Source of the DNA: Macromonas nakdongensis
GTDB taxonomy: Bacteria > Pseudomonadota > Gammaproteobacteria > Burkholderiales > Burkholderiaceae_C
Direction: 5' to 3'
Length of the DNA: 64,000 nucleotides
Assembly (NCBI RefSeq): GCF_002837145.1
Contig: NZ_NWMV01000009.1
Location: 1 to 64,000 of the forward strand
Shown: positions 1-64,000 of the stretch, one piece after another
Numbering within the stretch: the stretch's first letter is position 1
Layout of the letters: each line of letters starts with the position of its first letter
Made by a program: the position numbers and the translations under genes
The notes under the pieces: generated by a model
Databases searched by the model: none
What the model saw: only the letters and a program-made list of their open reading frames with translations
Told to the model about the DNA's origin: nothing

Positions 1-584
1 GCCCCGCCGTGCCCGAACCGCTGCCAGCCGACGCCGCGCCGCCGCTGAACGACGCCGACAAACGCCTGTCCGGCGCGCTCATGCGCGTGAACCACGTGGG
101 CGAAATCTGCGCCCAGGCGCTCTACACCTCGCAGGCGCTCGCGGCCCGGCTCGGCCCGGGTCCGGTCGCCGCGCGCGAACGGCTGGCGCGCCACCTCGAA
201 GCCGCCGGCCAGGAGGAAACCGACCACCTGGCCTGGTGCAAGCAGCGGCTCGACGAACTCGGCGACCGCCCCTCGTTGCTGAACCCGCTGTGGTACGCCG
301 GCGCCTTCGGCATCGGCCTGCTGGCCGGGCGCCTGGGTGGCCCGGTCAGCCTGGGCTTCGTGGTGGAAACCGAACGCCAGGTAGAGGCCCACCTCGACAG
401 CCACATGGACCGCCTGCCGGCCCACGACCACGCCTCGCGCGCCATCGTGGCGCAAATGAAGGACGACGAAGTGCGCCACGCGCGCGAGGCCCAGCACGCC
501 GGCGCGGCCGAATTGCCGACACCGGTCAAACGCGCCATGCGCCTGGCCGGCCGGGTCATGACGACCCTGGCCCACCGCCTCTGA
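1..584 (+). CDS. coq7: Coq7 family ubiquinone hydroxylase, 5' end outside window
   Basis: Di-iron monooxygenase that hydroxylates 2-polyprenyl-3-methyl-6-methoxybenzoquinol late in ubiquinone synthesis, at the inner membrane. Counting from the GTG at 9, the ferritin-like iron ligands are visible: E32 in HVGE, E70 with H73 in EETDH, E122 in VVETE and E154 with H157 in DDEVRH. The frame is open to the window edge and about 190 residues are present against roughly 205-215 usual for the family, so the first 20-30 residues probably lie upstream; the GTG at 9 is an internal codon in that reading. Converges on the OsmC-like gene with 33 bp between. The family call is firm, the start is not. Confidence 0.93.
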
Positions 585-617
585 CGCCGCCCCCTGGCCC
601 CACGGGGCCCCGGCCGC

Positions 618-1067
618 TCAGGCCTCGATCAGGTCGAAGCTGGTCGTGATCTCGGCCGTCTTGCCCAGCATGATGCTGGCCGAGCAGTATTTGTCGTGGC
701 TCATGGCGATGGCGCGCTCCACCGCACCGGCCGAAATGCCCTTGCCGGTGACGGTGAAGTGCATGTGGATCTTGGTGAACACCTTGGGCTCGGTCTCTGC
801 GCGCTCGCTGCTCAGCTTGACGCTGCAGCCGCGCACGTCGTGGCGGCCACGCTTGAGGATGAGCACCACGTCGTAGGCGGTGCAGCCGCCGGTGCCGGCC
901 AGCAGGGTTTCCATGGGACGCGGGGCCAGGTTGGCGCCACCGTTCTCGGGTTTGGCCGCGTCGGGCGCGCCGTCCATGGCCAGCACGTGGCCGCTGCCGG
1001 TTTCGGCCACAAAGCCCATGTTCGAACGGGTGCCGGCGGCGCCGGTCCAGGTGACGGTGCATTCCAC
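618..1067 (-). CDS. OsmC family protein
   Basis: A 149-residue OsmC/Ohr-fold protein of the YhfA-like branch, cytosolic, with a probable thiol peroxidase role. The two conserved cysteines of the family are present, C62 in GTGGCTAY and C128 in HDKYCS. The frame stays open upstream to 1175, but the GTG at 1067 is preceded at proper spacing by a TTGGAGA ribosome site and gives the normal family length, so I chose it. It reads away from a small-RNA candidate whose promoter begins about 40 bp upstream. Substrate is unknown; no organic hydroperoxide (MarR-type OhrR) regulator is adjacent. Confidence 0.85.
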   Translation of the reverse strand: MECTVTWTGAAGTRSNMGFVAETGSGHVLAMDGAPDAAKPENGGANLAPRPMETLLAGTGGCTAYDVVLILKRGRHDVRGCSVKLSSERAETEPKVFTKIHMHFTVTGKGISAGAVERAIAMSHDKYCSASIMLGKTAEITTSFDLIEA

Positions 1068-1104
1068 AGAAATGTCTCCAAAAAAACAACAGAGTGCGTC
1101 GAGG

Positions 1105-1136
1105 TTGTTGCAACGCAACAATATCGGGTTTATACT
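1105..1136 (+). promoter_or_regulatory. Sigma-70 promoter of the sRNA candidate, with an inverted repeat over the -35 box
   Basis: TTGCAA (1108-1113), a 17-nt spacer and TATACT (1131-1136) make a near-consensus promoter pointing right, with the start expected near 1143. The inverted repeat TTGTTGC-aac-GCAACAA (1105-1121) covers the -35 element, the layout expected of a repressor site. No open reading frame with a ribosome site starts behind it. The function of the repeat is inference. Confidence 0.6.
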
Positions 1137-1142
1137 GAGACC

Positions 1143-1262
1143 ATTGTATGCAATCCAGCCAACGCTGGCTTGCATCGCCCGGGGCCAGCCCCGTTGTCAG
1201 TTGTCTCCTCTGCCCTCTATGGGTGGTTCAAAGCCCGGTCAATCGCGACCGGGCTTTTTTTT
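1143..1262 (+). ncRNA. Candidate trans-acting small RNA, about 120 nt
   Basis: A free-standing transcription unit between a good promoter and an intrinsic terminator, with no coding potential. Predicted fold: a 5' hairpin ATGCAA/TTGCAT plus CCAGC/GCTGG with a CAAC loop (1148-1175), a second stem CGGGG/CCCCG with a CCAG loop (1180-1193), an unpaired C/U-rich stretch (about 1201-1219) containing CTCCTC that could pair with ribosome-binding sites, then a terminator stem ending in eight T. This is the architecture of an Hfq-type regulatory RNA. I do not recognise the family; a betaproteobacterial Rfam sRNA is possible. The 5' end is inferred from the promoter. Confidence 0.55.
1231..1262 (+). terminator. 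Rho-independent terminator of the sRNA candidate
   Basis: Stem AGCCCGGTC / GACCGGGCT around an AATCGC loop, followed by a run of eight T. Rightward polarity only; no upstream protein gene on this strand could use it, which supports a separate RNA gene. Confidence 0.85.
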
Positions 1263-1284
1263 GCCTTCCAGCCGCCACACCGGC

Positions 1285-1311
1285 AAAAAAAAAGCCACCC
1301 CAAGGGGTGGC
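1285..1311 (-). terminator. Rho-independent terminator, leftward
   Basis: On the minus strand GCCACCC and GGGTGGC form a stem followed by nine T. It lies about 170 bp past the stop of the sensor kinase and is the likely end of the two-component operon, or of a separate minus-strand RNA from the gap between. Confidence 0.8.
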
Positions 1312-1481
1312 GTGAAGTCCATCAGGACGTCGTTGGGAACCTAGCAGTTGCTGGCGTTCTCTTGTTCGGGCCAGCAACTCCCTGAATGCGCGATGTTCTC
1401 TTGTATGTGCTGACAGCCTTGTGGTCGATTGTGCACCTGCAGCATGGGCTTGAACATCCCCTGTTTGGGGGAGGCAAACCT
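1312..1481. other. Non-coding gap downstream of the sensor kinase with a large hairpin
   Basis: No convincing gene. A perfect 10-bp inverted repeat AGTTGCTGGC / GCCAGCAACT (1346-1355 and 1370-1379, 14-nt loop) would fold in the kinase 3' untranslated RNA just before the terminator. A minus-strand frame of 38 codons starts near 1458, has no clear ribosome site, and I do not call it a gene. The stretch may be a structured 3' UTR or a 3'-derived sRNA. Confidence 0.4.
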
Positions 1482-2714
1482 TCAAACTGGCAAAAATACG
1501 GCGAAACGGGCGCCCCCGCCGGGGTGTGCTTCGCAGCGCACGTGGCCGCCGTGGCGTTCGGCGATGGTCCGCACCAGGGCCAGCCCCAGACCCACGCCGC
1601 CTTCGCGCTCGCTCGCGCCGGGCAGGCGGTAGAAAGGCTGGAAAATGCGTTCGCGCTGCTCGGCCGGCACGCCAGGGCCACGGTCGCTGACGCTCAACGT
1701 CCAGCCCGATGCGGCACCGGGGCCGCCCACCGGGGGCTGCAAGGCGCAGGTGACGCTGGCCGGGTCACCCGCGCGCAGGCCGTGGCGCCGGGCGTTTTCC
1801 AGCAGGTTGCGCAGCAGGCGCCGCAGCAGTCGCGCGTGTCCGCGGATCACCGCCGGAGGCAAGCCATCGGCCACGTCCAGGGTGGCGCCGGTGCGGGCAC
1901 ACTCCTCGGCGGCCAGGCCCAGCAGGTCCACCTCCTCCAACGGCCCCAGGGCGGCGGCGTCGTTCGGATCGGCCAGGTCGAGCCGGCTGGCCAGCAGGAT
2001 TTCGTCGATCAGCTCGTCCAGCTCGGCGATGTTGCGCTCGATCTCGCGACGCTGGGCGGGGCTGACGCCGTCCTCCAGCAAGGCCAGGCCCATGCGGATG
2101 CGCGCCAGCGGCGAGCGCAGTTCGTGCGAGGCATTGGCCAGCAAGGTTTTGTGCGCTTGCAGTAGCGACTGCACCCGCTCGGCGGCGGCGTTGAAGCGCT
2201 CGGCCAGGAAGGCCACCTCGTCGCGCCCCTGCACCGGCACCCGTGCCCCCAAATCGCCTTCGCCCCAGCGCTGCACGCCGCGCTGCAGGGTTTCCAGGCG
2301 CTGGGTCAGCCGGCGCACCACCGGGTAGGCGCCCAGCGCCACGGCCAGGGCCACACCCACCAGCAGCACCACAAAACCGCCGAGCGACTGGAACAGGCCG
2401 AACGGCTCGGCCCGTCCCCCCGGCGGATGGGGCGGGCGCGGCAACTGGATGGTGAGGGTTTCGCCACTGTCCAGCGGCACCTCGAATTCCGGTCCCCGGT
2501 CGCCGCGGCTCAGGCGCACCGGCGCCCGGCCCAGCACCTGGCCGTCGGCGTTGCGCACCACCACCTCGCGGCCGGGCCGCTGGGCCCGCTCGTGTTCCCA
2601 CTGGGCGCGCCACATCCAGCCCAGCAGCAGCGTCATCACGGTGATGGCGGCCACCACCGCCAGCCACAGGCGCAGCGACAGGTGCTGGTGCAGGCGCGGA
2701 CGCGGCAGGTGCAC
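1482..2714 (-). CDS. Two-component sensor histidine kinase
   Basis: Inner-membrane sensor kinase of 410 residues. Transmembrane helices at about 15-35 and 108-132 flank a short periplasmic loop of about 70 residues; HAMP follows (about 133-185), then the HisKA helix with phospho-acceptor H197 in ASHELRSP, the N box in LLRNLLENARRHG, and the ATP-binding G1 (DRGPGVP) and G2 (GVGLGLALV) boxes. The response regulator lies 3 bp upstream and is transcribed first, so the two are a partner pair. The small periplasmic loop resembles CpxA/RstB-class sensors, but the signal is unknown. Confidence 0.9.
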   Translation of the reverse strand: MHLPRPRLHQHLSLRLWLAVVAAITVMTLLLGWMWRAQWEHERAQRPGREVVVRNADGQVLGRAPVRLSRGDRGPEFEVPLDSGETLTIQLPRPPHPPGGRAEPFGLFQSLGGFVVLLVGVALAVALGAYPVVRRLTQRLETLQRGVQRWGEGDLGARVPVQGRDEVAFLAERFNAAAERVQSLLQAHKTLLANASHELRSPLARIRMGLALLEDGVSPAQRREIERNIAELDELIDEILLASRLDLADPNDAAALGPLEEVDLLGLAAEECARTGATLDVADGLPPAVIRGHARLLRRLLRNLLENARRHGLRAGDPASVTCALQPPVGGPGAASGWTLSVSDRGPGVPAEQRERIFQPFYRLPGASEREGGVGLGLALVRTIAERHGGHVRCEAHPGGGARFAVFLPV

Positions 2715-2717
2715 GGC

Positions 2718-3446
2718 TCAGTCCTGCTGCTTGGCGAACACATAGCCCACGCCGCGCACCGTCAGGATGCGGCGCGGGGCCTTGGGGTCGTCTTCGATGG
2801 CGTGGCGGATGCGGCCCATGTGCACGTCGATGGAGCGGTCAAAGGCTTCCAGTTCGCGCCCGCGCACCGCTTCCATGATCTGGTCGCGGCTGAGCACCCG
2901 GCCGGCACGCTCGGCCAGCACCACCAGCAGGTCGAACTGGTGGGCGGTGATGTCGCAGGGTCGGCCATGGACGGTGACGCTGCGGGCGTCGCGATCGATG
3001 TCGAGCGAGCCGAAGCGCAAGGGCGGCTGGCCCGGTACCGCCGAGGCGCCCAGCGGCCCGTCCCGGCGCCGCAGCACGGCGCGGATGCGTGCCAGCAGTT
3101 CGCGCGGCTCGAAGGGTTTGGGCAGGTAATCGTCGGCGCCCATTTCCAGGCCGATGATGCGGTCCATCGGGTCGCCCTTGGCGGTGAGCATGAGCACCGG
3201 CACGCGCGCGGCCTCGCCCGGCAGGGCGCGCAGGCGACGGCACACGTCCAGGCCATCGGTGTCGGGCAGCATCAGGTCGAGGATGACGAGGTCGGGCAGG
3301 CGCTGCTGCACCGCGGCCAGTCCGGCCGCGCCGTCGCCGGCGTGCGCCACGCTGTAGCCAGAACGTTGCAGGTACTCGGCCACCATGCCCGCCAGGCGGG
3401 CATCGTCTTCGATCATCAGGAGGTGCTGGGCGGGGGTCACCGTCAT
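2718..3446 (-). CDS. OmpR-family DNA-binding response regulator
   Basis: A 242-residue regulator with an N-terminal receiver (acid pocket D14-D15, phospho-acceptor D57 in VILDLMLPDTDG, conserved Lys in LTAKG) and a C-terminal winged helix from about residue 140 (VRGVGYVF at the end, the usual OmpR wing). It starts with ATG and directly precedes its kinase. Residue pattern puts it near the RstA/CpxR type, but target genes cannot be inferred from the neighbours: the next gene upstream, an AmpG-like permease, ends 73 bp away and may or may not share the transcript. Confidence 0.92.
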   Translation of the reverse strand: MTVTPAQHLLMIEDDARLAGMVAEYLQRSGYSVAHAGDGAAGLAAVQQRLPDLVILDLMLPDTDGLDVCRRLRALPGEAARVPVLMLTAKGDPMDRIIGLEMGADDYLPKPFEPRELLARIRAVLRRRDGPLGASAVPGQPPLRFGSLDIDRDARSVTVHGRPCDITAHQFDLLVVLAERAGRVLSRDQIMEAVRGRELEAFDRSIDVHMGRIRHAIEDDPKAPRRILTVRGVGYVFAKQQD

Positions 3447-3519
3447 GGCGGCATCTTGCCATGGGCGCGTGTCTGGCCGCCGGCGCCCGCGTAAAGTTGC
3501 GTGAAGCCGGGCGGGCGCC

Positions 3520-5121
3520 TCAGCCGCGCGGCGGCTCGGCCACCGCCAGCCGGCGCCCGGCCAGCCACACCAGCGCCATCACCGGCAGGCCGATGCCGGT
3601 GGTGAACCAGAAAAAGCCGGGGTAGCCCATCGCGTCCACCATGCCGCCCGAATAGCCGCCCAGGGTCTTGGGCAGCAGCGTCATGAGCGAACTGAAAATG
3701 GCGTACTGCACCGCGGTGAAGGACACGTTCGTCAGGCTGGAGAGGAAGGCGACGAAGGCCGCGCTGGAAAAGCCGGCGGCCAGGTTGTCGGCCGCCACCA
3801 CGGCGTACATCAGCGGCACGTCGTGGCCGGCCTGGGCCAGCGCCACAAAGCCCAGGTTGGTGCCCGCGGCCAGCACCGCCCCCCACATGAGCGAGCGCAT
3901 CACCCCCAGGCGCGTGGCCAGGATGCCCCCGAAAAAGCCGCCTGCGATGCTGACCACCACCCCAAAGGTTTTCACGGCGTAGGCGATTTCGGGCTTGGAA
4001 AAGCCCAGGTCCTGGTAGAACACATTGGAGATGACGCCCAGCACGATGTCAGAAATGCGGTACAGCCCGACCAGCGCCAGCAGCAGCCACGCGGTGCGGG
4101 CACCGTAGCGCTGGAAGAAGTCCAGCACCGGGGCCACCCAGGTGGTGTGGGCCTGGGCACGGCTGGCCAGGCCCAGCCGCACCAGGCCCCAGCCCACGGC
4201 AAAGGCCGCGCCCAGGCCCAGGGCCATGCGCAGGGCTTCGAGCAGCAGGGTCTGCAGCGGGCCGCTGGCCGCCACGGCCGTGGCGCTGAGCTGCCCCACC
4301 GCATAGAACACGGACACAAAGGCCAGCACGCTGGCGCCGAACACCGCCAGCAGGCGCAGGTGCTCACCCGCGGGCAGTGGCGCGCTGCGCTCACGGGACA
4401 CCTGCGGCTCCGGCGTGATCAAGGTGGTGAGCATGCCCACGCCCATGGTCGCGGCCATCACCAAGTACGTCCACTGCCACGCCGGGTAGCGGTAATCGCC
4501 CTTGACCGAGCCCCAGTACGACGCCAGAAACAGCGCCCCAGCCCCGGCCACGATCATGCCCAACCGGTAACCCGCGATGTAGGCCGACGACAGCAGCCCC
4601 TGCTGTTCGGGCCGCCCGATTTCGATGCGGTAGGCGTCGATGACGATGTCTTGCGTGGCCGACATGAAACCCAGCAACACCGCGAAACCGGCCATGGTGG
4701 TGAGCGTGTGGCCCCCAGCGGCCGGGTCGGTCAAGGCCATGCCGACGATGGCCCCCGCCGCCCCCAGTTGCGCCAGCAGCATATAGGCGCGGCGCCGGCC
4801 CAGCCGGGCCGTCAACAGCGGCAGCGGCAGCCGGTCCACCAGCGGCGCCCAGACGAACTTGAACGAATACCCCAACGCCGCCCAGCTGAAGAAGGTGACC
4901 GCCTTGCGCTCCACCCCGGCCTCGCCCAACCACAGCGAGAGCGAGGAAAAGATCAGCAGGATCGGCAACCCCGCCGAAAAACCCAGCAGCAGCAGGCTGA
5001 GCACGCGCCAATCCCACAGGGTGGCCAGGGTCTGGCGCCAGCCCGCCGGCATGGCCCCTGCCCCCGCCCCGGGCTGGGCATCTGGAGAAGGGTGAGCATT
5101 TGCAACGGAAGGAGGTGCCAT
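3520..5121 (-). CDS. ampG: AmpG-like MFS permease
   Basis: Inner-membrane major facilitator of 533 residues with about 12 hydrophobic segments. AmpG proteins import anhydromuropeptides for peptidoglycan recycling and so set beta-lactamase induction in many bacteria. The family segments are visible: LGFSAGLP in the first helix, KFVWAPLVDR in the second to third loop, and SATQDIVIDAYRIE in the fourth helix. The frame extends to 5220, but the ATG at 5121 leaves room for the divergent protease; a later ATG, at MPAGWRQ, is also possible. The long central loop is the usual longer AmpG form. No ampD, nagZ or bla gene is nearby. Confidence 0.82.
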   Translation of the reverse strand: MAPPSVANAHPSPDAQPGAGAGAMPAGWRQTLATLWDWRVLSLLLLGFSAGLPILLIFSSLSLWLGEAGVERKAVTFFSWAALGYSFKFVWAPLVDRLPLPLLTARLGRRRAYMLLAQLGAAGAIVGMALTDPAAGGHTLTTMAGFAVLLGFMSATQDIVIDAYRIEIGRPEQQGLLSSAYIAGYRLGMIVAGAGALFLASYWGSVKGDYRYPAWQWTYLVMAATMGVGMLTTLITPEPQVSRERSAPLPAGEHLRLLAVFGASVLAFVSVFYAVGQLSATAVAASGPLQTLLLEALRMALGLGAAFAVGWGLVRLGLASRAQAHTTWVAPVLDFFQRYGARTAWLLLALVGLYRISDIVLGVISNVFYQDLGFSKPEIAYAVKTFGVVVSIAGGFFGGILATRLGVMRSLMWGAVLAAGTNLGFVALAQAGHDVPLMYAVVAADNLAAGFSSAAFVAFLSSLTNVSFTAVQYAIFSSLMTLLPKTLGGYSGGMVDAMGYPGFFWFTTGIGLPVMALVWLAGRRLAVAEPPRG

Positions 5122-5147
5122 GACCCGATTTTGCCTATCATTGCGCC

Positions 5148-6047
5148 ATGTGCTGGCTATGCGATGCAAAACGGGCGGCCAATGCCCCCACTTCCTCCCA
5201 CGGCCCCGAGGCCGCGCCACACCGCTGGTCGTCGCGCCGCGGGTTTCTGCTGGCCGCCAGCGCTGGTGCGGCCACGGCCACCGGCTTGGCCCCAGTCCCC
5301 GCGGCCGCGCAGGTGGACGTGGGCAACGCCTCGGGCCTGCGCAAGCTGGTGCCGGCGCAGCAACTCGAGGGCGCCGCCACCCAGCAATACAGCCAGATGC
5401 TGGCCGAAGCCAAGGCCAAAAACGCCCTGGCGCCCGACCACCACCCGCAACTGCGCAAACTGCGCGCCATCGCGCGCCAGCTCATTCCCCACACCACCCC
5501 GTGGAACGACCGCGCACGCGGCTGGCAATGGGAGGTCAACCTCATCGGCAGCAGCCAGATCAACGCCTTCTGCATGCCCGGCGGCAAGATCGCCTTCTAC
5601 ACCGGCATCCTCGACAAGCTGCAGCTCAACGACGACGAGCAGGCCATGATCATGGGCCACGAAATGGCCCACGCCCTGCGCGAACACGCGCGCGAACGCT
5701 TGGCCAAGACGCAGGCCACCAGCCTTGGGCTGTCGATCGGGGCGCAGCTGCTGGGCCTGGGCGACCTGGGCAACGTGGCCGCCAACCTGGGCACCCAGCT
5801 GCTGAGCCTGAAGTACAGCCGCGACGACGAGACCGAGGCCGATCTGGTGGGCCTGGAGCTGGCCGCGCGCGGCGCTTACCGGCCACAGGCCAGCGTCAGC
5901 CTGTGGGAGAAGATGACCTCGCAGAACGGCGCCGGCGGGCCGGGCTTTTTGTCCACCCACCCGAGCGGGCCCAACCGCATCCGCGAACTGCAGGCCAACG
6001 TGCCCAAGGTGCAGGGCCTGTACGAACAGGCCCGCCGCGGCGGCTGA
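5148..6047 (+). CDS. M48 family metalloprotease with Tat signal
   Basis: A 299-residue zinc protease of the BepA/YfgC-like M48 group. An N-terminal twin-arginine segment (SRRGFLLAASAG, Arg30-Arg31) followed by an Ala-rich stretch and AQ cleavage site sends it to the periplasm. The zinc site HEMAH is at 171-175 and the third ligand E230 lies in DDETEAD. No TPR region is present, so it is the short form. The ATG at 5148 is only 26 bp from the divergent AmpG start, so promoters must overlap coding sequence or one start lies further in. Likely periplasmic protein quality control; substrate unknown. Confidence 0.87.
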   Translation: MCWLCDAKRAANAPTSSHGPEAAPHRWSSRRGFLLAASAGAATATGLAPVPAAAQVDVGNASGLRKLVPAQQLEGAATQQYSQMLAEAKAKNALAPDHHPQLRKLRAIARQLIPHTTPWNDRARGWQWEVNLIGSSQINAFCMPGGKIAFYTGILDKLQLNDDEQAMIMGHEMAHALREHARERLAKTQATSLGLSIGAQLLGLGDLGNVAANLGTQLLSLKYSRDDETEADLVGLELAARGAYRPQASVSLWEKMTSQNGAGGPGFLSTHPSGPNRIRELQANVPKVQGLYEQARRGG

Positions 6048-6060
6048 AGGCCCGGCGCGC

Positions 6061-6702
6061 TCAGGCCAGGTCGCGCACGTAGGGGTTGCTGCGGCGTTCG
6101 CGGCCGAAGGTGCTTTCCGGGCCGTGGCCGGGGATGAACACCGTGTCGTCGCCCATGGGCCACAGGCGCTGGCGGATGCTGTCGATCAGCTGCTCGTGGT
6201 CGCCCTGCGGGAAGTCGGTGCGGCCGATGCTGCCGGCGAACAGCACGTCGCCCACAAAGGCGCGTTTCGCTTCGGGCGAGTGGAACACCACGTGGCCCGG
6301 GGTGTGGCCGGGGCAGTGGCGCACGTTCAACACGCTGCGGCCGACCTGCACCGTGTCGCCGTCGGCCAGCCAGCGCGTGGGGGTGAAGTGGCCGGCGGGC
6401 GGAAAACCGAACATCACGCTCTGCTGCGGCAAGCCGTCGATCCAGAACTGGTCGCCCGGGTGCGGCCCGACGATGGGCAGCTGCAGCCGCTCGGCCAGGG
6501 TGGCGGTGCCACCGGCGTGGTCGATGTGGGCGTGGGTCAGCCAGATCTGGCCGAGCTTGAGGCCCAGGCGCTGCGCCTCGGCCAGCACGGTGTCCAGGTC
6601 GCCGCCCGGGTCGATGACGGCGGCGTCCAGGGTCGCGTCGCACCAGACGAGGGAACAGTTCTGCTGGAACGGCGTGACGGGGATGGTGAGGTACTGGAGC
6701 AT
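6061..6702 (-). CDS. MBL-fold hydrolase, glyoxalase II-like
   Basis: A 213-residue metallo-beta-lactamase-fold hydrolase, cytosolic. Zinc ligands: THAHIDH at 56-62, His in GHTPGH, Asp in FVGDVLFAGSIGR and the last His in IPGHGPEST. It is shorter than GloB (about 250) and lacks the C-terminal glutathione-binding domain, so it belongs to the YcbL-like group that still cleaves lactoylglutathione slowly. It converges on the M48 protease with 13 bp between and shares a strand with the ATPase upstream. Confidence 0.88.
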   Translation of the reverse strand: MLQYLTIPVTPFQQNCSLVWCDATLDAAVIDPGGDLDTVLAEAQRLGLKLGQIWLTHAHIDHAGGTATLAERLQLPIVGPHPGDQFWIDGLPQQSVMFGFPPAGHFTPTRWLADGDTVQVGRSVLNVRHCPGHTPGHVVFHSPEAKRAFVGDVLFAGSIGRTDFPQGDHEQLIDSIRQRLWPMGDDTVFIPGHGPESTFGRERRSNPYVRDLA

Positions 6703-6772
6703 GGGTCGGGGCGGCGCGGGGCCACAAAAAGGGCGTTGGCCGGCATGTTAGCGAATTCCCCGCCGGCCCGGG

Positions 6773-8704
6773 TCACAGGTTGGTCGCCGCGATCACCTCG
6801 TTCAGGTCGGTCAGGCCCTGCACCACCTTGTCGATGCCGTCCTGACGCAGCGTCTTCATGCCGGCCTGCAGCGCGCTGGCGCGGATGTCGCCGGCCGGCG
6901 AGCGGTGCCGGATGTGGTGGCGGATCTCGTCGCTGTTGAGCATGAGTTCGTAAATGCCCAGCCGGCCCTTGAGGCCGCGGCCCTCGCACACGTCGCAGCC
7001 TTTTTTGGTGAAGGTGCGCAAATAGCGCCCACCCTGGCCGTCGTCCACACCGTGGTCGGCGGTCCAGCGGTCGATCTGCGCGGCAATGTCGCGCTCGTCG
7101 GCATGCTGCACGCCGTCCAGGTACTGCGCGGCCAGGGCCTGCAGTTCGTCCGGCGTGGCCGGGCGGCTTTGCACGCACTGCTTGCACAAGCGCCGCACCA
7201 GCCGCTGCGCCAAAATGGCCAGCAGCGAGTCGGAAAAGTTGAACGGATCGATGCCGATTTCCAGCAAGCGCGTGATGCTCTCGGGCGCGCTGTTGGTGTG
7301 CAGGGTGGACAGCACCAGGTGCCCGGTGAGCGAGGCCTCCACCGCAATCCGCGCGGTTTCCTCGTCGCGCATCTCGCCGATCATGATGACGTCGGGGTCG
7401 GCGCGCAAGAAGGTCCGCATCGCGTTGGCGAAAGTCCAGCCGATGCGCGGGTTCATCTGCACCTGGCGCAGGCCGGCCTGGGTGATCTCGATCGGGTCTT
7501 CGGCGGTCCAGATCTTGCGGCTGTCGGTGTTGATGTCGGAGATGAGCGAGTGCAGCGTGGTGGTCTTGCCGCTGCCGGTGGGGCCGCACACCAGCACCAG
7601 CCCATAGGGTTTGAGCGCCATGCGGCGCAGGTCCACCAGGTTCTGCGGGCTCAGGCCGATGCTGTCCATCGGCATGGGCTTGGAGCCGGCCAGCAGGCGC
7701 AGCACCACGTCTTCCAGGCCGCCGGTGGTGGGCACGGTGACCACGCGCAGCTCGGTCTTGGTGCCACCGAAGCGGGCAAAGTCGATCTTGCCATCCTGCG
7801 GCTTGCGGTGCTCGGAAATGTCCATGCCCGCCATGATCTTGATGCGCGCCACCAGCGCGTAGCGGAAGCGCGACTCCACCTCCAGGTAGCGCACCAGTTC
7901 GCCGTCGAGCCGGAAGCGCACCTTCACCGGCTTGGGCGCCGGCTCGGTCTCGATGTGGATGTCGGACGCCTTCTGGGCAATGGCCTCCTCGATCAGCGAG
8001 TTGATCAGCCGCACCAGCGTGTTGTCGGACTCGCTGACCACGTCGGATTCTGGCTCGTTGCCCACGTCCTGCGCGGTCTGCAGGTCCAGCGCCAGGTCGC
8101 GGGCGGCGGCGCGGTTGTCGGGGTGCAGGCGGTGCCGGGGTTCGGGCGCGGGCTGGCGCTCGTAGGCGCGCGAGATGGCGGCCGGCAGGCTGCCCGGGGC
8201 CGCCAGCACCGGCACGATGCGGCGCTGCGTCATGAACCGCAGTTCGTCCAGCAGGCGCTGGTCCAGCGGGTCGGCCATCAGCACCACCAGCAGGTCCTCG
8301 TGCTCCATCAGCGGCAGCACCGCCTCGCGCTGGGCCACCAGTTGCGGCACCTTGGCCACCGCCTCGGTCTCGAAGGCGAAGTGGCTCGGGTCCAGCACCC
8401 GGTTGCCCAGCCAGCCGGCGATCACATGGCGCAGCTGCTGCTCGGTCAACACGCCCTTGTCCACCATCTGCTGTCCCAGTTGGCGGTGCACGCCGAGCTT
8501 GCGCTCCTCCAACTGCGACTTGAGCGACTCGCGCAACTGCTGTTCGGTGATGACGCCGCTTTGCACCAGCGCCTCGCCCAAGTGGCGCGCGCCATGGGCC
8601 TGCGACTGCGGGTTCTGCAACAACTCCCACAACTCGCGCGGGGTGCGCGGCTGCGGGTAGTGCGAGGCGGGCACGGTGCTGGGGGTCTGGTCGGGCACGG
8701 TCAT
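6773..8704 (-). CDS. GspE/PilB-family secretion or pilus ATPase
   Basis: A 643-residue cytosolic AAA-like ATPase of the type II secretion / type IV pilus assembly group. The N-terminus carries two helical MshEN/GspE-N-type repeats (about 41-60 and 75-95, each with LGxxLVxxGxxTExQL spacing). Walker A is GPTGSGKT at 374-381, Asp box around 402-406, Walker B with MRDEE at 439-450, and four cysteines C507, C510, C570 and C573 form the zinc module of GspE. The frame is open to 9130, but the ATG at 8704 begins the conserved protein. No gspD-F-G or pil gene is in reach, so the partner machine must lie elsewhere. Confidence 0.88.
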   Translation of the reverse strand: MTVPDQTPSTVPASHYPQPRTPRELWELLQNPQSQAHGARHLGEALVQSGVITEQQLRESLKSQLEERKLGVHRQLGQQMVDKGVLTEQQLRHVIAGWLGNRVLDPSHFAFETEAVAKVPQLVAQREAVLPLMEHEDLLVVLMADPLDQRLLDELRFMTQRRIVPVLAAPGSLPAAISRAYERQPAPEPRHRLHPDNRAAARDLALDLQTAQDVGNEPESDVVSESDNTLVRLINSLIEEAIAQKASDIHIETEPAPKPVKVRFRLDGELVRYLEVESRFRYALVARIKIMAGMDISEHRKPQDGKIDFARFGGTKTELRVVTVPTTGGLEDVVLRLLAGSKPMPMDSIGLSPQNLVDLRRMALKPYGLVLVCGPTGSGKTTTLHSLISDINTDSRKIWTAEDPIEITQAGLRQVQMNPRIGWTFANAMRTFLRADPDVIMIGEMRDEETARIAVEASLTGHLVLSTLHTNSAPESITRLLEIGIDPFNFSDSLLAILAQRLVRRLCKQCVQSRPATPDELQALAAQYLDGVQHADERDIAAQIDRWTADHGVDDGQGGRYLRTFTKKGCDVCEGRGLKGRLGIYELMLNSDEIRHHIRHRSPAGDIRASALQAGMKTLRQDGIDKVVQGLTDLNEVIAATNL

Positions 8705-8795
8705 GGCACAAGCATACCCCCTGTCGCCGCCGCGGACCGGTCGGCGCCGCCACTGGGCGAGAATGGCCGCTGTTTCAACCCTGGAGGCAGACCCC

Positions 8796-9548
8796 ATGAC
8801 GAACAAAGTGGCATTGGTAACCGGCGCGGGCAGTGGCATCGGACGCGCCTGCGCCCTGGCCTTGCTGGCCGAAGGCTGGCAGGTCTTCCTGGTCGGCCGC
8901 AACGAAGACGCGCTGCGCGCCACCGCCGCCGCGGCCACGCCCGGCACCGGTCTGGCCCACGTTGCGCCGGCCGACGTGAGCCACCCGAGCGAGGTGGAGC
9001 ACCTGTTCCAGGCCGTGCGCGAACGCGCCGGCCGGCTCGACCTGCTGTTCAACAACGCCGGCATCTTCACCCCCGCGAACACGCCCGACCAGACCCCGCT
9101 GGACGACTGGCAGCGCTCGGTCAACGTCAACCTCCACGGGGCGTTTCACTGCCTGTCGCAGGCCTTCCGGCTGATGCGCGAACAGTCGCCGCAGGGCGGG
9201 CGCATCGTCAACAACGGCTCCATCTCGGCGCACGCGCCGCGGCCGGGCTCCATCCCCTACACCACCACCAAGCACGCCATCAGCGGCATGACCAAGGCCG
9301 CGGCGCTGGACGGGCGCGCCTTCAACATCGCGGTGGGGCAGATCGACATCGGCAACGTGGCCAGCGACATGACCACCGCCATGGCCGCCGGCGTGCTGCA
9401 GGCCGACGGCAGCGTGCGCCCCGAAGCGCGCATGGACATGGCCGCCGTGGTGGACACCTTCATGGCCATGGTGCGCCTGCCGCTGACGGCGAACGTGCTG
9501 TTCACCACCGTCATGGCCACGAAGATGCCCTTTGTGGGCCGTGGCTGA
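8796..9548 (+). CDS. SDR family oxidoreductase
   Basis: Classical short-chain dehydrogenase of 250 residues. The cofactor loop TGAGSGIG is at 9-16, NNAG at the end of the fourth strand, and the catalytic Ser (NNGSIS) and Tyr-x3-Lys (YTTTK) are present. The ATG at 8796 follows GGAGG at good spacing; the frame continues upstream without a ribosome site. The loop after YTTTK and the closing region suggest NADP-dependent general oxidoreductases of the FabG-like superfamily, but the substrate cannot be told. It is divergent from the ATPase gene and converges on the flavoprotein. Confidence 0.9.
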   Translation: MTNKVALVTGAGSGIGRACALALLAEGWQVFLVGRNEDALRATAAAATPGTGLAHVAPADVSHPSEVEHLFQAVRERAGRLDLLFNNAGIFTPANTPDQTPLDDWQRSVNVNLHGAFHCLSQAFRLMREQSPQGGRIVNNGSISAHAPRPGSIPYTTTKHAISGMTKAAALDGRAFNIAVGQIDIGNVASDMTTAMAAGVLQADGSVRPEARMDMAAVVDTFMAMVRLPLTANVLFTTVMATKMPFVGRG

Positions 9549-9556
9549 GCAGGCCT

Positions 9557-10891
9557 TCAGCCCGGCCGTGCCGCCCCCAGGTGGCGCAGCACGCCCTGCG
9601 CCGCCACCCGGCCGCTGGCCAGGCAGGCGGTGAGCAGGTAGCCCCCGGTGGGAGCTTCCCAGTCCAGCATCTCCCCGGCGCAGAACACACCGGGCAGGGT
9701 GCGCAGCATCAGGTCGTCGGTCAAACCCTCCAGGGCCACGCCACCGGCGGTGCTGATGGCCTCGTCCAGCGGGCGCGGGGCCACCAGCGCCAGCGGCAGG
9801 GCCTGGATGGCCTGGGCCAGGGCGGCGGGGTCGCGCAGCGCGTCCTTGTGCAAGACCTCGTGCAGCAAAGCCAGGTGCGTGGGCTGCAGCCCCAGGCGCG
9901 CACGCAGGTGGCTCGACAGGGTTTTGCCACCCCGTGGCCGCGCCACCTCGGCCAGCACCCGGTCGGGCGGCAGATCGGGGCGCAGGTTCAGGTGCACCGC
10001 CACCTGCCCGTGTGCGGCGATCGCCTCGCGCAGCGCGGCCGACGCGGCGTACACCAGGCTGCCCTCCAGTCCGCTGGCGGTGAGCACGCACTCGCCCTTG
10101 CGGCCAAAGGTCTGGCCCTGGGCATCGGTGAACGACAGCACCACCCCTTTGAGCGGTTGCCCCGCGAAGCGCTGCGACAGGTGTTCGCTCCAGCCGCGCC
10201 GGCCGTGCACCGCCACGTCAAAGCCGCAGTTGGCCGGGCGCAGCGGCGCCACCGGCACACCCCGGTCATGCAACCAGGGCACCCAGGCGCCGTCCGAGCC
10301 CAGCTTGGCCCAACTGCCCCCGCCCAAGGCCAGGACCACGGCGCGGGCCTGCACCGCCACCGGCCCGTTCGGTGTGACAAAGCCCAGGCAGTGGCCCGCG
10401 CCCCCCACCGCGTCGGTCGGGGCCAGCGTGCCGTCCCAGCGGTGGCGCATGTGCAAGGTCACGGGGGCGCCCTGGGCCGGGTGGCGCAGGCGGTGCAACC
10501 AGGCGCGCAGCAAGGGCGCGGCCTTCATGTCGGAGGGAAACACGCGCTGCGAACTGCCCACAAAGGTGTCGATGCCCAGGCCCGCGGCCCAGTCGCGCAC
10601 CGCCTGGGGCGGCAACTCGGCCAGCCAGCGGGCGCACACGTCGGCACGCGCGCCGTAGCGGCCCACAAAGGCCGGCAGTGGCTCGGCGTGGGTCAGGTTC
10701 AGCCCACCAATACCCGCCAGCAAAAACTTGCGGCCCACGGTGGGCATGGCGTCGAACAGATGCACCTCGGCACCGGCCGCGCTCAACACTTCGGCGGCCA
10801 TCAGGCCGGCCGGGCCACCGCCCACCACGGCCACAGAACAATGCAGGGAAACGCTCAAACCACAACTTTCAAAGGTGTCTCGTGCCGGCAT
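9557..10891 (-). CDS. NAD(P)/FAD-dependent oxidoreductase, BaiN/HI0933-like (PP_4765 type)
   Basis: A flavoprotein of 444 residues from the first ATG. The FAD motif VVGGGPAGLMAAEVL is near residue 22 and is followed by the acidic strand end HLFD and GRKFLLAGIGG, typical of the HI0933/YhiN family. The C-terminal TAGGVALEGL and CAGEMLDWEAPTGGY stretches match the second FAD contact of that family and are the hallmark of its PP_4765 branch. About 15 residues before the FAD motif may be untranslated if a later start is used. Biochemical role is not known. It reads away from the Lrp-like gene's end, 27 bp upstream. Confidence 0.85.
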   Translation of the reverse strand: MPARDTFESCGLSVSLHCSVAVVGGGPAGLMAAEVLSAAGAEVHLFDAMPTVGRKFLLAGIGGLNLTHAEPLPAFVGRYGARADVCARWLAELPPQAVRDWAAGLGIDTFVGSSQRVFPSDMKAAPLLRAWLHRLRHPAQGAPVTLHMRHRWDGTLAPTDAVGGAGHCLGFVTPNGPVAVQARAVVLALGGGSWAKLGSDGAWVPWLHDRGVPVAPLRPANCGFDVAVHGRRGWSEHLSQRFAGQPLKGVVLSFTDAQGQTFGRKGECVLTASGLEGSLVYAASAALREAIAAHGQVAVHLNLRPDLPPDRVLAEVARPRGGKTLSSHLRARLGLQPTHLALLHEVLHKDALRDPAALAQAIQALPLALVAPRPLDEAISTAGGVALEGLTDDLMLRTLPGVFCAGEMLDWEAPTGGYLLTACLASGRVAAQGVLRHLGAARPG

Positions 10892-10918
10892 GGTACCCGG
10901 CTTGCCCGCCCAACCGGC

Positions 10919-11392
10919 TCAACCGTCCAGCGGGAGGGCGCTGGTGCACTTCACCTCGTCCAGACACACGCTGGAACGCACGCCGTTGACGCCCGGCAAC
11001 TGCGCCAGCGTGCCCAGCAAAAAGTCCGACAGCGCCTTCAAATCGCGCGCCACCACCTTCAGCACGTAGTCGAAATCGCCGGTCACGGCGTAGCACTCCT
11101 GCACCTGCGCCAGGCTGCTCACCACGTCGCGGAACTTCACCACCTCGCGGATGTGGCCGCGCTCCATGGTCACGTGCACAAAGGCCAGCACGCCCAGGCC
11201 CACCTTGCCGGCGTCCAGCCGCGCCTCGTAGCGGCGCACGAAACCGCGCTCCTCCAGCCGGCGGTGGCGGCGGTTGCACTGCGCCGGCGACAGGTGCACC
11301 GCCTCGGCCAGCTCCAGGTTGCTGGCCCGGCCATGGGCCTGCAAATGGGCCAGGATGCGCCGGTCTGTCGGGTCGAGTTCGGGTTCATGCAA
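10919..11392 (-). CDS. Lrp/AsnC family transcriptional regulator
   Basis: A 157-residue regulator: an N-terminal winged helix-turn-helix (DPTDRRILAHLQ then NLELAEAVHLSPAQCNRRHRRLEERG) and a C-terminal RAM/ligand domain from about residue 60 with the GDFDYVLKVVARD strand. It is transcribed away from hppD with 134 bp between the starts, the usual arrangement for an Lrp-type activator of the adjacent catabolic operon. Tyrosine or phenylalanine is the likely effector; this is inferred from position, as PhhR of Pseudomonas is of a different family. Confidence 0.9.
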   Translation of the reverse strand: MHEPELDPTDRRILAHLQAHGRASNLELAEAVHLSPAQCNRRHRRLEERGFVRRYEARLDAGKVGLGVLAFVHVTMERGHIREVVKFRDVVSSLAQVQECYAVTGDFDYVLKVVARDLKALSDFLLGTLAQLPGVNGVRSSVCLDEVKCTSALPLDG

Positions 11393-11526
11393 TTTTTCTT
11401 CTCCAATTTGGCATTCATCGATCCATAAAATCCAGAATCATGGCAAACACCAGCGCAAAATGCAAACCCATTGCATTGACAGTGGCATAAAGTTTCGGCT
11501 TCAATTGATTGCAAGGAGTTGCTGCC
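11393..11526. promoter_or_regulatory. Divergent control region between the Lrp-like gene and hppD
   Basis: A TTGACA hexamer (11476-11481) sits about 45 bp before the hppD ATG and could be a -35 box, but no good -10 box lies 16-18 nt on. The region is markedly A+T-richer than its surroundings, with A/T tracts near 11396-11410 and 11424-11460, as expected for Lrp-type wrapping. The hppD ribosome site AGGAG is at 11513-11517. Operator positions are not resolved. Confidence 0.4.
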
Positions 11527-12627
11527 ATGGCCGACCTGTTTGACAACCCCATGGGCCTGTGCGGGTTCGAATTCGTCGAATTCGCCTCCCCCACCCCGAA
11601 CGTGCTCGAACCCCTGTTCGAAGCCATGGGCTTCACCCTGGTGGCCCGGCACCGCTCCAAAGACGTGGTGCTCTACCGCCAGGGCGGCATCAACTTCATC
11701 GTCAACCGCGAAGCCAAAAGCCCCGCCGGCTACTTCGCCGCCGAACACGGCCCCAGCGCCTGTGGCCTGGCCTTCCGCGTGCGCGACTCGCACCGGGCCT
11801 ACGCCCGCGCCCTTGAACTGGGCGCCCAGCCCATCGACATCCCCACCGGCCCCATGGAGCTGCGCCTGCCCGCCATCAAAGGCATCGGCGGCGCACCGCT
11901 GTACCTGATCGACCGTTTCGAAGACGGCAAAAGCATCTACGACATCGACTTCGAATTCCTGCCCGGCTTCGAAGACCCGGCCAGCCGCCACCCGGTGGGC
12001 CACGGCTTCCAGGTGATCGACCACCTCACCCACAACGTCTACCGCGGCCGCATGGCCTACTGGGGCGGCTTCTACGAAAAGCTGTTCAACTTCCGCGAAA
12101 TCCGCTATTTCGACATCCAGGGCGAGTACACCGGCCTGACCAGTCGCGCCATGACCGCGCCCGACGGCCTCATCCGCATCCCCCTGAACGAAGAAAGCGG
12201 CAAGGGCAGCGGCCAGATCGAAGAATTCCTGATGCAGTTCAACGGCGAGGGCATCCAGCACATCGCCCTGCTGACCGACGACATCCTCGCCAGCGTGGAC
12301 GCGCTGCAGCTGGCCGGCATCCCGCTGATGACCGCGCCCAACGACATTTATTACGAAATGCTCAACGAGCGCCTGCCTGGCCACGGCGAACCCACGGCAG
12401 AATTGCAGGCGCGCGGCATTCTGCTCGATGGCTCCACCGCCAACGGCGACCAGCGCCTGCTGCTGCAGATCTTCAGCCAGACGCTGCTCGGCCCGGTCTT
12501 CTTCGAATTCATCCAGCGCAAGGCCGACGAGGGCTTTGGCGAAGGCAACTTCAAGGCCCTGTTCGAGAGCCTGGAGCGCGACCAAATCCGCCGCGGCACC
12601 ATCCAGACGGCCACCGCCCACCCCTGA
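11527..12627 (+). CDS. hppD: 4-hydroxyphenylpyruvate dioxygenase
   Basis: Converts 4-hydroxyphenylpyruvate to homogentisate in tyrosine breakdown. The protein has 366 residues, close to the Pseudomonas enzyme, and two vicinal-oxygen-chelate domains. The Fe(II) triad is in place: H166 (VIDHLTH), H245 (GIQHIAL) and E327 (VFFEFIQRK). The ATG at 11527 follows AGGAG; a weaker start 18 bp earlier is less likely. It heads a five-gene unit with phhB, phhA and a toxin-antitoxin pair. hmgA and fumarylacetoacetase, needed to finish the route, are not in the window. Confidence 0.97.
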
Positions 12628-12645
12628 CCTTTTGCCCAGCTCACC

Positions 12646-12945
12646 ATGACCAAACTCGACGGCCCCGCCCTCCACGCCCAGCTCGCGCAAGTGCCCGGCT
12701 GGCATTTCGACGAAGACGCCCACGCCATCGAACGCCGCTTCGCGTTCAAGGACTTCAACGAAGCCTTCGCCTTCATGACCCGCGTGGCCCTGGCCGCCGA
12801 GCAGCGCAACCACCACCCGGAGTGGTTCAACGTGTACAACCGGGTGGACATCACCTTCACCACCCACGACGCCGGCGGCCTGACCGAAAAAGACATCGAC
12901 TTCGCCCTGTGGGTGGACGCGGCAGCCGGCGACGCCGGCACCTGA
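12646..12945 (+). CDS. phhB: 4a-hydroxytetrahydrobiopterin dehydratase
   Basis: Pterin-4a-carbinolamine dehydratase of 99 residues that recycles the cofactor used by PhhA. The active-site signature is complete: [17 protein letters not shown], and [11 protein letters not shown] near residues 52-85. The start lies 18 bp after hppD and the stop 32 bp before phhA, so all three are likely cotranscribed. The order phhB before phhA is the reverse of Pseudomonas. Confidence 0.96.
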
Positions 12946-12977
12946 CCACCCCGTCCATCCGCCACGGCCACGCCGCC

Positions 12978-13871
12978 ATGAACACCCCCACCAAACACGG
13001 CCTGGCCGCCGGCGACGCCGGCCGCCCCACCAACGCCGACTGGACCGTGCCCCAGGGCTGGGCGCGCTACACCGCACAAGAACACGCCGTCTGGCGCACC
13101 CTGTACCAGCGGCAGATGGCGCTGCTGCCCGGCCGCGCCTGCGAGGCCTTCGTGCAAGGCATGCGCGACCTGCCCATGGACGCAGAGCAGATCCCCGACT
13201 TTGAGCGCCTCAACGCGGTGCTGCAGCCGCGCACCGGCTGGCAGGTGGTGGCCGTGCCCGGCCTGGTGCCCGACGACGTGTTCTTCACCCACCTGGCGAA
13301 CCGCCGCTTCCCGGCGGGCCAGTTTATCCGCCGGCCCGACCAGCTCGACTACCTCGAAGAACCCGACGTCTTCCACGACGTGTTCGGCCACGTGCCCATG
13401 CTGATGAACCCGGTCATGGCCGACTTCATCCAGGCCTACGGCGCGGGTGGCCTGCGCGCGCAAAGCCTGGGCCACCTCGACATGCTGGCCCGCGTCTACT
13501 GGTACACGGTGGAATTTGGCCTGGTGCGCGAGGCCGGCGGCCTGCGGCTCTACGGCGCCGGCATCGCCTCGTCGTACACCGAAAGCGTGTTCTGCCTCGA
13601 CTCGCCCTCGCCCCACCGGCTGGGGTTCGAGCTGGCGCGCGTCATGCGCACCCGTTACCGCATCGACGACTTCCAGGAAAGCTACTTCGTGCTCGACCAC
13701 CTGGACGACCTGCTGCGCCTGGCCCAGGTGGACTTTGCGCCGCTCTACGAGGCCACGGCCGAATTGCCCACACTGGCCCCCGGCGACGTGCTGGCCAGCG
13801 ACCGGGTGTGGCAGCGGGGGGATGGCCGTTACCACACGGTGCGGCGCACATCCTCTACCATCGGCACATGA
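12978..13871 (+). CDS. phhA: Phenylalanine 4-monooxygenase
   Basis: Non-heme iron, pterin-dependent hydroxylase that turns phenylalanine into tyrosine, feeding HppD after transamination. At 297 residues it is the short bacterial form with no regulatory ACT domain. The iron ligands are the two His of DVFHDVFGHVP and the Glu of YWYTVEFGL; RRPDQLDYLEEPD precedes them as usual. The ATG at 12978 gives the expected N-terminus. Its TGA overlaps the next ATG by four bases (ATGA), so the HEPN gene is translationally coupled to it. Confidence 0.97.
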   Translation: MNTPTKHGLAAGDAGRPTNADWTVPQGWARYTAQEHAVWRTLYQRQMALLPGRACEAFVQGMRDLPMDAEQIPDFERLNAVLQPRTGWQVVAVPGLVPDDVFFTHLANRRFPAGQFIRRPDQLDYLEEPDVFHDVFGHVPMLMNPVMADFIQAYGAGGLRAQSLGHLDMLARVYWYTVEFGLVREAGGLRLYGAGIASSYTESVFCLDSPSPHRLGFELARVMRTRYRIDDFQESYFVLDHLDDLLRLAQVDFAPLYEATAELPTLAPGDVLASDRVWQRGDGRYHTVRRTSSTIGT

Positions 13872-14302
13872 GCGCCACGCCACCCCCCATCGACCTGACC
13901 AGCCTGGACAAAGCCACCCGTGCGCTGCACGACGCGATTGGCTATTGGCAGGCCGAACCCGACGACTCTGGCCGCAAACCCCACCTGCGTGCCGGCGCCA
14001 TCCAGGCGTTTGAATTCAGCTACGAACTCTGCATGCGCTTCCTGCGTCGGGTGCTGATTGAACGGGCCTTGTCGGCCGACTTGGTGCAAGACCTGTCCTT
14101 CAACGACTTGCTGCGGCTGGGCGCCGACGCCGGACTGCTGCCCGACCCCCTGGAATGGCGGCGCTGGCGCGAACTGCGCAACCGCACCAGCCACAGCTAC
14201 GACGAAGAACAAGCCCAGGCAATTGCCGCGGAAGCCCCCGCCTTCCTGCACGACGCCCGCGCCCTGCTGGGCCGCCTGCAGGCGGCCATGAACCATGCCT
14301 GA
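13868..14302 (+). CDS. HEPN-domain toxin of a HEPN/MNT pair (HepT-like)
   Basis: A 144-residue all-alpha protein of the HI0074 nucleotidyltransferase-substrate-binding family, the toxin half of HEPN/MNT modules, where it acts as an RNase. The catalytic motif R-x4-H-x-Y is exact at R104, H109 and Y111 (RNRTSHSY); in characterised HepT proteins that Tyr is AMP-modified by the partner to silence it. The gene overlaps phhA by four bases and its partner by eight, so the module has no promoter of its own in the visible gap. Known from the family: motif and mechanism; inferred: activity here. Confidence 0.85.
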   Translation: MSATPPPIDLTSLDKATRALHDAIGYWQAEPDDSGRKPHLRAGAIQAFEFSYELCMRFLRRVLIERALSADLVQDLSFNDLLRLGADAGLLPDPLEWRRWRELRNRTSHSYDEEQAQAIAAEAPAFLHDARALLGRLQAAMNHA

Positions 14303-14591
14303 GCTGGCACTGACCGCGGAACAACAAGCCTGGGTGCTGCAAGCGGTGCACGATGTGGTGCCCCAGGCGCAAGTGCAGGTGTTTGGCTCACGCGCCACAG
14401 GCCGTGCACGGCCTTTTTCCGATCTGGACCTGCTGCTGACCACGCCCGAACGCCTGTCCTGGCAACAGCGTTGCGAACTGGCTGACCGGTTTGAACAGAG
14501 CCTCTTGCCCTTTCGGGTGGACGTGGTGGAAGCCGCCAGCCTGGCGCCGGGCATGCGGACCCGGGTGATGGCCGAAGCCTTGCACCTGTAA
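14295..14591 (+). CDS. MNT-family minimal nucleotidyltransferase antitoxin (MntA-like)
   Basis: A 98-residue nucleotidyltransferase of the DNA polymerase beta fold. The signature G-S-x10-D-x-D is exact (G31, S32, D43, D45 in GSRATG...SDLDL) and the third metal ligand is D76 in FRVDVV, so the enzyme should be active. In studied HEPN/MNT pairs it neutralises the HEPN toxin by adding AMP to its conserved Tyr. The overlap of eight bases with the toxin gene fixes one operon. A bidirectional terminator follows 54 bp later. Confidence 0.87.
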   Translation: MPELALTAEQQAWVLQAVHDVVPQAQVQVFGSRATGRARPFSDLDLLLTTPERLSWQQRCELADRFEQSLLPFRVDVVEAASLAPGMRTRVMAEALHL

Positions 14592-14644
14592 CCCCGGGCT
14601 TGGCTGGGTGGTGTGCGCCTGCTTGGCATGCACCCAACAAAAAA

Positions 14645-14672
14645 CCCACCGTGGCAACACGGTGGGTTTTGG
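14645..14672. terminator. Bidirectional intrinsic terminator
   Basis: Stem ACCCACCGTG / CACGGTGGGT with a GCAA loop, T-rich on the right and A-rich on the left. It can end both the hppD-to-MNT unit arriving from the left and the first porin gene arriving from the right. Confidence 0.88.
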
Positions 14673-14708
14673 TTTCTGAACCTCTAGCTGGCTAGGCCAG
14701 CCTTGAGA

Positions 14709-15785
14709 TTAGAAAGCGTGGCGAACACCCACTGCGTACAGGGAGTTCTTCACGTTGTCGGTGCTGAACGGATCGGTAACCTTAGTCTGGCTGTAACCGA
14801 CGTAGGCAGAGGTACGCTTGGACAGGGTGTACACGGCCGACACACCGTAGGACTTGGCCTTGGCGAAAGTCTCGCCAGCTTCTTTCAGCTTGGCTTGGCC
14901 GTAACCTGCAGCCACGCTCAGGTTTGCAGCCACAGGGACTTCAACACCAAAGCTGTACTCGTTAGATTTCAGGTCAGTACCAACCAGAGACAGCTTGGCT
15001 TGGTTGTAGGTGGCCAGCACTTTGGCAACACCAAAGTCGTAAGAACCAGAAATCTGGTTGTTGGTCAACTTGGTGTCAACAGGCAGATCAGCCAGCACCA
15101 AACCAAACCCTTCACCGGCCAGACCTTCAGCATCGAGGCCGATCAACAGGGGGTTCTCACCAACTTTTTCTTTCTGGTGTGCGAAGGCAACAGAAATGGG
15201 ACCATTGTTGTAAGCCACGCTCAGAGCAAAAACATTGCTAGCCTTTTCGCCAGCAGCAGCCTTGTCTTCACCCAGCGAGTAGGACACAGCACCGTTGAAG
15301 CCAGCGAAAGAGGGGCTGATGTACTTGATGGTGTTGTTCGGGTTGTCGGTGTAACCGAAGAAGCCCGGGCGAGCCGTGAAGGCGCTGTCGAAGTTGTTGT
15401 TGTGGGCACCCCAGACGTCGTCGTAGGCGGTCCAGTTCTTGCCCAGTTGCACTTCACCGAAACCACCGGCCAGGCCGACGTAGGCGGTACGGCCACCCAG
15501 GGTGGTCTGCTCAGGAGCGTCCAGAGCAATGGCAGTTTCGATTTGGAAGTTGGCCTTCAGACCACCGCCCAGATCTTCCGTACCACGGAAGCCAATACGG
15601 CTGGTGTCCCAACCGCCGCTCTCCAGACCAGTGGTGGACTCTTTGAAGGCCACGCCTTCGAAAGTACCTTTGGTTGTGGACTTGCCAACCCACACGTCGG
15701 CGATACCGTAAACGGACACGCTGGACTGGGCCATGGCGGCGCCGGAAGCAGCCAGAACGGCCAGAGCGATCAGAGACTTTTTCAT
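14709..15785 (-). CDS. Gram-negative trimeric porin, paralogue 1
   Basis: Outer-membrane general porin of 358 residues in the betaproteobacterial Omp32/GspA family, giving passage to small solutes. The signal peptide MKKSLIALAVLAASGAAMA ends at AMA-QSSV; the mature start QSSVSVYGIADVWVG, the internal GFRGTEDLGGGLKA turn and the closing YAVGVRHAF with terminal Phe are family hallmarks. The ATG at 15785 follows AGGAAGG. It has visibly lower G+C and more A/T-ending codons (AAA, GCT, GTT, ACA) than its neighbours, as in very highly expressed genes. Confidence 0.95.
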   Translation of the reverse strand: MKKSLIALAVLAASGAAMAQSSVSVYGIADVWVGKSTTKGTFEGVAFKESTTGLESGGWDTSRIGFRGTEDLGGGLKANFQIETAIALDAPEQTTLGGRTAYVGLAGGFGEVQLGKNWTAYDDVWGAHNNNFDSAFTARPGFFGYTDNPNNTIKYISPSFAGFNGAVSYSLGEDKAAAGEKASNVFALSVAYNNGPISVAFAHQKEKVGENPLLIGLDAEGLAGEGFGLVLADLPVDTKLTNNQISGSYDFGVAKVLATYNQAKLSLVGTDLKSNEYSFGVEVPVAANLSVAAGYGQAKLKEAGETFAKAKSYGVSAVYTLSKRTSAYVGYSQTKVTDPFSTDNVKNSLYAVGVRHAF

Positions 15786-15950
15786 GAGAAACCTTCCTAG
15801 TGAAAAGTTGAACCCGGCTTGCCGGGCGAGGGTTTGAATGAAACCCACGGACCAGATGCTAACGGTGCCTGCGCCGAATCTCTAGGGATAACCCGCAAAA
15901 TCCGCTCACCCTGTCTTATTTCTGCAACAAAGCTCCCGGCGGCTCCAGCA

Positions 15951-15987
15951 AAAAGCCCCTGTGACCCCACCGGGCCACAAGGGCTGC
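15951..15987 (-). terminator. Intrinsic terminator of porin 2
   Basis: On the minus strand AGCCC...TGTGG / TCACAGGGGCT makes an imperfect stem followed by five T, about 60 bp past the porin 2 stop. It separates the two leftward porin genes, which are thus single transcripts. Confidence 0.65.
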
Positions 15988-16044
15988 ACTGGGTGCGCCG
16001 CCCCAGGCGGCGCACAGCCACCGACACAAGGCCGGCTGCGTCGA

Positions 16045-17097
16045 TCAGAAGGTGTGGCGGATGCCCACGCCGTACTGGGTGTCCTTGGCGGTCTTCACGC
16101 CAGCGCCGTTTTTGGTGCTGTCGTTGGCCAGGCCCACGTACACGTTGGTGCGCTTGCTCAGGGTGTACAGCGCGGTGACGCCGTAACCGGTGTTTTTGGA
16201 GGTCAGCACACCAGCAGTCTTTTGCTTGGACTGGCCATAACCCACGGACACGGCCAACGCGGAGGTCACCGGCACGTCCACGCCGATTTCGTATTCGTTG
16301 ATCTTCAGGTCCGGCAGGGCGTCGGTGGTGACCTTGCCGTTGGCAACGGTGCCCTTGAGCTTGGCCACGCCGAAGTCGTAGGTGGCGTTCAGGTTGGTGG
16401 CCGTGGACTTTTGGTTGTTGCCGGCCGGGCCCACTTTGAAAATGCTGGCATTGGCGGCGGCCACGGCGTCCTTGTGCTGGAAATGGCCCAGCGCCACGGC
16501 GAACGGACCGGTCTTGTACTTGACGCTCAACGCCAGGATGCTGTCGGCTTTGGTGGTCGGGGTTTTGTTTTCACCGAAGGAGTAGGACACGGCAGCCTCA
16601 AAACCACCGAAGTTCGGGGTGATGTATTTGATGCCGTTTTCGGCTTCGGTGCCCGCCTTGTTGGTCACGAACACGTTGTCCATGGCCGAGAAGATGGACT
16701 TGAAGCCGGACTCGGACATGTCGTGCACGTCGTCGTAGGCGTTGTTGGGCGAACCGAGTTGCACTTCACCGAAGTTGCCAGCCAGGCCCACCCAGGCTTC
16801 GCGGTCGCCCAGTTTGGAGGCTTCGGGCGCGTCGAATTTCACGCTGGTTTCGATTTGGAATTTGGCTTGCAAACCGCCACCCAGGTCTTCGGTGCCCTTG
16901 AAGCCCAGACGGCTGGACGACAGGCCGCCGCTGTTGACCACGCTGTTGCTGGTTTTCACGGGCGTGGTGTTGAGGCCGGTTTCGTTTTTCACGCTGCCCA
17001 CGAACACGTCGGCAATGCCGTACACGGTCACGGAAGACTGGGCCATGGCGGCGCCGGAAACGGCCATGGCGGCCAGGGCGATCAGTTTTGCTTTCAT
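16045..17097 (-). CDS. Gram-negative trimeric porin, paralogue 2
   Basis: A second 16-strand general porin, 350 residues, same family as the neighbour but only moderately alike in the loops. The signal peptide MKAKLIALAAMAVSGAAMA is cut before QSSVTVYGIADVFVG; GFKGTEDLGGGLQAKFQIE and the terminal YGVGIRHTF are conserved. The frame extends to 17292, but the ATG at 17097 begins a perfect signal peptide. Its ribosome site is weak (AGAAAG). Codon use is closer to the chromosome mean than in paralogue 1, so expression levels probably differ. Confidence 0.94.
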   Translation of the reverse strand: MKAKLIALAAMAVSGAAMAQSSVTVYGIADVFVGSVKNETGLNTTPVKTSNSVVNSGGLSSSRLGFKGTEDLGGGLQAKFQIETSVKFDAPEASKLGDREAWVGLAGNFGEVQLGSPNNAYDDVHDMSESGFKSIFSAMDNVFVTNKAGTEAENGIKYITPNFGGFEAAVSYSFGENKTPTTKADSILALSVKYKTGPFAVALGHFQHKDAVAAANASIFKVGPAGNNQKSTATNLNATYDFGVAKLKGTVANGKVTTDALPDLKINEYEIGVDVPVTSALAVSVGYGQSKQKTAGVLTSKNTGYGVTALYTLSKRTNVYVGLANDSTKNGAGVKTAKDTQYGVGIRHTF

Positions 17098-17410
17098 TTG
17101 CACAAGCTTTCTGTTTGAAAGGGTTTGCAGCACCTGGGGCACTGCCCCTCCCCACACCTCGCGGGGAGACCACTCCATTGCAAACAAGCCGTGTGACCGA
17201 GCCGTGACACGGTTGGCCTGGCACATCACCGGCGCCCCAAAGCGTTGCATTTGCACCACAAAAACCACCGGGGTTTTCCCGAAATGCACCACTTGGGCGC
17301 TGTGGCGAATGGTCGGGGTCTGCTGTAATCAACTTCAGCTTCTTCGCGGAAGTCAACCGAACAGCGGCAACGCCCCGACGGTTCCCCCCACAAACTGGAG
17401 ATACCTGCAC
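17098..17410. other. Divergent intergenic region between porins 2 and 3
   Basis: 313 bp without a gene. It must hold promoters for both porins. I see an inverted repeat CCGTGT / ACACGG around 17189-17212 and a T/A-poorer stretch near 17300-17345 containing TGTAATC that might be a -10 for porin 3, but no match good enough to call. The porin 3 ribosome site GGAGA is at 17397. No sRNA-like promoter plus terminator is seen here. Confidence 0.4.
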
Positions 17411-18496
17411 ATGAAAAAGACCCTGATTGCCCTGGCCACCCTGGCCGCCACCGGCGCCGTGATGGCCCAGTCTTCCGTGACCATCTACGGCGTGATCGAC
17501 CAAGCGTTCACCCGCACCTCCAACAGCAACGGCGGCAGCAGCAACACCGGCCTGACCTCCAGCGCCAACCTGACCAACCGCCTGGGCTTCCGCGGTACCG
17601 AAGACCTGGGTGGCGGCTTGAGCGCCAAGTTCCAGATCGAAACCAACCTGAACGCTGACGCTCCTGGCGCCACCACCTTGGGTGACCGCGGTGCTTGGGT
17701 GTCCCTGGCCAGCGCCACCATGGGCGAAGTCCGCCTGGGCCGCGACTACAACAACGCTTTCTGGAACCCCATCCTGTTCACCGCCTTTGGCACCAACGGC
17801 GTGGGTCAAACCATTTTCCACGCTACGCGCGCTGCGTACCACACTACTGCGGGCTTCACCGGCACCACCCACGCCACCGATCCGTACATCTGGAACAACA
17901 ACTCCATCTCCTACATCCTGCCGGGCAACCTGGGCGGCGTGTACGGCAACATCCAGCACGCATTTGACGAAGCGGCCGCCCCGAGCAGCCTGGGCCAAAG
18001 CACCAACATGCGTCTGGGCTACAAAGCCGGCGCTCTGGATGTGGCATTCGGTTACGGTCAGGTCGATGGCGTGACCGGCGCCCAAGAAGATGTGAAGTCC
18101 ATGAACATTGGCGCTTCTTACGACTTCGGCGTGGTCAAAGTGCTGGCCGTGTGGAACGAAGACAAGCTGAAAGATGCCGGCACTGGCGCTTCCGTTTCCA
18201 AGCTGAAAGGCTATGAAATCGGCGCCGTGATGCCTGTGGGCCCTGGCAACCTGCGTGCTTCCTACGGTACGGTCAAAATCGATGACCTGAATGCCGCCAC
18301 GGCCGATGCCAAAGCCAACAAGTTCGCCATCGGTTACGTGTACCCCCTGTCCAAGCGCACCAGCGTGTACACCACTTATGCCCGCGTCAGCAACAAGAAC
18401 GGCATGAGCGTCCTTTTGACCCCCAAAGGTACCGCCGGCGCCGCCACCGGCTTCACCTCCTCCGGCCTGGACATCGGTATCAGCCACACCTTCTGA
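17411..18496 (+). CDS. Gram-negative trimeric porin, paralogue 3
   Basis: Third porin, 361 residues. The signal peptide MKKTLIALATLAATGAVMA is followed by QSSVTIYGVIDQAFTRTS; GFRGTEDLGGGLSAKFQIE and terminal IGISHTF are conserved. The N-terminal strand (YGVIDQA instead of YGIADVW/YGIADVF) and a large loop near residues 120-165, including the FHATRAAYHTTAGFTG stretch, set it apart from the two leftward paralogues, so it is probably an older duplicate with a different eyelet. ATG at 17411 follows CTGGAGA. Ends just before a strong terminator. Confidence 0.95.
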   Translation: MKKTLIALATLAATGAVMAQSSVTIYGVIDQAFTRTSNSNGGSSNTGLTSSANLTNRLGFRGTEDLGGGLSAKFQIETNLNADAPGATTLGDRGAWVSLASATMGEVRLGRDYNNAFWNPILFTAFGTNGVGQTIFHATRAAYHTTAGFTGTTHATDPYIWNNNSISYILPGNLGGVYGNIQHAFDEAAAPSSLGQSTNMRLGYKAGALDVAFGYGQVDGVTGAQEDVKSMNIGASYDFGVVKVLAVWNEDKLKDAGTGASVSKLKGYEIGAVMPVGPGNLRASYGTVKIDDLNAATADAKANKFAIGYVYPLSKRTSVYTTYARVSNKNGMSVLLTPKGTAGAATGFTSSGLDIGISHTF

Positions 18497-18545
18497 TCGC
18501 AGCGAATCGAGCGCCCCAGGGCGCTCGGTCTGCCGCTCAGATGCC

Positions 18546-18573
18546 AACCCAGCGCACCCGCGCTGGGTTTTTT
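18546..18573 (+). terminator. Intrinsic terminator of porin 3
   Basis: Stem AACCCAGCGC / GCGCTGGGTT with an ACCC loop followed by six T. A second GC-rich hairpin (GAGCGCC/GGCGCTC) lies just before it at about 18508-18525 without a T run. Also lies past the OmpW stop on the other strand. Confidence 0.85.
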
Positions 18574-18583
18574 GTTTTTCGCC

Positions 18584-19180
18584 TCAGAACTTCCAGCCCA
18601 GGCCCACGCCCACCAGCAGCGGATCGACCTTGAAGGTGGTTGCGTAGTTGCCACCGACAGACACATCGGTCTTGATGAAGACCTTCTTCACGTCGATGTT
18701 GAAGTACATATCCTTGGCCACGGGAATGTCCACGCCCACCTGCAGCGCACCGCCCCAGCTGTTGCGATCGATCGTAGCGGCACCGCCCAGCAAGTTCACC
18801 GAGCTGAAACGGGTGTAGTTGATGCCAGCGCCCACGTAGGGTTTGAAGCCGGGGGCGTCGAAGTGGTATTGCAGCGTCAGCGTGGGCGGCAGGTGCTTGA
18901 GGCTGCCGATCGGCGCGCCGCCCAGCGACACGGTCTGCTTCTGCGGCACGGTCAAAATCAACTCGGCCGCCAGGTTCTTGTTGAAGAAGTAGGTGAAGTC
19001 CACTTCCGGCAACGTCTTGTTGTTGATACTCAAGCCCATACCAGCGGAATCCTTGTTGGCGGCATCTAGGTGCACCACGCGGGCGCGCACCAGCCAGTCG
19101 CCCTCTTTGAAGTCTTGCGCCATGGCGGTGCCAGAAACCAGAGCGGCGCCCACGGCCGCGGCAAGCAGGTAGTTGTTCAT
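18584..19180 (-). CDS. ompW: OmpW family outer membrane protein
   Basis: An eight-stranded outer-membrane barrel of 198 residues for small hydrophobic compounds. The signal peptide MNNYLLAAAVGAALVSGTAMA precedes QDFKEGDWLVRARVVHLD, the standard OmpW N-terminus; the middle has LPPTLTLQYHF and YVGAGINYTRF and the last residue is Phe (GVGLGWKF). The frame opens further upstream to 19222, but the ATG at 19180 starts the signal peptide. A perfect FNR-type box lies 119-132 bp upstream, in keeping with the known FNR control of ompW in enterobacteria. Confidence 0.94.
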   Translation of the reverse strand: MNNYLLAAAVGAALVSGTAMAQDFKEGDWLVRARVVHLDAANKDSAGMGLSINNKTLPEVDFTYFFNKNLAAELILTVPQKQTVSLGGAPIGSLKHLPPTLTLQYHFDAPGFKPYVGAGINYTRFSSVNLLGGAATIDRNSWGGALQVGVDIPVAKDMYFNIDVKKVFIKTDVSVGGNYATTFKVDPLLVGVGLGWKF

Positions 19181-19267
19181 GATGTTGTGTGTGTCGTGCA
19201 AGGGAACATTCCCTGCCGGCATTGGATGCCCGTGCCCGCCGCGCGGGTTTGCGCCAGGTCAAACCCA

Positions 19268-19279
19268 CGGGTTAACCCG
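19268..19279. promoter_or_regulatory. 12-bp palindrome in the ompW upstream region
   Basis: CGGGTTAACCCG is a perfect palindrome 20 bp from the FNR-type box on the ompW side. TTAACC within it falls at the place of a -10 box for ompW if the FNR site acts at about -41.5, so it could be an operator over the promoter. This is inference from spacing only. Confidence 0.3.
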
Positions 19280-19298
19280 CGGCCCACCTGAAGCGGGT

Positions 19299-19312
19299 TT
19301 GATCTGCATCAA
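19299..19312. promoter_or_regulatory. FNR/Anr-type binding site
   Basis: TTGAT-CTGC-ATCAA matches the FNR/Anr consensus TTGATnnnnATCAA at every specified base. It sits between ompW (119-132 bp from its start) and the SulP-cNMP gene (about 88 bp from box centre to its GTG), so either or both may respond to low oxygen. Confidence 0.8.
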
Positions 19313-19393
19313 ACCCCACGCGCCCACGGCAGCCCGGCTTGGACCGCAGAGATGTGACAAATTCGTGTCACATTCGCCCGCCATGATGGTCGC

Positions 19394-21547
19394 GTGAACA
19401 CGACCGACCACAGCCTCCCCTTCGACTTGTCCCGCGGCGGCAAGCCCCCGTCCACCGAATTGGCCACGCAACCGTTCGTGGGCGCCGCGGCGGCCTTGTC
19501 GGTGTCGATTCCACACGCCCTGGGCTTGGGCCTGGTGGCGTTCAGCCCCTTGGCCCAGCAGTTGCCGGCCAGCACACTGGCGCTGTGGTCGGCGGCGGTG
19601 CCCGGCGCCCTGATGACGCTCTGGGCCCGGGGTCGGGGCGTGGTTTACGCCCCCTCCACGGCGGTGGCGCTGCTGTTCGGCGGCATGATGGCGCTGGTGG
19701 TGCAAGCCGGCCAGGCCCACGGCATCGGCGCGGGGCAGGCGCTGGCCATCACCGGCCTGTTTGCCGCCCTGGGGTTCTTCATGCAGTGGCTGATGGCGCG
19801 CCTGGGCCTGGCCAAGCTGGCGCGCTTCATCCCGGTGTCGGTGACGCAGGGGTTCTCGGCCGGGGTGGGCTTGTCGCTGGTGCTGGGCCAGTTGCATGGC
19901 CTGCTGGAGGCCAGCGGCTACCGCTGGGGCGATGTGCTGCTGTGGCAAGCGGCCGTGGCCTTGGCCGTGACGGTGCTGAGCGTGGTGCTGCAGCGCCTGT
20001 GGCCCAGGTTCCCGACGCTGCTGCTGGCGGTGGCACTGGTGGCGCTGGCCAGCCACCTGGTGGTGCCCAGTGCCACGCTGGCCATGGCGGCCCCGGCCAC
20101 CGGCTTCGTGCTGCCGGTGTTTCCCGACTGGTGGGGCGCCCCCTGGTGGGCGGTGCTGGACCAATACGGCTTCCAGCTGGCCTCCCTCTCGCTGCTGATG
20201 GCGGTGGTGAACGCGCTGGAGGTGACGGTGTTTTACCAACAGCTGGAGACGGAGCATGGCCTGCGCTCGCCGCTGGAGCGGGTGCTGGGCCGGGAGGCCC
20301 TCATCGGCATGGCCTGCGCGGCGCTGGGCATGATTCCGGCCTCGTCCAGCACCTCGCGCTCGCGCACGGCCTTGTCGTACACCCGCGCCCCCACGCTGCG
20401 CGCGGGTCAGTGGCACGCCCTGGGCCTGCTGCTGGTGGCGGGCACGGGGCATTGGTGGCTGAACCAGGTGCCCATGGCGGTGCTGATGAGCGCCCTGCTG
20501 GTGGCCGGTGGGCGCATGGTGCCCCGCACCATGTGGTCGCTCCAGCCCGGGGGGCTGCGCAAGGCCGCGCACGTTGAAAGCTGGGTGGTGGCGTGGGTGT
20601 TCGTGGGCTCCAGCGGTGCCATGGCCCTGCTGGCCGGCCTGGCGGTGGCCACGGTGGAACTGCTGCGCGCTTCGGGCAGCCACGCCGTGCGGCGCATGCA
20701 CCTGGAAGGCCGGTTGCGCTCGCGGCATGTGCGGCGCGCTCAGATCGAGCGCTGGCTGGCGCCGCGGATGCGGCACGTGGCCGTGTTCGAACTGCAAGGC
20801 ATTGTGTCGTTCGGGGTGGCGGCGCTGGTGGTGGACCAGGTGCGCCAGCACCTGCAGGGCCAGCGTTGCGTGATTCTGGACGCCTCGCGGGTGCCCTCCT
20901 GGGACGAGACCGGTTGCCTGCGGCTGCAGGCATTGGCCCACGAACTGCACGCCCTGGGCGTGGCCTTTGTGCTGTGCGGGGTGCGCGGCCGGGCCGCAGC
21001 ATTCATGGCCGACCTGCACCTGCACCAAGACCTGGACCGCGCCCTGGAATGGGCCGAAGACCAATTGCTGCAGCAATGCCCCCCCGACGTGCTGCTGGCC
21101 GACCCGCCCATGTTGGTGCTGGACGAACTCGGCGCAGACATGCCGAGCGAAGCCCGGCTGGCGCTGGAAGCCCAGATCGACCTGCGCACCTACCCGCCCG
21201 GGGCCACCATCCTGCGGCAGGGGGAACGCGATCGGTCACTGCTGCTGGTGCAGAGCGGTACCGTCACCCTGTCCACCGCCGAACCCCCCAGCACGGGCAT
21301 GCGGCTGTCTGTCATCGGGGCCGGGGCGGTGTTTGGCGAAATGGCCTTTCTGAACGGCATTGCCCGCACGGCCTACGCCCACGCGGGCGCAGCAGGCACC
21401 ACCGTCGGCACCCTGGACTGGGAACGCTTCCAGGCCTGGCGGCAACAGCACCCCGAAGGCGCACACGCCTTTATCACCGCGCTGGCCAAAATGGGCATCC
21501 GCCGCCTGGGCGCGACCTCGCAGGAACTGCGGGCCGCGATGGAATGA
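19394..21547 (+). CDS. SulP-family anion transporter fused to STAS and cyclic-nucleotide-binding domains
   Basis: Inner-membrane protein of 717 residues. The first 430 or so residues hold the SulP transporter helices, including IPHALGLGLVAF and the SVTQGFSAGVGLSLVLGQ segment. A cytosolic STAS domain follows (about 455-560; VILDASRVPSWDETG), then a cNMP-binding domain (about 590-700) whose phosphate-binding cassette GEMAFLNGIARTA keeps the Gly-Glu and Arg-x-Ala of the consensus. Start is GTG at 19394 with no strong ribosome site. The fusion suggests transport of an anion such as sulfate or a dicarboxylate gated by a nucleotide. Substrate not inferable. Confidence 0.87.
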   Translation: MNTTDHSLPFDLSRGGKPPSTELATQPFVGAAAALSVSIPHALGLGLVAFSPLAQQLPASTLALWSAAVPGALMTLWARGRGVVYAPSTAVALLFGGMMALVVQAGQAHGIGAGQALAITGLFAALGFFMQWLMARLGLAKLARFIPVSVTQGFSAGVGLSLVLGQLHGLLEASGYRWGDVLLWQAAVALAVTVLSVVLQRLWPRFPTLLLAVALVALASHLVVPSATLAMAAPATGFVLPVFPDWWGAPWWAVLDQYGFQLASLSLLMAVVNALEVTVFYQQLETEHGLRSPLERVLGREALIGMACAALGMIPASSSTSRSRTALSYTRAPTLRAGQWHALGLLLVAGTGHWWLNQVPMAVLMSALLVAGGRMVPRTMWSLQPGGLRKAAHVESWVVAWVFVGSSGAMALLAGLAVATVELLRASGSHAVRRMHLEGRLRSRHVRRAQIERWLAPRMRHVAVFELQGIVSFGVAALVVDQVRQHLQGQRCVILDASRVPSWDETGCLRLQALAHELHALGVAFVLCGVRGRAAAFMADLHLHQDLDRALEWAEDQLLQQCPPDVLLADPPMLVLDELGADMPSEARLALEAQIDLRTYPPGATILRQGERDRSLLLVQSGTVTLSTAEPPSTGMRLSVIGAGAVFGEMAFLNGIARTAYAHAGAAGTTVGTLDWERFQAWRQQHPEGAHAFITALAKMGIRRLGATSQELRAAME

Positions 21548-21557
21548 GCGCGGGGTC

Positions 21558-21586
21558 TTGAAAACCCCGCCACCCGCCCTTATGAT
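21558..21586 (+). promoter_or_regulatory. groESL promoter
   Basis: TTGAAA (21558-21563), 17-nt spacer, TATGAT (21581-21586): a good sigma-70 promoter whose predicted start lies inside the CIRCE element. The -35 region reads CTTGAAAA, which also fits the sigma-32 -35 consensus, but the matching heat-shock -10 is poor. Confidence 0.7.
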
Positions 21587-21612
21587 TAGCACTCGTTGGA
21601 GTTGAGTGCTAA
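21586..21612. promoter_or_regulatory. CIRCE operator (HrcA site)
   Basis: TTAGCACTC-N9-GAGTGCTAA, a perfect 9-9-9 CIRCE element overlapping the groESL start of transcription, 68 bp before groES. It shows that this genome controls groESL by the HrcA repressor; hrcA is not in the window. Confidence 0.96.
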
Positions 21613-21679
21613 CACCTCCGTGTGTGGCGCCCTCCACGACCCGTCTAACCACGTTTCTCTTTACTGTGCAGGAGATCTC

Positions 21680-21970
21680 ATGAAACTTCGTCCCCTCGCC
21701 GATCGCGTGATCGTCAAGCGTCTGGAAACCGAAACCAAAACCGCTTCGGGCATCGTGATCCCCGACAACGCCACCGAAAAGCCCGACCAGGGCGAGGTGC
21801 TGGCCGTGGGCCCGGGCAAGACGAACGACAAGGGCGAAACCAAGGCCCTGACCGTGAAAGTGGGCGACCGCGTGCTGTTCGGCAAGTACAGCGGCCAGAC
21901 CGTGAAGGTCGATGGCGACGAGCTGCTGGTCATGAAGGAAGACGACCTGTTTGCGGTCGTCGAGAAGTAA
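21680..21970 (+). CDS. groES: Co-chaperonin GroES
   Basis: The 96-residue lid of the GroEL chaperonin, forming a heptamer. The N-terminus [16 protein letters not shown] and the mobile loop ([13 protein letters not shown], about 19-32) are standard, as is the closing [15 protein letters not shown]. The ATG at 21680 follows AGGAGA; the open frame upstream of it crosses CIRCE and is not coding. Cotranscribed with groEL 41 bp on. Confidence 0.98.
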
Positions 21971-22008
21971 TTTGCCCCTGTTGCAACCCAAACACTGAAG
22001 GAACCTGA

Positions 22009-23655
<1,647 letters not shown>

Positions 23656-23702
23656 TGCCCCGCCGGCCAGGGTGATCCACGGTCACCCCACGCCACGCAC
23701 CA

Positions 23703-23733
23703 CCCGCCGGGAGCGATCCCGGCGGGTTTTTTT
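23703..23733 (+). terminator. Intrinsic terminator of groESL
   Basis: Stem CCCGCCGGGA / TCCCGGCGGG with a GCGA tetraloop and seven T, 48 bp past the groEL stop. Confidence 0.94.
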
Positions 23734-23767
23734 GTGCCCCATCCAATGGGGCGGGTACAGTCGTGAC

Positions 23768-24700
23768 ATGAGCGCTTCTTTCTGTTCCCCCGACGCCACC
23801 GCCCAAGCCCTGCCCTACCCGGCCCTGGCACGGGAGATCGAAGCCGTGCTGCGCGACCCGAGCGTGCAGGTACCGCCTCGGCTGGTGGAGCGGCTGGCCA
23901 GCGGCGCCAGCCTGTTCGTCATGCCCGCGCACGACGCGCGCGTGGCCATCACCAAGCTGATCACCTTCGTGCACGACAACGCCGCGCGCGGGCTGCCCAG
24001 CATCCAGGGCGACATCGTGGTGTTCGACACCCGCACCGGCCAGCGGCTGACCGTGCTCGACGGCCCCACTGTGACGGCGCGGCGCACGGCCGCGGTGTCG
24101 CTGCTGGCGGCGCAGAAGCTGGCCCCCCAGCCCGAGGGGCCTTTGCTCATCGTGGGGGCCGGCGTGCAGGGGCGGGCCCACCTGGAGGCCTTCCACGCCG
24201 GTCTGGGCACACAGGAGGTGTGGGTGGCCTCGCGCAGCCGGGCCAGCGCCGATGCGCTGGTGGCCCACGCACACGCCCTGGGCCTGCGCGCCCGCGCGGT
24301 GGACGACGCCGATGCGGCGTTGGCGCACTGCCCCCTGGTGGTGACGGCCACCAGCGCCCAGGCCGTGGCCGTGCGTGGCAGGCCGCGCGCCGACGCCTTC
24401 GTGGCCGCCGTGGGCGCCTTCACCCCACAGATGGTGGAATGGGCCCCCGAGGTGTGCCAGCACCTGGCCCGCACCGGCACCCTGGTGGTGGACACCCGCG
24501 ACGCCGACCACGAGGCCGGCGACCTGCTGCAGGCCAACCTGGACGTGACCACCCTGCCCACCCTGGCCGACGTGGCGCGACACACCCCGGTCTGGCAGGC
24601 CCAGGCCGGACGCCGCGGCCCGGTGTTTTTCAAAAGCTGTGGTTGGGCCGGTTGGGACCTGGCCGCGGCACGTTGTGCGCTGCCCGTGTCGCACGCCTGA
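23768..24700 (+). CDS. Delta1-pyrroline-2-carboxylate reductase / ornithine cyclodeaminase family
   Basis: A 310-residue NAD(P)-dependent enzyme of the OCD/mu-crystallin family. The dinucleotide motif LLIVGAGVQGRAHLEAF lies near residue 125; RVAITKLITF around 60 supplies the conserved Lys. The longer catalytic Asp-containing loop of true ornithine cyclodeaminases is not evident, and the family's bacterial members often reduce delta1-pyrroline-2-carboxylate to proline in hydroxyproline or pipecolate routes. The ATG at 23768 lies 34 bp past the groE terminator. A RidA gene follows 34 bp later, fitting imine chemistry. Confidence 0.82.
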   Translation: MSASFCSPDATAQALPYPALAREIEAVLRDPSVQVPPRLVERLASGASLFVMPAHDARVAITKLITFVHDNAARGLPSIQGDIVVFDTRTGQRLTVLDGPTVTARRTAAVSLLAAQKLAPQPEGPLLIVGAGVQGRAHLEAFHAGLGTQEVWVASRSRASADALVAHAHALGLRARAVDDADAALAHCPLVVTATSAQAVAVRGRPRADAFVAAVGAFTPQMVEWAPEVCQHLARTGTLVVDTRDADHEAGDLLQANLDVTTLPTLADVARHTPVWQAQAGRRGPVFFKSCGWAGWDLAAARCALPVSHA

Positions 24701-24734
24701 TTTCCCTTTTTTCACCCACAGGAGTAATTTCCCC

Positions 24735-25079
24735 ATGGTGCAACGCTTTGACGTCGGCCCCCGCTTGTCGGAAATGGCCATCCACAACGGCACGGTTTAT
24801 TTGGCTGGACAGGTGCCGGAAGACGCCAGCCTGGACATCGAGGGCCAGACCCGCCAGGTGCTGGCCGCCATCGACGCGCTGCTGGCCCGTGCCGGCACCG
24901 ACAAAACCCGGCTGCTGATGGTGCAGATATTCATCGCCGACCTGGCGGACTTTGACGGCATGAACCGCGCCTGGGACGCCTGGGTGCCCGCCGGCCACAC
25001 GCCGCCGCGCGCCACGGTGCAGGCGGCCCTGGCGCGCCCGGGCTGGCGGGTGGAAATCGTGGCCACCGCCGCGGTGTGA
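24735..25079 (+). CDS. RidA family protein (YjgF/YER057c/UK114)
   Basis: A 114-residue RidA-fold protein, likely a trimer that hydrolyses reactive enamine/imine intermediates. Family pattern seen: LSEMAIHNGTVYLAGQV, QTRQVLAAIDALLARAG, and ARPGWRVEIVATAAV at the end. The conserved Arg of RidA proper (in APxAR) is present as PPRATVQ, here with R105-like placement, but the C-terminal Glu is shifted, so it may be a Rid2-7 relative. The ATG at 24735 follows AGGAGTAATTT. Sits between the reductase and a SulP gene; its stop nearly overlaps the latter's start. Confidence 0.88.
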   Translation: MVQRFDVGPRLSEMAIHNGTVYLAGQVPEDASLDIEGQTRQVLAAIDALLARAGTDKTRLLMVQIFIADLADFDGMNRAWDAWVPAGHTPPRATVQAALARPGWRVEIVATAAV

Positions 25080-25093
25080 GACCTGCGGCCACC

Positions 25094-26755
25094 ATGCCCC
25101 TGCGCCGCTGGCTCCCTTTTCTGAGCTGGCCGCGCCCCAGCGCAAGGCTGTTGCGCGGCGAAGCCCTGGCCGGCCTGACCGTGGGGCTGATGGTGATTCC
25201 CCAGGGCGTGGCCTATGCCGCCCTGGCGGGCATGCCGCTGGTGACGGGCATTTACGCGTCGCTGCTGCCGGCGCTGGTGGCGGTGCTGTTCGGGGCGTCC
25301 CAACGCCTGTCGGTGGGCCCCACGGCCTTGAGCTGCCTGCTGGTGACGGCGTCGCTGTCGGGGCTGGCCGCACCGGGCAGCGCCGCCTGGGTTGCGCTGG
25401 CAGTCTGGCTGGCGCTGCTGACCGGCCTGCTGCAGGTGGTGCTGGGGGCGGTGCGCTTCGGCTGGCTGCTGAACCTGGTGAATGCGCCGGTGCTGATGGC
25501 CTTCACCCAAGGGGCGGCGGTGCTGATCGTGGGCTCCCAACTGCCGCCGATGCTGGGGCTGCAGGGTGGCTGGTCGGGGCTGTGGTCGGCCCCGCCGCAG
25601 GTGCATTGGCCGGCGCTGGCGTTTGGCGCGGGCAGCGCCGCCCTGCTGGTGCTGGCGCGGCGCTGGAAACCCACCTTTCCCACGGTGCTGCTGCTGGTGC
25701 TGGCCTCGGCCGGGCTGAGCCACTGGAGCGGGTTTGAGGCCAACGGCGGGGCCGTGGTGGGCGCCTTGCCACAGGGCTTGCCGGCGCTGTACTGGCCCAC
25801 CTGGCCGGGCTGGGCCACGCTGGGCCAACTGGTGGTGCCGGTGCTGGTGATCACCCTGGTGAGTTTTTTGGAAACCGCCTCCAGCGCCAAGGTAGACAAC
25901 GCCCGCCAGGGCCAGCGCTGGGACCAGGACCAAGACCTGATCGGCCAGGGTCTGGCCAAGCTGGCCGCGGGCTTGACCGGCACCTTTCCCACGAGCTCCT
26001 CGTTCTCGCGTTCGGCCCTGAACCTGTACGCCGGCGCCCAGACCGGCTGGGCCACCGTGTTTTCGGTGGGGGTGGTGCTGGCGGCACTGCTGCTGTTCCT
26101 GCCGGTGCTGCACCACGTGCCGCATGCGGTGCTGGCGGCGATCGTGCTGGTGGCGGTGGTCGGCTTGATCCAACCGCGCGAGTTCGTGCGGCTGTGGCAC
26201 ATCTCGCGGGTGGAGGCGGTGACGGCCAGCGCCACCTTCGCCATCACCCTGCTGACCGCGCCGCGGCTGTATTGGGGTGTGCTGGCCGGCGTGCTGATGG
26301 CGCTGAGCCATTTTTTGTACCTGAGGCTGCACCCGCGCATCATTGAAGTGGGCTGGCACAGCGACGGCCGCTTGCGCGACCGGCACCTGTGGCAACTGCC
26401 GCCCCTGGCGCCGGCCACCCTGGCCTTGCGCATGGACGCGGAGCTGGATTTCGGCTCGGCCAGCGCGCTGGAGCGAAGCCTGAGCGAACACCTGGCCCAG
26501 CAACCCGAGACCCGGCACGTGCTGCTACTGGCACAGCCCATCAACCGCATCGACGCCACCGGGGTGGAAACCTTCGGCCGCCTGCGCCGGCAACTGGCCA
26601 ACCAGCAACGCCACCTGTGGCTGGTCGGGGTCAAGCTGCCGGTGGAAACGGTGCTGCGCCAGGCCGGCGAACTGCCCGACACCGCCCACCTGCACCTGCA
26701 TGCCACCGAAGCCGAAGCCTTGATGGCCCTCGAAAAGCTGGACGCGCGCCGGTGA
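25094..26755 (+). CDS. SulP family inorganic anion transporter
   Basis: Inner-membrane transporter of 553 residues from the ATG at 25094; a GTG at 25076 overlapping the RidA stop by GTGA would add six residues. SulP signature PQGVAYAALAGMPLVTGIYASLLPAL lies in the first helices (positions about 30-58), SVGPTALSCLLV follows, and SFLETASSAK with FPTSSSFSRSALN marks the central substrate region. The STAS domain fills the last 120 residues (RIDATGVETFGRL). It resembles sulfate permeases more than the dicarboxylate DauA group, but this is a weak guess. It has no cNMP domain, unlike the SulP protein at 19.4 kb. Confidence 0.88.
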   Translation: MPLRRWLPFLSWPRPSARLLRGEALAGLTVGLMVIPQGVAYAALAGMPLVTGIYASLLPALVAVLFGASQRLSVGPTALSCLLVTASLSGLAAPGSAAWVALAVWLALLTGLLQVVLGAVRFGWLLNLVNAPVLMAFTQGAAVLIVGSQLPPMLGLQGGWSGLWSAPPQVHWPALAFGAGSAALLVLARRWKPTFPTVLLLVLASAGLSHWSGFEANGGAVVGALPQGLPALYWPTWPGWATLGQLVVPVLVITLVSFLETASSAKVDNARQGQRWDQDQDLIGQGLAKLAAGLTGTFPTSSSFSRSALNLYAGAQTGWATVFSVGVVLAALLLFLPVLHHVPHAVLAAIVLVAVVGLIQPREFVRLWHISRVEAVTASATFAITLLTAPRLYWGVLAGVLMALSHFLYLRLHPRIIEVGWHSDGRLRDRHLWQLPPLAPATLALRMDAELDFGSASALERSLSEHLAQQPETRHVLLLAQPINRIDATGVETFGRLRRQLANQQRHLWLVGVKLPVETVLRQAGELPDTAHLHLHATEAEALMALEKLDARR

Positions 26756-26786
26756 GGGCCTCGGCCTGTGCTAGAATTTGCGTCTT

Positions 26787-26862
26787 TCCCCGATAGCTCA
26801 GTCGGTAGAGCGCCGGACTGTTAATCCGTAGGTCCCTGGTTCGAGCCCAGGTCGGGGAGCCA
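26787..26862 (+). tRNA. tRNA-Asn (GTT)
   Basis: Full cloverleaf of 76 nt with encoded CCA. Acceptor TCCCCGA (26787-26793) pairs with TCGGGGA (26852-26858), discriminator G 26859, CCA 26860-26862. Anticodon loop CTGTTAA with GTT at 26820-26822; T-loop GGTTCGAGCC. An extended -10 box TGCTAGAAT ends ten bases upstream. Confidence 0.98.
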
Positions 26863-26880
26863 TAATTTAACAAAGAAATC

Positions 26881-26916
26881 AAAGGCTTACAGTGGAAACG
26901 CTGTAAGCCTTTTTTC
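26881..26916. terminator. Intrinsic terminator after tRNA-Asn
   Basis: A 12-bp perfect stem AAAGGCTTACAG / CTGTAAGCCTTT with an eight-base loop, T run to the right and A-rich on the left, 18 bp past the tRNA 3' end. Confidence 0.93.
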
Positions 26917-26959
26917 TTTACCCCCACCCTTCGGTACAACGTCGGAACAATCGCCGCGC

Positions 26960-27565
26960 ATGCCGCCCAAACCCATCCCGCCGGAAACCCTGGCCCTGCG
27001 CCGCCAGAACAGCCTGACCCTGTTCACGCGCTGGCGTCTGCAAGAAATTGCCCAGGGCCGCCCCGGGGGCGACAAGGCGTTTTCGGCCATGCTGGGCATC
27101 TCGAACGCGCAGTGGAGCCGCATCAAGTCGGGCACGCCGGTCGGCCCCAAGCTGGCCCGCCAAATCGAGGCCGCGTGCGGCGTTGAGCCGGGTGGGCTGG
27201 ACGTCCCGCAAGACGCCGCCGCAGGGCAAACAGCGGAGGCCCCGCATCCCATCGATCTGGCTGCTGCGTTGGGCCTGTCACGGCCCGACACCTTCGTGGT
27301 CCAGATGCACGGCCCCTCCATGACCGGCAAGGGCCTGGACGACGGCGACCTGCTGGTGGTCGATCCGGCCATCGTGCCCCGGCACGGCCACACGGTGGTG
27401 GCGCGGATGGACCACGAACCCTGCTGCCGCACGCTGTACCAGCGCGACGGGCAGACCCGGCTGCAAGCGGCTCACCCGGACTTTGCAGACACCGCGACCG
27501 AGGACGGATCAACTCCGGCCCTGTACGGGGTGGTGACCGCGGTGGTCAAACGCCTGGCGGTCTGA
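26960..27565 (+). CDS. S24/UmuD-LexA-like peptidase-domain regulator
   Basis: A 201-residue protein. Residues about 20-75 form a helix-turn-helix-like region (DKAFSAMLGISNAQWSRIKSG), then a linker with possible cleavage pairs C73-G74 and A88-G89, then a LexA/UmuD catalytic fold. S120 in MHGPSMTGKGLDDGD is the nucleophile. Aligned without gaps to UmuD, the general-base Lys falls 37 residues later at 157, where this protein has Arg (HEPCCRTLYQ). The end GVVTAVVKRLAV is very UmuD-like. So it is likely a HTH repressor with impaired self-cleavage. No umuC or phage genes are adjacent. Confidence 0.78.
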   Translation: MPPKPIPPETLALRRQNSLTLFTRWRLQEIAQGRPGGDKAFSAMLGISNAQWSRIKSGTPVGPKLARQIEAACGVEPGGLDVPQDAAAGQTAEAPHPIDLAAALGLSRPDTFVVQMHGPSMTGKGLDDGDLLVVDPAIVPRHGHTVVARMDHEPCCRTLYQRDGQTRLQAAHPDFADTATEDGSTPALYGVVTAVVKRLAV

Positions 27566-27586
27566 GGCCGGCCCAGGCGGACGGGC

Positions 27587-28903
27587 TCACGACCACAGCA
27601 GACCGGCCACGCCGGCCAGGCAGACGACGGGAATCACCCCCAGCTTAAAGCGCAGCAGGGCCACGCCCGCCGCCACCCCGATGGCGGCCGCGGCTGCGTC
27701 GAAGCCGCCACCCCAGCCCTGCGGCCAGAACACGTGCTGCGCAAAAAACACCGCGAGGTGAGCGATCACCCCCACCACCGCGGCGGTGATGGCCGTCAGC
27801 GGGGCGGTGAACTTGAGCTGCCCGTGGGTCGATTCGATGAAGGGTGCCCCCAGGAAAATGAAGCAAAACGAAGGCAGGAAGGTGAAACAGGTGACCACAC
27901 CGGCCGCGGCGATGCCAGCCAGCAGCGGGGCGTCGGGCCCGAACACCGACTGCGTCCAGCCACCGACAAAGCCGACGAAGGCCACCACCATGATGAGCGG
28001 ACCGGGCGTGGTTTCGCCCAGTGCCAGCCCGTCGATCATCTGCGCCGGGGTGAGCCAATGGAACTGCTCGACCGCGGCCTGGTACACATAGGGCAGCACG
28101 GCGTAGGCACCGCCGAAGGTGAGCAGCGCGGCTTTGGTGAAGAACCAGGCCATCTGGGTGAGCACGGCGTGCCAGCCGAAGGCCAGGACGAGGCCGCCCA
28201 TGCCCACGGCCCAGAGGCCCAGGCACGCCGCCAGCACGCGAACGAAGCGCCCCCAGGCGAAACGCGCGTGCGCGGGCAATGGGGTGTCGTCGTCCAGCAC
28301 GGCGGTCTGTACCGCCGCACCGGCCCGGCCGTGGCCGCCGCCCAGGGCGAAATGGCGGGGGGCCCAGCGTCCACCCAGGACGCCCACCAGCGCGGCCGCG
28401 GCCACGATCCACGGAAAGGGCAGGCGCCACACCACGATGGCTCCGAACGCCAGGGCCGCAATGCCCCAGAGCCAAGCGTTGCGCAGCACGCGGGAGCCGA
28501 TGCGCACCGCGGCGGCCACCACGATGGCCGTGACCGCCGGCTTGATGCCGTAGAGCACGCCCGCCACCGCCGGCAGGTGGCCCCAGGACAGGTAAGCCCA
28601 GGACAGGCCGACCAGCAGCAGCCAGGACGGCAGCACGAACAAGCCCCCGGCGACGATGCCGCCCCAGGTGCGGTGCATCAGCCAGCCGATGTAGGTGGCG
28701 AGTTGCTGGGCCTCGGGCCCGGGCAGCACCATGCAGTAGTTGAGCGCATGCAGGAAACGCCCCTCGGAAATCCAGCGCTTGCGCTGCACCAGGTCCTCGT
28801 GCATGAGGGCGATCTGCCCGGCCGGCCCCCCAAAGCTGAGGCAACCCAGGCGCAGCCAGTACAGCAAGGCCTGCCAAAAGGTGGGGGGCGTGGGCGCGCT
28901 CAT
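27587..28903 (-). CDS. chrA: Chromate efflux transporter
   Basis: Inner-membrane CHR-family protein of 438 residues with two homologous halves, the long-chain form that expels chromate, a sulfate and molybdate analogue. Both halves carry the Phe-Gly-Gly and Pro-Gly-Pro signatures: CLSFGGPAGQI with VLPGPEAQQ, and LLTFGGAYAVLPYV with TTPGPLIMV. The ATG at 28903 overlaps the modC stop (ATGA), so chrA is translationally coupled to the molybdate transporter operon. An in-frame start 33 bp upstream exists but lies inside modC. A chromate sensor (ChrB) is not present. Confidence 0.92.
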   Translation of the reverse strand: MSAPTPPTFWQALLYWLRLGCLSFGGPAGQIALMHEDLVQRKRWISEGRFLHALNYCMVLPGPEAQQLATYIGWLMHRTWGGIVAGGLFVLPSWLLLVGLSWAYLSWGHLPAVAGVLYGIKPAVTAIVVAAAVRIGSRVLRNAWLWGIAALAFGAIVVWRLPFPWIVAAAALVGVLGGRWAPRHFALGGGHGRAGAAVQTAVLDDDTPLPAHARFAWGRFVRVLAACLGLWAVGMGGLVLAFGWHAVLTQMAWFFTKAALLTFGGAYAVLPYVYQAAVEQFHWLTPAQMIDGLALGETTPGPLIMVVAFVGFVGGWTQSVFGPDAPLLAGIAAAGVVTCFTFLPSFCFIFLGAPFIESTHGQLKFTAPLTAITAAVVGVIAHLAVFFAQHVFWPQGWGGGFDAAAAAIGVAAGVALLRFKLGVIPVVCLAGVAGLLWS

Positions 28904-29982
28904 TGCACCAGGGCCACGGCCTTGACCTGCGCCCACACCCGCTGCCCCACCTGCAGACCGAGCGCGTCGAGCGCGCGCCGGGTGATGCGGGCGAGCAGGA
29001 CCGAACCGCCCCAGCGCACGCGCACCAGGGCCTGCGAGGGGTGCGGATCGGGCACGATGGCATCGACCACGCAGGCGAAGTGGTTCTGGATGCTGGTGTG
29101 GACGGGCCGCTCGGTGGCCAGGCTGACGTCGCGGGCCAGCACCCGCAGGCGCACGGCGCGCCCCCGGGGCACGCCGGTGTCGCGCAACCAGAAATCGGCA
29201 CCGTCCACGGCGACCCGGGCCAGGTGCCAGCGCGTGTCGTGCTCGGCCACTTCGCCTTGGAGCAGGGCGCCGACGTCGTCGCCGAGGAGCACCGGGTCGT
29301 CGAGCCGGGCCAAGACCTCGGCGACCGGACCGGCGGCCTGGACACGGCCGCGCGCCAGCACCACCAGGTGGTCGGCCAGGCGGTGCAACTCGTCGGCCGA
29401 GTGGGTGACGTAGAGCATGGGCAGGCGCAATTCGTCGCGCAGCTTTTCCAGCCAGGGCAGGATGTCCTGCCGGCGCGCCGCGTCGAGGGCGGCCATGGGC
29501 TCATCCAGCAGCAGCAGGCGCGGCTGGGTGGCCAGGGCCCGGGCGATGGCCACGCGCTGGCGTTCACCGCCCGACAGCTGCGCCGGCCGGCGCGCCAGCA
29601 GGTGGTCGATGCCGAGCAGCCCCGTCACCTCGGCCAGGGCGTGTTCGCCACGGGGGTGACCGCTGCGGCGCAAGGCGTAGTGCAGGTTGCCGCGCACGTC
29701 GAGGTGCTCGAACAGGCTCGCCTCCTGGAACACATAGCCCAGGGGACGGCGGTGGGTGGGCAGGAAATGGCCGGCCGCGTCGTCCTGCCAGACTTCTTCG
29801 CCCACCGCCACCCGGCCGGGCCGGGCCCGCTCCAGGCCGGCCACGCAGCGCAGCACGCTGGTTTTGCCCGAACCCGAGGCCCCGTACAGCACGGTGATGC
29901 CGCGGGCCGGCAAGGTCAGGTCGACCTGCAGGGTGAAGTCGGCCCGCGGCAGGGTGAGCGCGAGGTGCAGCGCCGCCGTCAT
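28900..29982 (-). CDS. modC: Molybdate ABC transporter ATP-binding protein
   Basis: The 360-residue ATPase of the ModABC importer. Walker [10 protein letters not shown] is near residue 35, the ABC signature [15 protein letters not shown] and Walker [13 protein letters not shown] follow, and the C-terminal TOBE domain of about 100 residues ([20 protein letters not shown]) marks ModC. The ATG at 29982 overlaps the modB stop (ATGA). Its long C-terminus ends inside the chrA start. One unusual feature is the nonconsensus signal that TOBE is followed directly by chrA. Confidence 0.96.
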
Positions 29983-30662
29983 GGCAGCACCCGGGCCGGA
30001 CCGCGCCGCAGCCAGGCCAGGGCCAGCAGCACCGCGAAGGAAAAGAGCAGCATGCCCCCCGCCAGGGCGTGGGCCTGGGCGTACTCCATGGCCTCGACGT
30101 GGCCGTAGATCTGGGTGGAGACGACCCGCGTCTGGCCCGGGATGTTGCCGCCGATCATCAGCACCACCCCGAATTCGCCCACGGTGTGGGCAAAGCTCAG
30201 GATGGCCGCGGTGAGCAGGCCGCCCCGGGCCTGCGGCAAGGTGACGGTGAAGAAGGCGTCGAGCGGACCGGCCCGCAGCGTGGCCGCCACTTCCAGCGGG
30301 CGGCGGCCCATGGCCTCGAAGGCGTGCTGCAGCGGCTGCACCGCAAACGGCAGGGAAAACACGATGGACCCCAGCAGCAGCCCGGTGAAGGTGAACGACC
30401 ACACGCCCCAGCCCAGGGCCTGCGTCAGCCGGCCGAGCGGGCCCTGCGGCCCCATGGCCACCAGCAGGTAGAAGCCCAACACCGAGGGCGGCAGCACCAG
30501 CGGCAGGGTGACGAGGGCGCTGATGGGCGCCCGCCAGCGCGACGCGGTGAACGCGAGCCACCACGCCAGTGGCGCGGCCAGCACCAGCAGGCACAGCGTG
30601 GTGAGGGTGGCGAGCTCGACCGTGAGGCGGATGGCCTGCCAGGCGTCGGGACCGATGGGCAT
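29979..30662 (-). CDS. modB: Molybdate ABC transporter permease
   Basis: Inner-membrane permease of 227 residues with five to six helices; the EAA-loop equivalent is [28 protein letters not shown]. The [17 protein letters not shown] segment and [22 protein letters not shown] are typical of ModB. It pairs with modA 13 bp upstream and overlaps modC by four bases. Start [11 protein letters not shown] is standard for the family. Confidence 0.96.
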
Positions 30663-30675
30663 GCCGCAGTGTGCC

Positions 30676-31419
30676 TCAGAAACCGTAGCCGTGGGCCTCG
30701 ATCACGGCACGCGCCTTGTCACCGCGCAGGTAGGCCAGCAAGGCCGTGGCGGCCGACTGGCCCCGCCCTTTCTGCAGCAGCACGGCGTCTTGCCGGATGG
30801 GGGCGTGCAGGTGGGGCGGCACCGGCCAGGCCGAGCCTTCGGTGAGGCGGCCATCCACCTCGACCTGAGAACGCGCCACAAAACCCAACAGGGCGTTTTC
30901 GGTGGCCACGAACTGGTGCGTCTGGGCGATGTTCTCGCCCTGCACGAATTTGGGTTTGAGCGCGTCGTACAGGCCCAGGCGGCTCAGGGTTTCGACGGCC
31001 GCCTGCCCATAAGGGGCCAGCTTGGGGTCGGCCACAGCGATGCGGTCGAAGGCGCCGCGGCGCAAGACCTCGCCGCGCTCGTCCACCACGCCGGGGCGCT
31101 TGCTCCACAGCACCAGGCGCCCGACCGCGTAGGTGTAACGGGTGCCTGGGACGGCCAGCCCCTCCTGTTCCAGCCGGGCGGGCACGTCGTCGTCGGCGGC
31201 GAGCAGGACCTGGAACGGCGCCCCGTGGCGGATCTGTGCGTAGAACCGCCCCGTGGAACCAAAGGCCAGGGTGGCGGTGTGGCCGGTGTCGGCCTCGAAC
31301 AGGCGCGCGATTTTCTGCATGGGCACGGTGAAGTTGGCGGCCACCGCCACCGACACCTCGGCCGCCTGCGCCGACACCGCCCACACCACGGCCCCGATGG
31401 CCCAGCCGATTCGCTTCAC
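30676..31419 (-). CDS. modA: Molybdate ABC transporter substrate-binding protein
   Basis: Periplasmic molybdate binder of 247 residues. The signal peptide [19 protein letters not shown] is cut before [19 protein letters not shown], the conserved ModA beginning; the oxyanion pockets include AANFT and [11 protein letters not shown]. The start is GTG at 31419, chosen because GGAGG lies four bases upstream; that ribosome site abuts the palindromic ModE-type site, so repression can act on or next to translation start sequences. First gene of modABC-chrA. Confidence 0.95.
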
Positions 31420-31427
31420 ACCGCCTC

Positions 31428-31450
31428 CGCTATTCCATTGATGAATAGCG
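31428..31450. promoter_or_regulatory. ModE-type operator between modA and modE
   Basis: CGCTATT-N9-AATAGCG, a perfect inverted repeat resembling the ModE consensus CGnTATA...TATAnCG, in the 64-bp gap between the divergent modA and modE starts. It is placed to repress modABC-chrA when molybdate is plentiful and probably modE itself. Confidence 0.75.
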
Positions 31451-31483
31451 AGAATGTAGCACGGCCCCCGCTACCATTGCCGG

Positions 31484-32233
31484 ATGAGCACGCCGCCCCT
31501 GCCCTTGGCACAGGTCCTCGGCTTCGAGGCCAGCGACAAACGCATCGACATCCTGCGCCGCATCGGCCAGACCGGGACGATTTCCGAAGCGGCGCGCCAA
31601 GCCGGGGTGAGCTACAAAGCCGCCTGGCAGGCGCTGGAAACCCTGACCAACCTGGCCGGCACCCCTTTGGTGGACAAGGCGGTGGGCGGCAGCGGCGGCG
31701 GCGGTGCGGTGCTGACCGACGCCGGCTGGCACGTGCTGGAAGCCGCCGACCGGCTGGCCCAGGTGCGGCAACAACTGCTGAGCGGGTGGGGCACGGCCAG
31801 CCCCGGCCGGGCCGCTCTGGCCCTGCGCACCAGCATGCGCAACCAGTTCCCCTGCACGGTGGCCGCGCTCCGGCCGCAGGGCGGGCAGGTGCGGGTGGCC
31901 CTGGAGCTGTCCCCCGACGCCCTGCTGCACGCCCGCATCACCCGGGAGAGTGCCCAGTTGCTGGGCTTGGTGCGGGGGCTGGAGGTGCTGGCCCTGTGCA
32001 AGGCCACGGCCGTGCAGATCGGCCGGTCGCTGACCGCCGCTGCAGGCCGCAACCTGTTGACCGGCACGGTCACGCGGGCTGGACGCGCCGCCCAGGGGGG
32101 TGAAATGGGGCTGCGCTTGCCCGGCGGGGTGCAGTGGGTGGGTTTTGCCGAGGCCGGGCACGGGCTGACAGTGGGCGAGCCGGCCCTGGCCGCCGTGGAC
32201 GAAGCCGCGGTGGTGATCGCTCAACTGGCCTGA
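31484..32233 (+). CDS. modE: Molybdate-dependent regulator ModE
   Basis: A 249-residue regulator. N-terminal LysR-like winged helix (LRRIGQTGTISEAARQAGVSYKAAWQALE, about 25-55; the A-A-x-x-G-V-S-Y-K-A-W pattern is the ModE signature) and two C-terminal TOBE/Mop domains that bind molybdate (TSMRNQFPCTVAAL and LLTGTVTRAGRAAQ). A glycine-rich stretch GGSGGGG links the wing. It is divergent from modABC-chrA across the palindromic operator, so the regulator and its target are adjacent. Ends just before the convergent HDOD gene. Confidence 0.94.
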   Translation: MSTPPLPLAQVLGFEASDKRIDILRRIGQTGTISEAARQAGVSYKAAWQALETLTNLAGTPLVDKAVGGSGGGGAVLTDAGWHVLEAADRLAQVRQQLLSGWGTASPGRAALALRTSMRNQFPCTVAALRPQGGQVRVALELSPDALLHARITRESAQLLGLVRGLEVLALCKATAVQIGRSLTAAAGRNLLTGTVTRAGRAAQGGEMGLRLPGGVQWVGFAEAGHGLTVGEPALAAVDEAAVVIAQLA

Positions 32234-32258
32234 AGCGGCCTCAGAGCGCCCGGACCGC

Positions 32259-33467
32259 TCAGAGGCTGTTGCGCCACTGGGCCAGGGTGCGCAGCAGCGC
32301 GCGGTTGAGCTGCTCCAGCGGGAAGCCGTAGGCCTCGCACACCGCGGGCAGGCGCTGCACCTCGTCGTCGTGTTCCAGGCGGCGGGCCAGGTCGAAGTAG
32401 GGGAAGTACGGGCCGGTCTGGCGCAGCAAGGCGTCGGTCATGGGCTCGGACAGCGGCACCCGCCGCAGCGTGGTGGCCAGGGGCTCGTGGGTCAGGCGGT
32501 CGAGCCGGGAGAACAGGCCGGTGACGTAGATTTCGGTGGCCAGGTCGTGCTGCACACCGGCGTTCATCAGGTGCTCCATCAGGCTGCCGCGCAGGACCAT
32601 GGCCAGGCGCACCGGCAGCAGTTCGCGGTCGGCGGAGGCCCCGGGCATGAGCTCCAGCAACCAGTCACGCAGTCGGCGCTGGCCCAGCAGCATCAGGGCC
32701 TGGCGCACCGTGCTCACCTCGCGGCTGGCCCCAAACACCGGCGAGTTGACCAGGCGCAGCATGCGGAAGGTCAGGACCGCGTCCTGGTGGATGAGGCGCT
32801 CGATCACCTCCATGGAGGCCTCGCGCATCAGCGCCTGCTGCACGCGCACCAGGGTGAGTTTGTCCACCGGCACGCCGTGGCGCTGGTGCTCGCGGAGCAC
32901 ATCGTCTTCGGGCCAGCCGAGCACGCCCCAGGCCTGGCGCTCGTCCAGGGCGTGCACGGCCAGGCGGCGTTGGTTCAGGTCGCGGTAGAGCTGCCCGGTC
33001 AGCAAGGGGCTGCGCCCGTGCTGCTCCGCGGCCTGCAGGGCCTGGGTGACCTGCTCGGGCCACAGGTGCAGCAGGTGGCGGTGCGCGCCGGGGCCGGTGG
33101 CCGGGGTGGGCCGGGCGCGGGCCAGGGGGGCGTCCTGCACCAGGCGGTGGCCCATGCGCTGGGCGCGGGCCAGGGCTTCGGGCAGACCGGGCGGCGGCGT
33201 GTCGCCAAAGTCGGGGATCTCGAGCCAGAGGTGGTCGTGCGGCGTGACCACCAGCGCCTGGCGCAGCAGGCTCTGCTCCACGAAGGACACCAGCAGGAAG
33301 GGCGCCTGCCCGGACCAGGCGTTGGCCAGCAGTTCGAGCAGGTGGGCCGCGTCCACCGAGTCGGGCGCCAGCGCCCGCACCCGCAGGCGCACGCCGATCA
33401 ACTGGCGCGAGGCGCCCCAGACCGGTTGGTAGGCGAAGGCGACGTGCTCAAGCAGGTTCAGTGACAT
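32259..33467 (-). CDS. HDOD-domain protein with degenerate EAL region
   Basis: A 402-residue protein of the YuxH/CdgJ type. The N-terminal half resembles an EAL phosphodiesterase (AFAYQPVWGASRQLIGVRLRVRAL) but the catalytic E-x-L is V-R-L here and metal ligands are missing, so it should not cleave c-di-GMP. The second half is an HDOD domain (RLVNSPVFGASREVSTVRQALMLLG). It starts three bases after the flgL stop, so it belongs to the flagellar operon; a motility role like that of CdgJ in Vibrio is plausible but inferred. Confidence 0.82.
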   Translation of the reverse strand: MSLNLLEHVAFAYQPVWGASRQLIGVRLRVRALAPDSVDAAHLLELLANAWSGQAPFLLVSFVEQSLLRQALVVTPHDHLWLEIPDFGDTPPPGLPEALARAQRMGHRLVQDAPLARARPTPATGPGAHRHLLHLWPEQVTQALQAAEQHGRSPLLTGQLYRDLNQRRLAVHALDERQAWGVLGWPEDDVLREHQRHGVPVDKLTLVRVQQALMREASMEVIERLIHQDAVLTFRMLRLVNSPVFGASREVSTVRQALMLLGQRRLRDWLLELMPGASADRELLPVRLAMVLRGSLMEHLMNAGVQHDLATEIYVTGLFSRLDRLTHEPLATTLRRVPLSEPMTDALLRQTGPYFPYFDLARRLEHDDEVQRLPAVCEAYGFPLEQLNRALLRTLAQWRNSL

Positions 33468-33470
33468 ACC

Positions 33471-35096
33471 TCACGCAATGTACTGGAAGAGCGAGAGTTT
33501 CTGGACCTGGGCGTAGGACTTGAGCGCGGCCTGGTAGGCGGTCTGGCGGTTCTGGAAATCGGAGATGGCTTTGACCATGTCCACGTCGGTCAGCTGGGAG
33601 TTCTCGGTTTCGTAGGCCAGTTGCCGGTCGGCGAACAGGCCTTCCATCGAATCGGCGCGGTTGAGCCATTCGCCCAGGCGGCCGCGGGCGGCCAGCATGC
33701 GGTCGAGCCCGGCGTCGGTTTCCTGCAGGGCGCGGGACAACTCCTGTGTCAGCTGGGCGTTCTGGTTGGCGCCGCCGTAACGCAGGGCGTCGATGGTGTT
33801 CTGGATGGTCTGGAAGTACTCGCCCGGTTCGTTGACCACCGGCGACAGCGTGAGTTTGTCACCGGCGGCGGGGCTGCCTTGCAGTTCGAGGCGGACACCG
33901 CCGAACGACAGGGTCTTGCTGTTGGTGAAGCTGTAGACGTCGGTGCTGGGCGGCACCGGCACGGCCGGTGCGTCGAGCACCAGGTTGGCGCCGTAGGCCG
34001 CATCGCCGGCCGCGGTGTCTGCCAGCACCTGGCGCACGCGGAAGGTGTCGGCGGTGAGGAATTCGACTTCGTACCCGAGGCCGCCGGTGTCGAAACCGGC
34101 TGGCAGGGTGTCGCCGCTGAACGCGCCGAGCGAGGCACGCAGCGCGCCCGCATTCCCGGTTTCGGCGGTGGTGGCGTAGTCGGTGAAGGTGCCGGTGCCG
34201 TCGAACTGCGGCGTCAGGTGGAGGCTGTCGCCGGCCTGGGCCACGCCCTGCAGGTCGAAGGCAATGGTGTCGGTGCCTGCCGTGACGAAGCTGACGCTGG
34301 TGGTGGTGGGGTCGTACACCGAGGTCGGTCCGACGACCGCATCGGTGTCCATGTTCACCACGCGGTAGCTCAGTTGCCCACTGTTCGCCGGGTCTTTGAA
34401 AAAGTCCACCCGGTAGCTGACGCCGGGGGCCGCGGCCGGGGGGGCCGTGTCCGTCACCGCCCCGTTGACGACGGCCGCATTGCCCTGGTTGGCCGCGTCC
34501 AGACCCACGGTGAAGACGCCATTGCCCTGGGGTACGTTCATCCACACCATGCTGCCGTCGATGGCGTGCGGCAGCGACGATTCGGTCGGCAGGTACTGGC
34601 CGGGCTGGCCGTCAAAGCGCACGCCGGCGTCGGGACCGTACACGTCGACAAACGGCTGGGAGCTGCCCCCCAGACCGCCGAACAGGGTCAGGCCCGTGGT
34701 GTCGGCCCGGTTGGCCACGTTGAGCATCTGGTCGCGCAGGCCTTCGAGCTGCTTGGCCAGGTCTTCGCGCTCGCGGTTGCTCAGGGCCGGGTTGCCGGCC
34801 TGCACCATGAGTTCGCGGATCGAGTGCACCAGATCGGTCGCCTCCCCCAGGGCACTTTCGGCCTGGGTCAGGGCGGTGCGCGAGGCCTCCAGCGCACGCT
34901 GGTCGGCCTCGACCCGCGCCATGCGGTTGCGCGCCCGCTCCGACAGCGTGGCCGCGACCGCGTCGTCGCTGGCGCGGATGACGCGTTTGCCGGTGGACAA
35001 CTGCTCCTGCGACGTGGCCAGGTCGGCGTTGCGCTTGGCGATGTTGTTCATCGTCACGTCGTAGGTGTTGGCGGTGGAGACGCGGAATATGCTCAT
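33471..35096 (-). CDS. flgL: Flagellar hook-associated protein 3
   Basis: Junction protein between hook and filament, secreted by the flagellar export gate. The N-terminus MSIFRVSTANTYDVTMNNIAKRN and the flagellin-like D0 heptads, then the C-terminal LTDVDMVKAISDFQNRQTAYQAALKSYAQVQKLSLFQYI tail (given here in part) are conserved. At 541 residues it is far longer than the E. coli protein of 317, through a large variable D2-type middle (about 170-450), common in Burkholderiales. Follows flgK by 35 bp. Confidence 0.95.
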   Translation of the reverse strand: MSIFRVSTANTYDVTMNNIAKRNADLATSQEQLSTGKRVIRASDDAVAATLSERARNRMARVEADQRALEASRTALTQAESALGEATDLVHSIRELMVQAGNPALSNREREDLAKQLEGLRDQMLNVANRADTTGLTLFGGLGGSSQPFVDVYGPDAGVRFDGQPGQYLPTESSLPHAIDGSMVWMNVPQGNGVFTVGLDAANQGNAAVVNGAVTDTAPPAAAPGVSYRVDFFKDPANSGQLSYRVVNMDTDAVVGPTSVYDPTTTSVSFVTAGTDTIAFDLQGVAQAGDSLHLTPQFDGTGTFTDYATTAETGNAGALRASLGAFSGDTLPAGFDTGGLGYEVEFLTADTFRVRQVLADTAAGDAAYGANLVLDAPAVPVPPSTDVYSFTNSKTLSFGGVRLELQGSPAAGDKLTLSPVVNEPGEYFQTIQNTIDALRYGGANQNAQLTQELSRALQETDAGLDRMLAARGRLGEWLNRADSMEGLFADRQLAYETENSQLTDVDMVKAISDFQNRQTAYQAALKSYAQVQKLSLFQYIA

Positions 35097-35131
35097 GGGA
35101 AGCTCCTTGGGCGCGGGGTCGACCGGTCACA

Positions 35132-37210
35132 TCAGCCGAAGCTGTTGATCAGGGTGTCGAACGTGCCTTGCACCGTCTGCAGGTATTTGGCGGCCGCCTG
35201 GTAGGACTGCTGGTATTGCAGCATGCGGGCGGCCTCTTCGTCCAGGTTGACGCCGGCCACGTTGGCGCGGGCGGTTTCGGCCGAGACCGCCTTGGTTTCG
35301 GAGAATTCGGCCGCGAACTTGGCCGCCTGCACGCGCGCGGCCACCTCGGAAAACACGCTCACGTAGCCGTCGCTCAGGGCGATGCCTTCGAACGTGGGCA
35401 CGTCGCGCAAGGTCAGCATGGCCTGGGCGTTGCCGGCGTTCTGGCGCATGTCGTCGCCCGGACCGGGGGGCAGCATGGTGATGGTGTCACCGTCCGCCGG
35501 GGCGCCGCGCAGGGTCACCGAGTAATCGATGGTGTAGACGTTGCCGGCGCCGTCGTTGATGCTGATCTTTGCCGTCAGCGGCTGGCCGGGCGAATAGGTC
35601 AGCGTGCTGGGGCTAACGGTAGCCGTCGCCGGGGCAATCGGCGTGGGCGTCGTCGCCAGGTTGAACTGGCCGGTGGTGTCGTCGTAAGTCAGCTCCAGCG
35701 TGGGGCGTGTGGCCGGCATGCTGCCGCTGACCAGGTCGAAGCCGACCACGCTGAAGGTCTCCACCCCCAGGCCGCTGCCGGCCTGCAGATCGGGGCGGAC
35801 CATGACCGCCGAGGCCGCGGCCAGCTGCTCGGGCCGGCTGATGGCCACGCCGATGTTGCGGCTGGCATCGGCAAAAGGCTTGATCAGGTAGCGGTCGCCG
35901 CTGGCCAGCGCCGGACTGGCCGCCAGCGAAAAGCCCAGGCCGTCGAGGCTGGTGCCGCTGCCGAACACCAGCTGGTTGTTGTTGGCCGTGTCCACGGTGA
36001 ACGCAAACGCCTTGCCGTCGGACAGGCGCACCATGGAACCGGTGGGCGGCACGGCCGCGGCATCGGTGATGCGCACCTCGTAGTTGGAGGCGATGAAGGC
36101 ACTCGGATCTTCTACCGTGGCCGTCAGCGCCGGGGCACTGGTGCGCGAGGGAATGGCGCTGAACGACACGTCGATGCCGTCCATGGACAGGTAGCCCCCG
36201 GCCAGACTGAACAGCGGGTTGTCGGGCTGCATGTCGCCATTGAGGTTCAGGCCCAGCGCGTGCTGCTCGTTCATCTGCACCGCGGTGCCCAGGGCCATGC
36301 GGCCCAGCAGGTTGGTGGCGTCGTTCAGCTCGTTGTTGATGAAGCGCACCAGGCCGTTCAGTTCACCGCCACGCAACAGGTCCTGCGAGATGGAGTAGGG
36401 CTGGCCGTCGCGGTCCAGCGCGATGCCAATCTGCTTGGGGTCCAGCGGTGCGTCGGTCGGCGGCGGATCGAGCGTGTCGGAGCGCGCCAGCTTGAAGGCC
36501 TCGCCCCCCAGCACCAGGGGCAGGCTGCCGCCGACGAACACCGTCATGGCGCCGCTGTCCGACACCACCGCGGTGGTCTGGATGTGGGTGTTGAGCTGGC
36601 GCAGCAGCTGATCGCGCTGGTCCAGCAGTTCGTTGGGCACGGCGGTGGCGCTCTGCCCTTCGACGATGCGCACGTTCAAGGCAGCGATCTGCTTGGCCAG
36701 CTCGTTGATGCTGGTCATGGTCGCGTCCACCTGCTGGCGCGCCGACACCCACAGTTCGTCCAGCGTCTTGGTGATGCTGTTGAGCTGCTGGGTGAAGTCC
36801 TCGGTGCGGCTGAGCACCACGGTGCGCGCGGTCAGGTCGGTGGGGGAAGACGACACGTCCACCCAGGCGTTGAGCGCGTCGTTGAGCGCTGCGCCCAGAC
36901 CCGACTCGCCCATGGGAAACAGGTCCTCCACCTGCTGCAGGCGCTGGTAGAGCACCGCCTCGGACGAGGCGACCGACTGCGTCAGCTGCGCCTCGCGCGC
37001 CAGCAGCTGGTCGTAAATGCGGGTGACGCTCTCCAGCTCCACCCCCTTGCCGAAGTAGCTGCCCCCCAGGCGCTGGCCGGCGACGCTGTTGAACGACACC
37101 ACCTGGCGCGAATAGCCTTCGGTGTTGACGTTGGCGATGTTGTTGCCCACCACCTGTAAGGCGGACAGGTTGGTGGTGAGGGCGCGGGTGGCGATGTTGA
37201 GGCTGCTCAT
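35132..37210 (-). CDS. flgK: Flagellar hook-associated protein 1
   Basis: First hook-filament junction protein, 692 residues against 547 in E. coli, the extra being in the middle variable domain. N-terminal SSLNIATRALTTNLSALQVVGNNIANVNTEGYSRQV and C-terminal VNLDEEAARMLQYQQSYQAAAKYLQTVQ (in part) are the D0 heptads and the flg_bbr motif. ATG at 37210. Transcribed between flgJ and flgL; spacing is 18 and 35 bp. Confidence 0.96.
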   Translation of the reverse strand: MSSLNIATRALTTNLSALQVVGNNIANVNTEGYSRQVVSFNSVAGQRLGGSYFGKGVELESVTRIYDQLLAREAQLTQSVASSEAVLYQRLQQVEDLFPMGESGLGAALNDALNAWVDVSSSPTDLTARTVVLSRTEDFTQQLNSITKTLDELWVSARQQVDATMTSINELAKQIAALNVRIVEGQSATAVPNELLDQRDQLLRQLNTHIQTTAVVSDSGAMTVFVGGSLPLVLGGEAFKLARSDTLDPPPTDAPLDPKQIGIALDRDGQPYSISQDLLRGGELNGLVRFINNELNDATNLLGRMALGTAVQMNEQHALGLNLNGDMQPDNPLFSLAGGYLSMDGIDVSFSAIPSRTSAPALTATVEDPSAFIASNYEVRITDAAAVPPTGSMVRLSDGKAFAFTVDTANNNQLVFGSGTSLDGLGFSLAASPALASGDRYLIKPFADASRNIGVAISRPEQLAAASAVMVRPDLQAGSGLGVETFSVVGFDLVSGSMPATRPTLELTYDDTTGQFNLATTPTPIAPATATVSPSTLTYSPGQPLTAKISINDGAGNVYTIDYSVTLRGAPADGDTITMLPPGPGDDMRQNAGNAQAMLTLRDVPTFEGIALSDGYVSVFSEVAARVQAAKFAAEFSETKAVSAETARANVAGVNLDEEAARMLQYQQSYQAAAKYLQTVQGTFDTLINSFG

Positions 37211-37228
37211 GGCTCGGTCCTTTCAGCC

Positions 37229-38083
37229 TCAGGCCGTGGCGCGCTGCAGGCTGAGTGCGGTGTTGATGACGCGACTGAGCTTGCTCGCGTATTGCGGGTC
37301 GGTGGCGTAACCGGCGTTTTGCAACTGCTGCGCGAAGGCGCCGGAGGAATGCAGGTTGTCCATCACCTGCGCGTAGCGCGGGCTCTGGCTGATCATGCGG
37401 GCGTAGTCGCGGAAGGAGTCGGCGTAGGAGTCGTAGGCGCGGAACTTGGCCGTGACCTTGCGCGCCACGCCGTCCACGTACTCGGTGGTGGTGATCTCGG
37501 CGACCTTGCCCTTCCAGCCGGCACCGGCCTTGATGCCGAACAGGTTGTGGGCGTTACCGCCATCGGCAGCGCGGATCTCGCTGCGGCCCCAGCCGGTTTC
37601 GTGTGCGGCCTGGCCGATCATGAACGCCGCCGGGATGCCGGTTTCGCGCGACACCGCCAGCGCCGCCTGGCTGTGCTGCGCCACAAAGCCAGCTTGCGTC
37701 GGGGTGGCCTGCGACACCTGGGCAACGCCGGCACGGGGGGCCGCGCCGGCCGCGTCAGGGCGGGTCGATGTGGTCTGCTGCGACAGCTGGCGCTCGATCA
37801 TCTCGCCCAGGCCGCCGGGCATGCCGGTCATCAACTGCGACCATTGCTGGTCCAGCAGGTCGGTGCCCAGGCCGGTGGCCTCGTTGTCCATCAGGCCGCT
37901 TTTCATGGAGGCGTCGCGCATGCTCTTGAGCAGCTCCTGCATGAACAGCGATTCGAACTGCTTGGCGGTTTCCTTCAGCGCGGCGCGGCTGTCCTTGCCG
38001 GCCAGGGCGTTGAGCGAATTGAGCGAAGTGGCATCGGCAGCCAGCCCGCGCTGGCTGGCAAAGCCCACAGTGGATATGGCCAT
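37229..38083 (-). CDS. flgJ: Flagellar rod assembly protein / peptidoglycan hydrolase
   Basis: A 284-residue dual-domain FlgJ. The N-terminal rod-capping part (KQFESLFMQELLKSMRDASMKSG) and the C-terminal glucosaminidase domain that opens the wall for the rod (GIPAAFMIGQAAHETGWGRSEIR with catalytic Glu in HETGWG, and NLFGIKAGAGWKGK) are both present. Short beta versions lack the hydrolase; this one does not. The frame starts with ATG at 38083, two bases before the flgI stop. Confidence 0.96.
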   Translation of the reverse strand: MAISTVGFASQRGLAADATSLNSLNALAGKDSRAALKETAKQFESLFMQELLKSMRDASMKSGLMDNEATGLGTDLLDQQWSQLMTGMPGGLGEMIERQLSQQTTSTRPDAAGAAPRAGVAQVSQATPTQAGFVAQHSQAALAVSRETGIPAAFMIGQAAHETGWGRSEIRAADGGNAHNLFGIKAGAGWKGKVAEITTTEYVDGVARKVTAKFRAYDSYADSFRDYARMISQSPRYAQVMDNLHSSGAFAQQLQNAGYATDPQYASKLSRVINTALSLQRATA

Positions 38084-38084
38084 G

Positions 38085-39218
38085 TCAGATCACCTCCAAC
38101 TCCGCGTTGAGCGAACCGGCCGCCTTCAGCGCCTGAAGGATGGCCACCAGGTCCTGCGGCGTCACGCCCAGGGCGTTGAGGGCACGCACCACGTCGCCCA
38201 GCTGGGGCGAGGCCTCCACCTGCATCAGCTTGCCGCCGTCCTGCGCCACCTGGATGTTGGCCTTCTCCGTGACCACGGTCTGTGCGGTGCTGGGCGCGAA
38301 CGAATTGGGCTGGCTGACCTGCGGGGTCGAGCTGATGCTGACCGACAGGTTGCCGTGCGCCACCGCGCTGGCCTTGAGCGATACCGACTGGTTCATCACC
38401 ACCGAACCGGTGCGTGCGTTCACCACCACCCGCGCCACCGCGTTGGGAATCTCCAGCGGCAACTCCTCCAGGTCGGCCACGAAGGCGACGCGCTCGTCGG
38501 GGCTGGGCGGCGCGCTCACGCGCACCGTGCGCCCGTCCATGGCCCGGGCCACGCCCGCGCCCTTGGCGGCGTTGATCGACGCGGCCACGCGGCGCGCGGT
38601 CTGGAAATCGTTGGCGTTGAGCGTCAGGTCGATCGACTCGCCGCTGAGGAAGGGCGTGGGCACGCTGCGTTCCACCTGGCCGCCGGCGGGAATGCGCCCG
38701 GCGCTCAGGTGGTTCACCGTGACCGAACTGCCCCCAGCCGAAGCCCCCGCGCCGCCCACCAGCAGGTTGCCCTGGGCCAGCGCGTAGATCTGCCCGTCCA
38801 CCCCGCGCAAGGGCGTGGTGATGAGGGTGCCGCCGCGCAGCGATTTGGCGTTGCCCGCCGACGACACGGTCACGTCGATGGCCTGCCCCGGGCGGGCAAA
38901 AGCCGGCAGTTGCGCCGTCACCAGCACCGCCGCCACGTTTTTGGGCTGGGCCACCACGCCGGCCGGCAGGACGATGCCCATCTGCTGCAGGTAATTGGCC
39001 AGGCTCTGGCTGGTGTAGGGCATCTGCGAGGATTGGTCGCCGGTGCCGTCCAGTCCCACCACCAGCCCGTAACCGGTCAACTGGTTGCTGCGCACGCCCT
39101 GCACCGCCGCCACGTCCTTGATGCGCGCGGCCTGCGCCGGCGTGCTCAGCCAGCCGCCCAGGCCCACCAGGAGGGCCAGCGCCAGGCATCGAGAAGGGGT
39201 CAAAGCAAATCGGTTCAT
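38085..39218 (-). CDS. flgI: Flagellar P-ring protein
   Basis: Periplasmic ring around the rod, 377 residues. The signal peptide MNRFALTPSRCLALALLVGLGG... ends at AQAA-RIKDVAAVQGVRSNQLTGYGLVVGL, the highly conserved FlgI start. VVGLDGTGDQSSQMPYTSQSL and the closing LNALGVTPQDLVAILQALKAAGSLNAELEVI (in part) are standard. Separated by one base from flgJ and by 72 bp from flgH. Confidence 0.97.
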   Translation of the reverse strand: MNRFALTPSRCLALALLVGLGGWLSTPAQAARIKDVAAVQGVRSNQLTGYGLVVGLDGTGDQSSQMPYTSQSLANYLQQMGIVLPAGVVAQPKNVAAVLVTAQLPAFARPGQAIDVTVSSAGNAKSLRGGTLITTPLRGVDGQIYALAQGNLLVGGAGASAGGSSVTVNHLSAGRIPAGGQVERSVPTPFLSGESIDLTLNANDFQTARRVAASINAAKGAGVARAMDGRTVRVSAPPSPDERVAFVADLEELPLEIPNAVARVVVNARTGSVVMNQSVSLKASAVAHGNLSVSISSTPQVSQPNSFAPSTAQTVVTEKANIQVAQDGGKLMQVEASPQLGDVVRALNALGVTPQDLVAILQALKAAGSLNAELEVI

Positions 39219-39290
39219 GGGGGTCCTTTCCGGCGGCCGGGCCCCAAGCCCATCACCGCACGTACCGCATGAACCGATTGTCGAAAAACT

Positions 39291-40001
39291 TTAGAACGGC
39301 AAAAGCGTCAAAAAGAAGCGGGAAAGCCAGCCAAATGTCTGCGCATCGTTCTGCGCCCCACGCCCGCGCGAGAGCACGCGCACGTTGGCCACCTGGGTGG
39401 ACTGCACCGTGTTGCCCGGACGGATAGTGCGCGGGTCCACCGTGCCCGAGAACTGCAGCACGTCCACATTCTGGTTCACGCCGATCTGTTTTTCGCCAAT
39501 GACGACCAGGTGCCCGTTGGGCAGCACATCGGTGACAGTGGCAGTGATGTTGCCGGTGAAGGTGTTGGTCGCCTCGGTGGCGCCGTCGCCATTGAAGGTG
39601 TTGCTCGACGCGGCCCCGGCCGTGAGCTTGCCCAGGGTGCTCGCATTCAGGAACGGGAAGGCGCTGACGCTGCCGCCCAGCTCGGACTCGCGGTTGACCG
39701 TGGACGAGGACTGCTGCGAGGCCGTCAGCCGTTCGGCGATCTGCACCGTCAGCGTGTCGCCCACCAGGCGGGCGCGGTGGTCCTCGAAGCCCGGGCGGTA
39801 GCTGCTGGCGGCGAACAGGCTGCCCGTGGCCGGCCCCGGCTCGGTCGCCTGGGCCTGCGGGTAGACCAACTTGTCGGGGGCCTTGGCCAGGTCGACGTCG
39901 GGAATTTGCGAGAGCGAGGCGCAACCGGTCGCCGCGCAGGCGGCCAGGCCGAGCAGGGTCCAGGCCGCCGCGCGGCGCCACGGGTGGTGGGGGGTGTGCA
40001 T
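39291..40001 (-). CDS. flgH: Flagellar L-ring lipoprotein
   Basis: Outer-membrane ring lipoprotein of 236 residues. The N-terminus has a lipobox-bearing signal (LLGLAACAATGCASL; the Cys of LAAC or of TGC is lipidated) followed by the family body: LVGDTLTVQIAERLTASQQSSS, VIGEKQIGVNQ and FSGTVDPRTI. The ATG at 40001 is used rather than an upstream one because it starts the signal peptide. flgG lies upstream with 41 bp between. Confidence 0.95.
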   Translation of the reverse strand: MHTPHHPWRRAAAWTLLGLAACAATGCASLSQIPDVDLAKAPDKLVYPQAQATEPGPATGSLFAASSYRPGFEDHRARLVGDTLTVQIAERLTASQQSSSTVNRESELGGSVSAFPFLNASTLGKLTAGAASSNTFNGDGATEATNTFTGNITATVTDVLPNGHLVVIGEKQIGVNQNVDVLQFSGTVDPRTIRPGNTVQSTQVANVRVLSRGRGAQNDAQTFGWLSRFFLTLLPF

Positions 40002-40042
40002 GTCGTCAGCTCCAGCGGGCAAGGCGTGGGGTCATCCAGGGC

Positions 40043-40831
40043 TCAGAGCTGGCCCAGGCGTTGCAGCATCTGGTCCGAGGTCTGGATCGCCTTGGAATTC
40101 ATCTCGTAGGCCCGCTGGGTCTGGATCATGGTCACCAGTTCCTGCACCACGTTCACGTTCGACGATTCCAGGTACCCCTGCAGCACCTCGCCCAGGCCCT
40201 CGGCACCGGGCTCGCCGGTGGTCGGGGCACCCGAGGCCACGGTTTCGGTGTAAAGGTTCTGCCCGCGCGGCTCCAGGCCGGCCGGGTTGATGAAGTTGGC
40301 CAGCTCGATCGAACCGATCTGCTGCGGCGTCGGGTTGTTGCCGATGACGGCGGTGGCCACCCCGTCCTTGCCGATGGTGACGCTGCGCGCGCCCTCGGGC
40401 ACGGTGACGCCGCCCAGCACCCGCAGACCGTTGTTGGTCACCATCTGCCCCTGGGCGTTGATCTTGAAGGTGCCGTCGCGGGTGTAGGCGGTGCTGCCGT
40501 CGGCCATTTCCACCTGGAAAAAGCCGTTGCCGTTGATCGCCACGTCGAAGCCGTTCTGGCTTTCCTGCAAACTGCCCTGGGTGTAGGTGCGGGCCGTGCC
40601 CACGGTGCGCACCCCCAGCCCCAGGTGCAAGCCCGTGGGCAGTTCGTTCTGCTGCGTGGCGTTGCCGCCGGCCTGGCGCAGGTTCTGGTAAATCAGGTCC
40701 TCGAACAGCGCGGTGCCGCGCTTGAAACCGGCCGTGGACACGTTCGCCAGGTTGTGCGAAATCACGTCCATCTGGGTTTGCTGTGCCTGCATGCCGGTGG
40801 CGGAAATGCCCAGCGAATTGACGAGTGCCAT
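40043..40831 (-). CDS. flgG: Flagellar distal rod protein
   Basis: Distal rod subunit, 262 residues, the normal length. N-terminal LGISATGMQAQQTQMDVISHNLANVSTAGFKRG is the rod/hook D0 signature; the C-terminal NVNVVQELVTMIQTQRAYEMNSKAIQTSDQMLQ is nearly invariant in FlgG. The extra rod insertion with QNLRQAGGNATQQNELPTG distinguishes it from FlgE. Fourth gene from the end of the leftward operon. Confidence 0.97.
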   Translation of the reverse strand: MALVNSLGISATGMQAQQTQMDVISHNLANVSTAGFKRGTALFEDLIYQNLRQAGGNATQQNELPTGLHLGLGVRTVGTARTYTQGSLQESQNGFDVAINGNGFFQVEMADGSTAYTRDGTFKINAQGQMVTNNGLRVLGGVTVPEGARSVTIGKDGVATAVIGNNPTPQQIGSIELANFINPAGLEPRGQNLYTETVASGAPTTGEPGAEGLGEVLQGYLESSNVNVVQELVTMIQTQRAYEMNSKAIQTSDQMLQRLGQL

Positions 40832-40870
40832 GGTGTTACTCCTGTCTTATCGGGTTGATGCTAGTGGGCC

Positions 40871-41611
40871 TCAACCGTTCATGCTCAGCAGTTGACTGGC
40901 ACTTTGGTCGTTCTTTTCGGCGTTTTGCAGCATCTTCATCTGCACCTCGAACTGGCGCGCCACGCTGATCATGCCCACCATGGCCTCCACCGCGTTCACG
41001 TTCGAGCCTTCCAGCACGCCGTCGGCCAGCCGGGCGCTTTCGTCCTGCGGCAAGGGGTTGCCGCCGCCGGCACGGAACAGGCCGTCGTCGCCGCGTTGCA
41101 GGCGATCGGTGGCGTTGGGCGTCACCAGTTTGAGCTGGCCCAGCTGCTCTTTTTCCTGGCCCGGCACCTGGCCGGTCACGGTGCCGTCCGAACCGATGCT
41201 GACGCGTGCGCCCTGCGGCACGGTGATCGGGGCGCCGCCATTGCCCAGCATCGGCAGGCCGGAATGGCCCACCAGCTCGCCCGTGGACGACACCTGCAAG
41301 GCGCCGGCACGGGTGTAGGCCTCGGTGCCGTCCAGCCCCTGGATGGCGAAGTAAGCATTGCCCTGCGCCGCCACGTCCAGGTTGCGGCCGGTCGCCGTCA
41401 TGGTGCCGGGCGCCTCCAGGTGGCCGGCGGTGGCCTCCAGGGCGTGCACCCGGGTGGTGGCACCGTCGCCGCGCAAAGGCACATCGCGGAAGGTGGCCAA
41501 CTGCGCCCGGAAACCGTTGGTGTTGACGTTGGCCAGGTTTTGCGACAGCAACTGCTGCCGGTGCATCGCGGCGGATGCGCCGGTCAGGGCGGTGTAGATC
41601 AGGCGGTCCAT
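40871..41611 (-). CDS. flgF: Flagellar proximal rod protein FlgF
   Basis: Proximal rod subunit of 246 residues. The N-terminus MDRLIYTALTGASAAMHRQQLLSQNLANVNTNGFRAQL (in part) and end EGSNVNAVEAMVGMISVARQFEVQMKMLQN match FlgF; the D-x-N turns of the middle are the usual ones. The Arg-rich start distinguishes it from FlgG. Separated by 39 bp from flgG and by 46 bp from flgE. Confidence 0.96.
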   Translation of the reverse strand: MDRLIYTALTGASAAMHRQQLLSQNLANVNTNGFRAQLATFRDVPLRGDGATTRVHALEATAGHLEAPGTMTATGRNLDVAAQGNAYFAIQGLDGTEAYTRAGALQVSSTGELVGHSGLPMLGNGGAPITVPQGARVSIGSDGTVTGQVPGQEKEQLGQLKLVTPNATDRLQRGDDGLFRAGGGNPLPQDESARLADGVLEGSNVNAVEAMVGMISVARQFEVQMKMLQNAEKNDQSASQLLSMNG

Positions 41612-41657
41612 GGCTCAACCTCGCGGCAAAGGGGTGTCCGGGCTCAGGCTGCGCCGA

Positions 41658-43142
41658 TCAGCGCAGGTTCACCAGGGTCTGCAGGACCTGGTCCTGCGTC
41701 TTGATGGTCTGGGCGTTGGCCTGGTAGGTGCGCTGCGCGGTGATCATGTTCACCAGTTCCTGCGTCAGCTCCACGTTGGACTCTTCCAGCGCGCCCGAAC
41801 GCAGCGAACCCAGGTTGCCCGCTCCCGGCGGCGACAGCGCCGGCTCGCCCGACGCCGCGGTCTCCACCCAGTAGCCGCCGTTGATCGGCGCCAGCCCGCC
41901 GACGTTGCGGAAGTTGGCCAGGTAGATCTGGTCCTCCGGATCCACGATCGTTTCGCCGTTGGAGTAGCGGGCCGAGATGTTGCCATCGGACTCCACTTCG
42001 ATACCGACCAGATCGCCCTTGGCCCGGCCGTCCTGCTCCACCGAGGTGACGTTGAACTCGCCCGCGAACTGAGTGGCGTTGAGCAGGTCCAGTTCGACGT
42101 TGAAGGCACTGGTAGCCTCGGTCGGCACGCGCACCCCGCTGATGGTCAGGTTGGGCGGCGGGTTGCTGGCGCTGAAGCCGGTGCTGGTGTCGGCCGGATC
42201 GAAATCGGCCGCCGCACGGGTGGCCAGGATCTTGCCGCGCTCGTCGAACTGCACGCTGCCCACGTAGTTGGTGGCCACCACCGTGTCCGGGCCGGTGACG
42301 GCGGTGTAGGTGGCCGGCGTCGCGGTCGCACCAGCGGTCAAGGTCGCTTGGGAATAAAAGGTGCCGTCGGCCCCCACATACATGGGCGCCGTCACATCGG
42401 GAGTGGGAGGTGTAGCCGTGGGATCACCCGGGGTCACCACCTCCGAAAATCCGGCCGGTACGATTGGGTTGCCATTGGCGTCGGTGTAGTAGGTGCTGCC
42501 GCTCGGGATCTCGGTCGGGTAGCTGGCAAACACATCCCAGGTGTTGGCGGCGGTCTTGCGGTAGTAGGTGTCCACGTTGATGGACGCGCCCTGGCTGTCA
42601 AAGATCTGCGCGGTGGTGCCGTAGGTGGTCAGGGGCACGGGCACGTCCAGGCTCGGGTCGTTCCACACCGGCGCCCGGGTGTCCAGGTTCAGTTCCAGCG
42701 CGATGTTGGTGGACTGCTCGCCGGAAATGCCGGCGTTGGTCGGCAACACGATCGGCACCCCCAGCTTGTTCAGCAGCTTGGCACCGTCGTTGGTGACGAT
42801 GTTGCCCTCCGGGTTGAGCTTGAAGTTGCCGGCCCGGGTGTACCCGACGGAGCCGTTGGGCAGCTCCACCTTGAAGAAGCCGGCGCCGTTGATGGCCACG
42901 TCCAGGTCGTTGCCCGTCACGGTGATGTTGCCCTGCGTGAACTGCTGCGACACGGCCGCCACCGTGGTGCCGATGCCGAAGCCGCCACTGCCCGTGGCCG
43001 CCAGCGACGAGGCATAGGCCTCGGCGAACTCGGCGCGCGAGGACTTCATGCCGTAGGTGTTGGCGTTGGCGATGTTGTGCCCGATCACGTCCAGGTTTTT
43101 GGACGCGGCGTTCAGGCCCGAAAGTCCGGTGTTGAAGCTCAT
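41658..43142 (-). CDS. flgE: Flagellar hook protein
   Basis: Universal-joint subunit, 494 residues (about 400 in E. coli); the hook D1/D2 region is enlarged by Thr/Ala-rich insertions such as TPPTPDV near residue 250. D0 signature LNAASKNLDVIGHNIANANTYGMKSSR (in part) and ending SNVELTQELVNMITAQRTYQANAQTIKTQDQVLQTLVNL (in part) are conserved. Follows flgD by 44 bp. Length control is by FliK, not in the window. Confidence 0.97.
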   Translation of the reverse strand: MSFNTGLSGLNAASKNLDVIGHNIANANTYGMKSSRAEFAEAYASSLAATGSGGFGIGTTVAAVSQQFTQGNITVTGNDLDVAINGAGFFKVELPNGSVGYTRAGNFKLNPEGNIVTNDGAKLLNKLGVPIVLPTNAGISGEQSTNIALELNLDTRAPVWNDPSLDVPVPLTTYGTTAQIFDSQGASINVDTYYRKTAANTWDVFASYPTEIPSGSTYYTDANGNPIVPAGFSEVVTPGDPTATPPTPDVTAPMYVGADGTFYSQATLTAGATATPATYTAVTGPDTVVATNYVGSVQFDERGKILATRAAADFDPADTSTGFSASNPPPNLTISGVRVPTEATSAFNVELDLLNATQFAGEFNVTSVEQDGRAKGDLVGIEVESDGNISARYSNGETIVDPEDQIYLANFRNVGGLAPINGGYWVETAASGEPALSPPGAGNLGSLRSGALEESNVELTQELVNMITAQRTYQANAQTIKTQDQVLQTLVNLR

Positions 43143-43186
43143 GGCGATTTCCTTTCAGGAGAAATGGGGGGTGCGGCACCGCCGCG

Positions 43187-43846
43187 TCACATAAAGGCTT
43201 GCACCTGGTCGTAGCCCACGGTCTGGCCGGCGCTGGTGCGCAGGGTCATCGCGCCGTCGCTCATGCCCACGGCCTCGACCCGCTGGGGCGAGAGGGTCGT
43301 CACCGCCACCGCGTTCTGGCCCGAGGTGGCAGTCACGCGGAAGGTCCCGACGGTGGCGGGGTCGATGCCGTTGGCGTTCCAGTCGAAGAATTGCTGGCCG
43401 GCCGCCTGTGCGCCGAGCCGCAGGGTGCCCAGCAGGTTGCCGGCCTTGCCCATCACGTCCACGGTCACGCTGTCGGCGCTGCTGGCCAGGCTGAAAGCGC
43501 CATGGCCCACGCCGGCGTCGTCAAAGCTCAGCCGGTTGCCCGCCACCAGCACCTCGCGCCCCACCAGCGAGGCACCCTGCATCGCCTGCAAGGCGGCAAA
43601 CTGGGTGCCCATGCCCTTGAGCGTCTCGTTCAGCTGCTGGATGCCCGTCACCGTGTTGATCTGCGCCATCTGCGAGGTCATCTGGGCGTTGTCCATGGGG
43701 TTGAGCGGGTCCTGGTTCTGCAACTGGGCCACGAACAGGTTGAGGAAGCGCTCCTGCGCCGCCGCCGGGTCGGTGTTGGCGGCGGTGCTGCCGCCAGCGG
43801 CGTTGTAGGCGTTGATCTGGTCGTTGGTCAGGGCGGTCATGTACAT
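43187..43846 (-). CDS. flgD: Flagellar hook capping protein
   Basis: Hook cap, 219 residues, needed to polymerise FlgE and left out of the finished organelle. N-terminal scaffold FLNLFVAQLQNQDPLNPMDNAQMTSQMAQINTV (in part) is the FlgD signature; FlgD Ig and TUDOR-like domains follow from about residue 85. The first ATG at 43846 has GGAG six bases upstream; a second in-frame ATG lies two codons in. Sits between flgC and flgE. Confidence 0.94.
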   Translation of the reverse strand: MYMTALTNDQINAYNAAGGSTAANTDPAAAQERFLNLFVAQLQNQDPLNPMDNAQMTSQMAQINTVTGIQQLNETLKGMGTQFAALQAMQGASLVGREVLVAGNRLSFDDAGVGHGAFSLASSADSVTVDVMGKAGNLLGTLRLGAQAAGQQFFDWNANGIDPATVGTFRVTATSGQNAVAVTTLSPQRVEAVGMSDGAMTLRTSAGQTVGYDQVQAFM

Positions 43847-43865
43847 GGTTGGCTCCGGCGCGGGC

Positions 43866-44273
43866 TCACTGGCCCATCTGCAAGGTCTTGAGCATCAGCG
43901 TCTTGGCGGTGTTCATCACCTCGACGTTGTTCTGGTACGAGCGCGACGCCGAGATCATGTTGACCATCTCCTCCACCGGGTTCACGTTGGAATGGGTCAC
44001 ATAGCCCTGAGCGTCGGCCTGGGGGTGCTGCGGGCTGAACTCGCGGCGGTTGGGCGCAGCGCTTTCCACCACGTTGACCACCTTCACACCGGCCGAGGCC
44101 TGACCGTTGCCCATGGGCACGGTCTGGAACATCACCTGGCGCGCCTTGTAGGCCTGGCCGTCAGGACCGGCGACCGCATCGGCGTTGGCCAGGTTGCTGG
44201 CCACGGTGTTCAGGCGCTGGGCCTGCGCACTGATGGCGCTGCCCGAGACGTTGAAAATGTTGAACATCGACAC
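43866..44273 (-). CDS. flgC: Flagellar proximal rod protein FlgC
   Basis: Proximal rod subunit of 135 residues, normal length. N-terminal FNVSGSAISAQAQRLNTVASNLANADAV, YKARQVMFQT, and the C-terminal SNVNPVEEMVNMISASRSYQNNVEVMNTAKTLMLKTLQM (in part) are typical. Follows flgB by 11 bp and precedes flgD by 19 bp. Confidence 0.97.
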   Translation of the reverse strand: MSMFNIFNVSGSAISAQAQRLNTVASNLANADAVAGPDGQAYKARQVMFQTVPMGNGQASAGVKVVNVVESAAPNRREFSPQHPQADAQGYVTHSNVNPVEEMVNMISASRSYQNNVEVMNTAKTLMLKTLQMGQ

Positions 44274-44284
44274 GATCCCACTCC

Positions 44285-44701
44285 TTATTGGCCCTGGATG
44301 GCCGCGAGCATGGTCTTGACGTGACCGTTGATGAAACGCAGGGTCGATTCGTACTGGATGGCGTTTTCGGTGAAGTTCGCGCGCTGTTGATCCAGATCGA
44401 CGCTGTTCCCGTCCAGACTGGGCTGGGTCTGCACCGTGTAGTCGGCCTTCACCTGCTCGCTCACCCCGCCCTGGCTGCTCCAGGTGCGCAGGTGGCCGGC
44501 GTCGTTGCCGGCCAGGGCACCGCGGCCGCTGCCGGCCCGATCCATCACGTCGCGCAAGGCGGCGTCGAACTTGAAGTCGCGCGCCACATAGCCCGGCGTG
44601 TCGGCGTTGGCGATGTTGCTGGCAATCACCTGCTGGCGGTGCGCGCGCAACTGCAGCACGCTGGAGAACTGCTCCATCCGATTCGTCAGCTGTTCAAACA
44701 T
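44285..44701 (-). CDS. flgB: Flagellar basal-body rod protein FlgB
   Basis: First gene of the leftward rod-hook operon, a 138-residue proximal rod subunit. N-terminal VLQLRAHRQQVIASNIANADTPGYVARDFKFD (in part) and end QRANFTENAIQYESTLRFINGHVKTMLAAI (in part) define FlgB. The open frame continues upstream but the ATG at 44701 matches the family start. Promoter region is the 152-bp gap shared with flgA. Confidence 0.97.
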   Translation of the reverse strand: MFEQLTNRMEQFSSVLQLRAHRQQVIASNIANADTPGYVARDFKFDAALRDVMDRAGSGRGALAGNDAGHLRTWSSQGGVSEQVKADYTVQTQPSLDGNSVDLDQQRANFTENAIQYESTLRFINGHVKTMLAAIQGQ

Positions 44702-44853
44702 GAGCACCTCCAGAACTTGCGGTGCCAGGACACCATGCCCCGGTGGAGTGATTGTCAAAAACTTGAGCGTTTTCAATCCCCCAAATAAGCCGGCCCCGGC
44801 CCGGCATTTCCGCGCTTTGCCGGCCGCCCCGGGGGCTACAGTCGGTCCCCAAG
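44702..44853. promoter_or_regulatory. Divergent flgB-flgA promoter region with a FlhDC-like half-site
   Basis: The minus strand reads GCTTATTTGGGGGATT (about 44771-44790), six of eight and four of five matches to one arm of the FlhDC consensus CGYTATTT-N2/3-SCRTT; the second arm is unclear. TTGACA on the same strand (44753-44758) could be the flgB -35, but the -10 17 nt on is poor. No sigma-54 -24/-12 pair is seen. FlhDC control is therefore suggested, not shown. Confidence 0.35.
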
Positions 44854-45591
44854 ATGTCACACCGTGCCCGCCTTTCCCACCGACCCACGCCCGCCCACCG
44901 CTGGGCCTGGGCGGTGGCGTGTGCGGGCTGGGCCACCCTGGCCCCACCGGCCCAGGCCAACCCGTCCTGGAACGCCGAGGCCCAGCAATGGATCGCGCAG
45001 CAGCTGGCGGCAGAAGCTCCGGCCGCCCTGCCGTTGCGCCCCGAGGTGACGGTGGGCCAACTCGACAGCCGGCTGCAACTGGCCCCCTGCGCCCGCGTCG
45101 AACCCTACCTCCCCACGGGCACACGCCTCTGGGGGCGCAGCCGCATCGGGCTGCGCTGCGTCCAGGGGCCGGTGCTCTGGAACGTGTTCCTGCCCATCAC
45201 CGTCAAGGCCTGGGGCCCGGCCTGGGTGGTGCGCCAGCCCATCGCCCGCGGCACTGCGCTGGAAGCGTCCCAGTTCGAAGCCACCGAGGTCGACTGGGCC
45301 GAGGGCGGCGCTCCGGTCCTGGCCCGCCCCGAAGACTGGATCGGTCAGCAGGCGGACCGCGCACTGGCGCCCGGCCAGGTGCTGCGCAAAGGCATGGTCA
45401 GCGTGGCGCAGGCCTTTGCCGCCGGCACCCAGGTGCGCGTGCGCGTCCAAGGCAATGGCTTCACCCTGATGGCCACCGGGGCCGCCATCACCCACGGCTA
45501 TGTGGGCGAAACCGCGCGGGTGCGCATGCCCAACCGCAAGATCCTGAGCGGCACCGTGCGCAACGCCGACACGGTGGACATCTCGCTCTGA
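44854..45591 (+). CDS. flgA: Flagellar P-ring assembly chaperone
   Basis: Periplasmic chaperone of 245 residues for FlgI. The signal sequence has a long polar start and hydrophobic core (AWAVACAGWATLAPPAQA). The SAF-type C-terminal module VTQAF-like (VSVAQAFAAGTQVRVRVQGNGFTLMATGAA) and terminal RNADTVDISL are the conserved FlgA region. Divergent from flgB and followed, after 157 bp holding a sigma-28 promoter, by flgM. Confidence 0.93.
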   Translation: MSHRARLSHRPTPAHRWAWAVACAGWATLAPPAQANPSWNAEAQQWIAQQLAAEAPAALPLRPEVTVGQLDSRLQLAPCARVEPYLPTGTRLWGRSRIGLRCVQGPVLWNVFLPITVKAWGPAWVVRQPIARGTALEASQFEATEVDWAEGGAPVLARPEDWIGQQADRALAPGQVLRKGMVSVAQAFAAGTQVRVRVQGNGFTLMATGAAITHGYVGETARVRMPNRKILSGTVRNADTVDISL

Positions 45592-45682
45592 GGCGTTGCC
45601 GGGCGCCCTCCGCCCGCCATTGACTGTCGGATTCTGCCCACACCCGGGGTTTTCGACCGCGCCACTTTTTTGAAAAAAGGGG

Positions 45683-45709
45683 TAAAGTCCCTCCATCAAT
45701 GGTCGATAA
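45683..45709 (+). promoter_or_regulatory. Sigma-28 (FliA) promoter of flgM
   Basis: TAAAGTCC-N11-GTCGATAA, seven of eight at the -10 and TAAAG at the -35 of the FliA consensus (TAAAGTTT-N11-GCCGATAA). It lies 40 bp before flgM, so flgM and flgN are class III genes. Confidence 0.9.
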
Positions 45710-45748
45710 CTCTCCCAAAGGCCCGTCACTGGGCACCTGGAGAGCGTC

Positions 45749-46102
45749 ATGAAACTCGGAAACCTGCCGGAAAAGCCCCTCAACAACCTGTCTGCTGGCC
45801 CCAACAAGCCCGCAGACGGTGCGGCCGCATCCGTTCAAAGCACCGACACCGCTGCCGCTGCCCAAACCGCCAGCGTGGCGGTCAAGTTGTCGGCCGTGAC
45901 GCAGACCATGACCAACGGCGTGGCCCGCTCCGGCACAGACGTGTTCAACGCCGAAAAAGTGGAGGCCATGCGCGCCGCCATTGCCAACGGCTCCTTCTCG
46001 GTCAACGCCGAAGCCATTGCCGACAAGCTGCTGGGCAACGCCCGTGAAATGCTGAGCGTGGCCAGCGCCTCCTCGGGCAACGACCGCAGCGCCCCCGTCT
46101 GA
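45749..46102 (+). CDS. flgM: Anti-sigma-28 factor
   Basis: A 117-residue FlgM that binds FliA until the hook is finished and is then exported. The C-terminal part FNAEKVEAMRAAIANGSFSVNAEAIADKLLGNAREML (in part) is the FliA-binding helices; the first half is Ala/Thr-rich and disordered as usual. Directly downstream of the sigma-28 promoter, so FliA and FlgM form a feedback loop; fliA itself lies 0.5 kb to the right, convergent. Confidence 0.95.
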   Translation: MKLGNLPEKPLNNLSAGPNKPADGAAASVQSTDTAAAAQTASVAVKLSAVTQTMTNGVARSGTDVFNAEKVEAMRAAIANGSFSVNAEAIADKLLGNAREMLSVASASSGNDRSAPV

Positions 46103-46124
46103 GGCGCGGTCGCCCCCTGTCTCC

Positions 46125-46517
46125 ATGACGCAGCCCGACTGGTCGCCCAGCCTGGAACAACTGGACACCCTGGACCAGCACTTGGAGCGCGCCTTGCAGG
46201 CCGCGCTGGACAGCGTGCGGCTCGGCACCGCCGACGCCCTGGTGCAGTGCTGCGCCGAACTGGGCCCGGCCCTGCAGCAGGCCCTGCCCACCCTGGCCCA
46301 GGCCATCCAATGGGGCGAGCCCCCGACCGCCTTCCGCGTGAAATTGCAGGCCTTGCAAAAACGCCTGGAACTGTTGCAGCAAACCCAGGCCCGGCTGGCT
46401 GCCAGCAACCAGCAAGCCCTGGGGCTGCTGTTCCCGACCGACCAGATCCAGGCCTACAGCCGCCTGGGCCCAGCGCGCGGCCCGGGCCTGGGCAGCGCCG
46501 CCTACCTCAAGGCCTGA
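46125..46517 (+). CDS. flgN: Flagellar protein FlgN (hook-associated protein chaperone)
   Basis: An all-alpha, Gln/Leu-rich cytosolic protein of 130 residues, size and place (22 bp behind flgM) of FlgN, the export chaperone for FlgK and FlgL. The sequence itself is weakly conserved in this family; coiled-coil heptads at about 15-60 and 68-105 (LQALQKRLELLQQTQARL) fit. Ends before a terminator shared with fliA. Confidence 0.75.
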   Translation: MTQPDWSPSLEQLDTLDQHLERALQAALDSVRLGTADALVQCCAELGPALQQALPTLAQAIQWGEPPTAFRVKLQALQKRLELLQQTQARLAASNQQALGLLFPTDQIQAYSRLGPARGPGLGSAAYLKA

Positions 46518-46537
46518 GAACCCCCGACCCCAACACG

Positions 46538-46566
46538 AACAGGCCCACTCGGGGCCTGTTCTGTTT
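46538..46566 (+). terminator. Intrinsic terminator between flgN and fliA
   Basis: Stem AACAGGCCC / GGGCCTGTT (loop ACTCG) followed by CTGTTT. The T run is short, so efficiency may be moderate. It lies in the 95-bp convergent gap. Confidence 0.7.
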
Positions 46567-46612
46567 GGGCACTCAAGGGCCATGCCGCAGGAGCGGCGCA
46601 CAGGCGCGGCGT

Positions 46613-47332
46613 TCAGTGCTCGCGCAAACGGGCCCGCAAACGCGCGATCGACTGGCTGTGCAACTGGCTCACGCGCGACTCGGTCACGCCCAGCACCGCC
46701 GCAATTTCCTTCAGGTTCATGTCGTGCTCGTAGTACATGCTCATCACGTACTGCTCGCGCTCGGGCAGCTTGTTGATCGCCTCGATCAGCGCGCTGCGCA
46801 TGCGGTGGTCGCCCAACAGGGCTTGCGGGTCCGACTGCGCATCGGCCGGCAGGTAGCGGTCGAGGAAATTGTCCTCCTCGTCGCCCTTGGCCGACAGGTC
46901 TTCCAGATACACCAGCTGGGTGCCGCGCACCCGCGCCAGGGTTTCCTGGTAATCGGCCAGGCTCATGCCCAGTTCGTCGGCGATTTCCGACTCCTTGGGG
47001 CTGCGCGACAGGCGCTGCTCCAGCCGCTGCACCGCGTGTTCGATGTCTTTCTGCAGCTTGCGCGAGCCGCGCGACATCCAGTCGCCATCGCGCAGCTCGT
47101 CGAGCATGGCGCCGCGGATGCGCTGGCTGGCGAAGGTCTCGAACTGCACGCCCTGTGAGGGCTCGAAGCGGGCCAAGGCCTCGGTCAGGCCGATCATGCC
47201 AACCTGGATCAGGTCGTCCACCTCGACGCTGGCGGGCAGCTTGGCGATCATGTGGTGCGCCAGGCGGTGCACCAGCGGGCTGTATTGACGGAGTTGGGCG
47301 TCCCGGTCAAGCGTGCCTTTGGCGGTGTACAT
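46613..47332 (-). CDS. fliA: RNA polymerase sigma factor FliA (sigma-28)
   Basis: Flagellar sigma factor of 239 residues, the E. coli length, when the ATG at 47332 (CGGAG six bases upstream) is used; the frame opens 20 codons earlier. Region 2 has YSPLVHRLAHHMIAKLPASVEVDDLIQVGMIGL (in part) and ALARFEPSQGVQFETFASQRIRGAMLDELRDGDW (in part); region 4 ends VTESRVSQLHSQSIARLRARL. It overlaps the preceding FlhG-like gene by 26 bases, so coupling is likely. It should read the flgM and motA promoters here. Confidence 0.97.
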   Translation of the reverse strand: MYTAKGTLDRDAQLRQYSPLVHRLAHHMIAKLPASVEVDDLIQVGMIGLTEALARFEPSQGVQFETFASQRIRGAMLDELRDGDWMSRGSRKLQKDIEHAVQRLEQRLSRSPKESEIADELGMSLADYQETLARVRGTQLVYLEDLSAKGDEEDNFLDRYLPADAQSDPQALLGDHRMRSALIEAINKLPEREQYVMSMYYEHDMNLKEIAAVLGVTESRVSQLHSQSIARLRARLREH

Positions 47333-48035
47333 CTGGAACTCCGATGGTCTGATCGGCTGGGGTCGGGCAACGCGGGGCGCAGGTGTCATCATGGGCTCGG
47401 GTCTCGAATTCGTCGATCATCAGTGCGCTGTCGAGCAGTTTGAGCCAGCCCGATTCGGCCAGCCGACTGCCCAGGCTCCCGTGCCTGCTGGGATGATACC
47501 CCAGCGGCCAGACCGCGGGAACCCAGCCCAGGCGGCGTTCGCAGGTGTCGCGCAAAGCCTCGCGCACCTGCGCCAACCGGGCCGTGCCCTGCGGTTCGAT
47601 GGCCATGTCCAGCAGCAGCACGATGGCCTGCAGGGCCGCAGCCTGCTGCAGCACCTTGACCGCGTTGTAGGCGCCCACCAGGGCGCTGGGCGCCTCGGTC
47701 AGCGCCACCAAGGGGCGCGCCTGGCTGTCGGCCAGCAGGGTGCTCAGGGCCGCCAGCGGGGCGTGCCACAGCACCACGCTGCCCGGCGGCACCCCCTCCA
47801 GCCAGCGCCGCAGCACGGCCCGGTGACCGGCACGGGCGTCGGCCACCGCCAGGCCGTGGGCACCTTCAAGCACCACCACCGGCAGTTCCAGCGCCTGGAA
47901 GCCCTGCTCCAGCCGCCACAGCAGTTCGAGCGATCGCTCGTCGTCGGCGCTGGCCACCACCGGCAGCACCCGGATCGGTGGCCGCAGCTCCAGGGCCTGC
48001 AGGCCGTGGGCCTGATCGCAGACGGTCTCAAGCAT
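47307..48035 (-). CDS. FlhG/MinD-like protein without a P-loop
   Basis: In the place of flhG, between flhF (overlap eight bases) and fliA (overlap 26 bases), lies a 242-residue protein. It has the MinD-like tail seen in FlhG (VALTEAPSALVGAYNAVKVL matches the TTPEPT-DAYALIKVL stretch) and a VLPVVASADD strand start, but no GKGGVGKT/Walker A: the expected site reads VVLEGAHGLAVAD. So it probably neither binds nor hydrolyses ATP. A role in flagellar number control through FlhF is inferred. The ATG three codons upstream (48044) is also possible. Confidence 0.8.
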   Translation of the reverse strand: MLETVCDQAHGLQALELRPPIRVLPVVASADDERSLELLWRLEQGFQALELPVVVLEGAHGLAVADARAGHRAVLRRWLEGVPPGSVVLWHAPLAALSTLLADSQARPLVALTEAPSALVGAYNAVKVLQQAAALQAIVLLLDMAIEPQGTARLAQVREALRDTCERRLGWVPAVWPLGYHPSRHGSLGSRLAESGWLKLLDSALMIDEFETRAHDDTCAPRCPTPADQTIGVPDVHRQRHA

Positions 48036-49533
48036 GCCAGGCATCCAGTTGCACGCCGGGCTGCACCGGGTCGGTGAAGAACAGCGCCAGCTCGCTGGCC
48101 TGCGGGTCCTGGGCGGATTTGCCACTGCTGCCCATGCTCATGCGCACCAGGGCCGCCGCGTCGGGACGCTGCCAGTCTTCGGGCACGCGCTGGCCGGTGC
48201 ACAGGCCGCGCAGCACGACTTGGTGGCGGATCAGCGCGTCCACCGCCGGGCCCAGCTTGGCGGCCTCGTCCACCTTGGACAGGACGACGCCGTGCAAGCC
48301 GCTGTCCTTGTACGCGCCGAACACCTCGTCCAGGGTGTCGCCGTGGGCACCGGCGTTGAGCACCAGCAGCTTCTTGATGCTCGGGCTGGCCAGCAGCTCC
48401 ATCATTTCCTGGATGCGCGGGTCCTTTTGGCCGAGGCCGGCGGTGTCGATGATGACCATGCGCTTGTTCGCCAGCAGCTCCAGCAGGTCCTGCAGGGCGG
48501 CGCGGTCGTGGGCCAGGTGGGCCACCACGCCGAGCATGCGGCCGTAGGTGCGCAGCTGTTCGTAACCGGCCACGCGGTAGGTGTCCAGCGTGATCAGGCC
48601 GACGCTGTTGGCGCCGTAGGCCTTGACGCACTGGGCGGCGAGCTTGGCGGCGGTGGTGGTTTTGCCCACACCGGTCGAGCCGATCAGGGCGAACACGCCG
48701 CCTTCGTCGCACAGGGCGCCGGCGTCGCGGGTGGTTTTCAGGTTGCGGGCCAGCACCTCCTGCACCCAGCGGAACGCATCGGCGGCGCCGTACTGCTCGG
48801 GCAGGCGCTCCATCACGGCGCGCGCCACGGTGGGCGAATAGCCGGAACGGATGAGCTTGAGCATCAGGTTGGACTGGATCGGGTCCTGCTTGGCCTGCCC
48901 CAGCCAGGCCAGGGTGTTGAAGCGCTCTTCCATCAGCGCCTTGAGGCCGTTGATCTGTTCGGCCAGGCGGGCGCCAGCCGGGGTTTCGGGCACCGCGGCG
49001 CCCTTGGCTTTGGACGCCGCCGGGGCGGCCGTGGGGCGGCCGAAGGGCAGGCTCATCGCGTCATCCGGCGCTGCCGCCGGGGCATTGCGGGGAGAGGCCA
49101 CCGGGCGGGTTGGCGCCGCACTGGCCACGGGGCGTGCCGCCGGCTTGCACGCCACCGCCTCGGTGCCCTGCAAGGCCTCGCGGCGCTTGCGCAGCATGCG
49201 TTCGCGCACATAGTCCTGGAACGACAGGGTGCTCATGGCCAGGGTTTCGGTGTCCTGCGCCACGCTGCTACCGGCCGACACCGGGGGCAGTTGTTGGGCG
49301 GCACGTTGCTGCAGGCTCATGCCAGCGGGGCGTTCGGCGCGCGGGCCAGCCACCGGAGCCGTCGGCGGCTGGTGCGTCGTCAGGGTCGCCAGGTGCTCCT
49401 CGGCGGTGGCGACCACCTCGAAGCCCTGCTCGGTCGAGCGGCTCGACAAAATCACCGCGCTGTCGCCGAAGGCGGCTTTGGCCTGGGCCATGGCTTCGCG
49501 CGAATTGGAGGCAATAAAGCGTTGGGCGTTCAT
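48028..49533 (-). CDS. flhF: Flagellar SRP-like GTPase
   Basis: A 501-residue SRP-GTPase that sets flagellar site and number. Its N-terminal part FIASNSREAMAQAKAAFGDSAVILSSR is typical. The NG domain has the P-loop ALIGSTGVGKTTTAAKLAA, G3 IIDTAGLGQ, and G4 LSKVDEAAKLG. An Ala/Pro-rich linker (about 90-180) joins them. Overlaps flhA at its start (ATGA) and the FlhG-like gene at its stop. Confidence 0.96.
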   Translation of the reverse strand: MNAQRFIASNSREAMAQAKAAFGDSAVILSSRSTEQGFEVVATAEEHLATLTTHQPPTAPVAGPRAERPAGMSLQQRAAQQLPPVSAGSSVAQDTETLAMSTLSFQDYVRERMLRKRREALQGTEAVACKPAARPVASAAPTRPVASPRNAPAAAPDDAMSLPFGRPTAAPAASKAKGAAVPETPAGARLAEQINGLKALMEERFNTLAWLGQAKQDPIQSNLMLKLIRSGYSPTVARAVMERLPEQYGAADAFRWVQEVLARNLKTTRDAGALCDEGGVFALIGSTGVGKTTTAAKLAAQCVKAYGANSVGLITLDTYRVAGYEQLRTYGRMLGVVAHLAHDRAALQDLLELLANKRMVIIDTAGLGQKDPRIQEMMELLASPSIKKLLVLNAGAHGDTLDEVFGAYKDSGLHGVVLSKVDEAAKLGPAVDALIRHQVVLRGLCTGQRVPEDWQRPDAAALVRMSMGSSGKSAQDPQASELALFFTDPVQPGVQLDAWHA

Positions 49534-51632
49534 GCGGGTTCTCCCAGGATCGGGCCGATCCGGATCAGGTGGGTCTCAGGAATTTCGCTGTGCGCCAGCA
49601 CTTGCAGGCGCGGGGCGGCACGGCGCAGCAGGCGCGCCATGGCGGAACGGATGGCGTCGGGCACCAGCAGGCAGGCGGGCACACCGGTTTCTTCTTGGCG
49701 GTTGGCCACTTTGGCGGCCGATTGGGTCAGCATGTCGGCCACGCCGGGGTCCAGGGCGGCCATGCCCTGGCCGCTCAGGGCCTGGGTCAGCAGCCGCTCC
49801 AGGCCGGGTTCGATGGCAATGACTTCCAGCTCGTTCACAGGGCCGTAGATCTGTTGCACGATGGCCGGGGCCAGGGCCTGGCGCACGCGCCGGGCCAGCT
49901 CGGCCGGGTCCTGCGCCTGGCCCGCGTGTTCGGCCAAGGCTTCGACGATGGTGCGGATGTCGCGGATGTTCACGTTCTCTTCCAGCAGCAGCTGGAGGAC
50001 TTTCTGGAACACGCCGATCGACACCATTGCAGGAACCACTTCTTCGATGAGTTTGGGGGCCAACTTCGCCACGTGCGCCACCAGCTCCTGGGTCTCGGTG
50101 CGGCTCAGCAACTTGGCGGCGTGGACTTGCATCAAGTGTGACAAATGCGTGGCCAGCACGGTCTCCGAATCAACCACGGTGTAACCCGCCATTTGTGCGT
50201 TTTCCTTCTGGCGCTCGTCGATCCAGTGCGCCGGCAGGCCAAAGGCCGGGTCGGTGGTGGCGGTGCCGATCAGCGGCGTCTTGATGTGCCCCGGATTGAT
50301 CGCCAGGTGCTGGCCGGGGAAGCACTCGCCCTCGCCCACCACCACCCCACGCAGGGTGATGCGGTAGGCGCTGGGGCGCAGCTCCAGGTTGTCGCGCACG
50401 TGCACCGCCGGCGGCAGGAAGCCCACCTCCTGCGCGAACTTCTTGCGCACGCCCTTGATGCGGGTCAGCAGGTCGCCCTGGCGGCTCTTGTCCACCAGGG
50501 GAATGAGACGGTAGCCCAGCTCCAGCCCGAGCAGGTCCACCGGCTGCAGGTCGTCCCAGGTGGCTTCGGCATCGGCCGCCGGCGCGGCCGCGGCCGCGGC
50601 CGCTTGTTGCGCCTGGACGTCCACGGCCGCGGGCTTGGCCTGCTCCCGCGCCAGCCAGTAGGCCACACCGCCGATGGCAAAGGCAAAGGTCAGGAACACC
50701 ACGTGCGGCATGCCCGGCACCACGCCCAGCAGGAACAGCACCGTGGCCGTCACCGCCAGCACCCGCGGCGACATGAACATCTGCGACACGATCTGCTGGC
50801 CCAGTTCCTCGTCTTTGCCCACGCGCGACACCACCATGGCCGCGGCCACGGAAATCAGCAGGCCCGGGATCTGCGCCACCAGCGCATCGCCCACCGCCAG
50901 CACGATGTAGTGGTCCGCCGCCTGGCCGGCCGACAGGCCGTGCTGCAGCACGCCAATGGCAAAACCCCCGACGATGTTGATCAGCAGGATCAGGATGCCG
51001 GCGATGGCGTCGCCGCGCACGAACTTGGACGCGCCGTCCATGTTGCCGAAAAAGTCGGCCTCCTCGCCCACCTCGGAGCGGCGCTTCTTCGCCTCCTGCT
51101 GGTCGATCAGGCCAGCGTTCAGGTCGGCGTCGATCGCCATCTGCTTGCCCGGCATGGCGTCCAGAGTGAAGCGAGCACCCACTTCGGCGATACGCTCGGC
51201 ACCCTTGGTGATCACCACGAAGTTGATCACCACCAGGATGACGAAGACGATCAGACCGACGGCGAAGTTACCGCCCACCAGGAAGGTGCCGAAAGCCTCG
51301 ATCACCGCACCGGCGGCGCCCGGGCCGGTGTGGCCCTCCATCAGCACCACCCGGGTCGAGGCGACGTTGAGCGACAGGCGCAGCAAGGTGGTCAGCAGCA
51401 GCACCACCGGAAAGGCCAGGAAGTCCAGCGCCCGCTTCATGTAGGCGGCCACCATCATCACCGTCAGCGACAGCGCAATGTTGAGCGTGAAAAAGGTGTC
51501 GAGCAACCAGGCCGGCAGCGGCAGCACCATCATCGACAGCACCAGCATCACCAGGATGGGCGCAGCCAGCGCCGAACCGTGGCCACGGCCCTGGCCCAGC
51601 CAGTGCTGCATCTTTTGGAGGGAGGCGTTCAT
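49530..51632 (-). CDS. flhA: Flagellar export gate protein FlhA
   Basis: Export apparatus protein of 700 residues with eight N-terminal transmembrane helices (the FHIPEP domain). LSLTVMMVAAYMKRALDFLAFPVVLLLTTLLRLSLNVASTRVVL and GDAIAGILILLINIVGGFAIG (both in part) are conserved; the cytosolic C-terminal half forms the chaperone-docking nonamer. GTG/ATG at 51632 fits. Lies 23 bp behind flhB and overlaps flhF by four bases. Confidence 0.98.
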   Translation of the reverse strand: MNASLQKMQHWLGQGRGHGSALAAPILVMLVLSMMVLPLPAWLLDTFFTLNIALSLTVMMVAAYMKRALDFLAFPVVLLLTTLLRLSLNVASTRVVLMEGHTGPGAAGAVIEAFGTFLVGGNFAVGLIVFVILVVINFVVITKGAERIAEVGARFTLDAMPGKQMAIDADLNAGLIDQQEAKKRRSEVGEEADFFGNMDGASKFVRGDAIAGILILLINIVGGFAIGVLQHGLSAGQAADHYIVLAVGDALVAQIPGLLISVAAAMVVSRVGKDEELGQQIVSQMFMSPRVLAVTATVLFLLGVVPGMPHVVFLTFAFAIGGVAYWLAREQAKPAAVDVQAQQAAAAAAAPAADAEATWDDLQPVDLLGLELGYRLIPLVDKSRQGDLLTRIKGVRKKFAQEVGFLPPAVHVRDNLELRPSAYRITLRGVVVGEGECFPGQHLAINPGHIKTPLIGTATTDPAFGLPAHWIDERQKENAQMAGYTVVDSETVLATHLSHLMQVHAAKLLSRTETQELVAHVAKLAPKLIEEVVPAMVSIGVFQKVLQLLLEENVNIRDIRTIVEALAEHAGQAQDPAELARRVRQALAPAIVQQIYGPVNELEVIAIEPGLERLLTQALSGQGMAALDPGVADMLTQSAAKVANRQEETGVPACLLVPDAIRSAMARLLRRAAPRLQVLAHSEIPETHLIRIGPILGEPA

Positions 51633-51655
51633 GCTTCAGGACTCCGGGAGCGTCT

Positions 51656-52807
51656 TCAATGGGCGGCGGCGGTGCGGCCGTGGTGCGGGTCCAGCTCCAC
51701 CGGCACCTCGGGCTGTGGCACGGTGGTGGGCATCGGGCCCTGGCCACGCAGTGCGGCCTTCAGGCGGTACACATAGGCCAACACCTGGGCCACGGCCGTG
51801 AACAGCGCGGCCGGCACCTGCTGGTCGATCTCGGTGTGGGCGTACAGGGCACGCGCCAGCATCGGCGACTCCAGCACCGGCACCTGGTGGTCCTTGGCCA
51901 TGTCGCGGATGCGCAGCGCGATCAGGTCCGCCCCCTTGGCGATGACGTGCGGCGCCACCATGGTCTTGTCGTCGTACTTCAGCGCCACGGCGTAGTGGGT
52001 CGGGTTCATCACCACCAGATCGGCCGACGGCACGCGGCTGACGCTGTTGCCCTGGGCGATCTCGCGCTGGCGCTGGCGCAGCTTGCCCTTGAGCTGCGGG
52101 TTGCCCTCGGACTCCTTGTGCTCGTCCTTCACTTCCTTGAGCGACATTTTGAGCTTGTTGGCGTGCAGGTAGCGCTGCAGCGGCACGTCGATGGCGGCGA
52201 TCAGGAACACCACCGCCAGCAAGGTCCCCACCCCGGTGGTGAACCATTCGCCCAACTGGCTCATGGAGCTTTCCAGGGGGCGCATCAGCAACGTGCCGAA
52301 CTCCGCCAGGTGACTGCGGACAAACATCGCCGCCACCACCGCCAGCAACACCGTGATCGCGGTCAGCTTGAGCACTTCGAAGAACTGCTGCTTCGAGAAC
52401 AGCCGGCCAAAACCGCTGAGCAGGCCGATCTTGGAAAAGTCCGGCATCAGCGGCTTGACGCTGTAGGCGAAGGAGCCCGAAGCCACCATCGCGGCGGTGG
52501 CGACGGCGGCCACACCCAGGCCCAGGGGCAGGAAGAACATCAGCGCCTCGCCCACGGCCAACACCATGTACTCCAGGGCCGCCTCGGGATGGCGCACCGT
52601 ATCGGCGTTGAAGGACAAGCCCAGGCGCATGGCCTGGCGCAGGCGTTCGTAGCCCCAGGGCACCAGCACCGACAGCGCCACCAAACCGCCCCCCAGCACC
52701 GCCAGGTGCGTCAGGTCGCGCGAGCGCGGCACCTGCCCATCCTCGCGCGCCTTCTTCAGGCGCTGCGGCGTGGCCGGCAGGTTTTTGTCTTGGGTGGAGG
52801 AGCTCAT
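51656..52807 (-). CDS. flhB: Flagellar export switch protein FlhB
   Basis: A 383-residue membrane protein with four helices and a cytosolic domain that cleaves itself to switch from hook to filament export. The cleavage site NPTH is intact in VVMNPTHYAVALKY, and the linker is Lys/Gln-rich (EVKDEHKESEGNPQLKGK). N-terminal TPQRLKKAREDGQVPRSRDL is standard. The ATG at 52807 leaves a 94-bp gap to cheZ, in which I see no clear promoter. Confidence 0.97.
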   Translation of the reverse strand: MSSSTQDKNLPATPQRLKKAREDGQVPRSRDLTHLAVLGGGLVALSVLVPWGYERLRQAMRLGLSFNADTVRHPEAALEYMVLAVGEALMFFLPLGLGVAAVATAAMVASGSFAYSVKPLMPDFSKIGLLSGFGRLFSKQQFFEVLKLTAITVLLAVVAAMFVRSHLAEFGTLLMRPLESSMSQLGEWFTTGVGTLLAVVFLIAAIDVPLQRYLHANKLKMSLKEVKDEHKESEGNPQLKGKLRQRQREIAQGNSVSRVPSADLVVMNPTHYAVALKYDDKTMVAPHVIAKGADLIALRIRDMAKDHQVPVLESPMLARALYAHTEIDQQVPAALFTAVAQVLAYVYRLKAALRGQGPMPTTVPQPEVPVELDPHHGRTAAAH

Positions 52808-52901
52808 GGCGGTGCAACGAATCGTTCACCGCATTGTCTGGCGCAAGCCAGATTTCTAAAGCGCGATCAAGCCGGGAAAACCGGCCAATTCACCCCCGGA
52901 C

Positions 52902-53534
52902 TCAGAAGCCGAGGCTGGACAGCAGGTCATCCACCTGCGCCTGGCTGGTGACCACGTCGGTGCGGCCTTCGGCATTGACCACCGGGCCGGACAAGGCCTC
53001 CCTGGACGCCGGCGTGCCACCGGTCCGGGCCTCACCGTCCAGGGCGTGCGGCGCGGCCTGCAGCAAAAGCTGCAACAACTGCTCTTCAATGGTCGCGGCC
53101 AGCGACACCACCTTCTTGATCACCTGGCCGGTCAGGTCGTGGAAGTCCTGGGCCATCATGATCTCGGTCAGGTGCTGGTCGGTGCGTTGCGCCCCGCGCT
53201 GGATCTGGTCCGACCACTCCATCAACTCGGGCATGGCCCATTTCAGGCCAGGCACCCCGCCGATGGTGTCGAGCAGGCGGGTGCTGCGTTCGATCACACC
53301 GTCCTGCTCGGCCTTGGCTTCGTCCACCCGGTTCAGCACCTTCTCGGCGGCCTCGCCAGTCAGGCGGGCGATGTACTCCAGACGGCTGCGCGCGTCCGGG
53401 AGTTCGTCCACCGCGCCCTTGAGCACCGGGGTGTAGCCCAACTCGTTCAGGGCATCGTGCAACTGGCGGGTGATGGCCCCCAGGCGCTGAAACATTTCGG
53501 CGGTCTGGTCCCCGGGCTGCGGGTTGTGGCTCAT
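52902..53534 (-). CDS. cheZ: Chemotaxis protein CheZ (CheY-P phosphatase)
   Basis: A 210-residue helical CheZ. The catalytic stretch MMAQDFHDLTGQVIKKVV holds the conserved Asp and Gln of the CheZ active site, and the C-terminal CheY-binding end SQAQVDDLLSSLGF is present. ATG at 53534; the frame opens into the cheY sequence but the start gives the normal length. Cotranscribed with cheY (14-bp gap). Confidence 0.96.
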   Translation of the reverse strand: MSHNPQPGDQTAEMFQRLGAITRQLHDALNELGYTPVLKGAVDELPDARSRLEYIARLTGEAAEKVLNRVDEAKAEQDGVIERSTRLLDTIGGVPGLKWAMPELMEWSDQIQRGAQRTDQHLTEIMMAQDFHDLTGQVIKKVVSLAATIEEQLLQLLLQAAPHALDGEARTGGTPASREALSGPVVNAEGRTDVVTSQAQVDDLLSSLGF

Positions 53535-53547
53535 GCGCGGCCTCCTG

Positions 53548-53931
53548 TTACCAGCCCATCTTTTTGAAGATGTTGGCCAATTTTTCTTCCAGCGTGGCCT
53601 TGGTGAACGGCTTGACGATGTAGCCGGCCGCCCCACCCTGGGCCGCCGCGATGATGTCCTCCTTGCGCGCTTCGGCCGTCACCATCAGCACCGGGATGTG
53701 CTTGAGCTTGTCGTCGGACTTGATCTGGGTGAGCAGTTCGAAACCGTTCATGTTTGGCATGTTGATGTCGCTGACCACGAAATCGAACTTGCCGTTGCGC
53801 AGCTTGTGCAGCGCGGCCACGCCGTCCTCGGCCTCGTCGGCATCGGCGTGCCCGATTTCCTTGAGCAGGTTGCGCACGATGCGCCGCATCGTGGAAAAGT
53901 CGTCAACAATCAAAAAGCGCAATTCGGGCAT
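53548..53931 (-). CDS. cheY: Chemotaxis response regulator CheY
   Basis: Single-domain receiver of 127 residues that binds the motor when phosphorylated. Acidic D10-D11, phospho-acceptor D55 (VVSDINMPN), Thr in VTAEARKED and Lys in [13 protein letters not shown] are all present; the [22 protein letters not shown] start is nearly invariant. Preceded by motB with a 50-bp gap; the kinase cheA and cheW are not in the window. Confidence 0.97.
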
Positions 53932-53981
53932 ACATGGCTCCGTCTGGGGAGGGCTCTAAGTGTAAGGCTTGGCGTGGCGGC

Positions 53982-55058
53982 TCAACGCGGTGCAGCCGCC
54001 GGGGGCGCCGGCAGGGACAAGGCCGGCCGGGGCGGCAGGGGCACGGTGGACACCACCGCGTTCACCGAAGTGGGGGCCAAACCGGCGGCCAAGGCGGGCG
54101 TGGGGCCGGGCGTGGGCGCCGCGGGCGCGCGGCTCAGGGGCGAACCCGGTTCCAGCACCGCTTCACCGTCCAGCCGGGTCGCGGCCTCGAACGACTGGTT
54201 CATGCGCGCCTCGGCGTCGCGGGTCATGACCAGGATGCTGATGCGCCGGTTGATCGGGTCGAATGGCTTGTCGCCCACCAGGGGCTGGCTCGAGGCCAGG
54301 CCAACGACGCGGGCCAGCTTGCCCTCGGGCAAACCCGCCGACACCAGTTCGCGGCGCGAGGCATTGGCCCGGTCGGCCGACAACTCCCAGTTGCTGTAGG
54401 CGCGTTCGCCGCTGCCGTAAGGCGTGGCGTCGGTGTGCCCGGACAAAGCGATGCGGTTGTCCACGTCGGTCAGGGCGTTGCCGATTTCGCGCAGGATGTC
54501 GCGCATGTAGGGCTGGACCAGCGCACTGCCCACGTTGAACATGGCGCGGTTCTGGTCGTCCACGATCTGGATGTTCAGACCGTCCTGCACCATCTCCAGC
54601 CGGATCTGGCTCTTGTACTCGGCCAGCTTGACGTTGGCGTTGATGACGTTGTCGATCTTCTGGCGCAGGCTGTCGATGCGTTCGCGGTCCTGGCGCATGG
54701 CCTCGGCGCGCGCCAGCTGGGCACCGATCTCGCGGGTCTTGAGCTCCACATCCCCGCTGGCGACTTCGCCCGTCTGCTTGCTCAGGTCGTCACCGCCCCC
54801 GGGCAGGATGCTGTGGCTGGCGCCGCTGCCCGGCCCACCCATCAAGGTCACCTTCAGCGGGGCGTTGAAATAGTCCGAAATGCCCTTGCGGTCGCCTTCC
54901 GTGGTCGAACCCAGCAGCCACATCAGCAGGAAGAAGGCCATCATCGCGGTCACGAAGTCGGCGTACGCGATCTTCCAGGCGCCGCCGTGCGCCGCGTGTC
55001 CGCCCTTCTTGACACGCTTGATGATGATGGGTTGCAGCGGCTTGCCCGAGGCGCTCAT
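53982..55058 (-). CDS. motB: Flagellar stator protein MotB
   Basis: Stator subunit of 358 residues that anchors MotA to peptidoglycan. The single transmembrane helix contains the proton-carrying Asp in YADFVTAMMAFFLLMWLLG. A plug/linker follows and the OmpA-like domain ends near 300 with ALSGHTDATPYGSG and ANASRRELVSAGLPEGK. The tail after 310 is Pro/Ala-rich and nonconserved. Start overlaps none; lies nine bases behind motA. Confidence 0.97.
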   Translation of the reverse strand: MSASGKPLQPIIIKRVKKGGHAAHGGAWKIAYADFVTAMMAFFLLMWLLGSTTEGDRKGISDYFNAPLKVTLMGGPGSGASHSILPGGGDDLSKQTGEVASGDVELKTREIGAQLARAEAMRQDRERIDSLRQKIDNVINANVKLAEYKSQIRLEMVQDGLNIQIVDDQNRAMFNVGSALVQPYMRDILREIGNALTDVDNRIALSGHTDATPYGSGERAYSNWELSADRANASRRELVSAGLPEGKLARVVGLASSQPLVGDKPFDPINRRISILVMTRDAEARMNQSFEAATRLDGEAVLEPGSPLSRAPAAPTPGPTPALAAGLAPTSVNAVVSTVPLPPRPALSLPAPPAAAPR

Positions 55059-55067
55059 GGCAGTGCT

Positions 55068-55928
55068 TTACTTTTTCGTCTTGACGTGGGCTTCCAGCTC
55101 GGAGAAGGTGGGGCGCTCGGTGGAATAGAGCACCTTGCGCCCGAACTCGATGGCGGTCATGGGGGCGTAGCCCTGCATGCTGGCCAGCAGCGTGGTCTTG
55201 ATGCACTGCAATTCCTTGGTCGCCTCTTCCACCTTCTGCTCCAGCAGACCGGCCAGGGGCTCGGCAAAGCCGTAGGCCAGGAAAATCCCCAGGAAGGTGC
55301 CCACCAGCGCCGAGCCGATCATCCCGCCCAGCACCGCCGGTGGCTGGCCCACGGACCCCATGGTGTTGACCACCCCCAGCACCGCCGCCACGATACCGAA
55401 GGCCGGCAGGGCGCCGGCCATGCGCTGCAGCGCCGCCACGGCCGCGTGTTCCTCGTGGTGGTGGGTGTCGATCTCGTTGTCCATCAGGGACTCGATCTCG
55501 TGCGCGTTCAGGTTGCCCGACACCATCATGCGCAGGTAGTCGGTCACGAACTCGACCACGTGGTGGTCGGTGCCGACCGTCGGGTATTTCTGGAACAGCG
55601 GCGAGGCCTCGGGGTTCTCCACGTCGCTCTCGATCGCCATCAGTCCTTCCTTGCGCGCCTTCTGCAGGATCTCGTACAACATGGCCAGCAACTCCATGTA
55701 GCGGTCCTTGGTGTACTGCGAGCCCTTGAAGCACTTGCCCAGACCGGCGGCGGTCTTTTTCACCACCTTCATCTGGTTGTTGGCCAGGAAGGCCCCCATG
55801 GCGGCGCCGAAGATGGTGATCATCTCGAAGGGCAAGGCCTTGAGGATCACGCCGATGTTGCCGCCGTGGACGATGAACACCCCGAACACACAACCGAGGG
55901 CTACCACCCACCCGATGATCACAAACAT
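55068..55928 (-). CDS. motA: Flagellar stator protein MotA
   Basis: Inner-membrane stator subunit of 286 residues with four helices, conducting protons with MotB. N-terminal MFVIIGWVVALGCVFGVFIVHGG and the cytosolic loop with Arg/Glu charges (RKEGLMAIESDVENPEASPLF) that press on FliG are standard; P in VGQPPAVLGGMIGSALVGTF corresponds to a conserved Pro. First gene of motAB-cheYZ-flhBAF..., behind a sigma-28 promoter. Confidence 0.98.
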   Translation of the reverse strand: MFVIIGWVVALGCVFGVFIVHGGNIGVILKALPFEMITIFGAAMGAFLANNQMKVVKKTAAGLGKCFKGSQYTKDRYMELLAMLYEILQKARKEGLMAIESDVENPEASPLFQKYPTVGTDHHVVEFVTDYLRMMVSGNLNAHEIESLMDNEIDTHHHEEHAAVAALQRMAGALPAFGIVAAVLGVVNTMGSVGQPPAVLGGMIGSALVGTFLGIFLAYGFAEPLAGLLEQKVEEATKELQCIKTTLLASMQGYAPMTAIEFGRKVLYSTERPTFSELEAHVKTKK

Positions 55929-55962
55929 AAGCGTTCTGCCCTGATGACGTTGCTAAACCATT

Positions 55963-55989
55963 GTATCGGCAGCACGCCCCGGGACTTCA
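55963..55989 (-). promoter_or_regulatory. Sigma-28 (FliA) promoter of motA
   Basis: On the minus strand TGAAGTCC-N11-GCCGATAC, against the FliA consensus TAAAGTTT-N11-GCCGATAA, spaced exactly. Its downstream edge is about 35 bp from the motA ATG at 55928. It makes motAB-cheYZ a class III unit driven by the fliA gene at the far end of the same strand. Confidence 0.8.
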
Positions 55990-55998
55990 GGGCCACCG

Positions 55999-56289
55999 TC
56001 ACCGCAGGCCCTGCCACGCCCGCGCGATGCGCCAGGCCCAGCGCCCGCCGCGAAACAGCTTCACCCCCCAGCCCCACGCCCGGCGCGGCCGGCGCCAGGC
56101 CCACCACAACAGCGCCAAGCCCGGCACCCAGGGGTGGGCACGCAGCCAGCGGGCGGCCTCGCGCGTCTGTTCGGCCACCGCAAATGCCGGCGCCAGGGCG
56201 GTACCGTGTTGCGCCAGGCGCTCCCGCAGGACGCCCGACCGGTGGACCAGTTCCAGCCGGCGGCGCCACAGCTCGGCAGGGCCGCTCAT
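55999..56289 (-). CDS. yqjK: YqjK-like small basic protein
   Basis: A 96-residue Arg/Trp-rich protein with one hydrophobic stretch (WVPGLALLWWAW). It follows YqjE with four overlapping bases, as in the enterobacterial yqjDEK order; that position is the main reason for the name. Function is unknown. Ends 71 bp before motA. Confidence 0.6.
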   Translation of the reverse strand: MSGPAELWRRRLELVHRSGVLRERLAQHGTALAPAFAVAEQTREAARWLRAHPWVPGLALLWWAWRRPRRAWGWGVKLFRGGRWAWRIARAWQGLR

Positions 56290-56666
56290 GGGCGCAGGCG
56301 CTCGGCGTCCTGGGCCAGTTCGGCGGCGCTGGCCTCGAACCAGCGCTCCTGGCGGCGCCAGGCGCGCACGGCACCGGCACAGGCCACAGCGCCCAGGGTG
56401 AGGAAGACCGTGGTGAACACCGCCAGGGCCAGCACCCGGTGGCTGTCCCAGAGCAGCACGGTGAGCAAGACCGCCAGGAACACCAGACCCAACACCAGCA
56501 ACAGCACCGCGGCCAGGCCCAGGGTGAGCAGCGCGACCACGTCCAAGGCATGGCCGCGGGCCTCCACGGCCAGCAATTCCAGGCGCACGCGCAGCAACTC
56601 GGTGCCGTCGTGCAGCCAGCCCTTCAAACCGGCCAGCAGGGATTCGGATGGCCCGGCGTCAGCCAT
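56286..56666 (-). CDS. yqjE: YqjE-like phage-holin-family membrane protein
   Basis: A 126-residue inner-membrane protein with two long helices (about 45-68 and 75-100: LLTLGLAAVLLLVLGLVFLAV and LALAVFTTVFLTLGAVACA). The family name phage holin is a Pfam label; no holin role is known in chromosomes. Starts 32 bp after the YqjD-like gene and is overlapped by the YqjK-like gene. Confidence 0.8.
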   Translation of the reverse strand: MADAGPSESLLAGLKGWLHDGTELLRVRLELLAVEARGHALDVVALLTLGLAAVLLLVLGLVFLAVLLTVLLWDSHRVLALAVFTTVFLTLGAVACAGAVRAWRRQERWFEASAAELAQDAERLRP

Positions 56667-56698
56667 GGAGCAAGGGCATCAGCGCCACCCCAATGGGC

Positions 56699-57010
56699 TC
56701 AGCGGCGGCTGATCAGCATCCCGATCAGCAGGCCCGCACCGGCGGCGATCCCGATGGACTTCCAGGGGTGCTCGTGGACGTAGTGGTCGGTGGCCTTGGC
56801 CACCTCGCGGGTTTTTTCCTTGATCGCGTCTTCCGCGTCGGCCAGCTTGTGCCGGGCGGCCCGCAGGTTTTCCTGCATGCGCTCGCGCAAGGCGGCCACC
56901 TTTTCTCCGGTCTGGTGGGCGGTGGCGGCGAGCAGTTCTTCCGCGTCGGCGACCACGACCTTCAGGTCGGCGACGAGTTTGTCTTTGGGTTGCAGCGTGT
57001 TGTCCGTCAT
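56699..57010 (-). CDS. yqjD: DUF883 family (YqjD/ElaB-like) protein
   Basis: A 103-residue ribosome-associated stress protein of the YqjD/ElaB type. The N-terminal two thirds is an amphipathic coiled coil (VADLKVVVADAEELLAATAHQTGEKVAALRERM, in part) and the last 20 residues a transmembrane anchor (GIAAGAGLLIGMLISRR). In E. coli such proteins tie 100S ribosomes to the membrane in stationary phase. Starts 33 bp after aspS. Confidence 0.85.
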   Translation of the reverse strand: MTDNTLQPKDKLVADLKVVVADAEELLAATAHQTGEKVAALRERMQENLRAARHKLADAEDAIKEKTREVAKATDHYVHEHPWKSIGIAAGAGLLIGMLISRR

Positions 57011-57043
57011 GAAAAACTCCCGAAAAACGGTGCAACCACTATA

Positions 57044-58849
57044 TCAGGCAGAGGCCTTGGCCGCATCCGGATTGCGCAGGCGGATGTGCAGTTCGCGCAA
57101 CTGCTTCTCGTCCACCGGGCTCGGCGCCTGGGTCAGCAGGCACTGGGCGCGCTGGGTCTTGGGGAAGGCGATCACGTCGCGGATGGAGTCGGCCTTGGTC
57201 ATCAGGGTGATCAGGCGGTCCAGACCGAAGGCCAGGCCACCGTGCGGGGGCGCGCCGTACTGCAGCGCGTCCAGCAGGAAGCCGAACTTGATCTGCTGCT
57301 CGTCCGGGCTGATGTTCAGGGCCTGGAACACCTTGGCCTGCACGTCGGCGCGGTGGATACGCACCGAGCCACCGCCCAGCTCCCAGCCGTTCAAGACCAT
57401 GTCGTAGGCCTTGGCGATGCACTGGCCGGGGTCGGTGTCCATGTAGTCTTCGTGGCCGTCTTTCGGGGCGGTGAAGGGGTGGTGCACGGCGTTCCAGCGG
57501 TGGCCTTCGTCGTCGTACTCGAACATCGGGAAATCCACCACCCACAGCGGCGCCCAGCGGTCTTCAAACAGACCGGTTTTCTTGGCGAACTCGCTGTGGC
57601 CGATCTTGATGCGCAGCGCACCGATGGCGTCGTTCACCACCTTGGCCTTGTCGGCGCCGAAGAACAGGATGTCACCGTTCTGCGCGCCAGAGCGCTGCAG
57701 GATGGCGGCGATGGCGGCGTCGTGCAGGTTCTTGACGATGGGCGACTGCAGACCGTCGCGACCCTGGGCCACGTCGTTGACCTTGATCCAGGCCAGGCCC
57801 TTGGCGCCGTAGATCTTGACGAATTCGGTGTACGCGTCGATCTCGGAGCGGCTCATCTCGGCGCCGCCCGGCACGCGCAGGGCCACCACGCGGCCGTTCT
57901 TGGCCTGCGCCGGGGCGCTGAACACCTTGAAATCGACGTCGGCCATCACGTCGGTCAGCTCGGTGAATTGGAGCTTGACGCGCAGGTCCGGCTTGTCCGA
58001 GCCGTACTTGAACATGGCCTCGGCGTAGGGCAGGATCGGGAACTCGCCCAGGTCCACGCCCATGGTGGTCTGGAACACGTGGGTGATCATGCCCTGGAAC
58101 ATCGCGCGGATGTCCTCTTCGGTCAGGAAGCTGGTTTCGATATCGATCTGGGTGAATTCCGGCTGGCGGTCGGCGCGCAGGTCCTCGTCGCGGAAGCACT
58201 TGGTGATCTGGTAGTAGCGGTCGTAGCCGGCCACCATCAGCAACTGCTTGAACAGCTGGGGCGACTGCGGCAACGCGAAGAACTGGCCGTCGTGCACGCG
58301 GCTGGGCACCAGGTAGTCGCGTGCGCCTTCGGGCGTGGACTTGGTCAGCATCGGGGTTTCGATGTCGATGAAACCGTTTTCGTCCAGGTACTTGCGCACC
58401 GCCATGGCCACCTTGTAACGCAGCATCAGGTTTTTCTGCATGTAGGGGCGGCGCAGGTCCAGCACGCGGTGCGTCAGGCGGGTGGTTTCGCTCAGGTGCT
58501 CGTCGTCGAGCTGGAACGGCGGAGTGACCGAGGCGTTGAGCACGGTGATCTCGTGGCACAGCACCTCGATCTTGCCGCTCTTCATGGCGTCGTTGGTGGT
58601 GCCTTCCGGGCGCGCGCGCACCAGGCCCTTGACCTGCACGCAGAACTCGTTGCGCAGGCCTTCGGCGGCCTTGAACATGTCGGGGCGGTCCGGGTCGCAG
58701 ACCACCTGGACATAGCCTTCGCGGTCGCGCAGGTCGACGAAAATCACCCCGCCGTGGTCGCGGCGGCGGTTGACCCAGCCGCACAGGGTCACTTGCTGGC
58801 CCAGCAGGGCTTCGGTCACCAGACCACAGTATTCGCTACGCATTGCCAT
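57044..58849 (-). CDS. aspS: Aspartyl-tRNA synthetase
   Basis: Class II synthetase of 601 residues. OB-fold anticodon domain ([24 protein letters not shown], in part), motif 2 [22 protein letters not shown] (in part), GAD insertion (about 290-420), and motif 3 GLAFGLDRL near the C-terminus. The bacterial length is complete. Whether it is discriminating or also charges tRNA-Asn cannot be told with certainty from the residues; the window has a tRNA-Asn gene but no asnS or gatCAB. Confidence 0.98.
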
Positions 58850-58874
58850 AAGGTTCAGCTTTCAGGAGAAATGT

Positions 58875-59525
58875 TCAGACCGGACCCACCGCCGGGGCCG
58901 CGGGTGCGGAAGCGGCGCCTTTGGCGCCGCCCGGGACGATCACGCCCATCGAAATCACATAGGTCAGCGCCTCGTCCACGCTCATGGCGAGTTCGATGCA
59001 GTCGCGCTTGTGCACCATCACGAAATAACCACCGGTGGGGTTGGGCGTGGTGGGCACGTAGAGGCTCAGGTAGTCCTGCGCCGGCAGGTGGCGCGCCACG
59101 TCGCCACCGGGTGCGCCGGTCAGGAAGCCGATGGTCCACAGGCCTTCGCGCGGCCACTGCACCAGCAGGGCCTTGCGGAAGGCGTTGCCCTTGTCGGACA
59201 ACAGGGTGTCGGACACCTGCTTGACGCCGGAGTAGATGGAACGCACCACCGGGATGCGGTGCAAGAGCGCGTGCCACCAGTTGACCAGCCGGTTGCCGAC
59301 GAAATTGGACGCCAAGGCGCCGATGGTCAGCACGATGGCCAGCGCCAGCAGCACCCCCAGCCCGGGGATGTGCATGCCCAGCCAGCGTTCCGGCTGCCAC
59401 GCCTCGGGCAGGATGTTCAGGGTCTGGTCCAGGGTCGAAACCACCCAGTCCAGCACCCACAGGGTGATGATCAGGGGCACCAGAACCAGCAGGCCGGCCA
59501 GCAGCCATTTGCGCAGCGCAGCCAT
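58875..59525 (-). CDS. DUF502 family membrane protein
   Basis: A 216-residue inner-membrane protein with two helices, one near the N-terminus (RKWLLAGLLVLVPLIITLWVLDW) and a second near 60-80 (LGVLLALAIVLTIGALASNF). Central RIPVVRSIYSGVKQVSDTLL is the family signature. Function unknown; conserved next to aspS and FmdB-like genes in betaproteobacteria. The first upstream open part overlaps the fmdB-like gene and is not coding. Confidence 0.86.
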   Translation of the reverse strand: MAALRKWLLAGLLVLVPLIITLWVLDWVVSTLDQTLNILPEAWQPERWLGMHIPGLGVLLALAIVLTIGALASNFVGNRLVNWWHALLHRIPVVRSIYSGVKQVSDTLLSDKGNAFRKALLVQWPREGLWTIGFLTGAPGGDVARHLPAQDYLSLYVPTTPNPTGGYFVMVHKRDCIELAMSVDEALTYVISMGVIVPGGAKGAASAPAAPAVGPV

Positions 59526-59532
59526 CAGGACC

Positions 59533-59841
59533 TCAATGGCAGGCGCAGGAACCGCCGCAGGCCGTGGAGGCGGCGGGGGCGCTGGACTCGCTGGCGGTCG
59601 AAGCCGGCGCGTCTGCGGTCGCGGTCGAGGCGGTGGCCGCCGCAGAAGTCCCGCCGCTGCCGCCGCGGAAGTCGGTGGCGTACCAGCCAGAGCCCTTGAG
59701 CTGGAAGCCGGCGGCGGTGAGCTGCTTGCGGAAGCTGGCCGCACCACAGGCCGGGCAATCGGTCAGCGGTGCGTCGGAGATTTTCTGCAGGACGTCCTTG
59801 GCGTGGCCGCAGGACTCGCATTTGTACGCGTAGATGGGCAT
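59533..59841 (-). CDS. FmdB-like zinc ribbon protein
   Basis: A 102-residue protein with an N-terminal zinc ribbon: CESCG near 8-12 and CPACG near 29-33. The conserved phrase GSGWYATDF is present at about 51-59, then a Ser/Ala/Thr-rich tail ending in CGGSCACH. FmdB was named in formamide metabolism but most such proteins have unknown function. Lies seven bases before DUF502. Confidence 0.88.
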   Translation of the reverse strand: MPIYAYKCESCGHAKDVLQKISDAPLTDCPACGAASFRKQLTAAGFQLKGSGWYATDFRGGSGGTSAAATASTATADAPASTASESSAPAASTACGGSCACH

Positions 59842-59879
59842 GGCTGTTACCTAGGGGGGACCCACAATGGGGCAAGGGG

Positions 59880-59894
59880 CCTGTCGGCGACAGG
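59880..59894. other. Small inverted repeat between ubiB and the fmdB-like gene
   Basis: CCTGTC-GGC-GACAGG, a six-bp perfect stem with a three-base loop, without a T run on either side, so not a canonical terminator. It could slow transcription or be a processing site. Confidence 0.35.
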
Positions 59895-59921
59895 AAACCC
59901 TTGATTATAAGTTGCACCCAC

Positions 59922-61478
59922 TCACCACAGCCGCACACGCACCAGCAACTGCATGGCCAGCAGGCCGAGCACAAAACCCACCCCGCCGTAGAGGATGCCC
60001 TGCAACAGCCGGTTGGTGCGGCGTTGCTCCCGCACCAGTTCGCGCACCTCGCGCGCCACGTCGTCGCTGGGGCGCTGGCGCAGGTAGTCGTGCAGCAGGC
60101 GCGGCAACTCCGGAATCAGCTTGGCGTAGTGCGGCGCCTCGGCCCGGATCTGGTTCCACAACTTCTTGGGGCCCACCTGCTCGATCATCCACTTTTCGAG
60201 GAAGGGCTTGGCGGTGCTCCAGAGGTCGAGTTCCGGGTCCAGTTCGCGGCCCAGGCCCTCGATGTTGAGCAGGGTTTTCTGCAACAACACCAGCTGCGGC
60301 TGGATTTCGACCTTGAAGCGGCGCGACACCTGGAACAGGCGCATCAGCACCATGCCCAGGGAAATGTCCTTCAACGGCCGGTCGAAATAGGGCTCGCACA
60401 CCGCGCGGATGCCGGCCTCCAGTTCGTCGACACGGGTGTCGGACGGCACCCAGCCGCTTTCCACGTGGAGTTCGGCCACGCGCTTGTAGTCGCGCCGGAA
60501 GAAGGCGGTGAAGTTCTGCGCCAAGTACTCTTTGTCGAATTGGGTGAGCGTGCCGACGATGCCAAAGTCCAGCGAGATGTAGCGCCCGAACGTGGCCGGC
60601 GCCAAACTGACCTGGATGTTGCCCGGGTGCATGTCGGCGTGGAAGAAGCCGTCGCGGAACACCTGCGTGAAGAAGATGGTGACGCCATCGCGCGCCAGCT
60701 TGGGGATGTCCACCCCGGCGGCGCGCAGGCGCTCGGTCTGGCTGATGGGCACACCCTTCATGCGCTCCATCACCAGCACCTCGCTGCGGCAGTGGTCCCA
60801 GTGCATCTCGGGGATCAGCACCAGGTCCAGGTCGGCCATGTTGCGGCGCAACTGCGCGGCGTTCGAGGCCTCGCGCACCAGGTCCAGCTCGTCGTGCAGG
60901 TACTTGTCGAACTCAGCCACCACCTCGCGCGGTTTCAGGCGCTTGCCGTCGGCCGAGAGCCGCTCCACCCAGCCGGCCATCAGGCGCATCAGGCCCAGGT
61001 CTTTTTCGATCACCGGCAGCATGTTCGGGCGCAGGACCTTGACGGCCACCTCGCGTCCGTCCATGAGCGTGGCGAAGTGCACCTGCGCGATCGAGGCACT
61101 GGCCACCGGCGTCAGGTCGAAGTCGGCGAACACCTCGTTCAAGCGCCGGCCAAACGCGCGCTCGATGGTGGCGACCGCCACCGGCGTCGGAAACGGCGGC
61201 ACCCGGTCCTGCAATCGGGCCAGTTCTTCGGCGATGTCGGGCGGCAGCAGGTCGCGCCGGGTGGACAGCACCTGACCGAACTTGACAAAGATCGGCCCCA
61301 GGGCCTCCAGGGCCTCGCGCAGGCGTTGCCCGCGCGGCTGGCTCAGCTGGCGGCCCAGGCCGACGAGGCGGCGCAAGGCCCGCACCGCGGGGTGCGGGAA
61401 ACCCGAGAGGACCAGGTCGTCCAGCCCATGGCGCCACACCACCCAGACGATGAACAGGCCACGCAAAAAACGGGTCAT
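59922..61478 (-). CDS. ubiB: Ubiquinone biosynthesis accessory kinase-like protein UbiB
   Basis: ADCK/ABC1 atypical kinase of 518 residues with two C-terminal transmembrane helices ([22 protein letters not shown], in part). Signature elements: [16 protein letters not shown] (KxGQ motif), Ala-rich loop [20 protein letters not shown] Lys, [13 protein letters not shown], and [10 protein letters not shown]. UbiB assists the ubiquinone-synthesis complex. It overlaps ubiJ by four bases, the usual order in gammaproteobacteria too. Confidence 0.97.
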
Positions 61479-62062
61479 GGGGCCGCCGTCCCGTCGGCCG
61501 CGCCCGGGGCAGTGCGCGCCTTCCAGGCGCCGGCCCGGTCCACGGCCGAGGCGGCAAACCCTTTGAGCCCCCCGGCCAGGGTGCGCGCCGCACCGACCAG
61601 GGTGTGGGCCGCGGCGTCACCCAGCAGGCGCGCCAGGTCTTCCTCCACGTCCCAACGCACGTTGTCCACCAGCCAGGCCACCTCGGCGGCGAGCTGCACG
61701 TCGCCCTGGATGTCGACCGCCGGCTTGCGCCCGGCCAGCACGGCCTGCGCCAGCGACCACGGCGACGCCTCGGTCAGGCGCAGACGCAGATCGGGCTCGA
61801 CCGACGGGGCGGCCACCGCCAGCAAGCCGGCGGCAGAGGCCTGCCACCACAGGTCCACGCCGTTCCAGGCGGCGTGCACCGTCTTGCCCTGCTGGCGGCG
61901 CAGACGGTCCATGGCCTGTGGTTCCTGCATCAGCACGTGGTTGAGCAGCAGGACGAGGCGGTTGCGCAATTCGGACTGCAGCCAGGCGGGCGGTGGCGGC
62001 AGACCACCGGCCAGACCGCGCAAGGCCTCGACCGGCGGAAACAAAAACGGGGGCTTGGTCAT
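61475..62062 (-). CDS. ubiJ: UbiJ, SCP2-type ubiquinone synthesis protein
   Basis: A 195-residue protein with an SCP2-like lipid-binding fold (about 25-130; [31 protein letters not shown], in part) and a helical, Ala-rich tail. UbiJ holds ubiquinone intermediates together with the UbiEFGHI proteins. Position between ubiE and ubiB supports the name, though the gammaproteobacterial sequence is only distantly similar. A Tim44-like gene intervenes between it and ubiE. Confidence 0.82.
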
Positions 62063-62096
62063 AGCCCCCGATTTTGACGGATAAAGCGCCGCGCGC

Positions 62097-63095
62097 TCAC
62101 TGCAGGGCCTGCACCCCCGCCACCAGCCAGCCGCCCGGACCGGACATGGGCCGGGTGATGTTCCAGACCTCGCGGAAGGGGTTGGGGCCGGCCGCGGGCT
62201 CCTCGCGGATCATGCCGGAGAACTCCACGCTGGCCATGTACTCGCCGTCCAGTTCCTCGATGCCCAGCAGCTGGGCGTCCAGCATCTCGACTTCGGTGCG
62301 GTTGGCGGCGGCGCCGGTGTGGGCTTCGCGCTCGGCCAGCTGGGCCTGGATCTGGGCGATCATCTCGTCGGTCATCATGGCGCGCAGGGCCGGGATGTCG
62401 GCGCGGTCCCAGGCGTCCTGCAGCTTGACGAAGTTGGCCTTGGACGCGCGCAGAAAGCCTTCGACGTCGAAGCCGGCCGGGATGCCCCAGGTTTGCGGGC
62501 CATTCAGGGCCGAGCCGATCAGGCTCCCGCCCTGGGCCGGTGCGTCGGTCCCGGCCGCACCGAACACGGTGTTGCTGCGTTCCCAGGGACGGGCCGAGGC
62601 GTCGTTGCCCACGTTCTGCGGGCTGTAGCTGCGTGCGGCGACCGGTTCGGTCGCTGCGCCAGCCCCCTGGAATGCCAAGGGCGAACGCGAGGCCGGCGCG
62701 GCCGCCGACCGCGAGCGCCGCACCATGCCGATGACCGCGAAGATGGCCACGGCCGCCAGCGCGATCAGCAGGAACTGGGCGAAGCCTTCACCGAAACCCA
62801 GCGACGAAGCCAGCCACGCCAGCCCCAGGCCGGCGGCCAACCCGCCCAGCATGGCGCCCCAAGGGCGCTTGGGCTGGGCCGCGGCAGGCGCGGGCGCCGG
62901 ACGCGTGGCCGCGTTCTGGGTAGCCCCCTGGGTGGGCGTGGGGCTGGTGGGGGCCGGCGCGGTGGGCGCGGTGCTGCGCTGCGTCACGTTGCTCGACTGC
63001 TTGCCGAACGACGAACCGCCGCCCATGCGCTTGGCCCACGCCTCGTGCGAGCCCAGGGCCATTGCGCACACCAGAATTGCTGTCCAGACTTTCAT
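62097..63095 (-). CDS. Tim44-like domain protein
   Basis: A 332-residue secreted or membrane protein. N-terminal signal (VWTAILVCAMALGSHEAWA), a Pro/Ala/Thr linker, two helices (about 80-125; LGGLAAGLGLAWLASSLGFGEG and FLLIALAAVAIFAVIGMV), and a C-terminal Tim44/MRP-L45 fold (residues about 210-332; FLRASKANFVKLQDAWDRADIPALRAMMTDEM). In bacteria such genes are next to ubiEJB but their part in ubiquinone synthesis is unknown. Confidence 0.88.
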   Translation of the reverse strand: MKVWTAILVCAMALGSHEAWAKRMGGGSSFGKQSSNVTQRSTAPTAPAPTSPTPTQGATQNAATRPAPAPAAAQPKRPWGAMLGGLAAGLGLAWLASSLGFGEGFAQFLLIALAAVAIFAVIGMVRRSRSAAAPASRSPLAFQGAGAATEPVAARSYSPQNVGNDASARPWERSNTVFGAAGTDAPAQGGSLIGSALNGPQTWGIPAGFDVEGFLRASKANFVKLQDAWDRADIPALRAMMTDEMIAQIQAQLAEREAHTGAAANRTEVEMLDAQLLGIEELDGEYMASVEFSGMIREEPAAGPNPFREVWNITRPMSGPGGWLVAGVQALQ

Positions 63096-63133
63096 GTCTC
63101 TCTCACCTGTTTTGTCGTTTCAATGTTCACGCT

Positions 63134-63865
63134 TCAGCACTTGATGCCCACGTGCAAGGCCGTCACACCGGCCGTGAGGTTGTGCACGTCCACATGCCCG
63201 AAACCCGCCTCGCGCATCATGCCGCGCAGGGTTTCCTGGTCGGGGTGCATGCGGATCGATTCGGCCAGGTAGCGGTAGCTGGCCTCGTCTTTGGCCACCC
63301 ACTTGCCCAGTTTCGGCAAAATGTTAAAGCTGTACCAATCGTAGGCTTTTTCCAGGGGCGGTGCCACCTTGGAAAACTCCAATACCAGCAACTTGCCACC
63401 GGGCCTGAGTACCCGATTCATTTCGCGCAGCGCAAGTTCCTTGTGCGTCATGTTGCGCAGGCCAAAGGCCACGGTGACGATGTCGAAATGGCCGTCGGAG
63501 AAGGGCAGGTGCTCGGCGTCGCAGACCAGCGTGGGCAAGGCCAGGCCCTTGTCGAGCAGGCGGTTGCGACCCTCGCGCAGCATGGCCTCGTTGATGTCGG
63601 TGTGCACGACCGTGCCGGTGGGCGCCACCAGGGGAGCAAAGGCCAGGCCGAGGTCGCCGGTACCGCCGGCGATGTCGAGCACGCGGTCGCCCGGGCGCGG
63701 GTGGGCCACGGTGATGGCGTAGCGCTTCCACAAGCGGTGCAGGCCGGCCGACATCAGGTCGTTCATGATGTCGTAGTTGGAAGCGACCGAGTCGAACACG
63801 CCGCGCACGTGGCGCGCCTTGTCGCGCTCGTCCACCGTCTGGAAACCGAAATGGGTCTGGCTCAT
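63134..63865 (-). CDS. ubiE: Demethylmenaquinone/2-methoxy-6-polyprenylbenzoquinol methyltransferase
   Basis: SAM-dependent C-methyltransferase of 243 residues used in ubiquinone (and menaquinone) synthesis. The SAM motif [17 protein letters not shown], motif [14 protein letters not shown] and motif [18 protein letters not shown] are standard; [17 protein letters not shown] is the UbiE N-terminal signature. The ATG at 63865 (MSQTHFGFQ) gives the proper start; one 12 codons upstream is less likely. Heads the ubi block after the DUF971 gene. Confidence 0.98.
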
Positions 63866-63897
63866 GGGGAAGATGTTAGGCGATGCGGGGGTGTCGC

Positions 63898-64000
63898 TCA
63901 ATGGTGGTGGCCGCAGGCGGAGGCGGCCTTCTCGGGCATGGGGGCGTCGCGGCCGACGCCGGCTTCGGCCAAGCGGCGCTCGTAGTCGGCCCAGAGTTCG
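63898..64000 (-). CDS. DUF971 family protein, C-terminal fragment
   Basis: Only the last 33 codons lie in the window: [14 protein letters not shown], then [13 protein letters not shown] and ACGHHH. The LWxDY end and His-tail-like finish are typical of the DUF971/gamma-butyrobetaine hydroxylase N-terminal-like genes that precede ubiE in betaproteobacteria. The start is beyond the right edge. Function unknown, possibly a metal-binding protein. Confidence 0.72.

Follow-up and report, generated by a model that had tools for sequence, protein, structure and literature searches.

We propose that positions 1143-1262 of the 64,000-nt stretch of Macromonas nakdongensis DNA analysed here (the window) encode an sRNA of the S17/NcS27 family that, in this Comamonadaceae-like host, is repressed by PhaR, released by PHB and silences uptake and catabolic genes, a reading to which we give a probability of roughly 0.77. 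Synteny and an RF02278 match slightly under the curated cut-off make the RNA a divergent homologue, in conserved gene order (coq7-osmC-sRNA), of S17 in Bordetella and NcS27 in Burkholderia. The sRNA family itself is already known; the new part is the operator, whose regulator, on comparative evidence, is probably the PHB-responsive repressor PhaR. The features of the locus are as follows.

9..584, plus strand: coq7 (Pfam COQ7, 3e-40; conserved synteny)
618..1066, minus strand: osmC-like gene, divergent from the sRNA (Pfam OsmC, 8e-16; a neighbour in homologues too)
1073..1079, minus strand: osmC Shine-Dalgarno sequence GGAGACA, seed-complementary, a possible but weak local target (sequence)
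1105..1121, no strand: PhaR-type operator TTGTTGC-AAC-GCAACAA, overlying the -35 box (17/17 fit to YTKNTGCRNYGCANMAR)
1108..1113, plus strand: -35 box TTGCAA, within the operator (sequence)
1131..1136, plus strand: -10 box TATACT (sequence and aligned homologues)
1143..1262, plus strand: predicted primary transcript, long form, S17L-like, about 120 nt (promoter and terminator; fold z -4.5; S17L of the homologue mapped by 5'-RACE)
about 1146..1193, plus strand: 5' leader with two hairpins (fold; three of the four nearest relatives have a similar predicted 5' hairpin)
1202..1262, plus strand: predicted processed short form, S17S-like, the RF02278 core (RF02278 match; RNase E processing of Bordetella pertussis S17)
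1202..1209, plus strand: seed UGUCUCCU, complement of the Shine-Dalgarno sequence AGGAGACA (seed start nearly invariant among homologues)
1210..1226, plus strand: short stem-loop, its loop without the second CUCCUCC motif, Site 2 (fold; C-G to U-A exchanges across the aligned stems)
1230..1262, plus strand: intrinsic terminator, stem 1230-1257 and T-run to 1262 (fold; multiple covarying pairs, 112 unique sequences)

The sigma-70-type promoter described in the initial annotation was confirmed by reading the sequence from 1085 to 1265, with TTGCAA and TATACT separated by a 17-bp spacer and a predicted transcription start at about 1143. From there to 1262 the RNA folds at -52.5 kcal/mol, compared with -36.1 +/- 3.7 for dinucleotide shuffles (z -4.5), and none of 200 shuffles was as good. 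The fold runs from the 5' hairpins through an open stretch with unpaired UGUCUCCUCU to the stem at 1210-1226 and the terminator, so that both the C/U-rich single-stranded segment and the strong terminator (stem plus T-run) are borne out. The two hairpins originally described became four stem-loops, the upstream two forming the leader and kept solely in close relatives. A stable sRNA unit is thus upheld. A 55-codon frame is present at 1148-1315, but it reads across the terminator and nothing supports it as a gene.

Both an Rfam search with 1143-1262 and a comparison of the coq7/osmC locus among relatives had been suggested. In the covariance-model search, RF02278 (Betaproteobacteria toxic sRNA; model length 64 nt) matched 1202-1262 over its full length with 44.5 bits and an E-value of 1.4e-7. 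The score lies below the curated gathering cut-off of 50 bits, and automatic annotation would therefore miss the sRNA. This is the one RF02278 hit in the M. nakdongensis genome, and across its GTDB family RF02278 was found in 127 of 151 genomes. RF02278 is no housekeeping RNA, an identity that had been named as a way in which the sRNA proposal could fail. Membership of MmgR (RF00519) was rejected at 22.7 bits (E 0.03, cut-off 41), as was membership of anti-hemB, with a weak covariance-model score under its cut-off.

Our homologue set comprises 131 loci from 117 genomes, and in 113 of these loci coq7 and/or osmC lies just upstream, the S17-type genomic neighbourhood also present in the window. 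The other family features are found there as well: the seed UGUCUCC opening the short form, the short stem and the terminator. An alignment of 112 unique sequences showed an essentially constant seed start, C-G/U-A exchanges in the first stem and many compensatory changes in the terminator. Conservation across the family is confined to the core at 1202-1262; the leader hairpins are shared with close relatives only, and the family's 5' leader differs widely in length and sequence. Site 2, the second C/U-rich loop, is absent, the loop reading UCUAU and being similarly short in the closest relatives; it serves as a target site in S17 and has no part in defining the Rfam family. Given the E-value, the synteny and the seed and terminator architecture, the RNA initially called unnamed belongs to RF02278/S17/NcS27.

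On its other side, the sRNA adjoins an OmpR-type response regulator and a HAMP histidine kinase (minus strand, 1482-3446). This leftward histidine kinase operon ends in a second terminator hairpin, GCCACCCC-ttgg-GGGTGGC with a T-run (minus strand, 1279-1357), and its 170-nt 3'UTR holds weak RF00519 and anti-hemB matches. The histidine kinase was detected at only one other locus (L141) in the family locus set, and is therefore not a stable neighbour of the sRNA.

The 17-bp inverted repeat at 1105-1121, reported earlier as lying over the -35 box (1108-1113), is real; its regulator had been left unnamed, and it is here that comparison points to PhaR. The operator TTGTTGCAACGCAACAA agrees at 17 of 17 positions with YTKNTGCRNYGCANMAR, the palindrome derived for PhaR of Ralstonia eutropha (PMC12849132). 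This repressor of phasin genes is titrated by PHB granules. M. nakdongensis has a PhaR gene of its own, whose product shows both Pfam domains. Its 3.06-Mb genome contains the exact repeat a single time, and a genome-wide scan with the consensus returned only four perfect matches, namely the sRNA promoter, two phasin promoters (contigs C102 and C109) and, within a coding frame, one site on C57. Each of the two phasin promoters is flanked by its site and a second near one, a layout shared with R. eutropha phaP1. The phasin promoters of the same genome thus give independent support for reading the 17-bp motif as the local PhaR site.

With a PhaR-type site defined as TGCRNYGCA plus arms, 106 of 117 genomes have one upstream of the sRNA, against 28 of 1818 random windows of those loci (1.5%). 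Of the 113 coq7/osmC-linked loci, 104 have the site over the -35 box and 9 lack it, and the initial reading of the repeat as an operator is supported. Alignment of the loci on the site brings out a TANACT-like -10 box at a fixed distance, with near-random spacer bases in between; since the -10 box keeps its distance while the spacer varies freely, the site must overlie the -35 box across the family. All 17 positions match the R. eutropha consensus in 24 of the 113 loci, the other sites retaining the core and inner arms, and at 29 of 30 phasin loci the same consensus precedes the gene.

The site extends well beyond these relatives. Eighty named genomes share a common 27-nt core, 78 of them with enough upstream sequence; 68 of the 78 have a site by the rule, although about six of these, judged by eye, lie too distant from the promoter or past it and are best left out of the count. 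Most sampled named Burkholderiales and Rhodocyclales genomes carry it, and it was seen in Bordetella, Achromobacter, Pandoraea, Herbaspirillum, Azonexus and Dechloromonas. In two Bordetella genomes, both of which encode PhaR, the -35 box lies within ATCTTGCA(T/A)CGCACAAA and in one of them is exactly TTGCAT (the sample did not include the B. pertussis sequence). In Cupriavidus and Ralstonia the site is mostly eroded, although PhaR is present. At six Cupriavidus/Ralstonia loci (L218, L227, L278, L262, L270 and L286) the right half has been lost, and a conserved palindromic element, CGAAATGCGATTTCG(C/T)AGTGCAAATTT, is found upstream of the -35 box.

Does the site disappear with the repressor? 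M. nakdongensis' own GTDB family is uninformative on this point, with PhaR in 146 of 151 genomes, and because nearly all family genomes have PhaR the order was used. Among its RNA-carrying genomes, 38 of 54 with PhaR have the site compared with 1 of 27 without (Fisher P 3e-9, shared ancestry ignored), and the PhaR-less genomes span some ten families by GTDB label. The lone exception (G271) is a genome of 85% completeness, and PhaR is present in its congener (G230). In one PhaR-less genome (G293) the left half, which is the -35 box, survives as TTCTTGCAAAG and the right half is gone; in another in which no PhaR was found (G138) the right half is mutated to GCGGCA. Some of the site-less loci in PhaR-bearing genomes are paralogues.

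These data bear on two other readings of the operator. The first keeps the S17 orthologue and gives its operator to another regulator of the TTGC(N)GCAA type, for instance a MarR- or LacI-type repressor. Our assignment was drawn from consensus and co-occurrence, and certain PhaR-bearing lineages have no site, which would suit such a regulator; yet the same motif is found at the phasin promoters of M. nakdongensis and at 29 of the 30 phasin loci of relatives, and the near-absence of the site from PhaR-less genomes (1 of 27) also argues against it, so that we regard this reading as unlikely. The second, more improbable still, treats the repeat as an extended -35 element or a chance palindrome, with the sRNA constitutive or controlled in another way (BvgA-like, or by growth phase). 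It can draw on the overlap of the left half with the -35 box and on the dependence of B. pertussis S17 on BvgAS, but the right half falls within the spacer of the promoter, where it plays no promoter role, and TGC...GCA with its arms has been kept in 104 of 113 loci beside spacer bases that are random.

The C/U-rich segment had also been put forward as an anti-RBS element of a plausible trans-acting repressor, and the published homologues S17 and NcS27 do act in this way, which by analogy favours the same role here. AGGAG is the core of the Shine-Dalgarno sequence, and AGGAGACA, the seed complement, is itself a good one. We searched the genome for exact AGGAGACA octamers, taking perfect matches only, with AGGAGAAA as control. 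Of 35 AGGAGACA occurrences, 30 were inspected and 26 lay 0-8 nt ahead of an open frame's start codon, although two such frames (L349 and L350) look spurious; the single control octamer was at start sites in 7 of 21 cases (Fisher P 2e-4). Because AGGAGACA is a good Shine-Dalgarno sequence in its own right, this start-site enrichment is partly trivial. Most of the genes that follow AGGAGACA encode solute-binding proteins or catabolic or redox enzymes. Six code for periplasmic solute-binding proteins, two for acyl-CoA dehydrogenases and one for a branched-chain amino-acid permease; the others include genes for an enoyl-CoA hydratase, monooxygenases, the transhydrogenase PntA and a protein that reads as pyruvate dehydrogenase E1, for which Pfam shows a transketolase domain only. 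Those following the control look like housekeeping genes (trigger factor, ribosomal protein L16 and AccD, named by reading their sequences only). Small as the numbers are, the AGGAGACA start-site set supports, without proving, the predicted repression of targets, and these predicted targets resemble the uptake and catabolic genes controlled by NcS27 and S17 in their own hosts.

Action chiefly in cis, on the divergent osmC gene, can be set against repression in trans, and we rate it a little below even the chance palindrome. The osmC Shine-Dalgarno sequence is seed-complementary and is one of three GGAGACA sites within the 64-kb window; however, no seed complementarity at osmC was seen in relatives inspected by eye, and the characterised homologues work in trans on many mRNAs, so cis action was rejected. 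Scarcely credible, and likewise rejected, is the initial proposal of a new sRNA family unrelated to RF02278: the score does fall under the Rfam gathering cut-off, but the E-value of 1.4e-7, the common synteny, the seed and terminator architecture and the intermediate sequences in close relatives strongly contradict it.

For the PhaR-repressed S17/NcS27 homologue that we favour, we infer that PhaR binds and is released by PHB, that the transcript is processed at 1202 and that Hfq and target repression play a part. When no PHB is stored, PhaR would occupy the operator and RNA polymerase would be blocked; as PHB granules form they would bind PhaR, and the sRNA would be transcribed alongside the phasin genes. 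RNase E probably cuts the transcript right before UGUCUCC, and the short RNA, probably with Hfq, would mask AGGAGACA-type Shine-Dalgarno sequences, such that translation of solute-binding proteins and catabolic enzymes would drop. The matching PhaR site suggests, then, that the sRNA lowers nutrient uptake and breakdown as carbon stores fill, and it may be seen as a carbon-satiety signal, the betaproteobacterial counterpart of the PhaR-controlled MmgR in Sinorhizobium. Repression of uptake during storage agrees with the induction of Burkholderia members of the family in glucose medium, and MmgR provides a precedent.

Elements resembling the sRNA also occur next to phasin genes. Four secondary RF02278 hits are located in phasin 3'UTRs, and in M. 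nakdongensis itself a like element follows the phasin gene on contig C109 (L041, minus strand; L176). TGTCTCC occurs within 260 nt past the stop codon in 21 of 30 phasin loci, with a hairpin and terminator in those inspected; of 702 windows covering both strands of those loci, true sites included, 27 contain it. These UGUCUCCUCGG-hairpin-terminator elements share the S17 seed (loci L133, L138, L140, L145 and L148-L177). From its position and structure, the phasin element is likely a 3'UTR-derived sRNA under PhaR control.

In 8 of 10 other paralogues the core is closely preceded by a sigma-54-type promoter, with the sequence CTGGCACGGAAGCTGC or a variant of it, compared with 0 of 113 coq7-linked loci; the form TGGCACG-N5-TGC is seen at the non-coq7 paralogues L107, L114, L120, L124, L125, L129, L131 and L136. 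It seems from these promoters that the RNA family is fed by both PHB state and sigma-54, that is, by the balance of carbon and nitrogen. We consider it slightly better than an even bet that Betaproteobacteria possess a general carbon-storage satiety circuit, in which anti-Shine-Dalgarno sRNAs with a UGUCUCC seed, made from PhaR-repressed S17 promoters, PhaR-controlled phasin 3'UTRs and sigma-54 promoters, would jointly shut down uptake and catabolism in response to the PHB and nitrogen state.

S17 and NcS27 are among the most widespread sRNAs of Betaproteobacteria. S17 of B. pertussis adjoins coq7 and has a sigma-A promoter with a -35 box TTGCAT and a 17-bp spacer; it is cut by RNase E to a 67-nt form with its 5' end in a C/U-rich stretch, depends on Hfq and represses mRNAs at ribosome sites, BP2158 for example, its long form S17L having been mapped by 5'-RACE (PMC11722255). 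The window sRNA is alike in its coq7 neighbour, sigma-70-type promoter with 17-bp spacer, C/U-rich start of the predicted short form, terminator and anti-RBS seed. It differs in its divergent loop without Site 2, and S17 has been published as Bvg-dependent: BvgAS is its known input, and the authors postulate a repressor that they do not name (PMC11722255). PhaR is not mentioned in that paper, and the operator described here names a candidate for the postulated repressor.

NcS27 of Burkholderia cenocepacia damps growth, uptake and catabolism, and Burkholderia family members are induced 4-8x in glucose medium (PMC5688073, PMC10987360). With NcS27 and the double-hairpin RNAs NcS03/05/62 the window sRNA shares the core seed UGUCUCC and a two-hairpin short form and, by inference, processing and repression of uptake and catabolism; B. 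cenocepacia, unlike M. nakdongensis with its single hit, has several RF02278 copies per genome. A shared upstream motif has been noted for the B. cenocepacia RF02278 RNAs without an assigned identity (PMC5688073, PMC10987360). Our literature search, whose coverage did not extend to the NcS27 study of Sass (2019), found no earlier link of PhaR to RF02278, NcS27 or S17. PhaR control would give the sRNA a physiological signal, PHB storage. If true, it would also be relevant to bioplastic production, where engineering of phaR and phasins ignores the sRNA and the phasin 3'UTR element.

The phaP1 promoter of R. eutropha has the same 17-bp PhaR palindrome beside a sigma-70 promoter (PMC12849132), but phaP1 is a protein gene with two sites flanking its promoter, whereas the gene described here encodes an sRNA and has one site on the -35 box. 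In Sinorhizobium, PhaR/AniA represses the sRNA MmgR, which is linked to PHB state (PMC12542648). As in MmgR of S. meliloti (RF00519), a PhaR/AniA site lies in the promoter, known here from a sequence match; MmgR, in contrast, belongs to another RNA family by covariance-model score, is alphaproteobacterial and acts on PHB and phasins. If our reading is true, PhaR control of an sRNA would be common to alpha- and betaproteobacteria, and exerted through unrelated RNAs.
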